Assembly (NCBI GenBank): GCA_902520195.1
Contig: CABYND010000001.1
Location: forward strand, 186,001-250,000
Direction: 5' to 3'
DNA: 64,000 bases
Origin: Halieaceae bacterium
GTDB taxonomy: Bacteria > Pseudomonadota > Gammaproteobacteria > Pseudomonadales > Halieaceae
A program made the position numbers and the translations under genes. The notes under the pieces are model-generated. The model was not told where the DNA came from and ran no database searches. It saw only the letters and a program-made list of their open reading frames with translations. This document shows positions 1-64,000 of the stretch, piece by piece. Position 1 is the first letter of the stretch, and the number at the start of each line of letters is the position of its first letter.

Positions 1-397
1 TCTCACCAGATGGGATCTTGAACCGATGAACACCCATGGTAGCTAGGAGCCGCAGGCTACGAAGATCAAAAGCGGTGGAAAAAAATTCTATTCCTCTGTC
101 GGCACAATGCTTTTTTAGAGCAAGATGATCTTCCCGGTTCAGTTGGAGGCGCTCTAACAATTCCAGCTGACCGCCAACATCATGTTTTTTGTCGCTCAAG
201 CGGCCTTTTTTTTGATATTGCGTTAAGCCAGCGTTAGCGGTTGCCAGCGAGCGGGCATCGAAACTCTGGAATTTTACGATATCTGCTCCAGCCTCAGCAG
301 CGATGTCAACGAGCTTGAATGCTTGCTTCAAGTCGCCATCATGGTTCACTCCCGCCTCGGCGATAATTAAGACGCTGTTAGATTTCGGTTCAGTCAT
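1..397 (-). CDS. neuB: N-acetylneuraminate/legionaminate synthase, N-terminal part (cut by window edge)
   Basis: Partial gene. About 132 N-terminal residues are visible and the rest lies beyond base 1. After MTEPKSNSV the reading frame gives IIAEAGVNHDGDL and then ADIVKFQSF, the first strands of the NeuB-type TIM barrel that condenses phosphoenolpyruvate with an N-acetyl hexosamine to make a nine-carbon nonulosonic acid. The ATG at 397-395 overlaps the stop of the upstream neuD gene as ATGA, which fixes the start and implies translational coupling. With legB, legC and neuD upstream, legionaminic acid is the likeliest product. Sialic or pseudaminic acid synthases are close relatives and cannot be excluded from this fragment. 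Confidence 0.88.
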   Translation of the reverse strand, partial: MTEPKSNSVLIIAEAGVNHDGDLKQAFKLVDIAAEAGADIVKFQSFDARSLATANAGLTQYQKKGRLSDKKHDVGGQLELLERLQLNREDHLALKKHCADRGIEFFSTAFDLRSLRLLATMGVHRFKIPSGE

Positions 398-1032
398 CTT
401 GCCGTGCCATTTGCTACTTGCCGGTTTTTTAAAACTGTTCCAGCAGGTAAGTCTTTTTGAACAGTGACGCCGGCGCCGATAAGGCATCCATCCCCAACAT
501 CAATATCGTTATGAATCACCGCGCCTGAGCCAATGAAACATCTCTTGCCAATCTGAACCCCGCCGTTTATCAGAGCACCAGTGGCTATGTGAGTATGACT
601 TCCGATCTTTGCGTCATGCTCTACGAGCGCCCTCGTATTAATAATGCAGTTTTCTCCGATTTCTGCGTTGCAGTTAACGATGGCCCCATGCATGAAGGTG
701 CTCCCATCACCAACTTTTGCATGACAAGACAAATAAGCTCGGGGTGAGACGACCACGGGCAATTTGGCACCCATTTCTTTCGCATACAGATAAACCTGCT
801 CTCGCGGTTCTGAGGTTTTAATCTGCCCGACTGTGACAACAACTGCACAATTGCGCTTGATGAACATCGGTAGGTCGTGGTCAATGCCTAGCAGTGGATA
901 CCCCACAACATTTGGACGAGCAACACCTTTTTTTTCCAAAACACCCAAGATTGAATAGAGGCCCGTTTGCTCTATGACATCAATTACCGATCGGCAATGC
1001 CCTCCACCGCCCAATAGAATAAGGGCACTCAT
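394..1032 (-). CDS. neuD: NeuD/PglD-type sugar O/N-acetyltransferase
   Basis: A 212-residue acyltransferase of the NeuD/PglD family. The N-terminal half is a Rossmann-like domain with the glycine-rich stretch GGGGHCRS (about 8-15) that binds the UDP-sugar. From about residue 105 onward it has imperfect hexapeptide repeats (VGDGS, IGENC, IGSHT, IGKRC, VGDGC) that form the left-handed beta helix. His139 in VEHD fits the catalytic base of PglD-type enzymes. In this pathway it would acetylate the 4-amino group of the UDP-amino sugar made by LegC. It overlaps both neighbours by 4 bases, so legC-neuD-neuB are translationally coupled. Confidence 0.88.
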   Translation of the reverse strand: MSALILLGGGGHCRSVIDVIEQTGLYSILGVLEKKGVARPNVVGYPLLGIDHDLPMFIKRNCAVVVTVGQIKTSEPREQVYLYAKEMGAKLPVVVSPRAYLSCHAKVGDGSTFMHGAIVNCNAEIGENCIINTRALVEHDAKIGSHTHIATGALINGGVQIGKRCFIGSGAVIHNDIDVGDGCLIGAGVTVQKDLPAGTVLKNRQVANGTAR

Positions 1033-2240
1033 TTCAATAAATCCTTTAATTGTGGAGAAGAAGGGAGGTTAATGATCCGACCCGCAAGGTTTTCTGTGAC
1101 CGGTAATTTCGCGCGCGGAGCATCCGCATAAATGAGTTGCTGGTGCATGGGCTTCCAAATGGGTCTGGCCATAAAACCAATTTTGTGAAGCTCTTCTAAA
1201 ACAGCATCTCGACAGCCAACCGCGGCTGAATCGAGAATTATTGCGTTCAGCCAGTAATTAGATATTGCATGACTGGGTTCTTTTAGTACTGTCAATCCAT
1301 CTTGACCTGAGAAAGCGCATTCATAAGCGGCCGCTAAAGTGCGCTTTGATGCTATGCGAGTCGGCAAGTCCATCAACTGAGAGATACCAAGCGCCGCATT
1401 GAGGTTGGGCATGCGGTAGTTGTATCCCACACTATCGTGCTCAAACTCCCACGGATGAACCAGCTTAGCTGTCGAGGATAAATGCCGGGCTAAGTCAGCG
1501 ATTTTGCCGTCGTTAGTTACGACAGCACCACCACCACCAGTTGTGAGTATCTTGTTGCCATTAAAGCTGAATGCGGCGGCATGACCCAAACTACCGCAGT
1601 GTTTCTGCTTATATTGACTTCCCAGCGCTTCAGCAGCGTCTTCGATCACGGGAAGACCAAAAGTATTTGCAATTGCATTCAAATCATCCATGGCTGCAGG
1701 GTGGCCAAATACATGTACTGGGACGATGGCTGAGATGCGGCGCCCAGTCTCCTTATTGAAGAATCCTTCAACAGTCTGTCGGCCGATTTTTTGTAGGTGC
1801 CGTACTAGAGCATCAGAATCTATCCCTAGGGATTGATCTTCAACGTCGACAAAATGAGGAACCGCGCCTAAATGGCTGACCGCATTTGCTGTTGCTACAA
1901 AAGTCAGGCTGGGTAACAACACCTCGCTATCTGGCTCAACGCCGACCACGTTCAAAGCAACTTCCAAAGCAGCCGTGCCGTTTACCATTGCAATGGCATG
2001 CTTCACCCCGCATGCCGCAGCCAATTCGGTCTCAAACTGACGAACATATTCACCCACAGAGGAGACATAAGTTGATCTCAGGCACTCTAAAACTATTGTT
2101 TCAGCCCGATTGTTGAATTGTGGTTCGTGGAGAGCAATATTCGCATCTCGATTCGGAAACATCGCATCGAGCGTCCGAGCTATCTCGTCGGGTAAGTCAG
2201 CACATAAACGACTGTTGATAGCTTCGGCGACGATATTCAT
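1029..2240 (-). CDS. legC: LegC-type PLP-dependent aminotransferase (DegT/DnrJ/EryC1 family)
   Basis: A 403-residue sugar aminotransferase that would transfer an amino group from glutamate to C4 of a UDP-4-keto-6-deoxy sugar. The NGTAALEVAL segment (88-97), DAAEALGS (201-208) and Lys230 in FNGNK, the probable PLP Schiff-base lysine, mark the fold-type I DegT/DnrJ/EryC1/StrS family. The N-terminal extension ahead of the LHEPQFNNRAE segment is typical of the LegC branch and distinguishes it from shorter PseC/WecE-type enzymes. The start overlaps the end of legB by 4 bases and the end overlaps neuD. The LegC assignment rests partly on the adjacent legB. Confidence 0.87.
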   Translation of the reverse strand: MNIVAEAINSRLCADLPDEIARTLDAMFPNRDANIALHEPQFNNRAETIVLECLRSTYVSSVGEYVRQFETELAAACGVKHAIAMVNGTAALEVALNVVGVEPDSEVLLPSLTFVATANAVSHLGAVPHFVDVEDQSLGIDSDALVRHLQKIGRQTVEGFFNKETGRRISAIVPVHVFGHPAAMDDLNAIANTFGLPVIEDAAEALGSQYKQKHCGSLGHAAAFSFNGNKILTTGGGGAVVTNDGKIADLARHLSSTAKLVHPWEFEHDSVGYNYRMPNLNAALGISQLMDLPTRIASKRTLAAAYECAFSGQDGLTVLKEPSHAISNYWLNAIILDSAAVGCRDAVLEELHKIGFMARPIWKPMHQQLIYADAPRAKLPVTENLAGRIINLPSSPQLKDLLK

Positions 2241-3238
2241 AAGTTGTAAGCGCTGGGCTTGTAGCGCGCTAAATTTGAGGGGTCTTGGAACCAGTCGGCG
2301 GTCTCTAGAAGGGCTTTACTAAGTCCCTCGCGCCCCACATAGACCGGTTCCCACCCAAACAACTCACGTGCGCGCGATGTACATGCGACCAAACGTTCCA
2401 CTTCTGAGGCGGCCGGCCGTTCCCGCTGATTGTCCTGTATAACTGTTACAGACACTCCCATTAGGTCTGCTAGAAGCTCGACCGTTTCTCCGATCGATAT
2501 TTCGTAGCCAGTGCCGATATTGGCCACCTCACCGAGACAGCGATCCGTATTCATTAATTGCATGAAGCCTCGGGCAGTATCCAAGACATAAGTAAAGTCT
2601 CTAGTCGGATGTAACGAACCGAGCTTTATTTCCTGTTGCCCTGACGCCATCTGTCCTATGACAGTTGGTATAACGGCTCTAGCGGATTGCCTAGGACCAA
2701 AAGTATTAAATGGCCGCAAAATAGAAACTGGCAGGTCAAAAGACCGATGAAAAGCAAGTGCCATTTGGTCCGAGGCTACTTTTGTAGCAGCGTAAGGAGA
2801 CTGCGCATTCACAGGATGGGACTCTGAGATCGGAACAAATTGAGCAGTTCCGTAAGTCTCAGAAGTTGAGGTGCAAACCAGGTGCTCGACAGAGTGTCTT
2901 CGAGCGCTCTGCAGGATGTTGAGCGTACCCGTCACATTGGTTTGTACGTAGGCATCCGGACTGTTATAGCTGAAAGGGATTGCGATTAATGCCGCCAAAT
3001 GCAACACATGGCTGCAACCCGACACCGCACTATCTACGCCAATTGGGTCTCGGATATCGCCGGCCACCACCTCTAGATGATCCACGACATCCTTAGACAA
3101 ACTATCTAGCCAACCCCACGAGTTAAATGAGTTGTAATAAACAAACGCACGGACTTTGTAGCCCGCTGAAACAAGCTGCTCAGTAAGATGGGACCCTATG
3201 AATCCGTCCGCACCAGTAACTAATACTCTCTTCACCAT
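2237..3238 (-). CDS. legB: LegB-type UDP-N-acetylglucosamine 4,6-dehydratase (SDR)
   Basis: A 333-residue extended short-chain dehydrogenase that would make the UDP-4-keto-6-deoxy sugar, the first step to legionaminic acid. It has the NAD-binding GADGFIG motif (9-15), a TSTSE segment around residues 123-127 and the catalytic pair Tyr149/Lys153 in SPYAATK. The YNSFNSWGWLD stretch near residues 35-45 is characteristic of the LegB/GDP-mannose-4,6-dehydratase-like branch. It is the first gene of the sugar cluster and follows fliD in the same direction after about 127 bases with no convincing promoter. The products could glycosylate flagellin or decorate surface polysaccharide. Confidence 0.87.
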   Translation of the reverse strand: MVKRVLVTGADGFIGSHLTEQLVSAGYKVRAFVYYNSFNSWGWLDSLSKDVVDHLEVVAGDIRDPIGVDSAVSGCSHVLHLAALIAIPFSYNSPDAYVQTNVTGTLNILQSARRHSVEHLVCTSTSETYGTAQFVPISESHPVNAQSPYAATKVASDQMALAFHRSFDLPVSILRPFNTFGPRQSARAVIPTVIGQMASGQQEIKLGSLHPTRDFTYVLDTARGFMQLMNTDRCLGEVANIGTGYEISIGETVELLADLMGVSVTVIQDNQRERPAASEVERLVACTSRARELFGWEPVYVGREGLSKALLETADWFQDPSNLARYKPSAYNL

Positions 3239-3365
3239 GATCGTTCTGCCAATAACTGCTCAGCTCTACCCCTCTATTCAGCGACCAAAATCTCACACTG
3301 TCTCCATATCAAATGTCACACGTCGAAAGCCTAGAGATCGCTAGAAAACCCCTAAACTAGCGAGC

Positions 3366-4832
3366 CTACTTATTGAAATTACCCATATTGCTCCAAGTAT
3401 CAGATAACGACTCCCGAGTGCTGTTAAGTTGTTTCACAAGGGTTTCCATGACACTGAATTGAGATACATATCGCTCGTAGAGTGCTTCCATCCTGGCTTC
3501 GAGTTCCAACAAATCTTTACTATAAGTTGACAACTCCTTCCTAGCTGATTCCGTTCGCTGGGCAAAGATGCCGTCGATCGAATCAGTCAAAACTTCGAGT
3601 TTGATGACGGCGTCAGTAGCAAGACCTTGTGACTGACCGTCATAACGAGATTGATTGGATGTTCCAGCAGATAACATCATTGAAAGATCATTGAATTTAG
3701 AGGACGCCACTGAGTCATAAGCAGACTCTGTGAAGGCAAGACTGCCATCTGCAGTTAAATTGACACCGATATCCCTGAGACCAGTAATGCTATTGGACGG
3801 CGTCGATGAGTCTTGAGTGATGGCCTGATAAACTGCATCCCTTACAGTTCGAATAACAGACAGGTCCCTTGCAAGAGAACCGCCCACCTCTTCTTCCTCA
3901 GACTCTGGATCAGACAGTTCACCTAAAGCAAACTGAACATCGTTATATGTGGATACCAAGCTCTGCAATTTTCCCTTTAAAGTATCTCTGTCTGCTGTGA
4001 CATTGACGGAGGTGCTGGCTCCACCGGTGTGAGTACCATTGAGAGAGAGTGTGACTCCAGAAATAACATCCGTTAGGACATTGGTAGATCGGGACAAGCT
4101 GAGGCCGTTGTAGACAAAGCTTGCATTTGCGGGATTTTGAGCAGAATTTACGCCTGCATTATTCTGCGAATTGCCATTGCTAGTGTCATGAAACCCTAGA
4201 TCTGAGTCCGATAAAGTCGACGAGACTACAAATGTGTTGGTAGAGCCAGTGGCTCCCTCCAAAACGATTCGATAGCTGGTGCTTGCAGCGTCAGTCGCAA
4301 CTAGAGAGGCCGTATACCCGGCACCAGCAGCGTTAATGGCACTCACCACACCAGCTGGAGTGTCATTTCCTGCAGAAATACTGACTGCTGTGGCTGATCC
4401 TGATCCTGGTGTTATCGTCAGGGTAAAAGCACTGCCACTATTCAGTGCTTGAGTATTAGAGGAATACTGGTTTGATACATTCCGCTGCGCCAAAGCCAAG
4501 CTGGAAACACTGATATCTGAGATACCTGTCAAAGCTGAACCATCAGTTGCATTGACAGACACTTTGCTCGCATCGGAACTCGTTGCTACTGGAACAGCTA
4601 ATTCGACCGCATCATTTAAGCCATTGAACTCGTTTATCAATTCTTGCACGTTAAATTTTAAAACTGCCAAGCCAGAAATCTTCGCTTCTGTCTGCGCTTT
4701 TGATTCATTAATCCTCTCTTCCGCAGGCAATTGCTCGACATCGGTAAGGTCACGCGCCAGCTTGAGAATATCTATCCCAGAGCCGCCACCAAGACTGTTC
4801 ATAACTGAAGATGCAATGCTTTCAGTAGCCAT
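3366..4832 (-). CDS. fliD: Flagellar filament cap protein FliD (HAP2)
   Basis: A 488-residue hook-associated protein 2 that caps the growing filament and folds exported flagellin. The N-terminal helix region (GGGSGIDILKLARDLTDVEQ, about 15-34) and the C-terminal coiled region (about 425-488) are the D0/D1 parts. The middle, residues 118-216, carries a flagellin hook IN (FlgIN) repeat also found in the nearby FlgK. It lies 30 bases behind flgL and probably ends the flgB-to-fliD transcription unit. No flagellin, fliS or fliT follows; legionaminic acid genes come next instead. Confidence 0.95.
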   Translation of the reverse strand: MATESIASSVMNSLGGGSGIDILKLARDLTDVEQLPAEERINESKAQTEAKISGLAVLKFNVQELINEFNGLNDAVELAVPVATSSDASKVSVNATDGSALTGISDISVSSLALAQRNVSNQYSSNTQALNSGSAFTLTITPGSGSATAVSISAGNDTPAGVVSAINAAGAGYTASLVATDAASTSYRIVLEGATGSTNTFVVSSTLSDSDLGFHDTSNGNSQNNAGVNSAQNPANASFVYNGLSLSRSTNVLTDVISGVTLSLNGTHTGGASTSVNVTADRDTLKGKLQSLVSTYNDVQFALGELSDPESEEEEVGGSLARDLSVIRTVRDAVYQAITQDSSTPSNSITGLRDIGVNLTADGSLAFTESAYDSVASSKFNDLSMMLSAGTSNQSRYDGQSQGLATDAVIKLEVLTDSIDGIFAQRTESARKELSTYSKDLLELEARMEALYERYVSQFSVMETLVKQLNSTRESLSDTWSNMGNFNK

Positions 4833-4862
4833 AGCAAATACTCACAATCCGCAACACGAAAA

Positions 4863-5747
4863 TCATCGAATGAAGTTAAAAAGAGTCAACTGGCTGAGTT
4901 TTGCGAAGCTAGCCTGTAACGCCTGCAAAGCTACTGACTCCTGTGTAAGCTCCGTCACGGCCTCTGCGTAATCGAGATCGTCTTCTCTCAGGAGAAGCTC
5001 ATCTATCCTCAGCTCAGTATCCTCAATAATTGTGCGTTGTGACTCAATCGCTGCAACACGACTCGCCATCGTTCCATATGAGACGGTGAGCTTATTATTT
5101 ATGGTTTCAACTGCACTGATAGCACTTCTAATTCCGCTCCCGTTGTCGGCATTTAGCTTCGTAACAAGGTCATCGAGCGCTGCAAAATCAGCTGTAGAAA
5201 ACAACTCCGGCCCAATGGTGTTAATGGATAACCGTCTGACGTCAGAGACGTTTATCTGCAACCGCCCATGATCTCCGTTATAGGTAACGACTCCGCTACT
5301 GTTTTCCACAAACGCCGGCGCCTGCACTTTGTTGCCAGAGAAAATATAGTTGCCGTTTATGTCTTGGGTATTCGCGAGATTGAGTAACTCGTCACGCAGT
5401 GCTTTGACCTCAGCTGCAATCACGGCACGATCTTCCGGAGCAAGGGTGTCGTTTCCACCTTGAACGGTGAGCTCGGTGATACGTTGCATAATCTGGGTCA
5501 TGGACGTCAAAACCGCTTCCTCAGACGTTAAACGCGTCTGCGCTGCATCCACGTTCTTACCGTACACAGCCTGTCGTTCTTTTCCGCTTTCTAAGCGCGA
5601 TATTAGATCGGCCTTGGAAGGATTCTCGCTGGGGTGTAAGAGTTGCTTTCCTGAGCCTAGCTTAGCCTGGATCTCGGCGACTTTGTTTTGCCGGGTCTGT
5701 AACTGGTCAGCATTAGTCTTGTAATACTGAGCTGTAGAAATTCTCAT
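4863..5747 (-). CDS. flgL: Hook-filament junction protein FlgL (HAP3)
   Basis: A 294-residue flagellin-like junction protein. The start MRISTAQYYKTNADQLQTR and the GSGKQLLHPSENPSKADLI segment (about 31-49) are the conserved N-terminal D0/D1 coiled region. The C-terminal region ends with LQASFAKLSQLTLFNFI, the paired D0 helix. The length is close to that of other gammaproteobacterial FlgL proteins and no hypervariable domain is inserted, unlike the neighbouring FlgK. It starts 6 bases after the flgK stop. Confidence 0.94.
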   Translation of the reverse strand: MRISTAQYYKTNADQLQTRQNKVAEIQAKLGSGKQLLHPSENPSKADLISRLESGKERQAVYGKNVDAAQTRLTSEEAVLTSMTQIMQRITELTVQGGNDTLAPEDRAVIAAEVKALRDELLNLANTQDINGNYIFSGNKVQAPAFVENSSGVVTYNGDHGRLQINVSDVRRLSINTIGPELFSTADFAALDDLVTKLNADNGSGIRSAISAVETINNKLTVSYGTMASRVAAIESQRTIIEDTELRIDELLLREDDLDYAEAVTELTQESVALQALQASFAKLSQLTLFNFIR

Positions 5748-5753
5748 GGCCTA

Positions 5754-8700
5754 TCACCCCGCCTGCAATAATGTGTCAAACAAGCGCTGCGATATCTGAA
5801 TCACTTGCGCTGCCGCTTGATACGCCTGCTGAAAACGAATTAGGTTAGCGGCCTCCTCATCTAGGTTCACGCCGACCGCAGACTCCCTGCTTGCTTCAGC
5901 TTGATCGCGTATGACAGTCATAGCTTCTTTACCTAATTCGGCCATCTGCGCTCGAGAACCCGCGCCAGTGATTAAGTCGCGATACGCTTCGGAAAAAGTC
6001 TGTCCCGCTATTTTTGGCGCTTTGCCTAACTCAATTAGCCGAAGGATATTTTCGTTACTACCCAAGCCATCACTATTCCTTTCTATAGAGAAGCTGTCCC
6101 CAGATCTAGGAACGTTGTCGAACTCGACTTTGATACCTTGGAACTCAATGTTAGAACCGGGTGTATACAGCCGAGTCGCAACAACAGTATCCGTGGAGGT
6201 TTCAGTAATTGTGTAAACGGTATCCGAAGTGAAATTAATCCGGAATGAAGAGGCCGGGTAAGTTTGCGCCTGTGCATTGGCTGCGGAAGTCTTTATCGAA
6301 GTCTGGACCGAACCTGACCCAGTAACAAAAATTGCCAAATCGTCAGCCACCTCTCCATCGATCAGCACGCCGGTCTCTAATGCCATCCGACCTAGATTGG
6401 CTGGCGTGCCTGTGCCCGACAAAGTAAGGGCTATTTCGCTGGGCTTGTTCAATCCAACTGTCTGATTGTTAAGGTCGTTAAATCCAAAATCGGTGTCTGG
6501 ATCGGAAGAGCTTCCTGAGAGTGGCCGTCCCTGTGAATCAACGGGTTTATAGTTTGTCGCTGTAGAGGATATAGAAAATTGCCTGCCTGCCGAAGTGGTG
6601 TCGCGCAACGTTATACGATACTGAGATCCGTCGGAAAGAAGTACTGCCTCTAATCCGGTAATCGTATTAATGGCGTTAACAATTCCCTGAGGTGTATCGC
6701 TGCCAGCAGCAACTGTGACAGAAGAAAGGGCGCTCCCACCGGCTGGCGTAACCGTAATGTTGAATGCACTCCCGGCGTTCAATGATTGCGTTGCTGAAGA
6801 AAAAGTATTGGAGACGGCCTGCTCACCCGTTGCAGAGATCTCATAACTGCCCTCATAAATGCCTGTGACTAGGCCGAGCGCGGTCAACCCGGTCGCGCCG
6901 CCAGACAAACCAAGCTCAATGTTCTTGCCTTCATATCCCGATGCATTTGAGAGAACCAATCCTGTCTCGCCACGCCAGTTAGCGCGAACTCCGGTTTGGT
7001 CAGATTTGGCGTTGATAGCCTGAATCATTTCGCCCACTTTGGTGGTATTGCTGTAGGTAATGGCGACGTTATTTATTAATAACCCGCTTCGGGTTGAATC
7101 AATATCTTTTGTTTGAACTTCATTATGCGCAGTGGCGCGTACGTTGACAGACTTCAACTTCTTGAACTCCTCGTTGAAGTACGTTGCCATATCGGCCGCA
7201 GATAGCGGATCGGATGACGAATGGGTGAGTGCGCCCAGTGCGATAGTTTCTTTTACATTTCCATCCGAATCTGCTGACGCACTACTCGGATCATAATATT
7301 TAGTACTGAAATTAAGGGCATTCGCTGCCACCAATGTTCCAGTGCCTGAGGCCGACACTTTCTTTGACGTTATTTGCGCAGTTTCAATCACGCTTGCAGT
7401 TGTGCGTAATCCCGTATCCGCGGTCACCATCGGAACATTTTTCAAGCTAGCCTTCCCAGACACACCAAACTCCACACCTGTGTCTAAATAGGCCGCGGTT
7501 CCTGTTTTATTGAGATAAGTAGTTGTGTAAGCGCCTGCTCCAAATCCGGTATCAAGTGACATTAGAGCGTTAGCTTCAGAGGCAGAGATTGCAGCCGTGC
7601 CCGCAATGTGCACGCCTTCCCTTGTGAGCACTTGGATGTGCTGATCGCCATCTTTATCGATGTCAAAGGACACCTCAGCTCCAGCTGTTCCGCTAGAAAT
7701 TTGTACCGCAGGCCGAAGGCCGTCAGCTTTAACAGTAATATCTGCTCGAGACTTAACCGCACCCTGATTACTTACGGAGTACCCATACTGAAAACCAGCG
7801 GGCCGGTCGTTAACTGGAATAATCGAGAGCGTGGCTTCTGTTTCCGAAGTGTTACTGGCACCAGGCGTTTGCCGCATAGAAGCTGCTACGGCAACTCTAT
7901 TTATGTCCTTAATCATCAATTCAAAGGTTTTTGCAGGTCGATCTTTCGGATGGAGCACTAACACGTCTCCATTCTGTGGATCACCTACAAGAGAAAACTT
8001 TATACCCAACGCAACCTGATCTTCGCCTGATAGAACTTCGCCAATTCGCTCTTTGGTTAGAAGATTGCGTATGTCCCAGCTATCCGTCGCTTCTCGATAG
8101 ATCAATTCGATAGCCTCAGAAGGAGACTTCAGCACATCTTCGACTTTCGCTGCTGCAGACAAAGTGCCATTTACGTTGTTTGTTGAGATATCAAAGGTGG
8201 TACTCGTTCTAAACAGATCCGCACCGAACTCTCCGTTGGCGTCTAGGCCATCCCGATGAATTTTGTTGACCTCATCCGCAATTGTTCTCGCTAGGTAATC
8301 AAGTCCAATTCTTACCGGTCGCAAGACGTCGGTTCGGAAAGCTAATGAACCTCCAATCGCACCCTCTGGAGCTCCAGGCAAAGGTCGATTAACACCATAG
8401 GGGTCAAGCTGCAGCCGAAGGTCTGAGCCTCCACTTTTGTCATTCGAGAATATTTCAACCGGTTTCGAGTCATTAACGGTAACTATCTCGTATCCCCTAC
8501 CAACACCGCCAAAGTTCACTTGCACTTGCCCGTTGGGTAATTCGTTCACACCAAGCTTTACTAACTCGGACATCTTCCGAAGTATGGTGTCCCGCTCATC
8601 GAGCATACCTGGTGGTTGCTCTATCACTCTTGATTTGCGATTCAGCTGCCTATTAACTTTTAAGAGCTGCTCAGATAGTGCGTTTAATTCCTCAACAGAC

Positions 8701-9191
8701 TTTTGCAGAGCCAACTGTGATTCGACACCAATATTGTCTACCTGCAATGAGATATCTTTAAAACGGCCAGCCAATACCTCGGCGGTATTAAGAAAATCTG
8801 TTCGCAAGGGCGCCGATCGAGGGTCCGTGCTTAGCTGCTCAGCAGCGTTGAAAAAAGCATCCAGTGCGGAAGAGATACTTACCGCGCCGGTGCCCATTAC
8901 GTCGACTATCCGATTGGTGTAATCGATGACCGGCTGGTTGGCTTGTAGGTCGCTTGTGGCATCTCTCAATGATCGCTCAACGAATTCGTCATAGGCCCGT
9001 GCCACGGCTTCCGCCTGAGAGCCCGATCCAAAACTGAAGACGCCTTCCTCGACCGGAAAGCTCTCGCCAATTCGGAGTTCTCGCCTTGAGTAGCCAGGTG
9101 TATTGACGTTTGCGATATTATTACTTGTAGTGGACAGCGCCTGCCGATAAGCATTAACCGCCCCGCTGCCAATTGCGAGGATATCAACCAT
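5754..9191 (-). CDS. flgK: Hook-filament junction protein FlgK (HAP1), greatly enlarged
   Basis: A 1145-residue FlgK, about twice the usual 450-650. Residues 1-45 (ILAIGSGAVNAYRQALSTTS, then NNIANVNTPGYSRRE) are the conserved N-terminal D0 helix. The extreme C-terminus (EEAANLIRFQQAYQAAAQVI, near 1110-1130) is the paired helix. Between them lie long low-similarity beta-rich segments, including a FlgIN-like repeat at about 793-907 that closely resembles residues 118-216 of FliD. The frame is open throughout, so the size is real and not a fusion artefact. The protein joins hook to filament outside the cell, and the extra domains would be surface exposed. Confidence 0.94.
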   Translation of the reverse strand: MVDILAIGSGAVNAYRQALSTTSNNIANVNTPGYSRRELRIGESFPVEEGVFSFGSGSQAEAVARAYDEFVERSLRDATSDLQANQPVIDYTNRIVDVMGTGAVSISSALDAFFNAAEQLSTDPRSAPLRTDFLNTAEVLAGRFKDISLQVDNIGVESQLALQKSVEELNALSEQLLKVNRQLNRKSRVIEQPPGMLDERDTILRKMSELVKLGVNELPNGQVQVNFGGVGRGYEIVTVNDSKPVEIFSNDKSGGSDLRLQLDPYGVNRPLPGAPEGAIGGSLAFRTDVLRPVRIGLDYLARTIADEVNKIHRDGLDANGEFGADLFRTSTTFDISTNNVNGTLSAAAKVEDVLKSPSEAIELIYREATDSWDIRNLLTKERIGEVLSGEDQVALGIKFSLVGDPQNGDVLVLHPKDRPAKTFELMIKDINRVAVAASMRQTPGASNTSETEATLSIIPVNDRPAGFQYGYSVSNQGAVKSRADITVKADGLRPAVQISSGTAGAEVSFDIDKDGDQHIQVLTREGVHIAGTAAISASEANALMSLDTGFGAGAYTTTYLNKTGTAAYLDTGVEFGVSGKASLKNVPMVTADTGLRTTASVIETAQITSKKVSASGTGTLVAANALNFSTKYYDPSSASADSDGNVKETIALGALTHSSSDPLSAADMATYFNEEFKKLKSVNVRATAHNEVQTKDIDSTRSGLLINNVAITYSNTTKVGEMIQAINAKSDQTGVRANWRGETGLVLSNASGYEGKNIELGLSGGATGLTALGLVTGIYEGSYEISATGEQAVSNTFSSATQSLNAGSAFNITVTPAGGSALSSVTVAAGSDTPQGIVNAINTITGLEAVLLSDGSQYRITLRDTTSAGRQFSISSTATNYKPVDSQGRPLSGSSSDPDTDFGFNDLNNQTVGLNKPSEIALTLSGTGTPANLGRMALETGVLIDGEVADDLAIFVTGSGSVQTSIKTSAANAQAQTYPASSFRINFTSDTVYTITETSTDTVVATRLYTPGSNIEFQGIKVEFDNVPRSGDSFSIERNSDGLGSNENILRLIELGKAPKIAGQTFSEAYRDLITGAGSRAQMAELGKEAMTVIRDQAEASRESAVGVNLDEEAANLIRFQQAYQAAAQVIQISQRLFDTLLQAG

Positions 9192-9207
9192 CTACCGAGG
9201 CCTCGCT

Positions 9208-9576
9208 TTAGCGCACAGAGGCAAGCGATTGGTATGCACTTACCCCCATGCCTTTGCGTGCTGTTGCGACTCCACCCGGGTTCTCTAGTTGTTTAACCAA
9301 CCAGTCGGTAATCCCAATTCCCTGAGATTTAGCTAGTGAAGACGAGAGTTCAGCATCAAACATCTCTTCATAGCGATCGCCAGCACTTGACTCCCATAGC
9401 CCACTCTTCAAGCCCTCCCCTGCATCGCGCATGGACTTCAGCATCATTTGAATGAAGAAAGCTTCAAACTGCTGACCAGCCTCTCGGGCTGCCGACATTT
9501 GGTCTTTCTCCGCTCTGGCACGCAACTTCGCGAGGCCTTGAAAGTCGCTATAGCTTGAAACCACATTGTCCATCAA
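9208..9576 (-). CDS. flgJ: FlgJ rod-binding protein lacking the muramidase domain
   Basis: A 122-residue protein equal to the N-terminal rod-cap/rod-binding domain of FlgJ: EAGQQFEAFFIQMMLKSMRD near 32-51, then MFDAELSSSLAKSQGIGI near 71-88. Enteric FlgJ is about 310 residues and adds a C-terminal glucosaminidase domain that opens peptidoglycan. That domain is absent here and the frame stops naturally after ASVR. Single-domain FlgJ occurs in several lineages, where a separate lytic enzyme does the cutting. It overlaps flgI by 4 bases. Confidence 0.92.
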   Translation of the reverse strand: MMDNVVSSYSDFQGLAKLRARAEKDQMSAAREAGQQFEAFFIQMMLKSMRDAGEGLKSGLWESSAGDRYEEMFDAELSSSLAKSQGIGITDWLVKQLENPGGVATARKGMGVSAYQSLASVR

Positions 9577-10724
9577 ATCACCACCAACTCAGCCTTCAGG
9601 CTGCCGGCACTCTTAAGTGCTTCTAAAATAGCAATGAGTGATGTTGTCGAGGCGCCGCTTTGATTAATGGCATCGACTATATCCCTGAGATCGACAGTCT
9701 CATTAATTAGACCGACGCCCAGAGTATCTTCAGATACCTCTATTGAAGAATTAGCAACATCACTAGTCTCAGCACCTTCGCCGCTGAATGGGCCTGGCTG
9801 CGAAATCTCATTAAGTGTCGACACGCTGACATTCACGGTGCCGTGGGACACTGCAGCTGCGGAAATCTTTACTTGCTGATTAATGACTACCGTCCCGGTC
9901 CGTGAGTTGACCACCACCTTGGCCGCGGGAATACCGGGTTCCACATCCAGATTCTCGATCATGCCGACAAAACTAACCCGCTCGGAGAGTCCAACAGGCG
10001 CGCGGACCGCGAGCGATACGCCGTCCATCGCAAAGGCGGTGCCTTCACCAAAGACCTCATTAATCCTCTCGGTGATGGCTGCCGTCGTGGAGAAATCATT
10101 GCTGTTGACGTTGAAGATCAGGTGATCGCTTTTATCAAAAGAGTTATCCACCTGGCGCTCAACTGTAGCGCCGTCGGGAATGCGCCCCGAAGTCGGAATA
10201 CCGATCTGTATGCTGGTGCCATTTTGCTCTTCCATGACACCCGTCACAGTCAATGGGCCCTGAGCTACCGCATAGGTCTGACCGTCGATACCGCGAAGTT
10301 CTGTCATGACCAGATTACCACCGCGCAAACTGGTAGCCGTACCCAGTGCCGCCACATTCACATCCACTACCTGACCCGGCTTGGCGAAGGGCGGCAAAGT
10401 GGCTGTGACCATGACAGCTGCGACGTTATCAACCTGAATGGGGCGGCCGCGGGATTGCTGCAAATCATAGTCATCGTAAGGGTTGGTTGTAACGCCCAGA
10501 CTCTCGAGAATCGCTTTCAGGCTCTGCCCTGTGAAAGTCGGATCCTTGCCATCACCGGTGCCGGCCAGACCCACTACCAAGCCGTAGCCCACCAATTGGT
10601 TACCGCGCACGCCACCGACATTGGTCAAATCCTTAACCCTGTCTGCCTGAGCCGTGTTTACCACTAGCGAAATGACGAAGGCGCTAACCCAGATAATAAT
10701 GTGATTGTGCATTTTCATACGCAT
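9573..10724 (-). CDS. flgI: Flagellar P-ring protein FlgI
   Basis: A 383-residue periplasmic protein that forms the P-ring around the rod in the peptidoglycan layer. An N-terminal signal peptide (about residues 1-27, ending NTAQA) is followed by the family start DRVKDLTNVGGVRGNQLVGYG and the TGDGKD segment. The C-terminal half carries the conserved SRTGTVVI and the DLRDIVDAINQSGAS region. Length is normal for the family. It starts 9 bases after flgH and overlaps flgJ. Confidence 0.96.
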   Translation of the reverse strand: MRMKMHNHIIIWVSAFVISLVVNTAQADRVKDLTNVGGVRGNQLVGYGLVVGLAGTGDGKDPTFTGQSLKAILESLGVTTNPYDDYDLQQSRGRPIQVDNVAAVMVTATLPPFAKPGQVVDVNVAALGTATSLRGGNLVMTELRGIDGQTYAVAQGPLTVTGVMEEQNGTSIQIGIPTSGRIPDGATVERQVDNSFDKSDHLIFNVNSNDFSTTAAITERINEVFGEGTAFAMDGVSLAVRAPVGLSERVSFVGMIENLDVEPGIPAAKVVVNSRTGTVVINQQVKISAAAVSHGTVNVSVSTLNEISQPGPFSGEGAETSDVANSSIEVSEDTLGVGLINETVDLRDIVDAINQSGASTTSLIAILEALKSAGSLKAELVVI

Positions 10725-10733
10725 GCGCCTCGC

Positions 10734-11417
10734 TTATAGCGGCCAGTACTTAAACAGCAACTGAGTAATCCAACCCGGCTGAGTTGATTCAGCTAAATTG
10801 CCGGTTCCCCGGTATGAGATTTGTGCCTGGGCCATGCGCATTGACGACACCGTATTGTCCGGCTGCACATCCCGCGCACGAACAACTCCCCGTATCTGGA
10901 TAAATTCCGCACCCTCGGTTAGCGAAAGCTGCTTTCGACCCTCAACAATAAGATTCCCGTTGGGCAATACCTCAGAAACCATGGCGGTAATAACGCCTGA
11001 AAGCGCATTCGCTTGAGCAGCCGAGCCGACGCCCTCTGAACCAATCTCTGCTTCGTTCAGGTCAATATCACCGCGGACATCTCCCCAGAAACCGTTGGGA
11101 GACAGTAAAGAATTGGTCCAGCTGCTAGAAAGCGCGTCATTCGTTGCAACACGCTCAGTAATCAGCGAAGTGTTTCTCGATGCTTGTGTGGATTCGTTTA
11201 GTACAACCGTGATGATGTCTCCCACACGCCACTTTCGTTGTCCCTGAAATAGAGACATATGCATGCTGTTTCCCAAAATTGAGCCGGTGGGCAAAACGTC
11301 AGCTGCGGGCTCAAGTGGCCTGATAGGCGCGAAATCACCGTTGACCTCCAACGGTGGCTTCGAGGCGCAAGCTGCCAAACTTATTATGGCGAGCAGCAAA
11401 GTAAGTCTGCGAATCAT
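10734..11417 (-). CDS. flgH: Flagellar L-ring lipoprotein FlgH
   Basis: A 227-residue outer-membrane lipoprotein that builds the L-ring. The type II signal peptide ends in the lipobox LAAC with lipidated Cys17. The mature part contains GSILGNSMHMSLFQGQRKWR, VGDIITVVLNE and GNLIVEGRKQLSL, the conserved FlgH blocks. Its size and position between flgG and flgI are standard. Confidence 0.96.
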   Translation of the reverse strand: MIRRLTLLLAIISLAACASKPPLEVNGDFAPIRPLEPAADVLPTGSILGNSMHMSLFQGQRKWRVGDIITVVLNESTQASRNTSLITERVATNDALSSSWTNSLLSPNGFWGDVRGDIDLNEAEIGSEGVGSAAQANALSGVITAMVSEVLPNGNLIVEGRKQLSLTEGAEFIQIRGVVRARDVQPDNTVSSMRMAQAQISYRGTGNLAESTQPGWITQLLFKYWPL

Positions 11418-11429
11418 CTGATCAACTCA

Positions 11430-12215
11430 TTACAGATTTTGGTTCAGGAAGCGCAACATGCCATCAGCTGCAGAAATTGCCTTCGAATTAACCTCGTATG
11501 CGCGTTGGGTCTCAATCATGCTGACCATCTCTGCCACTACATTGACATTCGAAGCCTCTAGCGAGCCCTGCGCCAATTCTCCAAAACCGGCCAGCCCTGG
11601 TGTACCGACCTCTACAGGGCCACTAGCGGTGGTCTCGCGGTAGAGGTTACGACCAATTGGTTGTAAGCCGGCCTCGTTAATAAAGCGTGAAACCTGAATT
11701 GTTCCGATCTGACTGCTACCCCCGCCACCTGCTAACTCGACACTTACTGTGCCGTCGCGACCGATAGTTATAGCCGCTGCGTTATTAGGAATGTTTACTG
11801 CGGGGACTAGTTGTTGACCATTAGCGGTCACTATCTGACCTTGATCGTTGAGTTTGAAAGAACCATCTCGGGTATAGGCAAAGGTGCCGTCTGCCTGAAG
11901 GATCTGAAACATCCCCCGGCCAAGAATCGCCACATCAAGCGCATTCTCCGTAGACATCATATTGCCCTGCTCATGCAATTTTTCAGTAGCAATGATTCTG
12001 GAGCCAGTCCCCATCATTAACCCAGTAGGCGCGATAGTCTGAGCGTCTGCGGAGGCGCCAGGCTGCCTAATGTTTTGATATAGGAGATCCTCAAACACTG
12101 CTCGATCGCGCTTGAAGGCAACGGTGTTGACATTTGCCAAATTGTTGGCAATCACCGTCATGCGCTTTTGCATTGCGGTTAAACCTGTTTTCGCTACCCA
12201 AACTGATGCATCCAT
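11430..12215 (-). CDS. flgG: Distal rod protein FlgG
   Basis: A 261-residue distal rod subunit. The N-terminal D0 (VAKTGLTAMQKRMTVIANNL then ANVNTVAFKR) and C-terminal D0 (EMVSMIETQRAYEVNSKAIS) helices are both intact, with GRGMFQI and FAYTRDGSFKLN between them. Length matches other FlgG proteins. It is a normal member of the flgBCDEFGHIJKL run. Confidence 0.96.
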   Translation of the reverse strand: MDASVWVAKTGLTAMQKRMTVIANNLANVNTVAFKRDRAVFEDLLYQNIRQPGASADAQTIAPTGLMMGTGSRIIATEKLHEQGNMMSTENALDVAILGRGMFQILQADGTFAYTRDGSFKLNDQGQIVTANGQQLVPAVNIPNNAAAITIGRDGTVSVELAGGGGSSQIGTIQVSRFINEAGLQPIGRNLYRETTASGPVEVGTPGLAGFGELAQGSLEASNVNVVAEMVSMIETQRAYEVNSKAISAADGMLRFLNQNL

Positions 12216-12233
12216 CTGTCTTTCTCCTTACGA

Positions 12234-12998
12234 CTACGCGTACCGCATCATGGTGGTACCGGAGTCATCTAATTCCTTCATCTCGTTGATCATTTTGATC
12301 TTGATTTCAAACGACCGTGACATGTCCATGAATCCCACGAGCTGCTCTGCGACATTTATCGACGACCCCTCAAGCGACCCAGGCTGCACCTCAGGAGCCG
12401 CAGGCCCGCCTTGAAAATCGCCTCCCTTGCCACGTTGAGCAAGTGGCTCGAACAGACCATCTGTGCGACGCACCATGCGAATTCCTGTCGCATCACGCAG
12501 CAAAAGGTTTCCAACAACAGTCGGTGGTGCGTCCGGCTGAACAGGGTCTGTAGCGGTGACCGTGCCATCGTTAGTGATCGCCAGCTCCATGCCAACCGGC
12601 ACGCTAATTGGTCCTCCACCGTCGCCAAGCACAATGTGGCCGTTAGCCGTTTCCAGCAAGCCTGACTGATCGACTAAGAGATCACCTCTGCGCGTAAAAG
12701 CCACCTGCCCATTGGGAGCCTGTGCACCAAGCACCGTTCCACCTTTTAAGTAGATGTCTAGTTTGCGTCCCGTTGTAATTAACGGTCCTTGGTCAATGAC
12801 CAGCTCGTCATTGGATCGATTCATTGGCACGAACCGCGTGTTCAAGCCCGGACCCGCCACTTGCGACGTTTCCGTTGCAAACTGAATCGACTGCTTGAAC
12901 CCCACCGTAGAGGCATTCGCCAAGGCGTTCGCGTACTTCAGCTTCATATTATCGAGCTGCTTCAGAGACGCCATCGCGGTAAAAACTAAACGATCCAT
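12234..12998 (-). CDS. flgF: Proximal rod protein FlgF
   Basis: A 254-residue proximal rod subunit related to FlgG. The N-terminal half has MASLKQLDNMKLKYANALAN followed by STVGFKQ. The C-terminus has SSINVAEQLVGFMDMSRSFE. Compared with FlgG it is slightly shorter and lacks the ANNLANVNT form of the signature, having ANALANAST instead, as is usual for FlgF. It sits between flgE and flgG. Confidence 0.93.
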   Translation of the reverse strand: MDRLVFTAMASLKQLDNMKLKYANALANASTVGFKQSIQFATETSQVAGPGLNTRFVPMNRSNDELVIDQGPLITTGRKLDIYLKGGTVLGAQAPNGQVAFTRRGDLLVDQSGLLETANGHIVLGDGGGPISVPVGMELAITNDGTVTATDPVQPDAPPTVVGNLLLRDATGIRMVRRTDGLFEPLAQRGKGGDFQGGPAAPEVQPGSLEGSSINVAEQLVGFMDMSRSFEIKIKMINEMKELDDSGTTMMRYA

Positions 12999-13018
12999 TT
13001 CTATTTAACCCTTAAGAC

Positions 13019-16000
13019 TTAGCCGCGCATATTGATGATGGTTTGCGTCAAGGTCGAACTAGTTTCAATCGCTTTCGCATTGGCTTGGAAGTTTCTCTGG
13101 GCGGTAATCAGTGCCACCAGCTCGGCTGTCAGATCTACGTTTGAGCGCTCTGTAGCGCCAGCGCGAATGGTTCCGAATCCAGCTCCACCCGGCTCACCAA
13201 GCTTCGCTTCACCTGATTGAGAAGTCGCTGTAAAACCACTATTACCAACCTGTCTCAGTCCCTTAGGGGTGGCAAAATTGGCAAGAATGATCTTTCCAAG
13301 TGACTTCTGGGAGCCATTTGAGTAGCTCGCTACAACTAGGCCGTCTTCACCAATATTCACACCTACCAGATCACCTTCCGGCGCACCGTTTTGTGACTGA
13401 TTTAGAACTGCGAATGGGCTGTTGAACTGGGTACTGCCCTGGTATGCAACGTTGATGTCATTACCAATATTGGTCGCGGACTTGAGTACCGATACACCAA
13501 CAGGCGACACCAAGGTACCACTGGTATCAAAAGTTAATTCGCCTTGATCCAGGAAAATGGGGCTCCAATTCGGTATGTCGTTTTCGTCGAATGTCCCTTT
13601 ATCCGTAGTCTCAATATATTCACCATCTCGATCTTGAAATACATAGAGTGGTGTTGAGGCACCCTGTGTGTCAGGCTTCAGTGTGATGTAAGTTGAGGTG
13701 GTACCGAAGGCTGGCTCGACATCCTCTAGACCGAAATCTGCTGAACCCGCGACCTGCAGGAACGAATCGTCGGTGGCAGTGGATCCAGTGAACTTTAGAG
13801 AGCTGGTGGTGGCATCAAACTCAACCGATACACCAGAAACTTGATTTCCTAGCTTGTCTGCCATCAGGTTTATTTTCGTCGAAAGCTCTTTAACGAAATC
13901 ACCAATCGAATACTGCTGGGGGGTCAGAGTGATCTGAGCCGAGATATTGTCGACAATCACGGTAACCGATTGGTTAGCAGCGGTGACCTCAAAGGGTTTG
14001 GTAGGGTCAATACCCATTTGGTTGCCTGTCACAATGGCAGGGGTAGAGGCCTGTCCCCGGACGGCTGGGCGGTTCGCTACGGCAGACAGAGCTTGCGCTA
14101 CCTGACGTGTGTTTTCAGATTCGGGAGTACCCGCTGTGACGTCCAAGCCAAAGAGTCTTTTACCGACTGCATTTGAAGTCGCAGCGTTTCCATTGGCATC
14201 AGTTGTTGCAACGTTACGAATCGCGATACTTGAGCCGTCGCCGGTCATCCCTGAAGAGAAGACGAATGAGCCGTCCGTAAACGACACTGTTATGCCATAA
14301 CGCTGGTTACGTGTTTCCTGCATCAAGTCGCCAGCAGGTATCATCGACTTGGTCAGCACAACAGCATTGTCGCCATCAGCAGAGACAAGTTGAGCCTGAG
14401 CGCTTACTGCACTTATCGCAGTAGCGCGAGCCTGCCTGTCCGAGAACGCTGATGAAGCTGCGAGGTTGTGCGCACCGAAAAGTTCGCCGGTAATAGCGGT
14501 GTCAGAAGTCAAGTGAATGGTGTCATCACCAGTCTGCGTGATGCGCATAGCTTGGCGAGCAAAATCATATTCAAACTTAAGGTCGTCGAAAGTCCTTGTA
14601 GTGTCAGTGCCACCGATGATGTTGCCCACATCACCAGCGCCAGTCGGGTGATCTTCAGCACCTACTGAACCATTGCCGCTAATGTCATAGTTGCCCGCAA
14701 AGTACTTGTTCATTGCGAACGCGAGCTCCTCAGGAGAGATCATCGTGCCGTTGGTTAAGACAACGTCCCCTGCCTTTTGAGCTAGGATCAGTATCGTGCC
14801 AACGTTAACCTGCAATTCGCTCTGGTTCGCCTCACCCAGATCCCGGGTAATGTCTAGCGTTTTACCCGTCGTGACACCGTAAAGTTGCGCGTCACTCGAG
14901 CCGCCACCGGTAGCCGCGGTTAGGTAGCCTGAAACATTAAACTTCTTTCCGTCACCGAAGCGCTCTTGGATAACTTTGGTCAACTCAGCCGCAATTTCCT
15001 GTCCCGATAACTGATTGGTTCCAGTTTTATCGACTAAATGCTCAAGTCCGATGGAAGTAAAGTCCGAACCGTCGACACTAATTTGAAGAAGGTTGCGCAA
15101 ATTGGTTCTGGTGAAAGAAGACAGATCCAGTCCGTTTGAACCTCCAGCCAGTGACAGAGCGGATACATCTGTAGCGTCACCAGCCCTCAAAGTGAGTGCA
15201 GCTGGCGTGGACTTAACAGGATCGGAGAGCATGTCGTAGGAGAACTTCCGATAAACAGTTCCCTGCGTGACCAAGTACTCTGAGCTATTTGCCGCAGTCT
15301 TCTGTAAATACTCCAACTCAGACTTGGTCTTGATCTCACCGTATTTATTTACGAAGAACTCGTCACCACCAGTATCAGAAGCCTGAATCAAGCCAGGGTA
15401 AATACGCTCGCCGTCGATATAGACATGTGTTTGCCATTTATTGAAGGGATCCTCAGATGTAGCGGCTTGAGTCTTTACGTAATACACCGTAGCTAGGTGC
15501 TGAGAGCCGGAAGCACCGAAAACCGTCAGAGAAGTGGTCCTGTGATAGGTCTCGGGCTTATTGGGATTAAATTCTAAGGTGATTGGCTCAACGTTCGAGG
15601 GCAGGTTTAAACCGAGCTCTACCTCCGTAGTTGCCCTAAACTCTGAGACTGTCTGACGAGGGATAGCCAAAGCGCTCGGTGGCTGACTGAAATCGGCTTT
15701 ATTGGTCGAATCTACGGGCAGAGACAGCAGTGCCTGTCCCGCAGAGTTCACCATCTGGTTTTGCTCGTTGAGCATAAACTGGCCGTTCCGAGTAAACGTG
15801 CGACTGCCATCCGACGATTGCAGTGGGAAAAAACCGTCACCTGTAATCGCCAGATCTAGAGAATTTGCCGAGAACTGAACGAATCCCTGACTAAATTCCT
15901 GCGCGACTTCCTTCAAGGCAACACCCTGACCCACAACCGCCGCAGCACGCTGCAGAGGTGAGGTGGCGAAGATGTCACCGAAGGAGGCCGTGGACCGCTT

Positions 16001-16096
16001 GAAACCCGCCGTGGCCGAGTTTGCGATATTGTTGGACGTAACCGCGAGTTCAGTAGTTGCCGCGTTTAGTCCAGTTAGAGAAGTGTAAAACGACAT
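13019..16096 (-). CDS. flgE: Flagellar hook protein FlgE, greatly enlarged
   Basis: A 1025-residue hook protein, more than twice the roughly 400 residues of enteric FlgE. The D0/D1 ends are standard: MSFYTSLTGLNAATTELAVT and SNNIANSATAGFKR at the start, then SNVDLTAELVALITAQRNFQ and ANAKAIETSSTL at the end. The extra length lies in the middle, outer domains. Residues 471-482 read DISGNGSVGAED, a loop that looks like a dockerin/EF-hand calcium site. The hook joins rod and filament and acts as a universal joint; the insertion should decorate its outer surface. The reading frame is uninterrupted. Confidence 0.95.
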   Translation of the reverse strand: MSFYTSLTGLNAATTELAVTSNNIANSATAGFKRSTASFGDIFATSPLQRAAAVVGQGVALKEVAQEFSQGFVQFSANSLDLAITGDGFFPLQSSDGSRTFTRNGQFMLNEQNQMVNSAGQALLSLPVDSTNKADFSQPPSALAIPRQTVSEFRATTEVELGLNLPSNVEPITLEFNPNKPETYHRTTSLTVFGASGSQHLATVYYVKTQAATSEDPFNKWQTHVYIDGERIYPGLIQASDTGGDEFFVNKYGEIKTKSELEYLQKTAANSSEYLVTQGTVYRKFSYDMLSDPVKSTPAALTLRAGDATDVSALSLAGGSNGLDLSSFTRTNLRNLLQISVDGSDFTSIGLEHLVDKTGTNQLSGQEIAAELTKVIQERFGDGKKFNVSGYLTAATGGGSSDAQLYGVTTGKTLDITRDLGEANQSELQVNVGTILILAQKAGDVVLTNGTMISPEELAFAMNKYFAGNYDISGNGSVGAEDHPTGAGDVGNIIGGTDTTRTFDDLKFEYDFARQAMRITQTGDDTIHLTSDTAITGELFGAHNLAASSAFSDRQARATAISAVSAQAQLVSADGDNAVVLTKSMIPAGDLMQETRNQRYGITVSFTDGSFVFSSGMTGDGSSIAIRNVATTDANGNAATSNAVGKRLFGLDVTAGTPESENTRQVAQALSAVANRPAVRGQASTPAIVTGNQMGIDPTKPFEVTAANQSVTVIVDNISAQITLTPQQYSIGDFVKELSTKINLMADKLGNQVSGVSVEFDATTSSLKFTGSTATDDSFLQVAGSADFGLEDVEPAFGTTSTYITLKPDTQGASTPLYVFQDRDGEYIETTDKGTFDENDIPNWSPIFLDQGELTFDTSGTLVSPVGVSVLKSATNIGNDINVAYQGSTQFNSPFAVLNQSQNGAPEGDLVGVNIGEDGLVVASYSNGSQKSLGKIILANFATPKGLRQVGNSGFTATSQSGEAKLGEPGGAGFGTIRAGATERSNVDLTAELVALITAQRNFQANAKAIETSSTLTQTIINMRG

Positions 16097-16114
16097 GTTT
16101 CAGCTCCTGCGAGA

Positions 16115-16819
16115 TTATTCTGCGATAGTTTGAATTTCGGCTAGCGACACCGTGTCACCACCCAGCAATTGAAGGTCAAGTTGCTGACCCGCTGGGTTCC
16201 AAGAGACACTGCTGACCGTCTCTAAAATCGACACTGGGGCTATTTGCATGCGGCCATCTTTGAGGGCGCTTGCAGTAATTTGGTAAGTATCAACAGGTAG
16301 TTGATTTCCGTCGGAGTCCTGACCAGACCAAGCGAAACGATGTTCGCCAGGTTCGAGGTCCCCGACGTTCTGCCTGAACACCAACTCACCGTTTTGGTTG
16401 TAGACACTCATAGTCAGCATGTCGGCACCATCCTGCACACTGACAAGAGTCTCAGTAGGTCGACTGCCGCCTCCCTGACCGAAGCCACCAGCTACGGCAA
16501 CGCGCTTTCCAACGAGAGTGGATCCAGTGAGCAGTGACTGCTCGCGTAGATTCCCTACAAGGCGCTCTAAGGACGCCTGCATGCCTTTAATGCCCTCAAC
16601 GGACGAGAACTGCGCTAGCTGAGCAACAAACGCCTCGTTCTCCATCGGGTCTAAGGGGTTCTGATTTTTGAGTTGCGCGGTAAACAGTTGCAAAAATGCA
16701 TCGCGCCCCAACATGTCGCCGTCCTGTCCATCCTTATAGATGGCATTGGCTTGCTGAGCCTGGTATTGCTCAGTGGTCAAGATAGAATCAATCGCTGACA
16801 AGACTTTCTCTCCTAGCAA
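16115..16819 (-). CDS. flgD: Hook-capping protein FlgD
   Basis: A 234-residue scaffold for hook assembly. The conserved N-terminal block (GRDAFLQLFTAQLKNQNPLD at about 38-57, then PMENEAFVAQLAQFSSVEGI) is followed by the FlgD tudor-like/Ig-like pair, with GEHRFAWSGQDSDGNQLPVD around 163-182. Size and position between flgC and flgE are typical. Confidence 0.95.
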   Translation of the reverse strand: MLGEKVLSAIDSILTTEQYQAQQANAIYKDGQDGDMLGRDAFLQLFTAQLKNQNPLDPMENEAFVAQLAQFSSVEGIKGMQASLERLVGNLREQSLLTGSTLVGKRVAVAGGFGQGGGSRPTETLVSVQDGADMLTMSVYNQNGELVFRQNVGDLEPGEHRFAWSGQDSDGNQLPVDTYQITASALKDGRMQIAPVSILETVSSVSWNPAGQQLDLQLLGGDTVSLAEIQTIAE

Positions 16820-16832
16820 TCACTTTTGGAAG

Positions 16833-17258
16833 TCACGACTTCATGACTTCCAGAGTGCGCATCATCATTTGCTTCGCTGTATTTATGACTTCGATATTGT
16901 TTCGATAGGATCTAGCAGCGGCGGTCATTTCGACCATCTCTGCCACCTCGTTGACGTTGCTCTGATAGATATATCCGTCAGCATCCGCGGAGGGGTTGCC
17001 TGGGTCGTATGACCTAGGGGGAGGGGTGGGATCGTCCGCTATGTTTACAACCTGCAGGGAGCCAGCGTAACGAGTCTGGTCTCCGATGGTCTCATCCTCC
17101 ACAAGAGTTCTAAACACCGCTCGCTTGGCCTTATATGCAGCCTCCTCGGTCGCTGCGGTGTTCGCTGAGTTGGCGAGGTTTGATGCCGTGGTGTTCATAC
17201 GCACTAGCTGCGCGGCGAGAGCGCTCCCCGCAATTCCAAACACTTTATCCATGGACAT
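16833..17258 (-). CDS. flgC: Proximal rod protein FlgC
   Basis: A 141-residue proximal rod subunit. The N-terminus (GIAGSALAAQLVRMNTTASN, then LANSANTAATEEAAY) and the C-terminus (NVNEVAEMVEMTAAARSYRN) are the conserved paired helices. Its length is normal. It lies 3 bases behind flgB and 13 bases before flgD. Confidence 0.95.
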   Translation of the reverse strand: MSMDKVFGIAGSALAAQLVRMNTTASNLANSANTAATEEAAYKAKRAVFRTLVEDETIGDQTRYAGSLQVVNIADDPTPPPRSYDPGNPSADADGYIYQSNVNEVAEMVEMTAAARSYRNNIEVINTAKQMMMRTLEVMKS

Positions 17259-17261
17259 CGC

Positions 17262-17639
17262 TTACTCTCCTTTCAATGCGCGCTTGTAGCTGGACACGCG
17301 GCCCTGAAGAAAATCGAGGGTTGCCTGGTACTCCACAGAGGCTCTACCAAATTTGGCTTGCTCAAGCCCTATCTCGACAGTGTTACCATCTACTGCCGTG
17401 TTATAAGGAACGCTAAAGACCTCTCCGTTGTCCGAGTGGCCAGGTCCCTTACGGTGAGACGAGTGTGTGGTGAGAAGCCCGGCCGTCTCTAATTTCCAGC
17501 CGAGCACGGCACGAAAATCTACATCTTTGGCTTTGAACCCAGGGGTATCGGCGTTTGCAATGTTGGTAGATAGCACTTCCATTCTGCGCGCTTTCAGCTG
17601 CAGCGCTTCGGAGTGAATACCAAAAATTGTGTCCAACAT
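17262..17639 (-). CDS. flgB: Proximal rod protein FlgB
   Basis: A 125-residue proximal rod subunit and the first gene of the flg rod-hook operon. The signature ARRMEVLSTNIANADTPGFK (about 18-37) is intact and the C-terminus is the usual amphipathic segment. A sigma54 promoter lies 40 bases upstream at 17679-17694, so this gene and its downstream partners are probably switched on by FlrC/FleQ-type activators. Confidence 0.95.
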   Translation of the reverse strand: MLDTIFGIHSEALQLKARRMEVLSTNIANADTPGFKAKDVDFRAVLGWKLETAGLLTTHSSHRKGPGHSDNGEVFSVPYNTAVDGNTVEIGLEQAKFGRASVEYQATLDFLQGRVSSYKRALKGE

Positions 17640-17678
17640 GTCCGCTTACCAAAGGTTGTGACTATTCACTCTGTACCT

Positions 17679-17694
17679 TGCAGAATCTGTGCCA
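17679..17694 (-). promoter_or_regulatory. Sigma54 (RpoN) promoter of the flgB operon
   Basis: On the minus strand the bases read TGGCACAGATTCTGCA. This matches the sigma54 consensus TGGCAC-N5-TTGCW at all but one position, with exact GG-to-GC spacing. The GC element lies about 40 bases before the flgB start, which leaves room for a transcription start and a ribosome site. Early rod-hook operons of polar flagella are commonly RpoN-dependent, so both sequence and context agree. Confidence 0.85.
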
Positions 17695-17757
17695 AAAACC
17701 GTATGTGGCTGTTTTTTCTAGATTTAGCGTGAGTTTGGTCGTGTGAAAGAGAGCTTT

Positions 17758-18813
17758 ATGATGAAAAGCGGCAAAAGCATGCCGGTGGTTGAGTACGACC
17801 TTATTAGTCATACTCGCGGGATGAACTGGAGTCGCGACGCAGATACTAGTACCGCTGAACTTCCCTCAGTGATCGAGCGGTTTCGATGGTTTTGGCGTAA
17901 TCGAGGCAGCGGGTGGTTAACACTGGCTGTGCTCGGTGGCCTCCTCATGATCTCTCCCGGATACGCCAAAACAGATCAGGCGATAATTAAGGAAAATGCC
18001 ACAAGGCAGATACAGGAAGCCGCTGCGCAAGCTTTTTATACCGACCCCGCGAACGTAGAGGTCAGACTGGCCGACAAGCGCCTTGTGCTCCCAGATTGTG
18101 GGCAACCATTCGACGTGCGCTTTCCCTTCAGCGACCGTGCCACCGCGCAGCTTGATTGCGTAAACCCCAAATGGCGGGGATTCATTCAAATCCGGCTGAA
18201 AGAGGGCGTGACCGCCTTTCGCTACAATCTATCGTTAAATCAGGGGGATACGCTCAAGCGTAGCCATGCAACTCGTCATGCAGTAGCGCCCGACGAAAGC
18301 ATTGCCAATCGCGTCGTCATTCTGGAAGACGTGCTCGATCTAGCCCTGCGCGAACCGGTTCAGGCCGGAGATATTATATTGGAGAGTCATTTTACGGCGA
18401 CGCCAATTTCGGGCTATCAGACTACCAAAACCAAGGATGTGCGTGCCTGGGTGGCAACCAAAATTATTCCCAGAGGGAATAGGTTGGATGAAACTACATT
18501 CTCATGGGAGATAGTTGAGGGCAGAGTCCCCACGGATCTCATTCATTATGGGGCAGAGTTTGCCATGTTAGAGGCGCTTCGTGATATTATGCCAGGCGAT
18601 AAGTTGCGGCGATCTGCGGTCAAAATGGCCCCGGCAGTTCGTAAAAATGAGGAAGTCCAAGTATTGATCGTCCGTGGCGCACTGAGGGTGACTAATCTGG
18701 TTCGCATCAGTCGCGACGCCACGATTGGGGAATCGATTGAGGTGGTGAATGTGGAGTCAGGCAGACTTCTAAAGGCCAGAGTGACGGGAATTGGCCAAGT
18801 GGAAATTTTGTAA
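17758..18813 (+). CDS. flgA: P-ring assembly chaperone FlgA with an N-terminal extension
   Basis: Periplasmic chaperone for FlgI. The C-terminal half (ILEDVLDLALREPVQAGDII, WVATKIIPRGNRLDETTFSW, GESIEVVNVESGRLLKARVT) is the SAF-like FlgA region. The frame stays open back to a GTG at 17743, but ATG at 17758 or 17761 behind GAGAG is better placed. Either start puts about 60 charged residues ahead of the hydrophobic stretch LTLAVLGGLLMISPGYA, longer than a normal signal peptide. Translation could instead begin nearer that segment (for example GTG at 17868), though no good ribosome site is visible there. The gene is divergent from flgB. Confidence 0.88.
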   Translation: MMKSGKSMPVVEYDLISHTRGMNWSRDADTSTAELPSVIERFRWFWRNRGSGWLTLAVLGGLLMISPGYAKTDQAIIKENATRQIQEAAAQAFYTDPANVEVRLADKRLVLPDCGQPFDVRFPFSDRATAQLDCVNPKWRGFIQIRLKEGVTAFRYNLSLNQGDTLKRSHATRHAVAPDESIANRVVILEDVLDLALREPVQAGDIILESHFTATPISGYQTTKTKDVRAWVATKIIPRGNRLDETTFSWEIVEGRVPTDLIHYGAEFAMLEALRDIMPGDKLRRSAVKMAPAVRKNEEVQVLIVRGALRVTNLVRISRDATIGESIEVVNVESGRLLKARVTGIGQVEIL

Positions 18814-18822
18814 GTCGAGTGC

Positions 18823-18849
18823 TAAAGTTTCCGGACTAGGAGCCGATGT
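18823..18849 (+). promoter_or_regulatory. Sigma28 (FliA) promoter of flgM-flgN
   Basis: The -35 box TAAAGTTT (18823-18830) is exact, followed by an 11-base spacer and the -10 box GCCGATGT (18842-18849), which matches the GCCGATAA consensus at 6 of 8 positions. It sits in the flgA-flgM gap. Expression of the anti-sigma factor FlgM by FliA itself is a known feedback in enteric bacteria, so the context fits. Confidence 0.88.
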
Positions 18850-18870
18850 TTTGGTCGGAAGAGGAAAATT

Positions 18871-18896
18871 CTGTCAATGGATCGATCGGTTGACAG
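18871..18896 (+). repeat. 26-bp near-perfect palindrome in the flgM leader
   Basis: The arms CTGTCAA (18871-18877) and TTGACAG (18890-18896) are exact inverted repeats. The centre GATCGATC is itself palindromic and only the dinucleotides between fail to pair. It lies downstream of the expected sigma28 start and about 8 bases before the AGGAGG ribosome site of flgM. It could be an operator or an mRNA hairpin gating flgM translation. It is not a terminator, as no T-run follows. Confidence 0.7.
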
Positions 18897-18916
18897 GATG
18901 AATAGGAGGTTGAGCG

Positions 18917-19222
18917 ATGCCCAGCATCACTGAAACTATGCGAAGTACGGTCCCGGAAGCGACGGGAAAAAAAGACCTGCGCGCAGAAAAAACCTCGACC
19001 CCAACACCAGAATCGCAGAACGCTGAAGCCGATGCTGCATCTGGGGCGCAATTTGATCAGGTTGAGCTCAGCGAGTCTGTTGAGCGGGCCATTGACGATG
19101 CTAAGTTCGACGCTGCAAAAGTCGAGGCGTTACGGCTCGCCATTATGGAAGGCAATTACCCGCTCGACGCAAAGCGCATCGCAGAGAACATGCTCGACCT
19201 GGAGCGAATGATCAGTTCCTGA
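18917..19222 (+). CDS. flgM: Anti-sigma28 factor FlgM
   Basis: A 101-residue protein that binds and blocks FliA until the hook is finished and FlgM is exported. The N-terminal half is rich in Ser, Thr, Glu and Ala and likely unstructured. The C-terminal part (AKFDAAKVEALRLAIMEGNY, then PLDAKRIAENMLDLE) is the conserved sigma-binding helical region. A strong AGGAGG lies 7 bases before the ATG. It is preceded by its own sigma28 promoter and followed by flgN. Confidence 0.94.
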   Translation: MPSITETMRSTVPEATGKKDLRAEKTSTPTPESQNAEADAASGAQFDQVELSESVERAIDDAKFDAAKVEALRLAIMEGNYPLDAKRIAENMLDLERMISS

Positions 19223-19246
19223 AGCCGCCCGCCTCTCTTTGCATTT

Positions 19247-19690
19247 ATGACTTCAACTCAGCGGAATCCTAGCGAGGATGTGCTTCATGAGGGGTTGCAG
19301 AAGGCCAACGCACTGGCCGCGTTGTTGCAGGAGGAACTGGTACTGCTAACCGCGGGCGATTTAGACCGCTTCGAAGCGCTTCAGAGCCAGAAAGCTGAAA
19401 TCTTGGAACCTTTATCAGCTTTACTGCCTACTCTTTCTGGCGAGGTCCCGATCGGGGAGGCACCCGATGTCGACACGACCGTCGCACTGATAGACGATAT
19501 CAAGGAGGTTCTTGCGACCTGCCGCGATGCCCACCTAAAGAACGCCATTTTGATTGACCGAAAAATAGAGGCGACTCGTTCAGCACTAGAAGTCTTAAGG
19601 TCAAGCCGATCGGCAGAGACAGGTGAGACATACGACAAGCTCGGCAGAATCAAACGTGGTTATAGCCGAGACAGGCAGACAGACGTCTAA
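19247..19690 (+). CDS. flgN: FlgK/FlgL export chaperone FlgN
   Basis: A 147-residue helical protein fitting FlgN, the type III chaperone that keeps FlgK and FlgL soluble before export. It shows the long N-terminal helix with ALAALLQEELVLLTAGDLDR and a central hydrophobic heptad pattern, and ends with a Gly/Arg-rich tail (GRIKRGYSRDRQ) as in other FlgN proteins. The ATG is 24 bases after the flgM stop, so the two probably form one operon. Confidence 0.9.
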   Translation: MTSTQRNPSEDVLHEGLQKANALAALLQEELVLLTAGDLDRFEALQSQKAEILEPLSALLPTLSGEVPIGEAPDVDTTVALIDDIKEVLATCRDAHLKNAILIDRKIEATRSALEVLRSSRSAETGETYDKLGRIKRGYSRDRQTDV

Positions 19691-19717
19691 TTCCCCCCGC
19701 AAGCTCTCCACAGCTGA

Positions 19718-19990
19718 CTAGCCCCTGCCGGGCTCATCACCTCTCAGCCAGAAAACCCAAGCCAGAACTACTGCAACAACGCGATACAAAGACTCAGGCA
19801 CTTCCTCACCAATATCCACGCCGTTAAGCAAGCGTTGCAGGGTCTCGTCTTCGATAACAGGGAGCCCCAGCTCGAACGCGGCATCAATGATCGACATCGC
19901 CTCTTCACCCTCGCCTTTAGCAAGAATGCTAGGTGCCTCGCGCTTTCCGTACTCAAGCGCGATGGCCTTAATTTCATCCAGTTCTTTCAT
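19718..19990 (-). CDS. Stand-alone FlhB C-terminal domain-like protein (FhlB/YlqH type)
   Basis: A 90-residue protein similar to the cytoplasmic C-terminal domain of FlhB downstream of the autocleavage site. The order AIALEYGKREAPSILAKGEG, LGLPVIEDETLQRLL, then VDIGEEVPESLYRVVAVVLA follows that of FlhB_CC. It lacks the membrane domain and the NPxH cleavage motif. Small homologues of this sort can stand in for part of FlhB in other bacteria. It overlaps the FliK-like gene upstream by 4 bases, the same pairing as ylqG-ylqH in Bacillus. A full-length FlhB is encoded at 31059-32222. Confidence 0.85.
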   Translation of the reverse strand: MKELDEIKAIALEYGKREAPSILAKGEGEEAMSIIDAAFELGLPVIEDETLQRLLNGVDIGEEVPESLYRVVAVVLAWVFWLRGDEPGRG

Positions 19991-21054
19991 ACCGACGAGT
20001 CCAATCGGTCGCCCAACCTCGAGACAGGGGTTGCACTGAGGGGCTCCGTAAGGGTATCTCGAGCTTGGTTAAAGACAGCAAAGTGCTCGAGCTGTAGGCC
20101 AAATTCGGCCACCTCTGCGAACAGCTCCGCGCGGGAGTCTCGCGCACGGGTAAATACGGTCGAGTCTGTGAACCAAGCATCAATGCTCATCCTGTTGGCA
20201 GGCGCGTGCTCTACTCGCAACCACACATCAGATTTCTCGGCGAACTGGGTATAAAAATTAATGATCCACTTTGGGCTGCCTGGCGGATTGCCTCTTGGCC
20301 CTCGCTGCAGGTTAAGCTCTACAGGCGCGCCGTTCAGCCAGGCCAGAATATCGGCATTGATGACGTCTGAGCGCAATGCTGCCGCCGCGCGATCTTGGCG
20401 GTTGTCAATCTCAGCAAGAAGACCTCTGGCACGCTCCTTGGTGGCCTGATCAGTGCCAAAGCCCAACAAACGCATCAGTAACGAGGGCAGCGCCGCCTCA
20501 CGAGCACCGCCCTCCACAGGCGGCAATTGCAGCACACCACCACGAATCAACAGCTCCCGAGCGCGAGCGATCTGCGCCTCAATCGACATCGCCGGGCTCA
20601 ATATCAACCCCATTCCAGCAAAAGCGGCGGCAAGCGAAGGAGGCATAGCCCGAATTGAATCGGGATTCATTAATTGCTTGAGTATAGTAGCGGGTGTACC
20701 TGACAATTGCGTCGTTGCCAGCGTGGCGGCAGCGGTGGTTGGCGGAGCAGGTGTGGCAGCAGCAGCTGGCACCGGGCGCAAAATCGTCGCGCCATCGCGC
20801 GTCAACTGCACCCTGAAGAAGATACTTTGGCCTGCGTAACGTCTGAAAAGATCGGGGGCAAGCAACGGTTGCGCTACACCGGCCAGATTAATGAACAGCT
20901 GGCCTCGATCAATCGATACCAGCCCTTTAACAATCTGAAAGTTGGCAAGCCCTAATTCCCGTGGCCCTGGCTGATCGATGCGCAGGCTCGCCGTGCCCTC
21001 CAGAAAAATAGGGGTCGGGCGCACAGTCATATTAAGTAGCTCTGGCCCTAACAT
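19987..21054 (-). CDS. Second FliK-like protein (hook-length-control C-terminal domain)
   Basis: A 355-residue protein of low overall similarity to anything I can name. Its C-terminal third (WIINFYTQFAEKSDVWLRVE, then MSIDAWFTDSTVFTRARDSR and LFAEVAEFGLQL) has the pattern of the FliK C-terminal Flg_hook domain, the part that touches FlhB to switch export specificity. It is coupled to a small FlhB-like gene by a 4-base overlap, which supports a FliK-like reading. The canonical FliK is at 36421-38673, so this would be a paralogue with an unknown role. Confidence 0.7.
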   Translation of the reverse strand: MLGPELLNMTVRPTPIFLEGTASLRIDQPGPRELGLANFQIVKGLVSIDRGQLFINLAGVAQPLLAPDLFRRYAGQSIFFRVQLTRDGATILRPVPAAAATPAPPTTAAATLATTQLSGTPATILKQLMNPDSIRAMPPSLAAAFAGMGLILSPAMSIEAQIARARELLIRGGVLQLPPVEGGAREAALPSLLMRLLGFGTDQATKERARGLLAEIDNRQDRAAAALRSDVINADILAWLNGAPVELNLQRGPRGNPPGSPKWIINFYTQFAEKSDVWLRVEHAPANRMSIDAWFTDSTVFTRARDSRAELFAEVAEFGLQLEHFAVFNQARDTLTEPLSATPVSRLGDRLDSSV

Positions 21055-21086
21055 CGCGCAGTTACTCGAGAGTTAGTGGGTGCTCA

Positions 21087-21560
21087 CTATGGGAAGCGAA
21101 TCCAGTCCTCATCGCTTGAAAGATGTTGCCGAAGATCTTTCTTACCCGGCACGACATAGTCCATAACGTCTGCCACCGTAGGCATACGCAAATTGGCGCC
21201 TGCCATCATCCAATGGGCATTCCCCCGCCGAAATGCCGCTTTGTTGTTCCTCACAATCACTTCTTTCATGACATCATGGTTTACACCCGTATCGCCCAGA
21301 TGCAGCGCCATGATTTCACTAAGCGTGTCCCCGGGCTGAACTTTGTACACGCCGTTGACGACCGAGCCCACCGATGAGGAATATACCGAAGCACCCACCC
21401 CAGAGGGCGTTTTTTCTTCGAAGTCGTTCTCGCCAATAAACGCTCTCAGTCGAGCGACATCGCTATCTGAAATAACAGATTGAGCCGACGTAATCTGCGC
21501 AGCCATCAAGGTCACCAGAGTCACGCAAGCAGTTAACCACGTGCGAACAATTAGTTTCAT
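21087..21560 (-). CDS. Secreted LysM-domain protein of the flgP-flgT operon
   Basis: A 157-residue protein with a signal peptide (about 1-26, ending TSAQS) and one LysM-like domain (VYKVQPGDTLSEIMALHLGD at about 72-91, continuing to GANLRMPT). It is FimV-like in style. LysM domains bind peptidoglycan, so a periplasmic place near the flagellar rings is likely. It lies 14 bases downstream of the flgT-like gene in the same operon. Its exact role is not known to me. Confidence 0.75.
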   Translation of the reverse strand: MKLIVRTWLTACVTLVTLMAAQITSAQSVISDSDVARLRAFIGENDFEEKTPSGVGASVYSSSVGSVVNGVYKVQPGDTLSEIMALHLGDTGVNHDVMKEVIVRNNKAAFRRGNAHWMMAGANLRMPTVADVMDYVVPGKKDLRQHLSSDEDWIRFP

Positions 21561-21574
21561 GTTTGCTTTCCTTT

Positions 21575-22738
21575 TTAAGGCAAAGTACCCAACAGTTCTC
21601 CCTGTGACACGAGCGCACCCTCCCCAGCAGGCAGGGGCTCAGCTTGTGCCCGATTGTCGTCTGCTCGAACCACCTTCAACATCAGCAGGGTATCCAGCGT
21701 TATATCACTCACAACGTTATTGACCATGAGTTCGCGATCGCCAACTAGTAACCAGGTGCCCTCTGTCACACCACGCATTCGTCCGGCGTCAACACTGAAG
21801 CGCTGAGGCCCGTCTCGGCTCACCATGAACACGCGAGGCAAACATTTGGTTGCATCGGTGAACTCCCCCGTGACGTCTGATACCCAAGCTGCGAGATCTT
21901 CTGGATCTTGCTCCATCACCCACTCACCTGACTGAAACGCGCGGTATGCGCCGGTATTGACCAAAGCTTGAAAATTGCCCATCGGACTTCTCGCCGCTGG
22001 CTGCGCGAATGAGAGCGTAATCGCGAACTTTACGGGCTTGGACGTGGAAGAAATAACATAGAACAGCGACGACAGACCCGGATGGTTGATATAGAAATCA
22101 TTCTCTTCGCGCTCGTCTACGAGCATTCGCACAGAAACCGATACGGCAAAGTCCGGGGCAGGACCGTCTGACCAGTCTCCGACCAGCGCCCGACCATAAG
22201 TTGTATTCTGATAGCTGTCTGGCTTTGGAGCTACGGGCGCCAGCACACGGAAGCCTTTAGCACCAAGACTGCGCTCCAGAGCTGACACCAGCAGCGCCTC
22301 CTGTTGCTGCTGTAATGTACTCTCGGACGCTTGCCTCATCGGGGGAGACGTCAAACGAATCGCCACTACGCCAGAATTGGGGCCCTGCTCTGTCCAAAGT
22401 TGGCAACGCGCCGCGTCAGAGACTCGCGCAGCCTCCAGAGACTGCTCTCCGCCCATGGCGTCCAAATAGCTCTCCACCTGCACACCTCGCACATCCGCCT
22501 CGCTGGAGAACATGGCGCGCTCATGCAATCGGCCTTGATCATCAATGTAGGCAACCCCTTTGACACGCGCCCCTGATTCCAATGCCGCATCCAGAGCGCG
22601 CTCCTTGAAAGCAGAAAGATACGCCGAGGCCTCTGCATCATTACTCAATGCCCCCGAGCGATCCTGTGACCAACCAACTGGTGTCGTCAGGGCATAGCAG
22701 CCGATCAAGCAGATCGCTAAAAACTTTCCACCTTTCAC
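21575..22738 (-). CDS. flgT: FlgT-like flagellar accessory-ring protein
   Basis: A 387-residue secreted protein with an N-terminal signal peptide ending near GWSQ. Its size and place next to flgP match FlgT, which in Vibrio forms part of the H-ring around the polar basal body and recruits other ring parts. The central ALLVSALERSLGAKGFRVLA stretch and the C-terminal beta-rich region (GTWLLVGDRELMVNN) fit the FlgT domain plan, but the similarity is weak, so the name rests mainly on context. Confidence 0.65.
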   Translation of the reverse strand: MKGGKFLAICLIGCYALTTPVGWSQDRSGALSNDAEASAYLSAFKERALDAALESGARVKGVAYIDDQGRLHERAMFSSEADVRGVQVESYLDAMGGEQSLEAARVSDAARCQLWTEQGPNSGVVAIRLTSPPMRQASESTLQQQQEALLVSALERSLGAKGFRVLAPVAPKPDSYQNTTYGRALVGDWSDGPAPDFAVSVSVRMLVDEREENDFYINHPGLSSLFYVISSTSKPVKFAITLSFAQPAARSPMGNFQALVNTGAYRAFQSGEWVMEQDPEDLAAWVSDVTGEFTDATKCLPRVFMVSRDGPQRFSVDAGRMRGVTEGTWLLVGDRELMVNNVVSDITLDTLLMLKVVRADDNRAQAEPLPAGEGALVSQGELLGTLP

Positions 22739-22753
22739 GCGATATGCTCCGCC

Positions 22754-23239
22754 CTATCGGGACCTCGATGCCATTACAGCGCGCTCGAGGTACAGTACTC
22801 TAAGATCGTTAACGATACTCTTATCAAGCGACATTGTGACCTCATAAGTATCGCTGCCACGGGGCTCAATTTGTACCAAATTGGCACCGTAAACAACGCC
22901 CTCTACACGTGCACGAAAACTATCGCTGCGAACGACCATGTCAGCCACGGTAGTTGTGGAATCGAGGTACTGCCCGTACACCTGCTCCGTCAAGCCTCTG
23001 TAAGCATCGAGTTTGGCCGCGCGGATCGCCAGTAATCTCCGCTGGGCGGGGATATCGCTAGGCTGCACATCGATCACCGCGTAACCGGTAGCCGTCAGCG
23101 TATCCCGTCGCTCGACCATAGGTTCGACAAATGATGCGTCTTGCTCAAAATTCAAATAAGCCAACGTTTCCAGTGTTTCGCAACCGTTAAGTAACGCAAA
23201 AACGAGAAGTGCCGACCATCCAATGACTAATTTGCGCAT
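22754..23239 (-). CDS. flgP: FlgP-like LPP20-family lipoprotein
   Basis: A 161-residue lipoprotein. The signal peptide ends in LLNGC with lipidated Cys20. The mature part has TATGYAVIDVQPSDIPAQRR followed by AIRAAKLDAYRGLTEQVYG, the hallmark of the LPP20/FlgP family found in outer-membrane-associated flagellar rings of polar-flagellated bacteria. A GGAGG ribosome site precedes the ATG. It heads the minus-strand operon behind a sigma28 promoter and is divergent from flhA. Confidence 0.83.
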   Translation of the reverse strand: MRKLVIGWSALLVFALLNGCETLETLAYLNFEQDASFVEPMVERRDTLTATGYAVIDVQPSDIPAQRRLLAIRAAKLDAYRGLTEQVYGQYLDSTTTVADMVVRSDSFRARVEGVVYGANLVQIEPRGSDTYEVTMSLDKSIVNDLRVLYLERAVMASRSR

Positions 23240-23345
23240 TACGTTCCTCCAGGCTGCCGCCCCTCTACCCTACTCTCTAAAATCACAGACGAAATGCAAA
23301 CAGCTACTGCTGGGTGCGTTCTTTTCTGTCCCGCTCTTTAGTGAG

Positions 23346-23372
23346 TTATCGGCCAATTCGGGCAGTGCTTTA
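23346..23372 (-). promoter_or_regulatory. Sigma28 (FliA) promoter of the flgP-flgT-LysM-fliK-like-flhB-like operon
   Basis: On the minus strand the -35 box reads TAAAGCAC, then an 11-base spacer, then an exact -10 box GCCGATAA (plus-strand TTATCGGC at 23346-23353). It lies about 107 bases before flgP. The exact -10 box and spacing make chance unlikely and place this operon in the late FliA class. Confidence 0.87.
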
Positions 23373-23424
23373 CCCGCGTCAGACAGGTTAGATAAGCCGA
23401 AAAGCTCTCCGTCTGGCCAAACTT

Positions 23425-23440
23425 GGTACGGAACTTGCGT
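23425..23440 (+). promoter_or_regulatory. Sigma54 promoter of the flhA operon
   Basis: The plus strand reads TGGTACGGAACTTGCG. It has the invariant GG and GC with correct spacing and an intact TTGC, against the consensus TGGCAC-N5-TTGCW. It lies about 54 bases before the GTG of flhA and should drive flhA through the unknown genes after fliA. Confidence 0.8.
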
Positions 23441-23493
23441 CTACTGTATTCACCAGCGCCTAAATTGGCTTAAATCTAGGGAGGTAGCGGACT

Positions 23494-25614
23494 GTGGACG
23501 CCATACTGTCAAATTTCCGACAGTTTTCCGACCGTTTTTCGTGGCTCAGCGTGAAAAGTGTCGGTGCGCCGACATTGGTGCTACTCATTTTGGCGCTGTT
23601 GGTGGTGCCATTACCTGCTTTTGTGCTCGACGTGCTGTTCACATTCAACATTATGCTGGGTCTGTTGATGGTGATGATCACCCTCAACACGCGGAAGCCG
23701 CTAGAATTCTCATCCTTCCCATCTGTTCTGCTAATCGCCACCCTGCTGCGGTTAGGGTTAAACGTGGCCTCAACCCGGGTCGTGCTCGTTGAAGGGCATA
23801 CTGGCACCGACGCCGCAGGCACAGTCATTGAGTCTTTCGGCGAGTTTGTGATTGCCGGAAACTATGTCGTCGGTTTCATCATTTTCCTGATTCTCATGAT
23901 CATCAACTTCATAGTTGTGACCAAAGGTGCTGGCAGGGTATCGGAGGTCATCGCGCGCTTCACTCTGGATGCTATGCCGGGCAAGCAGATGGCGATTGAC
24001 GCGGATCTTAATGCAGGCGTGATCGATCAGGACACTGCCAAGCAACGCCGTAACGAGCTCACTCAAGAATCCGACTTTTACGGCTCGATGGACGGTGCAT
24101 CAAAGTTCGTGCGCGGTGATGCCATAGCAGGCATTCTCATTCTGATTATCAATATCGTTGGCGGCCTAGTCGTCGGCACAACACAGCATGAACTGAGCCT
24201 GAGTGAAGCAGGGCGGATATACGTGCTACTGACCATTGGTGATGGTCTGGTCGCCCAGATTCCCTCTTTACTCTTGTCGCTCTCGACCGCAGTTCTGGTC
24301 ACTCGGGTGACCACCGATGAGAGCATGACAGAGCAGGCGTCAAAGCAGGTCGCCGATGCCAATGGCGTATTCATTGCCTCTGGGATTGTGACGCTGCTGG
24401 GGCTCATCCCCGGCATGCCCCACTTTGTCTTCTTGCCCTTGGGTGCTGCTGGCATTGGTCTGGGCTATTACATCCGGCAGCAGGCAGCCGAGCAACAAAA
24501 CGAGGCCGTAAACGCCAAGGCAGCCGCCGAGGTCGAACCCACCAACCGGGAGTTAGATTGGGAGGATATTGATCAGGTAGAAGTCATCGCGTTGGACATT
24601 GGCTACGGATTGGTGCCGCTTGCCAATACGCAATCTGGTGGGCAATTACTGACGCGGATCCGTGGCATTCGTAAGAAGCTCTCTGCCGAATTAGGTTTTC
24701 TGATTCAGCCGATTCGTATCAGGGATAATCTCGACCTCAAGCCCGAGGTCTATCAAATCTCTCTTCATGGGGTCGTCCGCGGCTCCGGTGACGTACGTGT
24801 CGGCAAGCTGCTTGCGATCAGCAGCTCGGATATGCCCGCGCCCATTGATGGGGAGCCGACAACCGAGCCCGCTTTTGGACTGGATGCGTTATGGATTGAG
24901 TCATCGCAAGCTGAATTGGCCCGAGGTTTGGGCTACACAGTAGTCGACGCACCCACAGCGATAGCTACGCACATAAACGCCGTCATTCGAGAGAGCGCCA
25001 GCGAGCTACTGGGCCAAGACGAAACACAGCAACTGCTGGACAAGGTCGCTATTCGCTATCCAAAGCTAGTGAGTAGCCTAGTGCCAGACTTGCTGCCGCT
25101 CTCGACAGTGACACAGGTGCTGCAGAATCTTTTGGCTGAATCCGTGCCGGTTAAAGATATGCGGAATATCATCGACACGCTGACAGCACATGCCAAAGAG
25201 AACCAAGACGCTAGCCACCTCACCTCGCTGGTGAGACCTAAGCTGGGCAGGTTAATTTGTCAGCCGCTTGTGGATGACACTGGCACGCTGACCGTGATCA
25301 CGCTTGCGCCTGACCTAGAAAAACTGCTTGAGAGCAGTCGCGCAGGGGCAGAAACCGAGCACGTCACGCTTGACCCTACGCTTGCCAACTCGATGATTGA
25401 AAGTTTGAAGACCGAAGCAGAAAAGATCCAGGATACGGGCGCTGCCGCGACACTCGTTGTTTCTCCGGGCTTGAGGAGCTGGATGTCTCGCTTTGTTCGC
25501 GCACGCGTGCCTGATCTTACGGTACTCTCTTACACCGAGATACCTGATGATCAGCGCATCCAAGTTCAATCCAGTATCGGTGGAGAGACAGCCATCGAAG
25601 GGGAAACGGAGTAA
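23494..25614 (+). CDS. flhA: Flagellar type III export gate protein FlhA
   Basis: A 706-residue inner-membrane protein of the flagellar export gate. The N-terminal 330 or so residues hold the membrane helices and the conserved FHIPEP-family region (LLRLGLNVASTRVVLVEGH, DAMPGKQMAIDADLNAG). The remaining part is the cytoplasmic domain that docks late chaperone-substrate complexes. The start is GTG behind GGGAGGT with 8 bases spacing. Length and domain order are normal. Confidence 0.96.
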   Translation: MDAILSNFRQFSDRFSWLSVKSVGAPTLVLLILALLVVPLPAFVLDVLFTFNIMLGLLMVMITLNTRKPLEFSSFPSVLLIATLLRLGLNVASTRVVLVEGHTGTDAAGTVIESFGEFVIAGNYVVGFIIFLILMIINFIVVTKGAGRVSEVIARFTLDAMPGKQMAIDADLNAGVIDQDTAKQRRNELTQESDFYGSMDGASKFVRGDAIAGILILIINIVGGLVVGTTQHELSLSEAGRIYVLLTIGDGLVAQIPSLLLSLSTAVLVTRVTTDESMTEQASKQVADANGVFIASGIVTLLGLIPGMPHFVFLPLGAAGIGLGYYIRQQAAEQQNEAVNAKAAAEVEPTNRELDWEDIDQVEVIALDIGYGLVPLANTQSGGQLLTRIRGIRKKLSAELGFLIQPIRIRDNLDLKPEVYQISLHGVVRGSGDVRVGKLLAISSSDMPAPIDGEPTTEPAFGLDALWIESSQAELARGLGYTVVDAPTAIATHINAVIRESASELLGQDETQQLLDKVAIRYPKLVSSLVPDLLPLSTVTQVLQNLLAESVPVKDMRNIIDTLTAHAKENQDASHLTSLVRPKLGRLICQPLVDDTGTLTVITLAPDLEKLLESSRAGAETEHVTLDPTLANSMIESLKTEAEKIQDTGAAATLVVSPGLRSWMSRFVRARVPDLTVLSYTEIPDDQRIQVQSSIGGETAIEGETE

Positions 25615-25620
25615 TAGATC

Positions 25621-26436
25621 ATGCGACTTGAAGTAGTAGAAGCGCCAGATCACGGCGCTTGCATGGAACAGCTGAGAAGCCATTACGGGGCCGACTGCGT
25701 GGTCGTGCACAGCTTTCGGGTCAAAGACCGTTACCGCGTTGTGGTGGCGCTGGAGACTGAATCCTGCAGAAACGCTGCCCCGCTGGAAAGCGCAGTGAAA
25801 GACGTTGTTTCAGGTACACGCATTCGTTGGGATACCCTCATGGATGGAGCGCCCACCGCCTCTGATGAGCAAACGAGTGAGAGCCCAGTTATTGCAGGCC
25901 TCCCGAACCACGAATTAACAGCGCCACAGCCTGCACCCGAAATCAGCTCCGCTCTTTTGGAGCTTGCTGCCCGTGTGAAGGCGTTGGAGGCCTTTCACCA
26001 GCCCACTGTCCTTGAACCCGAGTCCGAGGAGTTTCGAGCGGCAGTTTTTTCCGATGTACTCGCGGATGCTGTTGCCCAGCGCACAATCGAACCGACGCCA
26101 CAAGGTCGGGTGACGGCTGCAGAGAGCTCGGCTGCGGAAACGTTGGCTACAGAAATTTCGGCGCCCGGGACTATCTCGCCGGCACAACCCTCAATGGCGA
26201 TATCCCGCTTCGCGTCACCCGTTAATGCACTAGTTAATCGAGTCGAGCCCACCCTTTCAGGTACACTCACTGACGCGGACTGGGCAGGGGAGGCGCAAAT
26301 ACCCCGAGTTTTCACTTCCGAGGGTGCAGAGGGCTTTGCCAGCCTGCTGATGGAATGTGTTGCCGATTCCCAGAAAAGCCTGCCCCTTTCTGGCCAGACT
26401 CAGCTTAGAATGGCGGTAGGGCACAGTATCTTCTAG
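25621..26436 (+). CDS. FlhF-like protein lacking the SRP-type GTPase domain
   Basis: A 271-residue protein in the flhF position between flhA and flhG. Residues 1-45 (MRLEVVEAPDHGACMEQLRS, then HYGADCVVVHSFRVKDRYRV) resemble the N-terminal B domain of FlhF. The middle is Ala/Pro/Glu-rich and low in complexity. Full FlhF is 400-500 residues and ends with the SRP54-like NG GTPase domain. None of its motifs (P-loop GxTGxGKTT, DTAG) appear here, and flhG begins 50 bases after the stop, so there is no room for a frameshifted GTPase. GGAG lies 9 bases before the ATG. It may be a reduced FlhF or an unrelated replacement; the N-terminal likeness favours reduction. Confidence 0.75.
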   Translation: MRLEVVEAPDHGACMEQLRSHYGADCVVVHSFRVKDRYRVVVALETESCRNAAPLESAVKDVVSGTRIRWDTLMDGAPTASDEQTSESPVIAGLPNHELTAPQPAPEISSALLELAARVKALEAFHQPTVLEPESEEFRAAVFSDVLADAVAQRTIEPTPQGRVTAAESSAAETLATEISAPGTISPAQPSMAISRFASPVNALVNRVEPTLSGTLTDADWAGEAQIPRVFTSEGAEGFASLLMECVADSQKSLPLSGQTQLRMAVGHSIF

Positions 26437-26485
26437 GTGACGGGCCGACCAATGGGCGGCACTCACAGAGACGAGAGGCATCATC

Positions 26486-27271
26486 ATGCGTGTAATTGGT
26501 GTTACTAGCGGTAAGGGAGGTGTTGGCAAGACAACGGTCTCGGTCAACCTCGCCGTCGAGCTCGCCAAGCGCGGCAAAAAAGTGGTTTTACTCGATGGCG
26601 ACCTGGGTCTCAGTAACGCTCAGATCCTCTTAAATGCCAGAGTCGAATACAGCTACGGGCACGTCCTCTCAGGCCAGAAAACCCTTGAAGAAATCATGGT
26701 GCAGTCTGAATATGGCGTCACTTTGGTGCCAGGCTCTAGTGGGTCATCTGCGCTCGCAAGGCTAACGCGCCTGCAGCTACTGGGCCTAATTCACGCGCTG
26801 TCAGCACTGGATGACTGCGATTACCTCGTGGTGGATACCGCCGCAGGCATCAGTGACAATGTCACCGTCTTGTTTGGTGCCTGTGACATCAAATTGCTAC
26901 TGATACAAAATGAACCCTCCTCGATCGCTGATGCTTATGCGACGGTCAAGGTATTACAGCAGGAGTTCAACCTCTCAGATATCATGCTGACGCCGGTTCA
27001 GGTCACCAACGAGAGAGAGTCTGAGAATATTCACAAGCGTATTAACAAAGTGACTGCGCAATTCCTTGGGCTATCTCTTGAGTACTCAACCGGCATTCGC
27101 AAAGACCCTGTCGTCCTCAACTCGGCACGACTGGGTCAACCGGCGATCCTTCACGCGCCAGAAAGCGACATTGCCAAAGACATCAGACGATTGGTCGACG
27201 TGATCACAGAGGCTGTTAGCAAGCCCGCCGGCTCCAGCGATATCAGGATATCGGTAGGTGCAAAGGGCTAG
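26486..27271 (+). CDS. flhG: MinD-like flagellar number ATPase FlhG/FleN
   Basis: A 261-residue MinD/ParA-family ATPase that normally limits polar flagella to one and restrains FleQ-type activators. The deviant Walker A motif GKGGVGKT is at residues 9-16, LLDGDLGLSNAQ follows near 34-45, and VVDTAAGISDNVT is the Walker B/switch region. The protein starts only a few residues before the P-loop, so the DQAxxLR-type helix that stimulates the FlhF GTPase in other FlhG proteins is missing. An in-frame stop at 26438-26440 and no start codon between rule out a longer form. Confidence 0.93.
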   Translation: MRVIGVTSGKGGVGKTTVSVNLAVELAKRGKKVVLLDGDLGLSNAQILLNARVEYSYGHVLSGQKTLEEIMVQSEYGVTLVPGSSGSSALARLTRLQLLGLIHALSALDDCDYLVVDTAAGISDNVTVLFGACDIKLLLIQNEPSSIADAYATVKVLQQEFNLSDIMLTPVQVTNERESENIHKRINKVTAQFLGLSLEYSTGIRKDPVVLNSARLGQPAILHAPESDIAKDIRRLVDVITEAVSKPAGSSDIRISVGAKG

Positions 27272-27274
27272 ACT

Positions 27275-27994
27275 ATGTCCAAGGGCTACCAGGCATATGC
27301 TGACGCGCTATTGCAAGCCGAGCCAAGCGGCGAAAACGCGGCAGTGCTCCGGCATATTGGCCTGGTGCACAAAACAGCATTACATATCAAAGCACGATTA
27401 CCTGACCACGTAGAACTCGAAGAACTCGTTCAAATCGGCATGGTCGGCTTACTTGAGGCCGCCAAATCTTATGACACCTCACAAGGCGCAGATCTCGGCA
27501 CGTTTGCTAGCAAACGCATCCGCGGCGCCATTTTGGACGAGGTAAGAAAGCGATCACCTTTGTCAAGAACTGACAGCTCGAACATGAAAGCCGAGGAGCA
27601 GGTGGTTGAACAGTTTATGGCCAAACACGGCAGGCCGCCCACAGCGAGTGAGGTTGCAGCTGAGCTAGATACCTCGCTAGAGGATTATCAGAAGCAACGC
27701 GACCGATCGCAGAAAATGAGAACCACTTCACTTGTTGAGCTAGAGGACAGCGGACAGGCGCCAATTTCTGAATCAGCCAGCCCTGAAGAGGAAGCTGAAG
27801 CGGTAGACACTAGGGAATGGCTTGCCGGCGAGATCTCTCAACTCCCCGAGCGAGAGCAGATCGTGCTTTCTTTGTACTATAACGAAGAGATGAATTTGAA
27901 AGAAATTGGCGCGATTATCGGAGTGAGTGAATCACGGGTGAGTCAGATTCTCACCAGAGTAGTGGATAAATTACGCGGCCGGGTAGCGTTTTAA
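27275..27994 (+). CDS. fliA: Flagellar sigma factor sigma28 FliA
   Basis: A 239-residue alternative sigma factor for late flagellar genes. Region 2 (LEELVQIGMVGLLEAAKSYD, then TFASKRIRGAILDEVRK), region 3 (GRPPTASEVAAELDTS) and region 4 (LPEREQIVLSLYYNEEMNLK, EIGAIIGVSESRVSQI) are all present. It starts 3 bases after flhG. Two canonical target promoters, for flgM and for the flgP operon, lie in the same window. Confidence 0.97.
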   Translation: MSKGYQAYADALLQAEPSGENAAVLRHIGLVHKTALHIKARLPDHVELEELVQIGMVGLLEAAKSYDTSQGADLGTFASKRIRGAILDEVRKRSPLSRTDSSNMKAEEQVVEQFMAKHGRPPTASEVAAELDTSLEDYQKQRDRSQKMRTTSLVELEDSGQAPISESASPEEEAEAVDTREWLAGEISQLPEREQIVLSLYYNEEMNLKEIGAIIGVSESRVSQILTRVVDKLRGRVAF

Positions 27995-28009
27995 GGCCTC
28001 GCCTGAATT

Positions 28010-28489
28010 ATGTTCGGAAAAAAATCAAAACTTCAACGCGTCAAAGCAGACGCTAAGGCTGATTACCTCAAGTGCGGAGCACTGGATCCGGAGGATCGAC
28101 TGCATCGCGTGTTCGCGGCGAGGATCGCCCAGCGAGCTAGGCTCAACTTAGACAAGATTTTCGTGCAGGGCGCCAAGGCCGAAGAGAAGCGCCAGCTGGA
28201 GCTCGCGGAGGCCATCAAGGCAGGCGCTGATCTGCCGCCCAGGATTGTTCATGAGGGCTATAACCAGTTACAGGGGGTTTCTGGCGCCGTGGTGTCCTGG
28301 GTGCCTGACGAGCTGGCCAATAAAATGTTCAATCTCGGCGCTGACTACCAAATCACCGAGATCAGCGCTCACGAAGCCTTAGAACAAGCAGACAAGATTG
28401 CCGAGAACTTGGTCGAAGACCTGCAGACCACTCAGGTTATTCAGCTGCTGGGCCTGCTGCGAGAAGACGACGGTGACGAGGCTGAGTAA
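28010..28489 (+). CDS. Unknown cytoplasmic protein encoded after fliA
   Basis: A 159-residue protein I do not recognise. It is strongly basic at the N-terminus (MFGKKSKLQRVKADAK), predicted mainly helical, and acidic at the C-terminus (REDDGDEAE). There is no signal peptide, membrane segment or known motif. It begins 15 bases after fliA and ends 18 bases before the next unknown gene, so it is almost certainly part of the flhA-flhG-fliA operon. In related bacteria this spot often holds cheY/cheZ or fipA-like genes; this sequence fits none of them. Confidence 0.72.
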   Translation: MFGKKSKLQRVKADAKADYLKCGALDPEDRLHRVFAARIAQRARLNLDKIFVQGAKAEEKRQLELAEAIKAGADLPPRIVHEGYNQLQGVSGAVVSWVPDELANKMFNLGADYQITEISAHEALEQADKIAENLVEDLQTTQVIQLLGLLREDDGDEAE

Positions 28490-28507
28490 ACGGCAGGAGC
28501 CGGAACC

Positions 28508-29146
28508 ATGTCTCTAGAGAGCATTGTCATCGCTGTCTCGCTCCTACTGGGCATCGTACTGCTCATTCTTATCATCTATCTCATCAGCCGGGTAAATGAT
28601 CTGGAGGCCAAGGCTTTTTATCAGCAAGAGACCGCTAGCTCGGGAGAAAAAAAAACCGAGAATGAGCCACAAAAAGTATTTGGAGGCCTTAGCGGCCGCC
28701 AGCTTTGGGATGAATGGGTGTCCATAGCAAATGGTGGCGATGATCAGTACGGCATCAAAGGAGACCGCGACCGCTTTTTGGCGCTGCTGGAACTCCATGC
28801 ACGCTCGCTCATCAAGACCGGCATGGAACATGGCGCCTCCAGCACCAATGAACAACCTTCCAACCCTCTCACGATCAAAATGCTACGCGGAGAGTTCGAG
28901 TCTTATTTGCCCTCCTCTCAGGCAAGTCGCCTATATGAGCTTGGCCGGGAGCTCGGCGCGAGCGAGGATACGCAACAGCGCGCGGCGTTGTCTGCGGCGC
29001 TCACCGAAACCGTTGAAGCGATCTCAATGGGTATTGATGCTGGCTCCTCTTTTGTAGAGAGCACCATGCGGGATGTGCCGATCAACCCGCCCGAATCCGA
29101 GCCCGGTCAGGAATTGGTCCCCTCGGATAATCCTGAAAGCGGCTAA
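28508..29146 (+). CDS. Unknown single-pass membrane protein encoded after fliA
   Basis: A 212-residue protein with one N-terminal membrane helix (about 5-27: SIVIAVSLLLGIVLLILIIY and on) and a cytoplasmic tail holding a short polar linker, a helical middle (GGLSGRQLWDEWVSIANGGD, RLYELGRELGAS) and a Pro/Glu/Ser-rich end. I know no family match. The layout (one helix, then a soluble tail, in the fliA operon) recalls the polar-landmark partner FipA, but the DUF2802 pattern is not evident. It is the last gene of the plus-strand operon and converges on the minus-strand gene at 29176. Confidence 0.7.
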   Translation: MSLESIVIAVSLLLGIVLLILIIYLISRVNDLEAKAFYQQETASSGEKKTENEPQKVFGGLSGRQLWDEWVSIANGGDDQYGIKGDRDRFLALLELHARSLIKTGMEHGASSTNEQPSNPLTIKMLRGEFESYLPSSQASRLYELGRELGASEDTQQRAALSAALTETVEAISMGIDAGSSFVESTMRDVPINPPESEPGQELVPSDNPESG

Positions 29147-29175
29147 CCCTTTTCATTTTTCAATACTCCAGCAGC

Positions 29176-30000
29176 CTATTCCCGCGCAGCGCTGGGGCTG
29201 GGAGGAAAGACGATCGCCCCCTCCGGGTAGATTTTCTCTGGAACAGGCGCCGGCTCGTCAATGCCATCACTGCGCATTTGGGCTTGTTGCAACGCTAACT
29301 GCGCCTCAAACAAGTCGGTGAGCTTGTCCCGCTCAATTTCAATTAGCGCGGACACTTCTCGCTTCAGGGCGGCGACATCCTCAAAGCCTGCCTCCAACTG
29401 CCTCACCCGCCTGGCCAGCTCGGATAACTGTTCAGACTGCTTTTGCAATTGGGCCCCCATCGCGCGGCTGGACTCTACGCCACTTCGCGTCACCTCGCTG
29501 GTTTCGGTCATGGTTGAGTTGACGCCCGCCATCGAGGCTTCCATTTGCTCAGCCATAATCCTGCCGTCCTGTTCCACCTGGCCAATAGCATCGGCCAGCT
29601 GCGCCTGACCCTCGTCGAGCATGGTCAGCTTCTGGTCGAGCACAACCATCCGATCGAGGGCAGAGTTCATATTCACGACACGCTTGGTAATCGACAATGT
29701 TGCGGCCTGCAACGCCTCCACCTGACCCGACAGTCGACCGCCCGCTACCATCAGTAATACCACGCACAGGAATACAACCACAGCAGCGCCCCCAGCGAGT
29801 CGTTTGGCGTAAAACTCCATCTTTCTGTTGGCCTGACTCGCGGAGTCAAGCGCCCGATCCAGTCGAGTATGCGTATCTGCGTTGAGCTGTGCCACCGCAT
29901 CGCTTGCCGGGTTGGGTGGCACCGACCCGCCGTTGTTCACGCTCTTCTGGTTGGGCAAAGTGAGTTCGTCATCCGCGCCCGGGTTTTCTTCATCTACCAT
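29176..30000 (-). CDS. Unknown coiled-coil protein with one membrane helix
   Basis: A 274-residue protein with an acidic cytoplasmic-looking N-terminus (about 1-70), one membrane helix (GGAAVVVFLCVVLLMVAGG, about 71-89) and a long helical, probably coiled-coil region with methyl-accepting-protein-like heptads (QMEASMAGVNSTMTETSE, QLQKQSEQLSELARRV). It lacks an MCP signalling hairpin, so it is not a chemoreceptor. It lies 49 bases behind the other unknown gene at 30050 and may be the tail of the fli-flhB operon. Function not known to me. Confidence 0.65.
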   Translation of the reverse strand: MVDEENPGADDELTLPNQKSVNNGGSVPPNPASDAVAQLNADTHTRLDRALDSASQANRKMEFYAKRLAGGAAVVVFLCVVLLMVAGGRLSGQVEALQAATLSITKRVVNMNSALDRMVVLDQKLTMLDEGQAQLADAIGQVEQDGRIMAEQMEASMAGVNSTMTETSEVTRSGVESSRAMGAQLQKQSEQLSELARRVRQLEAGFEDVAALKREVSALIEIERDKLTDLFEAQLALQQAQMRSDGIDEPAPVPEKIYPEGAIVFPPSPSAARE

Positions 30001-30024
30001 GTCAAGAATCTCCCTATTAGCAAC

Positions 30025-30048
30025 AATATCGGCCTTTTCGCCGATATT
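30025..30048 (-). repeat. Hairpin between two unknown flagellar-cluster genes
   Basis: Perfect 9-base inverted repeat AATATCGGC and GCCGATATT with a 6-base loop, starting directly behind the stop of the 30050-31015 gene. On the plus strand it is followed by TTTT; on the minus strand, the direction of both genes, only a short T-poor tail follows. It could be a processing or partial termination site that lowers expression of the gene at 29176. Confidence 0.5.
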
Positions 30049-30049
30049 T

Positions 30050-31015
30050 TTAGCGCGGAATCTTTGCCAGAAGCTGCTCCAGCCAGACCATCAACTGATC
30101 CCATACGGGTCTTACAATGAACTGAGTCGCCTCCCAAATCGGCGGGTGCAGGGCACCAGCAACTGCCAAAAATAGCGCGGCGGCGCACAGCACAATCAGG
30201 CTCGCAGATACCAATGACGTCACCCGGGGGAGAAACGCAGCCCAGTTAATCCAGGGTTTGCGCGCGCCGGCCGGCTCCTCCTCGGGCTCATCACTGGACG
30301 CCTCGGTTTCCGGCAAATCGGGCGATTGGGTCGAGGCGGGCGCGGCAGACTTCGACTCGTCGTAATCCGATACGCTGTATGTGGGGACATCATCAGCTGA
30401 TAAACCTGCTATGCCTGAGGCCAATCCATACCACTGTGAATCCACCAGCGAGGGCAACATTTCGAGGAGAGCACCCCTCTCGTGGCAATTATTGAGGAAG
30501 TGCTCCATAGATGCACTATCCATATGAGAGAGGCGGATAAGTTTGTTACGCGATTTCAGCGATAACTGCTGAAGTGCAGAGGCGTCATGATTATCAATCG
30601 TTGAAAACGCCAACATCCCGACATTGGCACCAGGGAAGGTATTGACCAGAGACTCACAGGCCATCCACTCCTTGCCCGCATTCGGGCCAAAATCCGGCAT
30701 CACAATGATATGGCGGTCGTTAGCTTGCTGGTTGCGGGCCTCCTCAATGCTCAAATCCGCAAGGACAGTATTGAACAACTCCACAATGTCATCCACCTTC
30801 GGGGACATCATGCGATGCAAATGCAGTCCCGGCTCACGCTTCAGCTGGTGATAAAGGGCAAGGAAACAGGCGTCGATGTGGAATTCTTCCTCACCCACAA
30901 TGAAAACGTTGCACATGCCTGTTAGCAGGGCATCGCGCGCGTTAGACAGAACACTCTCATCATCCGGGTGAGGTAGCGAGTCCAGCATCGGGGCATTTGT
31001 CGGGTCTGATGTCAT
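30050..31015 (-). CDS. Unknown membrane protein with a degenerate P-loop-like domain
   Basis: A 321-residue protein I do not recognise as a named family. Residues 25-200 look like an AAA/GspA-type fold: CNVFIVGEEEFHIDA stands where a Walker A loop would be (without GxxGxGKT) and RHIIVMPDFG where Walker B would be, followed by GMLAFSTIDNHDASA and KLIRLSHMD. A Pro/Glu/Ser-rich linker leads to a hydrophobic segment (LVSASLIVLCAAALFLAVAG) near the C-terminus. The protein is probably non-catalytic and membrane anchored. It starts 43 bases behind flhB. Confidence 0.65.
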   Translation of the reverse strand: MTSDPTNAPMLDSLPHPDDESVLSNARDALLTGMCNVFIVGEEEFHIDACFLALYHQLKREPGLHLHRMMSPKVDDIVELFNTVLADLSIEEARNQQANDRHIIVMPDFGPNAGKEWMACESLVNTFPGANVGMLAFSTIDNHDASALQQLSLKSRNKLIRLSHMDSASMEHFLNNCHERGALLEMLPSLVDSQWYGLASGIAGLSADDVPTYSVSDYDESKSAAPASTQSPDLPETEASSDEPEEEPAGARKPWINWAAFLPRVTSLVSASLIVLCAAALFLAVAGALHPPIWEATQFIVRPVWDQLMVWLEQLLAKIPR

Positions 31016-31058
31016 CTAGTGAAAAACTCTCGGCTCAATGGTGAAACATCCTCAAGGC

Positions 31059-32222
31059 TCACTGGTCATACACTTCAGACTGCCGTCCCTCAGAGTCAAA
31101 CACCATGTTGTCTGGCACTCGTGGAACCGGCTTGTCGCGCAGGTTGCTCGAACGATTGATACTGTTGATATTAAATATGTAGGCAATGACCTGAGCAACT
31201 GCCTCAAAGAGCGGCTCGGGAATGAAAGCCTCAATCTCCGTGGTAAAAAAGAGCGCCCTCGCCAAAACCGGAGACTGAAACAGGGGCACGCCTTCTTCGC
31301 CGGCTCTCTCACGAATACGCTCTGCCATGATATCCGCGCCTTTTGCCACCACTTTCGGTGGATCCTCAGAGGAGGGGTCGTAAGCGAGGGCGACGGCAAA
31401 ATGCTCTGGGTTGGTAATCACTACATCGGCCTCTGCGATCGCCTCGAGCATTCTGGCAGCCGATACCTCCCGCTGTTTCTGACGAATGCGCTGTTTGACC
31501 TCAGGCGAACCCTCGGTGTCCTTACGCTCGTCTTTGACCTCTTTCAAGGACATCTTCATTTTTTGGTTATGCTGGTAGGCCTGATACGGGGCATCGATCA
31601 AGGCAATGATGATCAGCGTGCTCGAAGCCACCAGAAAAGCCATCGTAATAATCGAGGCAGATGCTGTGAGGCCGGGCTCCAGCGCCATCAGCGAGATCTC
31701 TGCAAATTCCGTGATCGACGCGTCGATCAAGAGATAGGTCACACCACCGACCAAGAGAAACTTCGCAATAGATTTCCCGAGGTTTACCAGCGCCTGTATC
31801 CCAAACATGCGTTTAAGCCCCGCAATGGGGTTGAACTTGGAAGCCTTGGGTTGCAGTGATTTCCAGCTGAAGTTGTAACCCCCGATCAAACCGGAGCAGA
31901 CCAGCACTACCACGCCCGACAGGATCAGTATCGGTAAAATCGTCAATAACGCCTCGACCATGGCATCAGCCAGACGGCCGGCAGCGACCTGCGGCTCCAG
32001 TACGGAGAGCGAGTCGAATACAAGGCCCTGGGCAAAAATGTTGGCCACGTTCCCCAAAAGAGAACTGCCAAATAAATAGATGTAAATCGCTACACTGATC
32101 ACTGAGGCGGCGATCGTGATTTCAGTAGAGCGGGCAATCTGCCCCTCTTCTCTCGCTTTGCTGAGACGTCGGGCGGTGGGCTCTTCTGTTTTTTCTTGGC
32201 TATCGTCTTGTTGATCTGCCAT
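31059..32222 (-). CDS. flhB: Export substrate-specificity switch protein FlhB (NPEH variant)
   Basis: A 387-residue protein from the ATG at 32222, which overlaps the fliR stop as ATGA; the frame continues 18 codons upstream but those lie inside fliR. It has the start DSQEKTEEPTARRLSKAREE, four membrane helices, and the cytoplasmic switch domain. The autocleavage loop reads NPEH (271-274, bases 31401-31412), not the usual NPTH. Asn-Pro, the cleaved bond, and the His are kept. After it come VVAKGADIMAERIRERA and EIEAFIPEPLFEAVAQVI as in FlhB. Confidence 0.95.
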   Translation of the reverse strand: MADQQDDSQEKTEEPTARRLSKAREEGQIARSTEITIAASVISVAIYIYLFGSSLLGNVANIFAQGLVFDSLSVLEPQVAAGRLADAMVEALLTILPILILSGVVVLVCSGLIGGYNFSWKSLQPKASKFNPIAGLKRMFGIQALVNLGKSIAKFLLVGGVTYLLIDASITEFAEISLMALEPGLTASASIITMAFLVASSTLIIIALIDAPYQAYQHNQKMKMSLKEVKDERKDTEGSPEVKQRIRQKQREVSAARMLEAIAEADVVITNPEHFAVALAYDPSSEDPPKVVAKGADIMAERIRERAGEEGVPLFQSPVLARALFFTTEIEAFIPEPLFEAVAQVIAYIFNINSINRSSNLRDKPVPRVPDNMVFDSEGRQSEVYDQ

Positions 32223-32992
32223 CAGGTCACCACCCAGATGTTCTGTGCCCTCTGGAACGCCTCCAGCCACAGCCATTCAATACGGTGGCCAATGTTCACC
32301 AGATACACCAAAAAAAGGACCATACCTGCCAGCACCATTGCCGGAAATCCGACGGCAAAAATATTTAGCGCAGGTGCCGCCCGGGTCACGATCCCGATGC
32401 AAAGGTTGACCAACATCATGGTTAACATGATGGGTAGCGCTATCAGCACCCCTCCTAGAAAGACCATCGCAGTCCATTCAGTAAAGTTGACGATGGTCTC
32501 GACAAAGTTAATTTGGCCGCCTATGGGCATCACCTCAAAACTCATTAGTATCAACTCTATCAGGATCAGATGACCGCCGATGGAGAGGAATATGAGAGTC
32601 GACAACACCACCAGAAACGAAGCAAGAACTGGTACACGACCAATATTGGGATCCACCGTTTGCGCCATACCGAGTCCCATACTCATCGACAGTGTTTGAC
32701 CCGCTACGACCAAAGCGGCATTCACGACTTGTAGTACAGCCGCAAAAAGCAGCCCTACCAAGAGTTCTTGGATGATCAATATCAAACCCGCCGCACTGAC
32801 GGGGTCTATCACCGGCAACTCCAGGGTAGGGTAGATAAAGATCGTAAGCACCACCGCCAGCGCGACACGAATGCGAATTGAAACGACCCTGAGAGACACC
32901 AGCGGCGCCGCAAGTAGCAGCGCCGAGATGCGCAGTAGTGGAATTAATCCAGTAACAAGAATCAGTACGACGTCATCAAGGATCAGATTCAT
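32222..32992 (-). CDS. fliR: Flagellar export gate protein FliR
   Basis: A 256-residue polytopic membrane protein of the export gate when started at ATG 32992, which overlaps the fliQ stop as ATGA. A longer frame to 33061 exists but runs inside fliQ. The QELLVGLLFAAVLQVVNAAL segment and MSMGLGMAQTVDPNIG are typical. Several membrane helices span the length and it is coupled to both fliQ and flhB. Confidence 0.94.
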   Translation of the reverse strand: MNLILDDVVLILVTGLIPLLRISALLLAAPLVSLRVVSIRIRVALAVVLTIFIYPTLELPVIDPVSAAGLILIIQELLVGLLFAAVLQVVNAALVVAGQTLSMSMGLGMAQTVDPNIGRVPVLASFLVVLSTLIFLSIGGHLILIELILMSFEVMPIGGQINFVETIVNFTEWTAMVFLGGVLIALPIMLTMMLVNLCIGIVTRAAPALNIFAVGFPAMVLAGMVLFLVYLVNIGHRIEWLWLEAFQRAQNIWVVT

Positions 32993-33261
32993 CGCGTGAA
33001 AATTTGCGGGATCATGTCGAAGATCGAGATAAACATCTCGGACAGAATGGTGAGTTGCCAATCGCCAAATATGAGTAACGCGGCAACCAAAGCCGCCAAT
33101 TTGGGGATAAAGCTCAGCGTCATCTCCTGGATGGATGTGGCCGCTTGAAATACGCCAATAATCAGCCCCACTGACAGTGCAATGATCAGCACCGGGCCCG
33201 CTACGTATATGACGGTCCAGATCGCTTCTCTACCAATACCGATGACTTCTGTCGTCTCCAT
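32989..33261 (-). CDS. fliQ: Flagellar export gate protein FliQ
   Basis: A 90-residue protein with two membrane helices (VAGPVLIIALSVGLIIGVFQ; LAALVAALLIFGDWQL) and the conserved AATSIQEMTLSFIPK loop between them. It forms part of the FliPQR gate core. Length is standard, and the end overlaps fliR. Confidence 0.95.
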   Translation of the reverse strand: METTEVIGIGREAIWTVIYVAGPVLIIALSVGLIIGVFQAATSIQEMTLSFIPKLAALVAALLIFGDWQLTILSEMFISIFDMIPQIFTR

Positions 33262-33272
33262 ATCAATCGGTC

Positions 33273-34007
33273 CTATACATAACTGCCAGTCAGCGACGTC
33301 ATCAGCAGCATCCAGCCATCCACCATCACAAACAATAAAAGTTTGAAAGGTAATGAGATGATCATGGGAGACAGCATCATCATACCCATGGACATCAGTA
33401 CGCTGGCGACAACCATATCGATGATGATGAAAGGGATATAAAGCATAAATCCAATGGTGAACGCGCTCTTAAGTTCTGAAGTAATAAAAGCGGGCACGAG
33501 GACAGTCAGTGGTGTCTCCATCGGCGAGGTGATGTCCGGGTTATCTGCGATACTGACAAAAGTCTGCAGGTCCTTCTCTCGGGTTTGGCGCAACATAAAA
33601 TCCTTCATAGGGATCTGCGCCGCCTCGATCGCTGCCTCCAGCCCCATCTCGTCATTACTGTAGGGTGCGATTGCGTCGTCGTAAACCTGAGTGAATACAG
33701 GTGCCATAATAAAAATGGTGAGAAAAAGTGCGATGCCTAACAGGATTTGGTTAGGTGGAGTCTGAGCGGTACCCAATGCCTGCCTAAGCAGTGATAAGAC
33801 GATGATGATCCGCGTAAAGCTGGTCATCATCAGTAGAATTGACGGCAACAGGGTGAGTACCGTCATCAAGCCAAGTAGTTGCAACGTCACCGAATATTCG
33901 GTTTCGCCCGCCTGGCCCTGCACCGCGCTTAAAATCGGGATGGCGCCCTGTGCCGCAGCGTCGGTCGCTAACAAGGGCATCAGCAAGAGCAGCAAGAATC
34001 TGAACAT
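33273..34007 (-). CDS. fliP: Flagellar export gate protein FliP
   Basis: A 244-residue gate protein. It has a cleavable-looking N-terminus (FRFLLLLLMPLLATDAAAQ), then LLPSILLMMTSFTRIIIVLS, LRQALGTAQTPPNQILLGIA, a periplasmic loop, and the C-terminal helices with DMVVASVLMSMGMMMLSP. All family blocks are present and length is normal. Confidence 0.96.
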   Translation of the reverse strand: MFRFLLLLLMPLLATDAAAQGAIPILSAVQGQAGETEYSVTLQLLGLMTVLTLLPSILLMMTSFTRIIIVLSLLRQALGTAQTPPNQILLGIALFLTIFIMAPVFTQVYDDAIAPYSNDEMGLEAAIEAAQIPMKDFMLRQTREKDLQTFVSIADNPDITSPMETPLTVLVPAFITSELKSAFTIGFMLYIPFIIIDMVVASVLMSMGMMMLSPMIISLPFKLLLFVMVDGWMLLMTSLTGSYV

Positions 34008-34072
34008 TAGCCCCCCAAGTCGATGAGCCCAGTTCTGCTCCCGCCCCCGCGGCGGAATTGGGTCAGTCTGGC

Positions 34073-34378
34073 CTACTGAGCACCGCGACTTGCCGATTCT
34101 GGGGGCCCAAGTGCGTCGTTCCCAGTCACATCAGCAGGCCACTTTGCAATGGTATTGATATTAGCTGGAGTTGCACCAATTAAGAACCGTTCATTGTCGA
34201 CTTCTACCAATACCAGCTCGGCAGAGCGGTTCAGGCGAACACGCCCGGTAATACGGATGGGTAGCCAACTCCGGCTCGAGCCTTGCACTCGACGCAATGT
34301 CCAAAAGCTAACCGCCATTGCGGCCGCTACCACAAAAAGGGCTGTCACCCACCTGACCCAACTCAGCTCCTCAGCCAC
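34073..34378 (-). CDS. fliO: Flagellar export accessory protein FliO
   Basis: A 101-residue small membrane protein with one N-terminal helix (WVRWVTALFVVAAAMAVSFW) and a cytoplasmic part with VRLNRSAELVLVEVDNERFL then IGATPANI, the usual FliO pattern. FliO helps FliP assemble. It lies between fliN (16-base gap) and fliP (65-base gap). Confidence 0.88.
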   Translation of the reverse strand: MAEELSWVRWVTALFVVAAAMAVSFWTLRRVQGSSRSWLPIRITGRVRLNRSAELVLVEVDNERFLIGATPANINTIAKWPADVTGNDALGPPESASRGAQ

Positions 34379-34394
34379 TAGTTGCTACCGGAAC

Positions 34395-34730
34395 TCAGAG
34401 CTTCTCGACGCGGTCTTCTGAAGGCAGGATGCGAGTCAGTCTTACGCCGTAGCGGTCGTTCACCAGAACAACTTCGCCCTGAGCAACTACCGTATTGTTC
34501 ACAAGAAGATCCAGGGGCTCGCCAGCATTTCGCTCGAGCTCGATAACGCTACCCTGCTTGAGTCTTAGCAAATCGCGAATTTTCAAGCGCGTTCGGCCCA
34601 CCTCGACAGAGAGCGTAACGGGAACACTCTGGAGCACATCAGCGCTGACCATAGCGTCAAAACCCTGGCCCTCAGCATCCTCACTGAGCTGATCCAGCGA
34701 CACATCGGCAGTTTCTTCTTCTTCACTCAT
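34395..34730 (-). CDS. fliN: Flagellar C-ring switch protein FliN
   Basis: A 111-residue switch protein. An acidic N-terminus precedes the SpoA-like domain (QSVPVTLSVEVGRTRLKIRD, LLRLKQGSVIELERNAGEPL, DLLVNNTVVAQGEVVLVNDR, YGVRLTRI). Length and position after fliM are standard. Confidence 0.96.
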   Translation of the reverse strand: MSEEEETADVSLDQLSEDAEGQGFDAMVSADVLQSVPVTLSVEVGRTRLKIRDLLRLKQGSVIELERNAGEPLDLLVNNTVVAQGEVVLVNDRYGVRLTRILPSEDRVEKL

Positions 34731-34764
34731 GAATATCTCCTAACGGTGTTCGAGCCAGTGCTGA

Positions 34765-35769
34765 CTAGCTCTCTGTCAGCTCAACGGCTTGCAGCAACCG
34801 CGCTGCGGCGTAGCCGTTTGCGGTACCTATCTCGGACTCAAACAAAGGAATTTCATCCACCAATACGCGCGCCAAATCAAACTTTCTCAGATCCAATACG
34901 TCGCCGACCTGCATTTTATTAAAGTCGCCAAGCGTCATTTCGACCTCACCCAAAATCACGCGATGTTCAAGCTCGGCGTCTGAAGCCGCACCGGCCAGCT
35001 CTCGCGCCCAGACGTCATGATCGACGGACGGATCCTCAGAATCCTGAACCCGGCCCCTCAACACGTCACGAATGGGCTTCAACGTTGCAAAGGGATAAAC
35101 CACATCAATTGTGCCGCGCTCCTTCCCGGGAAGCTCCACCTCGAGGTGGCACACAATCACCAGATCGTTCTCATCGACAATTTGTACAAATTGCGGATTA
35201 ATCTCCGAGCCGACATGCTCGCATTGAATCTCCATGATGGGAGCCCAGGCTTCGTGTATGGAGGCGAAAATAACCTCAAGCATGATGTTGATAATCCGGG
35301 TTTCGGTTGGGGTGAACATCCGGCCCGGGGGTAGCCCCTCGATGCCGCGCCCAAACCCACCAAAAAAGTTATCCAGCGATGCAAAGACCACGTTAGGATC
35401 AATGACCACCATCGATGTGCCTCGCAGCCCTGACAAGCGAACCGTATTCACCGATAGCGGCGCCTGCAGGTCTTGCAGATATTCCGAGAACGGGAGTGTC
35501 TTAACCCGATCAGCAGTGATGCGCGGGCTGGTTCGCAACACCTCGAGTAACCCTAACCGCAGGTGACGTGTGAACCGCTCGGTTATCATATCCACCGCGG
35601 CCAAATTGATACCGATGGTGGTATCTTCTGTCACCAAGTTGTGGGGGCGAATTTCTGCGCTAAGAGCAGACTCAGGGTCAATCAGAGAAGCCGACTCATC
35701 ATCAAACCCCTCGTCGGAGGCCAACGCATTGAGCTCCTCTTCCGAAAGTCTGCTGCTGTCTTCAGCCAT
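34765..35769 (-). CDS. fliM: Flagellar C-ring switch protein FliM
   Basis: A 334-residue switch protein. The N-terminal CheY-binding segment reads LSEEELNAL (8-16), close to the usual LSQxEIDALL. The middle has RFTRHLRLGLLEVLRTSPRI and the GRGIEGLPPGRMFTPTETRI block. The C-terminal SpoA-like domain has GEVEMTLGDFNKMQVGDVLD. The CheY-type peptide suggests that chemotaxis genes exist elsewhere in the genome. Confidence 0.96.
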   Translation of the reverse strand: MAEDSSRLSEEELNALASDEGFDDESASLIDPESALSAEIRPHNLVTEDTTIGINLAAVDMITERFTRHLRLGLLEVLRTSPRITADRVKTLPFSEYLQDLQAPLSVNTVRLSGLRGTSMVVIDPNVVFASLDNFFGGFGRGIEGLPPGRMFTPTETRIINIMLEVIFASIHEAWAPIMEIQCEHVGSEINPQFVQIVDENDLVIVCHLEVELPGKERGTIDVVYPFATLKPIRDVLRGRVQDSEDPSVDHDVWARELAGAASDAELEHRVILGEVEMTLGDFNKMQVGDVLDLRKFDLARVLVDEIPLFESEIGTANGYAAARLLQAVELTES

Positions 35770-35796
35770 AACTCTTATCTCACCTAGTTACCGGGC

Positions 35797-36384
35797 TCAC
35801 TGAACCACAAATTCAGTGAACATAACCTCTTCCACTCCGCCAAAGTCTTCATATCTCTCAAGAACTGAGTTCACCGCTAACTTGAGTTGCTCAGCGAGAT
35901 CGGAGCGGAAATTGGGCTCGGAAATCCGGGTTTCATCTATCTTGCGCATCACGTCTAACATTTCGGATCGGATGGCAAACTCATGTTTTTCCATATTCGC
36001 AACAACACGGTCATCGTAATGGGTCATGATCGCAACCTTGACCTGCATCACCTTTCTGGAATTAACGATATTTGCGACCAGCGGGCGCTCGATCTCCATG
36101 TAGGTATTTTCAAAGCGGGTCAGTTCGGGGGAGTCAAGCGTCTCCTTGCTCGGACCCTTGGCAAGTTCTTCTGCGCGGGCTCGCGCTTCTTCAGCGTCCA
36201 TTTCCAGCTGCTGAACTGTCTCTTCGATCCGCTCGGCTGAGTCAGGATCGAAATATCCTACAAAATACATAGTCGCCAGTATCGTAATGGCCAAGGCGAC
36301 AATCACACCCACGCCAATCAGGATATAGGACAGGATAGACGACTTTTTTCCGCCTTCACCCGCTTCTAATTCTTCGTCAGCCAT
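35797..36384 (-). CDS. fliL: Basal-body-associated protein FliL
   Basis: A 195-residue single-pass protein. The membrane helix (ILIGVGVIVALAITILATMY) follows a short cytoplasmic N-terminus. The periplasmic part includes a Glu/Ala-rich coil (VQQLEMDAEEARARAEELAK) ahead of the stomatin-like FliL domain ending in DFGGVEEVMFTEFVVQ. FliL rings support the stator. It is slightly longer than enteric FliL because of the coil. Confidence 0.92.
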   Translation of the reverse strand: MADEELEAGEGGKKSSILSYILIGVGVIVALAITILATMYFVGYFDPDSAERIEETVQQLEMDAEEARARAEELAKGPSKETLDSPELTRFENTYMEIERPLVANIVNSRKVMQVKVAIMTHYDDRVVANMEKHEFAIRSEMLDVMRKIDETRISEPNFRSDLAEQLKLAVNSVLERYEDFGGVEEVMFTEFVVQ

Positions 36385-36420
36385 GATGCTTATCCATCCT
36401 TATTCGGGGCACGGTTCCCA

Positions 36421-38673
36421 TTATGCCCAAAAATCGATCGAATCCAGATCCAGTCCCAGTTCTAGGTCCTCGGATACGGTCTCCATCCCGGCGTCTGCCA
36501 GACTCATCTCGTCCTGAATCTGGGCACCGGCACTATTGGCGCTCGCCTCACGGCCCTGAGATTGACCCTGCTGCGTGTCTGCTCCTACCTGCAATTGCGC
36601 CAGATTGACGCCACTTTGCTGCAACGCATCACGAAGTCTCGGGAGAGAGTCACCCAGGAGTTCTCTGGTCACTGCGTTGCTGGTGTTAATTTGTGCATCG
36701 AGGCGGCCGTCGCGCATTTCCATCACCACATCAATGGCGCCAAGCTCCCTTGGGTGAACATTGAAAGTCAGACGATAATGGCCCGCCGCGATGTTAGCCG
36801 CCAAGCGTTGGCCCAGCGCCGCAGAAAGCTGCCGTCCAGCGAGCTCGCGGGCTGCAAGGTTCTGGTTTGGCGTAAATTGATTTAATCGAGCCGCATCGGA
36901 GAGCGCTGATCGATCGGATCCAGTAAGAGCCTGTCTGAAAGCGAGGTCCCCCTGACCCGCAACACGCGCTGCGGCCGCATCAAACACTTCTCCCTGCACC
37001 AAACCCGCGAAAGGCGTAGGTTGGGTGGCTGGGCTTACTGCTGGCCTATATGAAGTACCGGCCAGTCGCGCAAGCTCGAGGCTACGCGCGCTCACCAGGT
37101 CGCGCAGTGCCATAACGGGATCGGCCTTAGCATTCTTCACCGCCTCAGTGGCAACTGTAGCGTCTGTCTTGGTGGCCTCTACCTTGCCATCTGTCGTCAC
37201 GTTCACGCCACGCAGCGCGAATCGGTCTAATGTCGCAAATTGCGCCAGCACAGGCGCCTCACTGACAGGCTGAGTCGAAGGTGCCATTACCTGAGCCAGC
37301 ACACTGGCGAGGTTCTGGGGTGCCGGCTGAGCAGCATCGGATTGAGCGCCTGCAAGGGCCAAGGTGATGGGTTGCGGCTTCGACACCACACTGGCGCGCA
37401 GCGCGCTGATTTCTGCCTCAGAAGTGCCTCCCACCATTGCGGGGATAGCCGCCAAGGTGGCTGTCGTGCTGGCAGGTCCTTGCTGTGCCACTGCAGCTGC
37501 CGGAGATCGCAGCGGATTCTCCGTAAATGTCTGTATGGCCTTGGTGAGCTCAGGCGCTATCTGCGCTGACAGCTGTTGCACGGAGCGCTCCGCACTTTGT
37601 GTGTCTGTGAACCATTGAGCCACTGCAGGCGCCACTCGCCGGGCAACGTCGCGAGCCCATTGTTCAGAGACTAAGTTGCCTGTCGATATCGAGGATTGTG
37701 CTACCCACTTGGCGACCGCAGACTCAAGCTCCGCGGTCAAGCGGGGTGTTAGCAACCCAGTGCTCTCGCTTGTTAACGTCAAGTCAGTGATAGCTGGATT
37801 GGCCCCGGCCACACTGGCACCAAGCTGAGAATCGCTGATAGTCGCCGTAATCAGCTGCGTAATTCGATTAGACAGCTCTGCAACAGCGCCCTCAGTGTTA
37901 GGGGTTTCACCTTGAGCCACGACGTCGACTCGGCCGTCAGCAACCCACTGTGCCACTGCGGGAGTGACCACCTCCCCGATACGAGTAAGTAGATCAGTAT
38001 CTTCTTTGAGCGGGTCAGCGCCCACCGCTGAACCTTCTGCAGTCACCTGAGCAAGTATGGGTGCGATGAGCTGATTTAAGCTCTCGACATCGACCTCCAG
38101 AAGACGCGCGGGATCTATGTCAGAGGAAATTTGGGAAGCAGCCATTGAACCCGGCACTAGTGAAGAGGCCTCACTGGTAGAAGCTGACTGCGCTTGATTT
38201 GTCGCCAGCCAGGCGGCAATCGCGGTAGCAACCGCATCAGCCAGGCTGCGCCCCTCCACTGAGGGATCCATCAACGCCTGATTATTCACCGGAAAGAGCT
38301 GCGCCAAGACATCTGGAGACAGGCCTGCCTGCTCCGCATACTTCATCACGGCGAGCCGCTCGGCAGGCTCCCCCACTACACGCAAGTCAAAGTCTGGTAA
38401 AGGTGTCGTCGAAACCCGCTCGGCGGCAGGTATCGACGCCACAGAAGCGGCAACCGGCGGCTCAGCAGGCTTTCCAGACGGCGCGCTAGCGGCGGATGCC
38501 GCCGGCAACCCCTTGCCGCCTTTTTCAGCAGCCTGCGCCTGCTCAGATGCCACCAAAGCGCGCTTAAATGCCGCGCCGGCTTCGTTATTAGCGGCCAAAG
38601 ATCCACTGTAAGCCTTTGATTTATTAAGGCTTCCTAGCAGTTTGGCTATATCTGTCTCGATCTGGGAGTCCAC
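36421..38673 (-). CDS. fliK: Flagellar hook-length control protein FliK, long form
   Basis: A 750-residue export ruler, long for FliK (enteric about 400). The first 550 residues are Ala/Thr/Pro/Gln-rich with several similar AVAQWVADGR- and IAAWLATNQ-like units, so the ruler part may have grown by repeats. The C-terminal Flg_hook domain is at about 615-700 (LTFNVHPRELGAIDVVMEMR, then DGRLDAQINTSN). It lies between fliJ and fliL in standard order and probably sets the length of the enlarged hook. Confidence 0.92.
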   Translation of the reverse strand: MDSQIETDIAKLLGSLNKSKAYSGSLAANNEAGAAFKRALVASEQAQAAEKGGKGLPAASAASAPSGKPAEPPVAASVASIPAAERVSTTPLPDFDLRVVGEPAERLAVMKYAEQAGLSPDVLAQLFPVNNQALMDPSVEGRSLADAVATAIAAWLATNQAQSASTSEASSLVPGSMAASQISSDIDPARLLEVDVESLNQLIAPILAQVTAEGSAVGADPLKEDTDLLTRIGEVVTPAVAQWVADGRVDVVAQGETPNTEGAVAELSNRITQLITATISDSQLGASVAGANPAITDLTLTSESTGLLTPRLTAELESAVAKWVAQSSISTGNLVSEQWARDVARRVAPAVAQWFTDTQSAERSVQQLSAQIAPELTKAIQTFTENPLRSPAAAVAQQGPASTTATLAAIPAMVGGTSEAEISALRASVVSKPQPITLALAGAQSDAAQPAPQNLASVLAQVMAPSTQPVSEAPVLAQFATLDRFALRGVNVTTDGKVEATKTDATVATEAVKNAKADPVMALRDLVSARSLELARLAGTSYRPAVSPATQPTPFAGLVQGEVFDAAAARVAGQGDLAFRQALTGSDRSALSDAARLNQFTPNQNLAARELAGRQLSAALGQRLAANIAAGHYRLTFNVHPRELGAIDVVMEMRDGRLDAQINTSNAVTRELLGDSLPRLRDALQQSGVNLAQLQVGADTQQGQSQGREASANSAGAQIQDEMSLADAGMETVSEDLELGLDLDSIDFWA

Positions 38674-38676
38674 TAT

Positions 38677-39156
38677 TCAATCGCTTGTCACATTGTCCAC
38701 TGCTAGTGGTTTATGCAAGTCGCGTGCCAAGTCCGACCGAGCGTAACTCTGCACAGCCCATTCGTCGAGGGCATCGATCTCCTGACGCTCAAGATGGATT
38801 CGACGGGCGTTTAGCGTTTGCTGCTGAAGGTGCTCATATTTTTGCAAAACTCGAGCCGTGCGCTGGTTTTGCGCCTGCACGCGACCAATGAGTTCCCTGA
38901 TCTCAATGAGCTGTCCCTCGCAGTTGTTGCGCAATATATCGAGGTCTGCGAGGAAGGACTTCATAACGCGCCAGTCGTCAATCTCCCGAAGCGTGTTGGT
39001 GTGAAGCTGGCGTCGAAAGTGGGTCTGGCGCTCGGCTACTTTGTCCCGGTTGGACTCAGTTTCCTTGAGATGGCGTCTCAGCTCTGTCAGTCGCCCCAAT
39101 TCCTGCTGGTTTTGTCGCTGGTATTTCAGCACCAGGGGGTCCCACTTAGTGGCCAT
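38677..39156 (-). CDS. fliJ: Flagellar export stalk protein FliJ
   Basis: A 159-residue helical protein from ATG 39156, with an AGGT ribosome site; it overlaps the fliI stop by 11 bases. The frame continues 23 codons upstream into fliI but that start is unlikely. It is an almost pure coiled coil (LGRLTELRRHLKETESNRDK, QTLNARRIHLERQEIDALDE) as expected for the central stalk of the FliI ATPase. Identification depends on context as much as on sequence. Confidence 0.88.
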   Translation of the reverse strand: MATKWDPLVLKYQRQNQQELGRLTELRRHLKETESNRDKVAERQTHFRRQLHTNTLREIDDWRVMKSFLADLDILRNNCEGQLIEIRELIGRVQAQNQRTARVLQKYEHLQQQTLNARRIHLERQEIDALDEWAVQSYARSDLARDLHKPLAVDNVTSD

Positions 39157-40501
39157 GCTGACCTCGCGCGATAATTTGCGCCATGGCGGCAGTTGCCTGC
39201 TCCATAGAGCATGCCTCGGTCGCACCCTGACGGAGAAACTCCAGCATCATGGGCCTGATCGCAATGGCTTTATCGAGCTCCAGGTCAGTGCCCTGCTCAT
39301 AAGCCCCCACCATAATCAGATCCCTGTTTGACTCATACACTGACCACAACCGCCGAAATTCGGTCGCCATCTTGATTTCGTGCGCACCGAGCACCTTGGA
39401 CGCCAATCTGGATATCGAGCCGCGCAAATTAATCGCGGGATAGAGCCCGGTATCAGCCAGTTCTCTGGATAACATAATCTGTCCGTCGAGCGAGGCCCGG
39501 GCCACCTCAACGATGGGATCCATGCCCTCATCGTGCTCGGAGAGCACGGTGTACACGCTGGTGATCGTGCCTGCGCCATCACCGGGACCGCCACGCTCCA
39601 CCAGCTTTGGCAAATCACTGAAGACCGACGGCGGGTAGCCCTTGTTCGTAGGCGGCTCACCGGTGGCCAGACCAATCTCCCGTTGGGCATGCGCAATGCG
39701 GGTGAGACTGTCGCACAGTAGCAACACATCCTTTCCCTGATCGCGGAAATATTCCGCCACCAAGTGCGCCACTTCAGCCGCCTGACGTCTCATGACGGAT
39801 GCACAGTCAGAGGTCGCCAGAATCACCACAGACTTGCGCAAACCCTCGGGCCCGAGGCTCTCAGCAAGGAACTCGCCGGCCTCTCGGCCGCGCTCGCCGA
39901 TGAGCGCCAGCACCACAACATCAGCAACTGTGTGACGGGTCATCATACCCAGCAACGTACTCTTACCTACGCCAGAGCCGGCTATCAAGCCGACTCGTTG
40001 ACCCTTGGCGAGCGTCAAAACACCATTGATCGCGCGCACGCCCACATCCATTGGCGTCGATACCGGTTGGCGATGCAGCGCCGGGATGCTCCGACCATAA
40101 AAATTGGATACGAATCGCGGATGTATGAGTGGCTTGTCGTCCAGCGGATTACCCAGAGGGTCAATTACCCTGCCTAGTAAATGTGCGCCGACTGGCAGAC
40201 CCACACGAGGATTGACCAAGCGAATTCGGCTCTCCCGCGAGACCCCCACGGTCTCTGAAAAAGGGATCAACTTGAGCGTCTGGTCAGAGAAAGCCACCAC
40301 CTCGGCGGGTACGTTGGGTGTCTCGGGGTCAGCCGTCTCGATTTCGCACATGGCGCCCAGAGGTGCCTGAAGGCCATCGCACTCCACAACATGACCCGAG
40401 ACATGCCTGATCTTGGCCCATGTCCAAGCATCAGGCGCAGCCAACTGGGGCCAGCCTCGGTCAGGCCGCGGCTGCTCAGTAGTGCGTGGGCTCGGGTTCA
40501 T
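39146..40501 (-). CDS. fliI: Flagellum-specific ATPase FliI
   Basis: A 451-residue ATPase of the F1-beta/type III secretion family. It has the Walker A motif AGSGVGKST (GLIAGSGVGKSTLLGMMTRH), ALIGERGREAGEFLAESLG, and the Walker B region DVLLLCDSLTRIAHAQREIG. Length is normal. The stop overlaps the fliJ start and the start overlaps fliH by 4 bases. Confidence 0.96.
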   Translation of the reverse strand: MNPSPRTTEQPRPDRGWPQLAAPDAWTWAKIRHVSGHVVECDGLQAPLGAMCEIETADPETPNVPAEVVAFSDQTLKLIPFSETVGVSRESRIRLVNPRVGLPVGAHLLGRVIDPLGNPLDDKPLIHPRFVSNFYGRSIPALHRQPVSTPMDVGVRAINGVLTLAKGQRVGLIAGSGVGKSTLLGMMTRHTVADVVVLALIGERGREAGEFLAESLGPEGLRKSVVILATSDCASVMRRQAAEVAHLVAEYFRDQGKDVLLLCDSLTRIAHAQREIGLATGEPPTNKGYPPSVFSDLPKLVERGGPGDGAGTITSVYTVLSEHDEGMDPIVEVARASLDGQIMLSRELADTGLYPAINLRGSISRLASKVLGAHEIKMATEFRRLWSVYESNRDLIMVGAYEQGTDLELDKAIAIRPMMLEFLRQGATEACSMEQATAAMAQIIARGQHGH

Positions 40502-41280
40502 GAATCCAGTAGCGAATCAGGGAACTGCGCTACCAGTTGCTCACGCAACTGATCAAATTCGCACTCAAGCAGTCGATCAATGACCAGATGGTCGTACTGA
40601 ACAGAGATATCACCATCATTCAGATCCGGATCGACCGTTACAGAAACGGATCGGTCAGCCAACATTTCGGAGAGCTGCTCCTCGGGCAGCACTGCTGCCA
40701 TCGCAGCGGACACCTTGATTTCCACCGGGACGCCGTCAGGAAATTCAATGTGCTCCAACGCGGTATTGAGATAAGCGCGGAATGCCTGCTCATCGACTTT
40801 GAGCGACTGCAAACAAACGGTTTTGGCGATGTCGAGTGACAGATCTGTTACCACAGGCCAGATTCTGGGGAGTGCGTCCATCTGAGTCTGAATCGCCTCA
40901 AAGAAGCGCTCGGCCAGCGCTTCCCGCTGCTGACTCTCCAAGTTGGATTGCCTGATGCCCTCTGCGACGCCCTCCTGAAACTTAGCTTCGAGCAGTTGGT
41001 CAATATCGATTTCTTGCTCTTCTCCCGCCTCTGCCTCATCGATAGCCGCCACATCAGCAGCATCCGACGCGGACCCCTCTGCCGGCTCGAGATCGCTCTC
41101 CTCTTCATCGGTATCGTTCTCTGTGCTGATCTGCTGCCAATGTGCTTCCTCAAAGCCCATCGGGCGCGCAGAGAGGTCCCCGGCAGCTGAGGCTTCACTG
41201 AAGGCTTTGGCGCGCCGATCAGCAGCGAGGAGTTCATTTAGCTCCCACACGACAGTGTCAGTGGCTTTAGACAAAGTCAT
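40498..41280 (-). CDS. fliH: Flagellar export ATPase regulator FliH
   Basis: A 260-residue protein from ATG 41280, overlapping fliG by 14 bases; the longer frame to 41463 lies inside fliG. The N-terminal half is acidic and low in complexity (DEEESDLEPAEG). The second half has AKFQEGVAEGIRQSNLESQQR and the conserved C-terminal domain (VPVEIKVSAAMAAVLPEEQL, VTVDPDLNDGDISVQYDHLV). FliH binds and restrains FliI and anchors it to the C-ring. Confidence 0.92.
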   Translation of the reverse strand: MTLSKATDTVVWELNELLAADRRAKAFSEASAAGDLSARPMGFEEAHWQQISTENDTDEEESDLEPAEGSASDAADVAAIDEAEAGEEQEIDIDQLLEAKFQEGVAEGIRQSNLESQQREALAERFFEAIQTQMDALPRIWPVVTDLSLDIAKTVCLQSLKVDEQAFRAYLNTALEHIEFPDGVPVEIKVSAAMAAVLPEEQLSEMLADRSVSVTVDPDLNDGDISVQYDHLVIDRLLECEFDQLREQLVAQFPDSLLDS

Positions 41281-42334
41281 CTCCACGACCCGCAAGTACC
41301 AGTTCGCCGGCATCAGACAGCTTTCTTGCAATACGCATGATATTTTTCTGAGCGTCCTCAACATCAGAGATACGCATCGGGCCCTTCGACTCCATATCAT
41401 CAATGAACATGGCCTTAGCCCGTTGCGACATGTTGTCAAAGAATTTGTCGCGGGTCTCTTCACTGGCGCCCTTCAACGCGACCATTAGCAAATCAGATTC
41501 GATGTTGCGCATCATTACCTGAATGGCGCGGTTGTCGACCATCGACAGGTTCTCAAAAGTGAACATGTTGTCTTGAATCTGAAGCGTCAGGTCCTCGTCC
41601 AGCTGGGTCAGAGACTTCATCACAGAAGTTTCAAGATCGACTTTGACAAAGTTCATGATCTTTGCGGCTGTCTTAACGCCACCAAAGCTCGACGATTGCG
41701 CGGAGGAGTTACTGGAGAACTGCTCAGACATGATGCGCTCCAGCTCTTCCATAGCGGATGGCTGAACGGTCTCAAGACTGGCCACACGCTGCATGACCTC
41801 ACCACGATTCTCTGGCGGTAAAAAACTCAACACGTCGGCGGCGACGTCGTATTCCAACACCGAGAGAATGATGGCAATCACCTGCGGGTGCTCGTTGATA
41901 ATCATGTCCGAAATCGCACGGGCATCCATCCAACGCAGAATCTCCAAACCCTTGGTTGATCCACCAGGCAGAATGCGGCTCAAGACCGTGCTGGCCTTGT
42001 CGTCACCTAGCGCACGCTTCAAAACGGATTCGACATAGTCTGTCGTGCCAAGACCCAGGTTCGTCTGTTGCTTGATAGTGCCAACGAAATCATCGAGCAC
42101 CGCGCTCACGGTTTCCTGTGAGAGATCAACGACACCCACCATCGCCGAACCCAGAGCCTGCACCTCACGAGGGTTCATGTAACGAATGATATCCGACGCC
42201 TGCGTCTCCCCCATAAGCAGCATAATGACCGCCGCTCGCTCAGTGGTTGTCATGGTCTCCAGCTCTTCACGAACGAAGTCCGGGAGCTCCGTTTCGCCAT
42301 CTCCTTGCGGAATGTTTGTTGCTGCCTCTGCCAT
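41267..42334 (-). CDS. fliG: Flagellar rotor/switch protein FliG
   Basis: A 355-residue rotor protein. The N-terminal domain has TTTERAAVIMLLMGETQASD and the middle has the EHPQ motif in INEHPQVIAIILSVL. The C-terminal torque helix includes DNRAIQVMMRNIESDLLMVA and ALKGASEETRDKFFDNMSQR. Length is normal and the C-terminus ends AGRGDDFV, as in gammaproteobacterial FliG proteins. Confidence 0.96.
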   Translation of the reverse strand: MAEAATNIPQGDGETELPDFVREELETMTTTERAAVIMLLMGETQASDIIRYMNPREVQALGSAMVGVVDLSQETVSAVLDDFVGTIKQQTNLGLGTTDYVESVLKRALGDDKASTVLSRILPGGSTKGLEILRWMDARAISDMIINEHPQVIAIILSVLEYDVAADVLSFLPPENRGEVMQRVASLETVQPSAMEELERIMSEQFSSNSSAQSSSFGGVKTAAKIMNFVKVDLETSVMKSLTQLDEDLTLQIQDNMFTFENLSMVDNRAIQVMMRNIESDLLMVALKGASEETRDKFFDNMSQRAKAMFIDDMESKGPMRISDVEDAQKNIMRIARKLSDAGELVLAGRGDDFV

Positions 42335-42346
42335 CTTCCAGCTCCC

Positions 42347-44278
42347 TTAGACGGGTTTAATCATTCTCTTCAGTACGTTAGCAACACGGCCTGCGTCCTC
42401 TGCAACAAGCAGTCGCACCACGGCCACTTTGTCATCATAGCTGTTGGCTGTGTCGAGCATATCGGCTGAAATAGCAGACTTTTTGGGCTTGAGTTTGGCC
42501 TTAATCTCGTCAAGAGATTCCCCCTCCTCAAGCGCCTTTCTGTCAGCCACGCTGAGCTCGCCGTCTATCAATTGCTCCGCGAGCAAGGCATCGCTCTCCT
42601 CAATCTTAGGCATATAGACCCGCAGGACCGGGGCAATGACCAGCAGGAAGAAAGCAATCAGTCCAATCGACGTCATTCCATGGCGGCCCCACTCGATAAT
42701 GGCGGGGTCCTTGTGCCAAGGCAACTGGTAATCCTGTGGCGGGTCGGTGAAGAAGGGCGCCGAGGTCATTGAGAGTGAGTCACCGCGCGCCTCGTCATAG
42801 GGCAGGGCGGCAACGACCAGAGTGCGGAACCGTTCGATCTCTTCGACCATAAATCGCTGTAACTCCGCGCCAGGAATGGGGGCTAGCGATGCTGAGGCAC
42901 CCTCCAGACCCGTCTCGGCATCTTCATCTACTTCTTCTGCAAGCAGGTCTTCAGTGACGGTGGATCCCTCATCGAGAGAGGCGTAGTAACGGCGCTTCGC
43001 CAGATCCCGCAACGCTTCCTCATTGATGATGACGCCGGCTGTCATAGAGGTCACGCGACCTGTCTGTTCTTTCACAAACCGGATCTCTTTATCGAGCTCA
43101 TAGTTACGCGTGGTTTGCTCACGCTCAGTAGTAGCGGTTTCGGTATTGGCTGGGTTCTCGGCGACCTCACCCTCCGGTACAACCTCTGGCTGGTCGGGTG
43201 GAATGTTGGTGGTGCCGCCCGGCACCCCCGATGCAGCGATACCGGTCTGCGTATCTGAGGTGATCACCTCAGACCGGACTTCTGCTCCGCCCCCCTCGAG
43301 ATCCAGATACTGCTCAGTGGTGGTTTCACGCTGAGTGAAATCCATCTCCAGATTGACGACGGTTCGCACGTTGCCGCCACCCAATGCCGGGATGAGAAGC
43401 TCGCGAATACGGTCAGCCAATTCTGCTTCTCGCTCCGCTTCAAAACGCGCGTTGTTAAGGGCGGGGGTGCCATCTTTTTCAGCATTGCTGCCAGTTAGCA
43501 AGTTGCCGTAGTGATCTACCACTGTGACGTCCTGCGTGGCGAGATAGGGCACACTGGCGCTGACCAAGTGAACGATTGAAAGTACCTGTGCGGGGTCAAC
43601 GACTCTACCCCGGTATGGCTTGACGATCACCGAGGCTTTGGCAGGTTGCCGATCGCGGACAAAGACGCTTTGCTTGGGCGCCGCTAAATGAACCCGGGCC
43701 ATTTCTATCGTGCTGATCTCGGAAATAGTGCGCGCGAGTTCAATCTCGATCGCATTGTTGTATTTCACTTGCTCCATAAATTGGCTGGTTGTCATCGAGC
43801 TGTCATCAGCCAGCGAGCCCATGCCACCCTCGGCTGCAGCCCTGGGGATGCCCTGGGATGCTAAAAAAATTCGCGCCGCTTGAAACACATTCTCGGGCAC
43901 CTCGAGACGCCCGGTGGATTTGTTAATTCGGACGTCGTAATTAGCAGATTTCAGCGCCTCAAAAGCCAACTGAACATCGGCCTGCTCCATGCCATCAGAA
44001 ACGCTTCGGTAAGGCGTAGACATCATCACCGACCAAAAAATCAGCACCACCAGCAAGGACAAAAGACCGACGATAGCGGGCATAGCTCGACGCACAGCAG
44101 GCTGTGACAGCACGTCTCTCAAAGTGGGCATCGCCTGAGCCTGATTCGCAGGCGCTGCGCCGGCCCGCTCAGCAGGCACAGTGGTGCTGCCTGTCTCGAT
44201 GGGCGCGTTACTGCCGGTGTCTACTTCGGTAGCTGACCCCTCTATCGGCGGTCGTTCTTCGAGTGCTGCTTCCATCAT
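42347..44278 (-). CDS. fliF: Flagellar MS-ring protein FliF
   Basis: A 643-residue MS-ring protein, a little longer than the usual 550-600. It has two membrane helices, at about 65-88 (VGLLSLLVVLIFWSVMMSTP) and about 530-553 (GMTSIGLIAFFLLVIAPVLR). Between them are the ring-building motifs (FLASQGIPRAAAEGGMGSLA, AIEIELARTISEISTIEMAR, VHLAAPKQSVFVRDRQPAKA). The C-terminal tail binds FliG. It starts 28 bases after fliE. Confidence 0.95.
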   Translation of the reverse strand: MMEAALEERPPIEGSATEVDTGSNAPIETGSTTVPAERAGAAPANQAQAMPTLRDVLSQPAVRRAMPAIVGLLSLLVVLIFWSVMMSTPYRSVSDGMEQADVQLAFEALKSANYDVRINKSTGRLEVPENVFQAARIFLASQGIPRAAAEGGMGSLADDSSMTTSQFMEQVKYNNAIEIELARTISEISTIEMARVHLAAPKQSVFVRDRQPAKASVIVKPYRGRVVDPAQVLSIVHLVSASVPYLATQDVTVVDHYGNLLTGSNAEKDGTPALNNARFEAEREAELADRIRELLIPALGGGNVRTVVNLEMDFTQRETTTEQYLDLEGGGAEVRSEVITSDTQTGIAASGVPGGTTNIPPDQPEVVPEGEVAENPANTETATTEREQTTRNYELDKEIRFVKEQTGRVTSMTAGVIINEEALRDLAKRRYYASLDEGSTVTEDLLAEEVDEDAETGLEGASASLAPIPGAELQRFMVEEIERFRTLVVAALPYDEARGDSLSMTSAPFFTDPPQDYQLPWHKDPAIIEWGRHGMTSIGLIAFFLLVIAPVLRVYMPKIEESDALLAEQLIDGELSVADRKALEEGESLDEIKAKLKPKKSAISADMLDTANSYDDKVAVVRLLVAEDAGRVANVLKRMIKPV

Positions 44279-44306
44279 CTGTTACCTCTTGTCCATGCCT
44301 GGCATA

Positions 44307-44636
44307 TCAGACCGGCATACTCATGACATCTTGATAGGCCTTCAGGACCTTATTTCGAACTTGAAGCGTGGCCTCGAACGCCACCGATGCACGCTGTGAA
44401 TCAAGCAAGACATCGGTAACGCTGACGTCTCCCGACGCTTCAAAGGCTGTTTTGGTCTCGGCTGAGCGCATTTGCGTTGCATTGACCGATCGGATGGCTG
44501 CCAACAGATCTGACGCAAAACGCGACTGCTGCTGTTCATTGCTGATACCCAAAGACGCGTCAGCGGCGCGGCTATTGGCTATTTCGGCCTGTCGGATGAC
44601 GCTCATTACACCCTGCATATTGGTTTTATCAATCAT
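44307..44636 (-). CDS. fliE: MS-ring/rod adapter protein FliE
   Basis: A 109-residue adapter joining MS-ring to rod. The C-terminal half (EASGDVSVTDVLLDSQRASV, AFEATLQVRNKVLKAYQDVM) is the FliE signature. The ATG overlaps the stop of the upstream activator gene as ATGA, so the structural genes and the activator share a transcript. Confidence 0.93.
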   Translation of the reverse strand: MIDKTNMQGVMSVIRQAEIANSRAADASLGISNEQQQSRFASDLLAAIRSVNATQMRSAETKTAFEASGDVSVTDVLLDSQRASVAFEATLQVRNKVLKAYQDVMSMPV

Positions 44637-46108
44637 GAGGCACCTATCGATTGCAAGCTGTCAGCCTCTGCTGCCTTCAGCTTTTGTAATTTGTGTCGTA
44701 GCGTTCTCGGGCTGATGCCCAAACGCTCTGCCGCCTCTTTTTTGGAGTCGGTTTCCTGCAAGGCCGCCTGAATCAGCTGCCATTCCGCCTGCTCTTTGGC
44801 CGAGACCAAGTCCTGATCGGATTGAATGACATGCTCGTTGCACTGAGGTTTCGCCATATCGGGAGTCGTCAGTTCAGCAGGCGCTTCTGGAAGTGAAGCG
44901 GGCGCAAACTCCAGCGCATCGAAATAAATGTGCTCGGGTTGAATCACATTGTGAATCGCAAGCACCTTGGCGCGACAAATAACATTGTCGAGCTCCCGCA
45001 CATTGCCGGGCCATTGATGCTGCAGTAGCTGCTGAATCGCGGCTTCGTCGATTTCCATACCGATGCCCGCAATCTGCTCGGAAGCGGCAAAACTGATTGC
45101 CAGCTGCCGGATATCTTCTGGGCGCTCCCGCAGGGGTGGTATGCCGATATGGAAGGCGTTCAGCCGGTAGAGCAGGTCTTCTCTGAATTCACCTCGCTTG
45201 ACCAACTCAACCAGATCCCGGTTGGTGGCCGCTACCAGGCGAACATCGAAGCTTACCTCTCGGGTGCTGCCTATCCGCGCGGCTTTACGCTCCTGAATCA
45301 CACGCAACAACTTGGGCTGAATATGCAAGGGCAGCTCACCTACCTCATCGAGAAACAACGTGCCGTTGTGCGCGTCCTCAAAAATACCCGGCTGGTCTTT
45401 GATGGCGCCCGTAAATGAGCCTTTCATGTGACCAAATAAAATACTCTCCACCAGATGTTCAGGCATCGCGGAACAGTTCAGCGCGATAAACGGACCCGTC
45501 GCTCGGGCAGAGGCGTTATGCAGAATTTGCGCTACCACCTCTTTACCCACCCCAGAGGGGCCTGACAGCAGCGCAGTCACATCCACTTGAGCGACCCGCT
45601 GGACCAACGCCAACATCGCTTTGCTTACCGGGTCACTGAATATCACCTGCTTCCGCTGTCCTCGCGACGAAATAGCAGGCGCAGACGGTGTAGAGGAAGA
45701 AGCAGCGCCAGAGCGAGATTTGGAAGAGGTCTCGAGTGCTTCGGCACAGCTTAACGCGGTCTCAGCCAACGCCACCCAATCGCTGTCATCTGCGTAAGTC
45801 ACGAATGCGTCAAAGCCCCCCACGCCGATGAGGTGTGCCAATTTGAGATCACCGGCGGGCATGAGAATGACCGACGACTCCGGGGCGTGCTCAAGAATCT
45901 GGAGCAAATAAGGTTCTTCCTGTGACCAAGCGGGCCCCACTGCGACGCAGGAAGCGGCGCTGTCAGTAATCCGCTCAGCAAAAACCTCAGGTGCCTGCGT
46001 CAGCCGAACGATTGAATGCCATGAGCTACCGCTCAGGCACTCCTCGGGAAAGCCGGTCCCGCGCACCGAAAGCACATTTAATTGAACTGTCTCTGACTCT
46101 TTGGACAC
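44633..46108 (-). CDS. flrC: Sigma54-dependent flagellar activator, FlrC/FleR-like, with degenerate receiver
   Basis: A 491-residue bacterial enhancer-binding protein. The N-terminal 125 residues are receiver-sized but lack the acidic pair, the phospho-Asp (CVAVGPAW stands there) and the conserved Lys. The AAA+ domain has Walker A GPSGVGKE (183-190), the sigma54-contact loop GSFTGA (230-235; usual GAFTGA), [10 protein letters not shown] and [11 protein letters not shown]-like segments. The C-terminus is a Fis-type helix-turn-helix ([20 protein letters not shown]). Start is GTG behind GGAAG. No FlrB/FleS kinase gene is nearby, consistent with phosphorylation-independent action. Confidence 0.9.
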
Positions 46109-46141
46109 CGCGTTACTTCCACATTGCGTGCTTGATTACGC

Positions 46142-46157
46142 AGCAAACAGGAGGCCA
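46142..46157 (-). promoter_or_regulatory. Sigma54 promoter of the flrC-fliE-fliF... operon
   Basis: The minus strand reads TGGCCTCCTGTTTGCT, matching TGGC-N7-TTGCW with correct GG/GC spacing. It lies about 34 bases before the GTG of flrC and downstream of a FleQ-like box, the usual arrangement for an RpoN enhancer and promoter. Confidence 0.82.
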
Positions 46158-46220
46158 TCATAAGAAATACTAATAATATGAGTGGCTTATAGATTTGAAG
46201 GGGATTAAAAATCGATAAAA

Positions 46221-46245
46221 TTGACAGCAACGTCAATTTTTTGAC
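46221..46245. promoter_or_regulatory. FleQ-like binding box upstream of flrC
   Basis: GTCAATTTTTTGAC at 46232-46245 matches the Pseudomonas FleQ consensus GTCAATAAATTGAC at 12 of 14 positions. A further half-site TTGAC lies at 46221-46225, giving three alternating half-sites; the first two also form an inverted repeat (AAAATTGAC, 6-base loop, GTCAATTTT). The cluster sits about 75 bases upstream of the sigma54 promoter and just behind the fleQ-like stop, so it could be an enhancer, a terminator stem, or both. Confidence 0.65.
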
Positions 46246-46254
46246 ACGTATTCG

Positions 46255-47358
46255 TCAGCGTTTTGCGATAGTAAGCCTGCCCATTTTTTCAATCAGGGTC
46301 GTACGTTTCACCCCCAGCAGCCGGGCAGCCTCTGAGATGTTGCTATTGGCGTCCGCAAGTGCCTTTTCGATCAACTGGCGCTCAAAATCAGTAACACGAT
46401 CCTTGAGGGATGCCTCATTCAGGGCCACATGCGCAGGCGCCTCGGCAGCTGTGATGCCCAGAACCCTGGCGAGGCCGTCTTCATCCTCGCCCACCGCGCT
46501 GACCTTACCCAGTGCCAGGGCGGCTGCATCCCACGCGCCCGCTGAGTCCGGCGCAGAAGCTGCGCTGCTTTCCGCGCCCATCAGGCTCATCATCTGAGGC
46601 GGCAGGAAGTCCGCAGGCAATTCGTAAAGGTTAATATTTTCTCCGGGGTACAAGGCGGATAACCGACGGCAGAAGTTCTCCAACTCCCGCACATTGCCCG
46701 GCCAATGGTAGGCCTGAAGCAGACTGACGGAGCGCGCATTCAGCTTGATCGGGTCTCCCTGCAGGGCATACGCAGCGCTGAAGTGATCAAAGAGCTCAAC
46801 GATCTCCTCGGGTCGCTCCCTCAGGGAAGCGACAGTGATGGGAATCACGTTCAATCGAAAAAACAGGTCCTCACGAAATTGCCCTGTTTCTATCAAGGAC
46901 TCCAGCGGTTTGTGAGTGGCTGAGATAATCCTCACATCGACGGGAATCTCCTTACCGGAGCCGACGGGTGTGACTACGCCCTCCTGCACCACTCGCAACA
47001 GCTTTGCCTGTAGGTCTGGAGGCATATCCCCAATCTCGTCGAGTAGTAGCGAGCCGCCGTCAGCTAGACGCATCCTCCCCTGATAGCTACTCACCGCGCC
47101 GGAGAAAGCGCCCTTTTCGTGACCAAATATTTCACTCTCCAACAGCTCGTTGGGAATGGCGCTGCAATTCACCGCGACAAAGCCACCCTTGGGATCTCGG
47201 CCAGATAACCGATGGATCTCGCGCGCCACTAGCTCCTTACCTACACCCGTCGGGCCACGCACCAGAACCGGCGCGTCGGTGGGCGCCACTCGTTCCAGGT
47301 GCGCCAGCAACTCCCGTGTCACGGCACTAGTACCTATCAAGCTTTGTTGCGTGGCCAT
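46255..47358 (-). CDS. fleQ: FleQ/FlrA-like sigma54 activator lacking the N-terminal domain
   Basis: A 367-residue enhancer-binding protein that starts straight into the AAA+ domain: Walker A GPTGVGKE (35-42), the loop GAFSGA (83-88; usual GAFTGA), LLLDEIGDMPPDLQAKLLR, and VIPITVASLRERPEEI. The C-terminal helix-turn-helix ends with LLGVKRTTLIEKMGRL, very like the end of Pseudomonas FleQ. FleQ is about 490 residues and carries a receiver-like domain and an LFRS c-di-GMP segment before this point; both are absent. An in-frame stop at 47380-47382 rules out a longer form. No clear ribosome site is seen before the ATG. Confidence 0.85.
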   Translation of the reverse strand: MATQQSLIGTSAVTRELLAHLERVAPTDAPVLVRGPTGVGKELVAREIHRLSGRDPKGGFVAVNCSAIPNELLESEIFGHEKGAFSGAVSSYQGRMRLADGGSLLLDEIGDMPPDLQAKLLRVVQEGVVTPVGSGKEIPVDVRIISATHKPLESLIETGQFREDLFFRLNVIPITVASLRERPEEIVELFDHFSAAYALQGDPIKLNARSVSLLQAYHWPGNVRELENFCRRLSALYPGENINLYELPADFLPPQMMSLMGAESSAASAPDSAGAWDAAALALGKVSAVGEDEDGLARVLGITAAEAPAHVALNEASLKDRVTDFERQLIEKALADANSNISEAARLLGVKRTTLIEKMGRLTIAKR

Positions 47359-47379
47359 CAGTGGGTCAGCGCCAGTGTC

Positions 47380-47715
47380 TCATCGACAGGGATCCGCTGA
47401 CTGGGCCACGGTACTGCTGGTCTGATTAGAGGTGCTGTTAACGGTGTTGGCTTGGATCATGCTCGCGCCCACGACAATATCCGAATTGGCGACGGGTTGA
47501 GTCTGCTTGCGGCGGCTTGTTTGCCCCGCGCCAACGACAACCACCACATTACCCACCAACTGTTGCGAGCTGGGACCCAACTGGGTTCGGCTGGAGATAC
47601 CTTGCTGATCCATCTGCTCACAGACATCCTTATAAGAAGCGCTGGCCAGTGGCTCGGCAAAAGCAACCGGGTAGCAAAATAAGAGCGTTAAGAATGCGAT
47701 GAATTTCAGTTTCAT
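47380..47715 (-). CDS. Small secreted protein of unknown function upstream of fleQ-like gene
   Basis: A 111-residue protein from ATG 47715 with a signal peptide (LKFIAFLTLLFCYPVAFAEP). The mature part is short, Ser/Thr/Gln-rich and ends in SADPCR, with two Cys residues (KDVCEQMDQQG and the C-terminal Cys) that could form a disulfide. A longer start (47763) is possible but would bury the signal peptide. It is in the same frame as the fleQ-like gene, only 21 bases upstream, and probably on the same transcript. I know no family match. Confidence 0.6.
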   Translation of the reverse strand: MKLKFIAFLTLLFCYPVAFAEPLASASYKDVCEQMDQQGISSRTQLGPSSQQLVGNVVVVVGAGQTSRRKQTQPVANSDIVVGASMIQANTVNSTSNQTSSTVAQSADPCR

Positions 47716-47919
47716 TTGAATACTCGTCCCCCTCCCCAGATTAGCCCCCCGGGCGCGACACACTCATACAGGCGGGCTCCTTGGAAGTGACTGATGGCAT
47801 GCCGGCCGGTGTGCAGACATGTCTCTTTTTGCACTTACGTTCATCGAAGCTTGCTGGCAACATACTTCAAGGACGAAAAAGCGGCAACTGCCGGGGCAGT
47901 GGCCGATTGTAACAAGGAT

Positions 47920-48837
47920 ATGACTGTGACTACCCGGCGTTATATTGGCTCACTCTTCGAAAGATCCTCTCAACACAAAACCGCGGCGCGAAGACTCAAC
48001 ACCTTTCTGTTTTTACTGATCTCGCTCAACCTCGTCGCCATCACGCTCGAATCTGTCGCATCCATCGGGGAGGTCTGGTCATTCGAGCTATTGATCTTCG
48101 AATTTATCTCGGTGGTCTGTTTTTCCGTCGAGTATGTCTTGCGCATCTGGTCGGCTCCGGATAATGAGGATCTCAAGGGCTCTACGCCGTGGCGCAAGCG
48201 CCTGGGCTATATTTTTAGCTTCACAGGCCTCATAGACCTGGTAGCAATACTGCCCACATTGTTGCAATTCATCTGGGTAGGGGCAGACTTGCGACTACTG
48301 AGAGTCATGCGCCTCGCGCGACTACTCAAGCTAAGCCACTACACTACCGCTCTAGAGGATCTGGTCTCCGCCATCCATTCGGAACGTCAGGCATTTGTTG
48401 CCGCCCTCTATTTGATGGTGGTCGCGCTGTTCCTGTCGAGCTCTTTGATTTATGTTGCCGAGCATGATGCACAGCCCGATGCGTTCCCATCTATACCAGA
48501 GACGATGTGGTGGTCCATCGTGACGCTAACGACCGTGGGCTACGGGGATGTGTCACCGATCACAGCAGGGGGGAAGCTTATTGGTGCCCTCACCGCAATT
48601 ATGGGGGTGTGTACGGTGGCGCTGCTCACCGGCATCGTAGGTGCAGGCTTCTCCAAACAAATGTCCAAGCAATATGCGGAGTTTGAGCACAAGCTTCGGG
48701 AAGCGTTGGAAGACGGCATCATTTCTAGCGAGGAAGCCGAAGAAATCGAAGAACTCAGGGAGCGTATGGGTTTATCAAAAACCCAGGCTGACGAGTTGGT
48801 GCATCATCTAATCGAGTCGAAACGGAGCGGTACTTAG
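47920..48837 (+). CDS. Voltage-gated-type potassium/ion channel
   Basis: A 305-residue channel subunit from ATG 47920; the frame is open to 47794 but the extra part is Cys-rich and unlikely. It has six membrane segments: S1-S3, an S4-like helix with regularly spaced Arg (LRLLRVMRLARLLK), S5, the pore loop with the filter TVGYGD (205-210), and S6. The cytoplasmic C-terminus is a charged coiled coil (EDGIISSEEAEEIEELRERM). The TVGYGD filter indicates potassium selectivity. It is divergent from the secreted-protein/fleQ-like pair and unrelated to flagella. Confidence 0.9.
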   Translation: MTVTTRRYIGSLFERSSQHKTAARRLNTFLFLLISLNLVAITLESVASIGEVWSFELLIFEFISVVCFSVEYVLRIWSAPDNEDLKGSTPWRKRLGYIFSFTGLIDLVAILPTLLQFIWVGADLRLLRVMRLARLLKLSHYTTALEDLVSAIHSERQAFVAALYLMVVALFLSSSLIYVAEHDAQPDAFPSIPETMWWSIVTLTTVGYGDVSPITAGGKLIGALTAIMGVCTVALLTGIVGAGFSKQMSKQYAEFEHKLREALEDGIISSEEAEEIEELRERMGLSKTQADELVHHLIESKRSGT

Positions 48838-48867
48838 CGCTGCGGACTGAGGCAGGCGCGCTGGCCC

Positions 48868-49176
48868 TCAAACCTTATCGCGGAATCGAAACATCACCGG
48901 CATCAAGCTGAATTCAGGCTCTGCGGTCAGGTATTTCTGCTCCATCTCGGTCCAACGGCTGGTACCGATACGCCATCTCAAATGATCATCAAAGCCCGCT
49001 TCAGACTGCCAATAAGACATAGCCACCACCGTGTTTTCTTCGGTATCTTCAGCCACATAAATCCAGTCACAGGCGGGTGCCGCCATCGTGGCTTGGGCGA
49101 CGACGGAAAAATCCGCCAGAAAAGATGCCTTATCAGCTTCTCGCACCCGGTACGTGGTTTTGACTATGAGCGACAT
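48868..49176 (-). CDS. Antibiotic biosynthesis monooxygenase (ABM)-like small protein
   Basis: A 102-residue protein from ATG 49176; the longer frame to 49260 begins in a Cys-rich, unlikely segment. It looks like a ferredoxin-like dimeric alpha/beta barrel: MSLIVKTTYRVREADKASF at the start, CDWIYVAEDTEENTVVAMSY in the middle, then WRIGTSRWTEMEQKYL. These domains bind small molecules or heme and vary widely in function, so none is proposed. Confidence 0.65.
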   Translation of the reverse strand: MSLIVKTTYRVREADKASFLADFSVVAQATMAAPACDWIYVAEDTEENTVVAMSYWQSEAGFDDHLRWRIGTSRWTEMEQKYLTAEPEFSLMPVMFRFRDKV

Positions 49177-49269
49177 AACGATGTGTCCCCTTTTTTTGAG
49201 GGAAAAGTGTAGCCTCGGACATCTGTGGCCACAAGCACCGGAGCAGCGAGATAAACACACCAGTGAAAG

Positions 49270-49674
49270 TCATGAAACCGAAGCCTTCAGCTTCTCAAGC
49301 ATGCGCATCATGCGCTCGTGCACTTTGTTCACGGCTTTAAGCGGGCGAACCATCACCTTGAACTCAGTGATCTGACCATTGGCCGCCTGAATCATATCGA
49401 TGCCATTGACGTGAATCCCGTCCATCGTGCACTCAAACTCCAACACCGCCGAATCGCCATCGCGCACCTCGCGCACGTAGCGAAAATCCGTATCGAAGAC
49501 CTGACCGGCAGCACTGAGGTACATGTGGGTAATGTCCCGCCCCTGCTGCGGCGTGTGCACGACGGGGGACCAGAAAACGCAGTCGGGTGCCAACAGGTCA
49601 TACAAGCCCTCTGTGGTGCCGTGAGCCATCATGTCGTGCCACCGATCGATTACATTGTCAGGTTGCTGTGTCAT
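49270..49674 (-). CDS. SnoaL-like/NTF2-fold protein
   Basis: A 134-residue protein with the NTF2-like cone fold pattern: an N-terminal helix (VIDRWHDMMAHGTTEGLYDL), LLAPDCVFWSPVVHTPQQGR, and beta strands with AVLEFECTMDGIHVNGIDMI. Such proteins bind or isomerise small hydrophobic molecules. It is on the same strand as the ABM-like gene downstream and the HTH-like gene upstream; whether they are one operon is not clear. Confidence 0.78.
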   Translation of the reverse strand: MTQQPDNVIDRWHDMMAHGTTEGLYDLLAPDCVFWSPVVHTPQQGRDITHMYLSAAGQVFDTDFRYVREVRDGDSAVLEFECTMDGIHVNGIDMIQAANGQITEFKVMVRPLKAVNKVHERMMRMLEKLKASVS

Positions 49675-49709
49675 GTGTGCTCTCTCATCCGTGTCTCTCT
49701 CACTGTTGC

Positions 49710-50075
49710 CTACCGTCGCCTGCCGGCCTGCGGTCGTTCCATTCCGTTGTCCTGCTGCAGATCTTGCTGGGCCGCGAGCCGCAACTCATAGGCCTGCTGA
49801 CCTCGCAGCCGGTCCGCACGGCGAATCTGAAGCTGATACTTCCGACGGCGATGGGCGGCCGTCAACCGCTGAAACCGCTCCGCATCCTGCTCCCCCGAGA
49901 GCCATGCTTCAACCTGAGCAATATCGATGCCCAGGCGATAAGCGATGCGCGAGGGGCGAATGCGATGAACGTGAAACTCCGCCACCAACTCAATTTGCTG
50001 CTCCGGCGCCAGCGTGCATTCGCAGGCATATCCGATCGGAGGGTTAGGTCGTCGGCTATCAGTTGGTTGCTTCAT
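49710..50075 (-). CDS. Small HTH-like protein of unknown function
   Basis: A 121-residue protein. Residues about 25-60 (EQQIELVAEFHVHRIRPSRI, AYRLGIDIAQVEAWLSGE) read as a homeodomain-like helix-turn-helix. The rest is Arg/Gln-rich and helical. It is probably a DNA-binding protein, but no ligand or partner is evident. It is transcribed divergently from pyruvate kinase across a 155-base gap that holds a strong inverted repeat. Confidence 0.6.
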   Translation of the reverse strand: MKQPTDSRRPNPPIGYACECTLAPEQQIELVAEFHVHRIRPSRIAYRLGIDIAQVEAWLSGEQDAERFQRLTAAHRRRKYQLQIRRADRLRGQQAYELRLAAQQDLQQDNGMERPQAGRRR

Positions 50076-50111
50076 CTCGCTGTGTATCCACTTGCGCGCA
50101 GCACTCGTATC

Positions 50112-50149
50112 GCTATGGCACTGCCCATGGGACGGTATTGTGCCATAGC
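50112..50149. repeat. Inverted repeat in the HTH-like/pyruvate kinase divergent region
   Basis: Perfect 10-base arms GCTATGGCAC (50112-50121) and GTGCCATAGC (50140-50149) with an 18-base spacer, in the 155 bases between two divergent genes. Such wide, exact arms suit a paired operator for a dimeric regulator. No T-run follows, so it is unlikely to be a terminator. The adjacent HTH-like protein is one possible ligand, on position alone. Confidence 0.6.
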
Positions 50150-50230
50150 ACTCGCCGGCGCGATCCTGCCATACTCTACTCGAAATCTACCCATCAAGAC
50201 TGCCGCTTAACTGAGGAATAGCAAAAACTC

Positions 50231-51697
50231 GTGACAGCCGAAAGGATTCAGGACCCCAACTCACTGCGCCGCACAAAAATTGTGGCAACGGTGGGGCCCG
50301 CGAGCCAGAGTCAGGACATGATTGGTCGCCTGCTGGGAGCGGGCGTCGATGTTTTTCGCCTCAATTTCAGTCACGGGGCGCAAGCCGATCACGCACAGGT
50401 TGCCCAGCATATTCGTCGACAAGCGGGCCATCACGGGCGCTACGTGGGCATCCTAGCCGATCTGCAGGGACCGAAAATACGCATTGGCGGGTTCACTGAA
50501 GGGTCTGTCATGCTTCAGGCAGGTGACCCCTTTCAGCTCAGCCTATCGATCGCGCCGGATGCGGGTGATCAAAGAGGCGTTTCGGTGGAGTACCAGGCGC
50601 TACCAGCCAGTGTCGAACAGGACGATATTCTACTTCTGGATGACGGCAAGCTGCGGCTGCGGGTTGATGAAGTCAACGAGACAACGGTCGACTGCACCGT
50701 CTTGATTGGCGGCAAGCTCAGCTCGCGTAAAGGCGTTAACAAACTGGGTGGTGGTTTGGCGGCGCCCGCCTTAACCGAGAAAGACCTCGACGACATCGGC
50801 GCCATGCCATCTATCGCGCCCGATTTTGTCGCGGTCTCATTCGTCTCCAGTGCCGAGGACATCGCCTATGCGCGCGCACTGCTGTCAGATCAGGGCCTGC
50901 GCCCTGCCATCATTGCGAAAATCGAACGTGCCGAAGTGGTCGCCAATACGGAACTGCTGAACAGCATCATTGACGCGGCTGACGGCGTGATGGTGGCGCG
51001 CGGTGATTTGGGCGTTGAGGTGGGTGACGCCCAGCTCATTGGTATTCAGAAAAATTTGATTTCCACCACGCGAAAGCGTGACCGCATGGTGATTACGGCC
51101 ACGCAGATGATGGAATCCATGATCAGTAACTCCATGCCCACCCGCGCAGAAGTATTTGATGTCGCCAATGCCGTGCTGGATGGCACAGATGCCGTCATGC
51201 TCTCCGCAGAAACCGCAGTTGGAGACTTTCCTGCCGAGGTGGTGACCGCCATGGCGGACGCGGCTGTGGGTGCGGAGCAGCATCCGGTCGCTCGTACCTC
51301 AAAGTATCGCCTCGACCGCGAATTCTCGAGTGCACAGGAAACCATTGCGCTGTCAGCGATGTACGGCGCCAATCATTTCCCGCGCATGCGGGGCATCGCG
51401 TGTCTGACAGAGCGAGGCACAACACCCACCATGATGTCGCGACTAAGTTCCGGGCTTCCGATCTTTGCCCTGAGCCGCAATGCCGATACGCTGCAGCGCC
51501 TGGCGCTGTGCCGCGGGGTCATTCCATTGTTCTTTGACTTTACCGCCTTTGCCCCGCAGGACCTAGAGGCGCGCACAATTGAATTTCTGGTGGACGGCGG
51601 CTACCTAGCCCGCGGAGATTACATCCTGCTCACCATGAGCAGCGCACATGGTGAATCCGGCAAAACCGATTTAATGAAGATTTTGCCCGTCGAATAG
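50231..51697 (+). CDS. pyk: Pyruvate kinase
   Basis: A 488-residue glycolytic enzyme converting phosphoenolpyruvate and ADP to pyruvate and ATP. It has RRTKIVATVGPAS near the start, DVFRLNFSHGA, LADLQGPKIRIG, the MVARGDLGVEVG active-site segment, and VITATQMMESMISNSMPTRA, all classic. The C-terminal domain has LTERGTTPTMMSRLSSGLPI. The start is GTG; a GAGGA lies upstream at longer than ideal spacing. Length is standard for the bacterial enzyme. Confidence 0.96.
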   Translation: MTAERIQDPNSLRRTKIVATVGPASQSQDMIGRLLGAGVDVFRLNFSHGAQADHAQVAQHIRRQAGHHGRYVGILADLQGPKIRIGGFTEGSVMLQAGDPFQLSLSIAPDAGDQRGVSVEYQALPASVEQDDILLLDDGKLRLRVDEVNETTVDCTVLIGGKLSSRKGVNKLGGGLAAPALTEKDLDDIGAMPSIAPDFVAVSFVSSAEDIAYARALLSDQGLRPAIIAKIERAEVVANTELLNSIIDAADGVMVARGDLGVEVGDAQLIGIQKNLISTTRKRDRMVITATQMMESMISNSMPTRAEVFDVANAVLDGTDAVMLSAETAVGDFPAEVVTAMADAAVGAEQHPVARTSKYRLDREFSSAQETIALSAMYGANHFPRMRGIACLTERGTTPTMMSRLSSGLPIFALSRNADTLQRLALCRGVIPLFFDFTAFAPQDLEARTIEFLVDGGYLARGDYILLTMSSAHGESGKTDLMKILPVE

Positions 51698-51763
51698 GCT
51701 CACACCGGGCTAAATTTGGGCCCTGACCTGCCAAAAAAATTCATCTGCGCTAGCTTGCGAGAG

Positions 51764-51792
51764 TGCTACACTGGAGACGCTGGTCATCCAGC
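51764..51792 (+). promoter_or_regulatory. Possible extended -10 promoter and leader hairpin of the cold-shock gene
   Basis: TGCTACACT at 51764-51772 is an extended -10 type box, followed at 51779-51792 by a GCTGG/CCAGC hairpin and a short T-run. They lie about 130 bases before the cold-shock ATG. Long structured leaders are usual for cspA-type genes. No good -35 box is seen, so confidence is modest. Confidence 0.35.
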
Positions 51793-51902
51793 ACGCTTTT
51801 TGCTGAGCCACTGCAGTCTTCGGTCTTCGGTTTTGTTCCCATCAAGCGCAACAACAGCCCGCAAGGGCACATGAGCAATCGTCAACACAGGTAGTAAAAA
51901 AC

Positions 51903-52109
51903 ATGTCAACAGTAACGGGCACCGTGAAGTGGTTTAACGAGACCAAGGGCTACGGTTTTATCGCACAAGAGGATGGTCCTGATGTATTCGTTCACTTCAG
52001 CGCTATTCAGGGTGATGGCTTCAAAACCCTGACAGATGGACAGAAGGTCGAGTTCACAGTCACAGACGGACAAAAAGGCCCTCAGGCCGAGAACGTCGTT
52101 CCGCAGTAA
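51903..52109 (+). CDS. Cold-shock-domain protein (CspA family)
   Basis: A 68-residue single cold-shock domain: [20 protein letters not shown] carries the RNP1-like motif (KGYGFI) and DVFVHFSAI the RNP2-like motif. It binds single-stranded nucleic acid as an RNA chaperone. A leader of about 200 bases lies between pyk and the ATG, and a terminator follows the stop. I cannot tell which of the several csp paralogues it is. Confidence 0.95.
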
Positions 52110-52120
52110 CAGCAGAAACA

Positions 52121-52147
52121 AAAAAAGGCCCGTGAGGGCCCTTTTTA
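52121..52147. terminator. Bidirectional rho-independent terminator
   Basis: A GGCCC stem, GTGA loop and GGGCC stem, flanked by an A-run on the left and a T-run on the right, in the gap between the convergent csp and TPR genes. The symmetry means it can stop transcription from both sides. Confidence 0.85.
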
Positions 52148-52163
52148 TTTCTCTCTGCGTCTC

Positions 52164-53492
52164 CTAGAAGATATCCTTTTCCAGCTCTCGCTGGCGGTCC
52201 TCTTCGCTGGTGACATACGCAATCCACTGCTTGGAATACTTGGCAGAGCGATCGTCTTTACCAGCCTCGCGGAAAGCACGCCGCGCCTTATCGTACTCAC
52301 CAAGATTAAAGTACGCCATGCCCAGAACCAGTCTGGCCTGATCAGGGCGTTTTACACCACCCTTTTTCAAACCCTTTTGGACCGAGTCGGCGGCCTTAGT
52401 GAATTGATCGCCATCCAGATAAACGTTGCCCAGCCGGACGTACAGTTCACCCTCGTCAGACTTGGCGGCTGCCTTTTCCATCATAGGAATAGATTTAGCC
52501 ACCTCGCGCGCCTGCGCCCAGGCGCTACCCGCCAGTTCGTAGTTCTTTGACTTATCATCGACGAGTTCGTCGGAGAAGCCTTTTTCGATGACTGCACCGG
52601 CGTAGTAAGGTGCTTCTGCATTGAGGTACAGGTAGGCCATGGTGACCAACTCGCTGGAACGATCGAGGAACCCTTGCTCATAAGCGGCTTCCATCAGCGC
52701 TAATTGACGCGGCTCGTCTTTCTTTTCGCCATAAAGGTGTGAGGCCTGCACCCAGTACTGCTTTTTTGGGTAGTAGATGATCAGCGTATTTAATACGTCC
52801 AGCGCTGAATCAAAATCTTCTTTGTCAAAGTAGAGGAACCGCGCGAGGTTGTACCACTGTTCTTTGGGCAACTTTCCTTCGCCCTCGTGCATGGCAATCG
52901 CCATCTCAACATTGTCCAAGGCCAGGTCGTATCGCTTGACCTGATAGTAGCCCTGAGCCAGCAACACATAAGCGCCCGCATTGGGCTTCTCGTTCATCTC
53001 GAACCACATCAGGAGTGCATCGATGCCCTGTTGCCATTTCTCCTGCACAAAATAGAGCTGTGCAATGGTAAAGCGGGTATTGATCTCCATCGCCAGCGGA
53101 ATATCGGGCTGCGCAATCACCTGCTCGTAGTAGCGCAGCGACTGGGAGTAGTTCTCGTTGGCGTAGCTCAAAAAGGCGTGCAGATTGTAGACGTTGGCCA
53201 GCTCGTAGCTGTTCAGTGCCCGCTTGCCATCCTCGGAAATCATGTCATTGAGAATGGCCGCAGCACCGATGTAATCCTTGGCTTCAGCCAGGGTTTGGGC
53301 CTCTGCGAGCCGCTCATAGACCTTGTTGCGAAGTGCCGGCGTGCGCCGTGTCTCGCGGGTGTCTTTTTTGGGCTTGTCCTGAGCGACCGCTTCAGCCAGA
53401 AAAATGCCCGGGGCTGCCTGATCGAATGCCACCACACCACAGAGCGCCATCACAGAGAGAACAGAAACGCGAAACAGTGACGTTATCGTCAT
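52164..53492 (-). CDS. Secreted TPR-repeat protein of the TonB operon
   Basis: A 442-residue protein from ATG 53492, which has AGAGG 7 bases upstream; longer frames to 53576 run into tonB. A signal peptide (SLFRVSVLSVMALCGVVAFD and on) precedes a series of tetratricopeptide-like repeats (for example NYSQSLRYYEQVIAQPDIPL, DLALDNVEMAIAMHEGEGK, QARLVLGMAYFNLGEYDKAR). It is the last gene of the exb-ton operon, 16 bases behind tonB. Such periplasmic TPR partners are common in this TonB type; they may bridge to outer-membrane receptors. Confidence 0.85.
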   Translation of the reverse strand: MTITSLFRVSVLSVMALCGVVAFDQAAPGIFLAEAVAQDKPKKDTRETRRTPALRNKVYERLAEAQTLAEAKDYIGAAAILNDMISEDGKRALNSYELANVYNLHAFLSYANENYSQSLRYYEQVIAQPDIPLAMEINTRFTIAQLYFVQEKWQQGIDALLMWFEMNEKPNAGAYVLLAQGYYQVKRYDLALDNVEMAIAMHEGEGKLPKEQWYNLARFLYFDKEDFDSALDVLNTLIIYYPKKQYWVQASHLYGEKKDEPRQLALMEAAYEQGFLDRSSELVTMAYLYLNAEAPYYAGAVIEKGFSDELVDDKSKNYELAGSAWAQAREVAKSIPMMEKAAAKSDEGELYVRLGNVYLDGDQFTKAADSVQKGLKKGGVKRPDQARLVLGMAYFNLGEYDKARRAFREAGKDDRSAKYSKQWIAYVTSEEDRQRELEKDIF

Positions 53493-53508
53493 AGCCAAAC
53501 CTCTCATC

Positions 53509-54111
53509 TCAGTTTTCCAGCTCATAGGTAAACTTGTTCTGTACGCCCGCCACTTCAATGGGCTCGCCATCCACAACCCGCGGCTTGTACTTGAATTTCT
53601 CCGAGGCCTTCAGCGACGCCCGCTCGAAGATGCCCTTGGGCTGGCAATCGACCGGGAACGGGTCTCGAATGGAGCCGGTTTTCGTCACCGTGTACTCGAC
53701 AATGCAGTACCCGGAAATGCCCCGTGTCTGCGCACGTCTGGGATAAATCGGCGCAACCTTCACAATGGGCAAGTACTCCCCATCACCGGAAGACATGCCC
53801 GTGGCATTCAGGTTCAGTTTAATGCCAGTCGTCGGCGCCATGTTGGCCACATTCATGTCGAGCTGTGTATCGAACTGGATAGGCTCGAGCTCGGGTGGCG
53901 GCTCCTCGGGATCATCAATCTTCTCAGGCTTAACCTCATTCAGATTGGTCTCGATCGTCTTGTCCGGCACCACGATGTCAGCAATCTTGCGAGCCTTGAC
54001 GTCTTCTTGCTTGAAATCTCGGCTGACGAGGCTGTGCATTAGAAAAAATAGAGCGATGGCAACCGGGACCGCAAGCGCGGCACTGACGGCAACACGAGCC
54101 GAACTACCCAT
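53509..54111 (-). CDS. tonB: TonB-family energy transducer
   Basis: A 200-residue TonB protein. It has one N-terminal membrane helix (VAVSAALAVPVAIALFFLMH), a short Pro/Glu linker (DDPEEPPPELEPIQ), and the C-terminal domain with KVAPIYPRRAQTRGISGYCI then VEYTVTKTGSI. The compact linker resembles TonB2-type proteins of marine Gammaproteobacteria. It passes proton-motive energy from the ExbB/ExbD motor to outer-membrane receptors. Confidence 0.93.
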   Translation of the reverse strand: MGSSARVAVSAALAVPVAIALFFLMHSLVSRDFKQEDVKARKIADIVVPDKTIETNLNEVKPEKIDDPEEPPPELEPIQFDTQLDMNVANMAPTTGIKLNLNATGMSSGDGEYLPIVKVAPIYPRRAQTRGISGYCIVEYTVTKTGSIRDPFPVDCQPKGIFERASLKASEKFKYKPRVVDGEPIEVAGVQNKFTYELEN

Positions 54112-54116
54112 AACCG

Positions 54117-54533
54117 TTAAGCCTCTTCATCCGTGGAAATACAGGGCGGCGCCGTCAAAATGGGCCGAACAACATCGATCAAGTCCTCGACCACATATGC
54201 CGGGGTCTCTCGATCTACCTGCACCACAATATTTGCCTGTGGGGCTTCTTTCTTCGCCGCCTCCGCGGTTCGCAATGCGCGATCCAACGACAGCTTGTTC
54301 TTGTTGTAGAAAATATCGCCATTGGCATCAACTGCAAAAATGATCGTGCCACGCTCACAGGATTCCTGCGTTGAAGCCTGCGGCTTGAAGAGCTCCACTC
54401 CCGGCTCTTTCACAAAGCTGGAAGTCACGATGAAGAAAATCAACATGATGAAAACGACGTCTAGCATCGGTGTCAGGTCAATTTGGCTGCCTTCTTCCGC
54501 TGCGGCCGATCTGGACTGATCTCGCATACTCAT
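54117..54533 (-). CDS. exbD: ExbD-family biopolymer transport protein (second copy)
   Basis: A 138-residue single-pass protein. The membrane helix with the proton-carrying Asp25 is in IDLTPMLDVVFIMLIFFIVT. The periplasmic domain follows, with EPGVELFKPQ. It is the second of two adjacent exbD genes and lies 5 bases before tonB. Confidence 0.93.
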   Translation of the reverse strand: MSMRDQSRSAAAEEGSQIDLTPMLDVVFIMLIFFIVTSSFVKEPGVELFKPQASTQESCERGTIIFAVDANGDIFYNKNKLSLDRALRTAEAAKKEAPQANIVVQVDRETPAYVVEDLIDVVRPILTAPPCISTDEEA

Positions 54534-54544
54534 ACTATTACCCT

Positions 54545-54949
54545 TTACCGATCCGAGGCCCAGTTCACGGCTGCAACACCCGATTCGCGAGCGGCATCTG
54601 CCACATCGACCACAATGCCGGCCTCAGCGCCTTTCTCCACCTTGATGGTGACGGGGGCTTCAGGGTCTTCGGCAAGCAGTCGCTGAATGTTGGCGCGGAC
54701 CGCGCGGATGTCCACACGGCGGTTTTCCATCCAAATCTGGTTATCTGAAGCCACCTCAACCAGAATACTGGTGGAGTCTTCAGGATTATCCGGCTGGTTG
54801 TCGTCGGGGCGGTTGACCTCGACCCCGGCTTCCTTAATGAAGGAGGCCACGACAATAAAGAAAATCAACATAATGAATACGACATCCAGCATCGGTGTCA
54901 AATCGATCTCTGCGCCGCCTTGATCCTGTTGTTTTGCTATTTTCCGCAT
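54545..54949 (-). CDS. exbD: ExbD-family biopolymer transport protein (first copy)
   Basis: A 134-residue single-pass protein closely related to the next gene. Asp22 in IDLTPMLDVVFIMLIFFIVV is the essential membrane carboxylate. The periplasmic domain has QRLLAEDPEAPVTIKVEKGA. The gap to the second exbD is 11 bases. Two ExbD-type subunits could form a heterodimer in the motor channel. Confidence 0.93.
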   Translation of the reverse strand: MRKIAKQQDQGGAEIDLTPMLDVVFIMLIFFIVVASFIKEAGVEVNRPDDNQPDNPEDSTSILVEVASDNQIWMENRRVDIRAVRANIQRLLAEDPEAPVTIKVEKGAEAGIVVDVADAARESGVAAVNWASDR

Positions 54950-54973
54950 CGTTTTCTCAACCCAGAGACAGGA

Positions 54974-55489
54974 TCAATGATCCGACGTCAATTGATCTGT
55001 TAGGAGCTGTTGCTCCCGGTTGGTAATTCTCTGGAGATAGGTATTCGCGAACAGGCCCGATAACGCAGCGACCATCCCCGCCATGGTGGGAATGGTAGAG
55101 CGTTCCACGCCGCCTGCCATGGACTTGGCGTCGCCGCCGCCCGTCACCGCCATCACGTTAAACACCTCGATCATGCCGGTTACCGTACCGAGAAGGCCCA
55201 GCAGCGGGCACAGTGCCACGCAGGTCGCAATCACGTTCATATTGTCATTGATCAGCTCGCGACTCTCCGATAGCAGACGCTCGCGGATCTTTTTGGCGTT
55301 CCAGGATTTGCGCTCACCACGCGCCTCCCAGGCACTGACTACCGCAGCGCGATCAGCCTTCCAGACGGAGGTGAAATACCACACCCGCTCGAAAATCAGT
55401 GTCCACATAAAGAATACGAGCGCAGCGATCAACCAGAGTACGTTCCCACCCTTTTCCATAAAGGCAAGAATGACCTCGAAAATTCCCAT
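54974..55489 (-). CDS. exbB: ExbB-type proton channel subunit
   Basis: A 171-residue MotA/TolQ/ExbB-family protein with three membrane segments. The conserved block VALCPLLGLLGTVTGMIEVF and the following GGVERSTIPTMAGMVAALSG hold the pore-lining residues. It pairs with the ExbD proteins and is the ExbB2 counterpart of the Vibrio TonB2 system. Confidence 0.93.
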   Translation of the reverse strand: MGIFEVILAFMEKGGNVLWLIAALVFFMWTLIFERVWYFTSVWKADRAAVVSAWEARGERKSWNAKKIRERLLSESRELINDNMNVIATCVALCPLLGLLGTVTGMIEVFNVMAVTGGGDAKSMAGGVERSTIPTMAGMVAALSGLFANTYLQRITNREQQLLTDQLTSDH

Positions 55490-55511
55490 CGACAGCTAGC
55501 CTCCCGGGCAA

Positions 55512-56933
55512 TCAGTTGTGCGCGCGCTCGGAGTGCTCCGCCACAATGCCCGTGGCCTGCTCGTTCAGCACATGAATAATACGCTGTGAGCGACCGTTGA
55601 CGACCGTGTGCAGCAATACCGTAGGGATCGCAACCAGCAGACCCAGTACCGTGGTAACCAGTGCGGAAGAAATACCGCCTGCCATGGCCTTGGGGTCACC
55701 CGCGCCAAAGATGGTGATCGCCTGGAAGGTGATGATCATACCCGTCACCGTACCCAGCAGACCCATCAATGGCGCGACCGCTGCAATGATCTTCAACAGC
55801 GTCAGACCCTGCTCCAGCTTGGGTGTCTCGCTAAGAACCGCCTCGGCCATTTTCAGCTCCAGCGTCTCGGGATCCATGTTAGGGTTGGTGTCGTGGACCT
55901 TGAGTACGCGCCCCAGCGGGTTGTCATCACGAGCCGAGCTCGACTTAAGCTGCGAGGACACCTTGCCACCTACTGCGGTCAACACGATCAACCTGTAAAT
56001 AGCCAGAATAAAGGCAAAAGCACCCACCGCCGTAATGGCGTAGCCCACGTAGCCACCCTGATGCCAACGCTCAGAGATGGTCGGGCTGTCGATGATGGCC
56101 GCGAGGAATGAACCTCCGGTTGGGCCCGTCGGATCAATACCAAACTGTGTCAGACCAGCTTGGGCACTCGCTAGACCCTGAGCTTGGGAATTGAAGCCAC
56201 CGCCTGGCTGTCGGGGCAGCTCTGCCAGCTTGTCGACATTGAACGACAGATAGTTACCTGCGGTGTCCACGATGTTGAAGGCACCGACTCGGACTACCTC
56301 GCGCTCGCTGAGTTCACCAGAGGGTGTTGCGACCTGCGCCGTGAAACGGCTGACCTCGCCCTGCTCGCGGATCTCGCGCAGCAGTTCAAACCAGACGCGC
56401 TCGATCTCCGCAATGCTGGGAAGCTGGTCAGAGCCAGACATCTTGGCGATCAAATCCTTGAGGAAGCCTTCTCGGCCGGGATACTCGGAGCTGACCAGTG
56501 ACACCTCGACGTTGGAGGCCAGGTCACCCGAGGCCGCTGTGAGGTGACCAAACAGCTCGGAGAGCGTACCCAGACGCTCGCGCAGCTGCTCTTGCTTGGC
56601 AGCAATCAGCAGTTCGTTTTGTTCAAATTGCTTCTCGAGTCGCGCGGAGCGACGCTCCTCTCGGGTTCGCTCTTCCTCGGCGCGCTTCAGCGCGGTAGCT
56701 TGATTGGCTTTGTCCTGAGTAAAACGGGCTTCCCGAGCAGCATTTTCAGATGACGCACGCGCCTGACCCTGCTTGACCAGATTCAGTAGCTGGTCGAGGT
56801 TCTCGGCGGCAATCTCCTGCGGCGTCGGGGGGGGCGGTGCTTCCGCGTCGGCTTCCTCCTGAGCAAAGGTCAGGGGTGCAGTCAACGCGCTCGCCAGTAC
56901 AATGGCAGATACTTTCAGCAATTGAGAACGCAT
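55512..56933 (-). CDS. TtpC-like MotA/TolQ/ExbB protein with long periplasmic N-terminus
   Basis: A 473-residue protein: signal peptide (ending APLTFAQEE), a coiled-coil periplasmic part (about 40-290; Glu/Arg-rich, EEERTREERRSARLEKQFEQ), then three membrane segments with IAAVAPLMGLLGTVTGMIIT and SSALVTTVLGLLVAIPTVLL. This layout matches TtpC, the extra channel subunit required by TonB2 of Vibrio. It is 1 base behind the DUF3450 gene. Confidence 0.9.
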   Translation of the reverse strand: MRSQLLKVSAIVLASALTAPLTFAQEEADAEAPPPPTPQEIAAENLDQLLNLVKQGQARASSENAAREARFTQDKANQATALKRAEEERTREERRSARLEKQFEQNELLIAAKQEQLRERLGTLSELFGHLTAASGDLASNVEVSLVSSEYPGREGFLKDLIAKMSGSDQLPSIAEIERVWFELLREIREQGEVSRFTAQVATPSGELSEREVVRVGAFNIVDTAGNYLSFNVDKLAELPRQPGGGFNSQAQGLASAQAGLTQFGIDPTGPTGGSFLAAIIDSPTISERWHQGGYVGYAITAVGAFAFILAIYRLIVLTAVGGKVSSQLKSSSARDDNPLGRVLKVHDTNPNMDPETLELKMAEAVLSETPKLEQGLTLLKIIAAVAPLMGLLGTVTGMIITFQAITIFGAGDPKAMAGGISSALVTTVLGLLVAIPTVLLHTVVNGRSQRIIHVLNEQATGIVAEHSERAHN

Positions 56934-56934
56934 T

Positions 56935-57705
56935 TCAGTTCGCCTCCGACGCAGATACAGGCATGTTCAAGAGCTCAATGGTCGCCTGCTTCTTGGCGAT
57001 TCGAACCCCTTTGCGGACGGCAGCAGCGTAATCGCCGGCTGACAGCTCTTCCCAGCTTTGGGAATCTTTATTCCAGGCACCGGTCTCGGCGCCATCGGTG
57101 CTTTGGTAGACCAGCGCGACGCGGCCAATACGCAAAATGTCCACTTCACGCTCGGCGCCACCCAGCTCAATCGTGTCGGTGTAGGCCTCGATACCGCGAC
57201 CGTACTGCAGCTCAATGGAATACAGCTCCAATACCTGCCGGAACGCTTCGGCAGACGTAACGTCGGAACGGTCCATATTGGCGCGCACCGCCTCGATATT
57301 GCCCAGTCGGGTATCGAGATCAAACGGCATGTCGAGAGCGATGAACTGCTCCAGGCCGTCGAGCATGCGTGTGACCAGGGGCGGAATCTGCCGCTGAATC
57401 ACCGACGCTTCGGCAATCGAGGCATCGATATCCCGGATGCGCTTCTCCTGGTTGGCAATCTGTCGCTCCAGGCGCGCGTTATAGACCTTCAGTCCGTCTA
57501 CCTGCTTCATTACCGTCTTGTAATCAGACAGGAGGCTGGCGGTCTCGTCAGCCAGACGATCAATCTTGGCTTGTGACGCCTTGGCGCTTGCTGTGCGCTG
57601 CTTGCCGACCTCAACGATAGGATCGATGGACTGCGCGACCGCAATGGACGCACTGCCGCCGATGCATATCGCCGCCAGCAGGGTTTTCAATCGAGTCGTA
57701 GTCAT
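56935..57705 (-). CDS. DUF3450 periplasmic coiled-coil protein
   Basis: A 256-residue protein from ATG 57705; an alternative ATG lies 9 codons upstream at 57732. It has a signal peptide (LLAAICIGGSASIAVAQSID), then a coiled coil (QVDGLKVYNARLERQIANQE, KRIRDIDASIAEASVIQRQI) and the IPPLVTRMLDGLEQFIALDM segment of DUF3450. This family is nearly always the first gene of TtpC-type TonB operons. Its function is unknown but clearly linked to TonB. Confidence 0.88.
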   Translation of the reverse strand: MTTTRLKTLLAAICIGGSASIAVAQSIDPIVEVGKQRTASAKASQAKIDRLADETASLLSDYKTVMKQVDGLKVYNARLERQIANQEKRIRDIDASIAEASVIQRQIPPLVTRMLDGLEQFIALDMPFDLDTRLGNIEAVRANMDRSDVTSAEAFRQVLELYSIELQYGRGIEAYTDTIELGGAEREVDILRIGRVALVYQSTDGAETGAWNKDSQSWEELSAGDYAAAVRKGVRIAKKQATIELLNMPVSASEAN

Positions 57706-57763
57706 GGGGTTGATACTTCCTCTCATAAGCAAATCGGGGTGAAAGCGCCGTCAAGCGGGCCAT

Positions 57764-57782
57764 CACTGAATCTGAGTCAGTG
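57764..57782. repeat. Short inverted repeat upstream of the TonB operon
   Basis: CACTGA (57764-57769) and TCAGTG (57777-57782) with a 7-base loop, about 60 bases before the DUF3450 start, in the 198-base gap behind folA. It may be an operator of the TonB operon. It does not resemble a Fur box. The rest of the gap shows nothing clear. Confidence 0.3.
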
Positions 57783-57903
57783 GCGCGTTATTTTGCGGAT
57801 CGCCATCAAACAAGTGGGGGAGCGAATTTACCGTGTACGTTTCGGCAACGCAAATGGTTTCATGGCGTCGTGCAGGGCTTTTACCATTGGTTTATCACCC
57901 ATT

Positions 57904-58434
57904 CTAGGGTGGCGTCAGCTCGAACACGGTAAAGGCATGGCTATTGCCCTCCTCAGCGGCATAGTGGGCCGTCTCGACCTCCTTCCAGCCAGCCAATAAA
58001 TCGAGGTCAAAAACAACGTCCCCGGCCACCTGACCCTGCACCCGGGTCAGCACCACCTTATCGGCCCTGGGCAGCGCCAGACGGTATATTTCGGCGCCTC
58101 CCACCACCATTGCAGCGTCAGCACCGTCAATCAGCGCCTGCTCAAACGCCCGCTCCAGGGCTTCCTCGAGGGTATGGCAGGCCAAGACACCCTCGTGTTG
58201 CCAGGACACGTCCCGGGTAATCACGATATTGCGCCGCCCCGGAAGCGGAAAACCCACGCTCTCAAAGGTTTTGCGGCCCATGATGATGGGTCGTCCTATC
58301 GTGGTGCGCTTGAAGTGCTGCAGATCGTCCGGCAGCTCCCATGGCAAGGCATCGCCCCGGCCGATCACGCCGTTTTCAGCCGACGCCAGCACCAACACCA
58401 CGGGCACGTCGTTTTCCGAGCGCTGCCCTGTCAT
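57904..58434 (-). CDS. folA: Dihydrofolate reductase
   Basis: A 176-residue enzyme reducing dihydrofolate with NADPH. It has [60 protein letters not shown] and [20 protein letters not shown], the usual order. The start overlaps thyA by 4 bases, so the two enzymes of the thymidylate cycle are coupled. Confidence 0.95.
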
Positions 58435-59264
58435 ATCGCCACCGGCGCCGGGATATTGGGGGCCGGATCGTAGCCCGTGAGCTGGAAGTCCTCGAATCGG
58501 TAGCCATAAATGGAATCCGGTTTTCTGAGTATCTCCAGCGACGGCAACGGACCCGGGGTTCGCTCCAGCTGGGTACTGACCTGATCGCCGTGGTTACTGT
58601 AAAGGTGCGCGTCGCCCAGGGTCACCACCACCTCTCCCACCGCCAGGTCGCACTGCTGTGCCAGCATGTGAACCAGCAGCGCCACCGAGGCAATGTTGAA
58701 GGGCAGGCCCAAAAAGACGTCGCTTGAACGGATATACAGCTGCGCAGACAGCGCGTCGCACCCCACATAAAACTGGTAGAGAAGATGACAAGGCGGCAGC
58801 GCCATGCGCCCTGCGCGGACGTTCTCCTGGGGACTCACGGTCTCATCCGGCAGGTATTCGACGTTCCACGCATGAAACAGGATGCGACGACTCTCCGGGC
58901 GGTGCTTCAGGCAATCCACAACGTAATCAATCTGATTGATACTGCAGCCGTCCCGGGTAGGCCATGCGTGCCACTGCGCACCGTAAAGCGGGCCCAGGTC
59001 GCCCTCGTCGGTCGCCCACTCATCCCAGATACTGACGCCATTTTCCCGCAACCACTGGGTGTTGGTATCGCCGCTCAAAAACCAGATCAGCTCGTTGACG
59101 ACGCTTTTAAAATGCACCCGCTTGGTGGTCAGGATGGGAAACCCTGCCGTGAGGTCGAATCGCAATTGCCGCCCGAACACCGAGCGGGTGCCCGTGCCAG
59201 TGCGATCACCACGGTCTATACCGCTGTCGCGAATATCCTTGAGTAAGTCGAGATACGCCTGCAT
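58431..59264 (-). CDS. thyA: Thymidylate synthase
   Basis: A 277-residue ThyA enzyme making dTMP from dUMP and methylene-tetrahydrofolate. The catalytic Cys159 is in [55 protein letters not shown] and the C-terminal [14 protein letters not shown] are standard. It is followed by folA with a 4-base overlap and preceded by lgt with a 7-base gap. Confidence 0.96.
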
Positions 59265-59271
59265 AGCAGCC

Positions 59272-60060
59272 TCATCGGTTGTGGGGGCGATAAGCCCAGT
59301 AGAGTAGACACAGTCCCGCGATCAGCATGGGCACACACAGTATCTGCCCTCGGGTCATCCAGCCCAGCGCGTCGAAGCCAATATGCGCATCGGGCTCGCG
59401 AAAAAACTCCGCGATGAACCGGAGGACGCCGTAGCCCATCAGGAAAACAGCGGATACCGCCCAGGCGGGCCGGGGTTTTCGGCTAAACCACAGCAACACC
59501 AGAAAAAACAAACACCCTTCCAGCGCGAACTGATATAGCTGGGAGGGATGGCGCGCCATTGCCAGCGGGTCGTTCGGGAATATCATGGCCCAGGGAACGC
59601 CGGAGGGCCTACCCCATAACTCCTGACCAATAAAGTTGCCGAGCCTTCCCAGCGCCAATCCCACGGGCGTCAGGGGTGCGACAAAATCCATCAGCCTGCC
59701 CCAATGAATGTCGCGCTGATGGGCAAACAAGGCCATGGCCGCCAACACCCCAAGAAGGCCGCCATGAAAGGCCATCCCACCCTCCCAGACGCGAAAAAGC
59801 CACAGTGGGTCAGACGCCAGCCGCTCGAAGCCATAGAGAAGGGCGTATCCCATGCGCCCGCCCAGCACCACGCCGATCGCCGCATAGAAAATGAGGTCAT
59901 CGACCTGGTCTGTTTTTAAAGGCGAATGGGGCTGAACGCTTCGCAGGCGCCCCAGCCACCAGGCAAATGCCAGACCACCGATGTAAGTGAGGCCATACCA
60001 ATGCACTTTGATCGGGCCCAGCGCCAACGCCACCGGATCTATGTCTGGGTAGGGCAGCAC
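59272..60060 (-). CDS. lgt: Prolipoprotein diacylglyceryl transferase
   Basis: A 262-residue inner-membrane enzyme that transfers diacylglycerol to the lipobox Cys of prolipoproteins. It has [20 protein letters not shown] near the start, the signature [15 protein letters not shown] (here GNFIGQE where GNFINxE is usual), and [12 protein letters not shown]. Lipoproteins such as FlgH and FlgP in this window are its expected substrates. It is adjacent to ptsP without a gap. Confidence 0.94.
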
Positions 60061-62337
60061 CTACACGGCACTCCCGCGACGCAGGAAAATATCCAGACCG
60101 CGATCGCCCAGCGCGTGATCCAGCGCGCTCACGACTTCCTGCGCCGATCTCAGTGGACGAAGGGTTGCCATTAACTGGGACAGCTCATCGCGGCTGAACG
60201 CGCTCAATACCCGTTTAATGACGGACAAACTGCCCGCATTCATAGACAGTTGATCAAAGCCCATGGCCACCAGCAGCGGCGCCGCACGCGGATCTCCTGC
60301 CAGCTCGCCACAAATGCTGACCGATTTATTGTGGTGATGGGCCGCGTCTATGATGTCGCGTAAGGCGGCCAACACAGCCGGGTGCAGGGCCTGATACAAG
60401 GCCGCCACCCGCGCGTTGCCTCTATCGACAGCGAGCAGATACTGGGTCAGATCATTGGACCCCACCGAGAGGAAATCTGCCTCCTCCGCCAATGGGCCCG
60501 CCAGATACACCGCAGCGGGCACCTCAATCATCACGCCAATGGGGGGCAGCGCCGCACTGAAACCCTCGGTCATGACCTCGCTATGGCAGCGCAAAATCAA
60601 CTCCCGCGCAGATCGCAGCTCATCGATCGCAGTCACCATGGGGAGCAGAATGCGCAGGTTATCGAGCCCCTCGTTGGCCTTCAGCATGGCCCGGATCTGG
60701 GTCAGGAAAATCTCTGGGTGGTCGAGGGTCACGCGGATGCCCCGCCACCCCAAAAAAGGGTTAGATTCCTCGATCGGAAAATAGGGCAGCGCCTTGTCGC
60801 CACCGATATCCAAGGTGCGCATGGTCACGGGAGAGGGGTGCAAGGCCTCCAGCTGCTCCCGATACAGCTGACGCTGCTCCTCCTCGCTGGGAAACCGGTC
60901 ACGCAGCAAAAAACTGACCTCGGTGCGATACAGCCCGACACCTTCTGCACCAAACTCCCGGGCGCGCTGTACATCGGCTGCAACGCCCGTATTGACCCAC
61001 AGCGGCACAGCGTATCCGTCAGAGGTCGCCGCCGGCTGCTCGGCCAGCGGCGCCAGCTCCTCAAAGAGTGCCTCATCCTCGGCCAGTAAGCCCTTAAATC
61101 GCGACAGCAAATCAGGGTGGGGATTCACATAGACCCGGCCGTTGTAGCCATCGACAACCAACTGACGGTCGGGCAACTGCTTGAGGGGCAGATCCTCGAC
61201 GCCGACTACGGCCGGGATACCCATGGCCCTCGCCAATATCGCGGTGTGACTGTTGGCACTGCCGCGCATCGACACGATGCCCACCAGCTTTTCGCGAGGA
61301 ATTTCTCCCAGCGCAGAGGCGGTGAGCTCCTCGGCCACCAGCACCGTCGCATCGGGATAGTCGACTTCTTGCCGGTTCGCATCCTGCAGGTAGCCCAGCA
61401 CCCGGGTGCCGAGATCGCGGACGTCCACTGCGCGCTCGCGCAAATAGGAGTGCTCCATGCGCTCAAAATGACGAATATGGCGCAGCATGACCTGACTCAG
61501 CGCGCCCTGCGCCCACTCACCGGCCTTGATGAGTGCGGCCACCTCTCCACCCAACGCAGAATCATCCAGAATGCTCAGGTAAACCCCAAACAGCGCGCGA
61601 TCCTCGGGGCCGAGTTCCTCCTCGAGGTTCTCGGCAACCTGCTGGATATCGCTGCGAACACTCGCCAGCGCCTCTCTGAACGCTTTCAGCTCAACCCGAC
61701 GATCCGATGAGTCCCTCGACGGCACGGTTTGCAAGTCGGCATGGGGCGAAACCCATGCTGCGATTCCGATACCAATCCCGGAGCAAGCGGCCACCCCGGA
61801 CAGGCGTGCGCCGCCCTCCGCATCCTCAGGCACCGTCGCCGACTCGCGGATCACTCCTGCCAGCTCGGCGTGGGCAATGAGGCCTGCGAGCTGCGCAGAT
61901 ACCGTAATCAGAAAGGCTTCTTCGTCCTCCGAGAACCGCCGGTGATCGCCCTGCTGTACCACCAGAACACCCAGGAGATCGCGCTGATGCACAATGGGTG
62001 CGCCAAGAAAGGCATTGAATGGTTCCTCGCCCAGCCCCTCAACCAACTGAAACTGGGGGTGCGCACTGGCATCGTCCAGATTCAGCGGTTCTTCGCGGGT
62101 GGCAACCCAACCCACCAAGCCTTCATCGAAACCCAACCCGAACTGACCGACCTTCTCCAAGTTCAACCCCTCGGTCGCGCGAAAGACCAGTTTTTGCGTG
62201 GCTTTGTCGTGCAGGTAAATCGTGCAGACATCGGTGTGCATCGCCGCCCTGACCTGGGCGACGATCAGCCCGAGTGCATCCTCAAGGGAGTCCGCAGCGT
62301 TCACGTCCTGAATTAAGCGGCGAAGCACCTCAAGCAT
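60061..62337 (-). CDS. ptsP: PEP-protein phosphotransferase of the nitrogen PTS (EI-Ntr)
   Basis: A 758-residue protein: an N-terminal GAF domain (about 1-165), then the enzyme I phosphotransfer part with the active His364 in GSANSHTAILARAMGIPAVV, and the PEP-binding barrel with LGWRGIRVTLDHPEIFLTQI, LSVGSNDLTQYLLAVDRGNA and SICGELAGDP. It phosphorylates NPr and thereby regulates PTS-Ntr. It overlaps rppH by one base, as in many Gammaproteobacteria. Confidence 0.96.
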   Translation of the reverse strand: MLEVLRRLIQDVNAADSLEDALGLIVAQVRAAMHTDVCTIYLHDKATQKLVFRATEGLNLEKVGQFGLGFDEGLVGWVATREEPLNLDDASAHPQFQLVEGLGEEPFNAFLGAPIVHQRDLLGVLVVQQGDHRRFSEDEEAFLITVSAQLAGLIAHAELAGVIRESATVPEDAEGGARLSGVAACSGIGIGIAAWVSPHADLQTVPSRDSSDRRVELKAFREALASVRSDIQQVAENLEEELGPEDRALFGVYLSILDDSALGGEVAALIKAGEWAQGALSQVMLRHIRHFERMEHSYLRERAVDVRDLGTRVLGYLQDANRQEVDYPDATVLVAEELTASALGEIPREKLVGIVSMRGSANSHTAILARAMGIPAVVGVEDLPLKQLPDRQLVVDGYNGRVYVNPHPDLLSRFKGLLAEDEALFEELAPLAEQPAATSDGYAVPLWVNTGVAADVQRAREFGAEGVGLYRTEVSFLLRDRFPSEEEQRQLYREQLEALHPSPVTMRTLDIGGDKALPYFPIEESNPFLGWRGIRVTLDHPEIFLTQIRAMLKANEGLDNLRILLPMVTAIDELRSARELILRCHSEVMTEGFSAALPPIGVMIEVPAAVYLAGPLAEEADFLSVGSNDLTQYLLAVDRGNARVAALYQALHPAVLAALRDIIDAAHHHNKSVSICGELAGDPRAAPLLVAMGFDQLSMNAGSLSVIKRVLSAFSRDELSQLMATLRPLRSAQEVVSALDHALGDRGLDIFLRRGSAV

Positions 62338-62849
62338 TAACGCTGTCTCCTGCGTCTACGCTGACTGCGCGACCTTGGCGCCAAACGGCTTGCCAGCTGC
62401 GTCAAGGCCTGCCGGTATACGGCCTGCTTGAAATCCACAACGGCGGTCACGGGATACCAGTAACTCACCCACTTCCAGTGATTGAACTCAGGGTCGTCGT
62501 GGGCCGCCAGATTGATATCACTCTCAGCGCCTGTGAGACGAAGCAAAAACCAAATCTGCTTCTGGCCGATACAGACCGGGTCCTCGGTTTTACGGATGAA
62601 CCGCTTGGGCAGGCGATAGTGAAGCCAGCCCTGGGTGCGGCCCAGCAACTCCACTGACTCTGGGAGCAGCCCTACCTCTTCCTCGAGCTCTCGGTACATG
62701 GCCGCCTCGGGGCTTTCATCGCGGTTCATGCCGCCTTGCGGAAACTGCCAGGAGTCACGACCATTAATGCGACGCCCCCACAACACCTGGTCCTCGTAAT
62801 TACAGACCACAATCCCGACATTGGGACGAAAGCCGTCACGGTCGATCAC
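62337..62849 (-). CDS. rppH: RNA pyrophosphohydrolase
   Basis: A 170-residue Nudix enzyme from a GTG at 62849 ([17 protein letters not shown]), matching RppH family starts; the frame continues to 63041 but that part overlaps the divergent HAD gene and is not RppH-like. The Nudix box is [20 protein letters not shown] followed by VGL. It removes pyrophosphate from mRNA 5' ends to start decay. The C-terminus is Arg-rich. Confidence 0.92.
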
Positions 62850-63009
62850 GCGCTCTTTGTCTTCTGCTTGCTCCAAGATGGCTTTCCGGAAGTTGATCAG
62901 ATATTGGCCCGGGATTGAGACGCAGGCCTGCAGTCCGTATTCTTCCACACATCCTCCTTCCACGGCACGTGGGGAGACATCTTTCTTCGATAGGTAATCG
63001 GGCCACCCT

Positions 63010-63669
63010 TTGGCACTAGCGATATTTGACCTTGACAACACGCTGCTGGCGGGCGACTCCGATCATCGATGGGGGGAGTTTCTGTGCGATGTGGGCTTAT
63101 CGAATGTAGAGGCTTTTCGCCAGAAAAACGACGCGTTTTACGCCGATTACCAGGCCGGGCGCCTCGACATGACAGCCTATCTCGATTTTGTGCTCGAGCC
63201 GCTGACAGGTATGGCGCGATCCGCTGTCAGGTCACTCCAGCGGCAGTTTGTTGCTGAGTGCATTGAGCCGTTGTTGCTCGACAAGGCATTTGATCTGCTC
63301 AACGAACACCGCATCAAAGGGGATACGCTGCTGATGATGACTGCTACTCACGCCGTGGTGGCCGAGCCGGTCGCCGCGAGATTAGGGTTTGAACACTGGC
63401 TCGGCAGCGGAGTGGGACTGCACGATGACCGCTACACGGGCAGAGCTGAGGGCCGCCCCTGCTTCCAGCAGGGCAAGGTCGATCATCTCGCTGATTGGCG
63501 AAGACGGCATCCCGACATCGCGGATACCGATGGCTCCTGGTTTTACTCCGACTCACACAATGATCTGCCGCTGCTGAGTGCGGTGGGGCATCCAGTCGCC
63601 GTGGACCCCGACGACACCCTTCGCGCTCACGCCGAGGCCAATCACTGGCCGATCATGTCACTGCGTTAA
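63010..63669 (+). CDS. HAD-family phosphatase (HAD-IB type)
   Basis: A 219-residue hydrolase of the SerB-like subfamily. It has DLDNT with nucleophile Asp7 and Asp9, a C1 cap region, [20 protein letters not shown], and the loop [15 protein letters not shown]. The start is TTG, chosen because the family begins right at this point and no other start is near. Its substrate is unknown. It is divergent from rppH. Confidence 0.85.
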
Positions 63670-63783
63670 CGCCAGCGCCTTATGATGAAATCCGGGTGAT
63701 ACCGAAGCCGCGGCAACACCAGTTATCTTCATTCAACCTGTTTAGGTGACATCAATACGCTAAGACTTTCGCGCAAAAGGGGC

Positions 63784-64000
63784 TCAGCTCAGCGCCTGCC
63801 CCATGAACCACCGCTTCAGCCACGCCTGCTGGTCCACCAAGCTAAGTCCAACATTGCGCGCGATCACTGCCAGCGGGTTCCGGCTACCAAAGCCGCGCTT
63901 GAATCCCTCCATCGCCGCCATCATGGCGAGATTTTCGGTCTTTCGCTGGCGCTGATAGCGCTTCAGTGCGACCGGGCTGTCGACCGCCAAGCCCTTGGCC
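63784..64000 (-). CDS. UbiH/UbiI/VisC-family FAD hydroxylase, C-terminal end (cut by window edge)
   Basis: The last 71 or so residues of a flavin monooxygenase; the start lies beyond the window. VALKRYQRQRKTENLAMMAA, then MEGFKRGFGS, VIARNVGLSLVDQQAWLKRW and FMGQALS match the C-terminus of ubiquinone-ring hydroxylases. Which position it hydroxylates cannot be told from this part. Confidence 0.8.
   Translation of the reverse strand, partial: AKGLAVDSPVALKRYQRQRKTENLAMMAAMEGFKRGFGSRNPLAVIARNVGLSLVDQQAWLKRWFMGQALS

Follow-up and report, generated by a model that had tools for sequence, protein, structure and literature searches.

The 64,000-nucleotide stretch of DNA analyzed here (the window) carries, between flhA and the flhG-fliA pair, an open reading frame with an ATG start and a TAG stop that encodes 271 amino acids (272 with the stop) and ends 49 bases before the ATG of flhG. 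We refer to it as short flhF. It lies among flagellar genes, many of which could be assigned by profile (Table 1). In addition, FlhB, FliR, and FliP score over their NCBIfam cut-offs, FliI scores over the FliI/YscN cut-off, and the FlgA domain is matched; hook, rod, and filament-cap genes were named by reading of the sequence. A 90-amino-acid gene adjoining the flagellar genes (window 19718-19990) is matched to the C-terminal portion of FlhB in searches of the relatives. Six to seven unnamed genes (window 28010-31015 and 21087-23239) are kept with flhA-flhG-fliA across the lineage, with or without the GTPase; one encodes an LPP20-like lipoprotein, three encode proteins with apparent transmembrane helices, and most are without a Pfam match. 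As candidates for a replacement of the GTPase they were rejected as unspecific, since they are common to the GTPase-bearing relatives G050, G063, and G064.

Table 1. Features of the short flhF locus and of flagellar genes in the window
Feature	Position	Strand	Content or basis of assignment
flhA	23494..25614	+	TIGR01398 over cut-off
short flhF	25621..26436	+	271 aa; FID and linker, without NG/GTPase domain
FID (FliG-interacting domain), predicted	25621..25758	+	Residues 1-46; AlphaFold2, Foldseek, purifying selection, profile alignment
Inner constrained segment	25933..26070	+	Residues 105-150; alignment conservation, pN/pS
F-S-D-V-L linker motif copy	26047..26061	+	Residues 143-147; F-x-x-[hydrophobic]-L pattern
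C-terminal segment	26299..26433	+	Residues 227-271; predicted helix 234-252
flhG, MinD-like ATPase	26486..27271	+	MinD-family matches, position, relatives; starts directly at the P-loop strand
fliA, sigma 28	27275..27994	+	NF005413 and TIGR02479 over cut-off
fliN	34395..34730	-	TIGR02480 over cut-off
fliM	34765..35769	-	TIGR01397 over cut-off
fliG, expected FID partner	41267..42334	-	TIGR00207 over cut-off
fliF	42347..44278	-	TIGR00206 over cut-off

The earlier note had described the product of this gene as a protein with an FlhF-like N terminus and no GTPase domain at the position of FlhF, a description that is borne out by the coordinates, by both family databases, and by the fold of the N terminus. 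Pfam returned no family at an E value of ≤10, and hence no NG domain (PF00448). The NCBIfam model of FlhF (TIGR03499) matched with an E value of 2.2e-6, yet its 27.9 bits lie far below the equivalog cut-off of 174.15, and an SRP54 search of the window's own genome found nothing at this position. An AlphaFold2 model, for which eight short FlhF proteins were aligned, arranges residues 1 to 40 as strand-helix-strand-strand with a pLDDT of about 90; past residue 50 it is mostly of low confidence, and its overall mean pLDDT is 54.6. When the model was compared with 350,542 PDB chains by Foldseek, ranks 1 to 8 were all chains of 9EN1, the FID of Shewanella putrefaciens FlhF (probability of 1.00, target TM score of 0.75 to 0.82, 21 to 24% identity). 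Their E values are weak (7e-3 at best, never ≤0.001), which is to be expected of 45 residues in a model that is mostly disordered. A sequence search of the PDB with short FlhF gave no real match; it was the fold search that succeeded. In profile comparison, residues 1 to 51 align to the beginning of full-length FlhF, and the rest of the protein does not align. The three strands and one helix of the FID are thus found in the model, in the PDB search, and in the profile alignment, and we confidently assign the modeled N terminus of short FlhF to the FID of FlhF.

Selection was analyzed in ten pairs among nine sequences, leaving out L072 (unread letters), G058, and G062 and with segment borders picked from the alignment itself. 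The FID is under purifying selection, with pN/pS values of 0.07 to 0.53 and, where dS was estimable, an ω of 0.25 (window and G034) or 0.033 (L070 and L071). Residues 105 to 150 are likewise under purifying selection (pN/pS, 0.06 to 0.66, compared with 0.43 to 0.94 in the two flanking linkers). The C-terminal segment, with a pN/pS of 0.16 to 1.07 (the top value against L076), is conserved among near relatives only. The region following the FID is therefore not plain low-complexity sequence, as the earlier note had it, but mostly predicted disorder that contains one constrained segment and a weaker C-terminal one. The predicted C-terminal helix was considered as an amphipathic membrane anchor and rejected, its moment exceeding 95% of shuffles in just 4 of 9 sequences. 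Within the linker, the pattern F-x-x-[VLAIMQ]-L occurs in 11/11 short FlhF proteins, in 5/7 long FlhF proteins of the same lineage, and in 1/36 others, with shuffle expectations of 1.7, 0.3, and 0.9, respectively (L072 was again dropped for its unread letters). Given that this pattern was defined post hoc, from sequences already seen, it serves as a lead only.

When 140 genomes of the family were searched with a profile of short FlhF, 11 carriers came up, namely, ten in the window's genus (a Luminiphilus-like genus of the Halieaceae), the window's genome included, and G058, from a different genus. A twelfth, G062, was found by the position of its gene between flhA and flhG, on a single contig of 4,467 bases, free of unread bases, in a draft assembly. 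G058 is assembled as one contig of 3,095,392 bases; most of the other carriers are incomplete metagenome drafts. The length of short FlhF ranges from 170 to 290 amino acids across the carriers. The homologue set with the same domain loss that the earlier note had named as support is thus seen in 12 genomes, and the flhA-flhG intervals contain a short gene in these and a long FlhF with a P-loop in syntenic relatives. In a survey of 155 genomes drawn evenly across the order, 100 have the FID, one apiece, and the FID-bearing frame is at least 325 amino acids long in 98 of these 100, so that the combination of an FID with a short frame is not due to chance. The two short frames are the window's gene and one in G228 that runs off a contig end. 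Viral contigs searched for short FlhF yielded nothing.

The relatives that share this flagellar lineage bear on how the short form arose. G050 (from another family), G063, G064, and G060 have largely the same neighbor genes as the window, including several of the unnamed ones, and encode FlhF proteins of 386 to 432 amino acids with a P-loop. Since these syntenic relatives keep a long FlhF, the comparison indicates that short FlhF arose by loss of the GTPase domain rather than from a form that had never gained it. The G4 motif of long FlhF in the relatives is already variable (TKLD in G050, SKLD in Comamonadaceae records, SRMD in G060, and TRLE in G063 and G064). In the phylogeny computed from joined FlhA and FlhG sequences (22 rows; 14 of its 19 inner branches are starred; L072 dropped for unread letters), ten short-FlhF rows, including G058, form a single clade (100/100), and G062 is sister to the GTPase-bearing G060 (100/100). 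When every short-FlhF row was constrained to one clade, the fit was 34.9 log units worse, and an AU test rejected this grouping (P = 6.1e-5); the test was run after a quick tree of a larger set had been seen. By this phylogeny, the GTPase domain has been lost at least twice, with the loss in G062 independent, and the loss in the main clade is inferred to be at least as old as the split between two genera.

The window's genus holds two flagellar gene sets that are about 50% identical in FlhA (L038 to L042 and L043 to L055). Comamonadaceae metagenome-assembled genomes and G050 are closer to the window's set than is the other set of its own genus, which suggests transfer between lineages. G060 carries, on separate contigs, two differing FlhA fragments of the window's lineage (L104 and L105) that are 63% and 78% identical to the window's FlhA.

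Two further lineages appear, from their motifs, to encode FlhF without a working GTPase. One comprises eight genomes of the window's genus that belong to its second flagellar lineage (L043 to L046, L048, L050, L109, and L111; G119 and G122 beside six others). Their FlhF is of normal length, with the P-loop lysine changed to arginine, the DTAG aspartate changed to glutamate, and TKxD replaced; in the quick tree, seven of the eight lie on one side of a branch (99*). The other is G045, from another family of the order, with a 312-amino-acid FlhF (L121:3566-4504) in which no P-loop is readable; SRP54 is silent on this protein, and the genome has no third SRP54 match. Separately, L118 (G082) encodes an FlhF of 326 amino acids that ends shortly past TKLD, and no flhG was seen before its fliA.

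What might an FlhF without its GTPase do? With neither an N nor a G domain, short FlhF would not bind GTP, would make no NG-mediated contact with HubP/FimV, and would offer no GTPase for FlhG to stimulate. In Shewanella, FlhF binds FliG through its first 60 residues, which are both required and sufficient for this contact, and binds HubP through its NG domain (PMC11236974). In Pseudomonas aeruginosa, a B-N construct, which is without the G domain, still allows flagella to form, about 65% of them non-polar (PMC12713375). By analogy with these data, short FlhF has most likely retained the docking of FliG and given up two functions, NG-mediated binding to the landmark and release timed by GTP. 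We consider it probable, although well short of certain, that short FlhF serves as an adaptor that works without GTP and docks FliG during basal-body assembly. As judged from its fold and constraint, the FID would dock on FliG and thereby gather FliF-FliG at the first steps of basal-body assembly, and the short conserved motif of the disordered linker may bind a second partner. The GTPase normally keeps FlhF at the polar landmark and releases FliG upon FlhG-stimulated hydrolysis; these tasks might be dispensable here or have moved to other contacts. Two sets of published results count against an adaptor: no truncated P. aeruginosa construct restored swimming, and flagella formed with the B-N construct were mostly non-polar (PMC12713375), and GTPase-motif mutants of Vibrio FlhF lost polar localization and flagella (PMC6092412). 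The earlier note had offered two alternatives, placement that works without an FlhF GTPase or a truncated protein acting as a scaffold. The departure that it saw is real; its two options are not mutually exclusive, and the retained FliG-binding module would favor the scaffold or adaptor.

More tentatively, polar placement itself might proceed without an FlhF GTPase. The FID and the F-x-x-[hydrophobic]-L motif, which would predate the loss, could together tether FliG directly to a polar partner, with the GTP switch given up, within one order, at least two times through loss of the domain and at least once through erosion of its motifs. The main competing explanation, which we regard as rather unlikely, is that placement was given up and that the short protein supports assembly only, leaving flagella non-polar or randomly placed. 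The mislocalized flagellum of about 65% of cells with the P. aeruginosa B-N construct would fit this, as would the missing landmark-binding NG domain. However, the systems for flagellar number and pole look kept, given that flhG is extremely conserved (ω of 0.008 to 0.023, i.e., about 0.01 to 0.02) and that the FimV C-terminal domain is present in 6/6 short-FlhF genomes of the set searched. A further point that could be raised for abandoned placement concerns DUF2802 (PF10975), which we take to be FipA. It was found in 0 of the 37 genomes of the window's genus in the set searched, but it is also missing in the GTPase-bearing relatives G050, G039, G044, G052, and G054 and is therefore uninformative as a marker. 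The helix motif DQAxxLR, through which FlhG stimulates the FlhF GTPase, was uninformative too: none of the 52 FlhG proteins compared has it, whether or not an FlhF GTPase goes with them.

Alternatively, short FlhF could be a decaying relic without function and heading for loss. Its fast-evolving linkers and variable length would be in keeping with this, yet we consider it improbable: the frame is open in 12/12 carrier genomes, the FID and the inner segment are constrained, and the form is at least as old as the split between two genera. Nor, as read from the genes, is short FlhF a sign of motility decay, because these two segments are constrained and the tested rotor and export genes are intact. 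Flagellins were found in 13 of 14 genomes tested, the exception being G019. Flagellin_N was matched six times in the window's own genome, including once within the window (5328-5741; flgL by reading). Upstream of the window (G000 contig C1:164547-182182) lie four strong flagellin matches in two pairs, so that this genome holds several flagellins. The type species of the genus, L. syltensis, is described as non-motile and without flhOPQRBA, a set that Aequoribacter fuscus IMCC3088 has (PMC3679898).

Still less plausible is an activity in trans from elsewhere in the genome, be it a second FlhF with a GTPase or a free-standing NG domain. The window's genome (G000; 57 contigs) has a single FID match, which is short flhF itself, and one SRP54 match, a 462-amino-acid frame of Ffh length. 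Since it is 69% complete, it cannot prove that there is no second FlhF, and so the relatives were searched. Among the 11 carriers covered (all except G062), the 96%-complete G025 included, SRP54 never exceeds its cut-off in more than two proteins: G034, G021, G003, G025, G126, G117, and G058 have two matches, and G000, G019, G120, and G130 have one. We presume these, from frame length, to be Ffh and FtsY. The better test is the single-contig G058, which has just two, of Ffh and FtsY length. Thus, the full-length flhF elsewhere in the genome that the earlier note had named as a counterargument was seen neither in G000 nor in G058, although strongly diverged FlhF GTPases score only about 20 to 25 bits with SRP54 and can be missed. 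Finally, an assembly or sequencing error that split the gene is a negligible concern even though nearly all short-FlhF genomes are drafts: it is refuted for the main clade, in which ten species from separate projects and one genome assembled as a single contig all show this architecture, and the window's flhG starts too soon downstream to leave room for a lost half. G062 alone rests on one contig of 4,467 bases.

The role of the FlhF GTPase has long been argued, since polarity or flagella are lost in some mutants and not in others; a 2013 study by Schniederberend is reportedly part of this argument. With the GTPase discarded more than once and motility genes kept, bacteria with short FlhF offer a natural experiment that would separate FliG docking from the GTP switch, and a natural test of what that switch does. 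Were polar placement indeed to work in them without it, a switch thought central to the FlhF/FlhG system would prove discardable. In the literature within reach, including the accessible part of a review of FlhF/FlhG evolution (PMC12826062) and with subscription papers mostly outside this scope, we found no natural GTPase-less FlhF and no phenotype for any carrier of the short form.

Compared with known systems, short FlhF resembles the B-N-G proteins of Shewanella putrefaciens and Pseudomonas in its place in the operon (flhA-flhF-flhG-fliA), in the FID fold (9EN1), and in having a linker, but it is without their N and G domains. The P. aeruginosa B-N constructs likewise keep the FID with the GTPase removed, and flagella form there (PMC12713375); unlike this laboratory construct, the natural form also lacks the N domain and is kept across many species. 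The eroded-motif FlhF of the eight Luminiphilus-like genomes and G045 also keeps the FID with its GTPase function apparently lost, whereas the NG fold is still encoded there, without the P-loop lysine, DTAG aspartate, and TKxD; in the Luminiphilus-like genomes it belongs to a different flagellar lineage from that of short FlhF. TipF/TipN of Caulobacter bring FliG to the pole without an FlhF GTPase as well, but they are unrelated proteins (PMC11236974), whereas the adaptor proposed here would be a remnant of FlhF itself.
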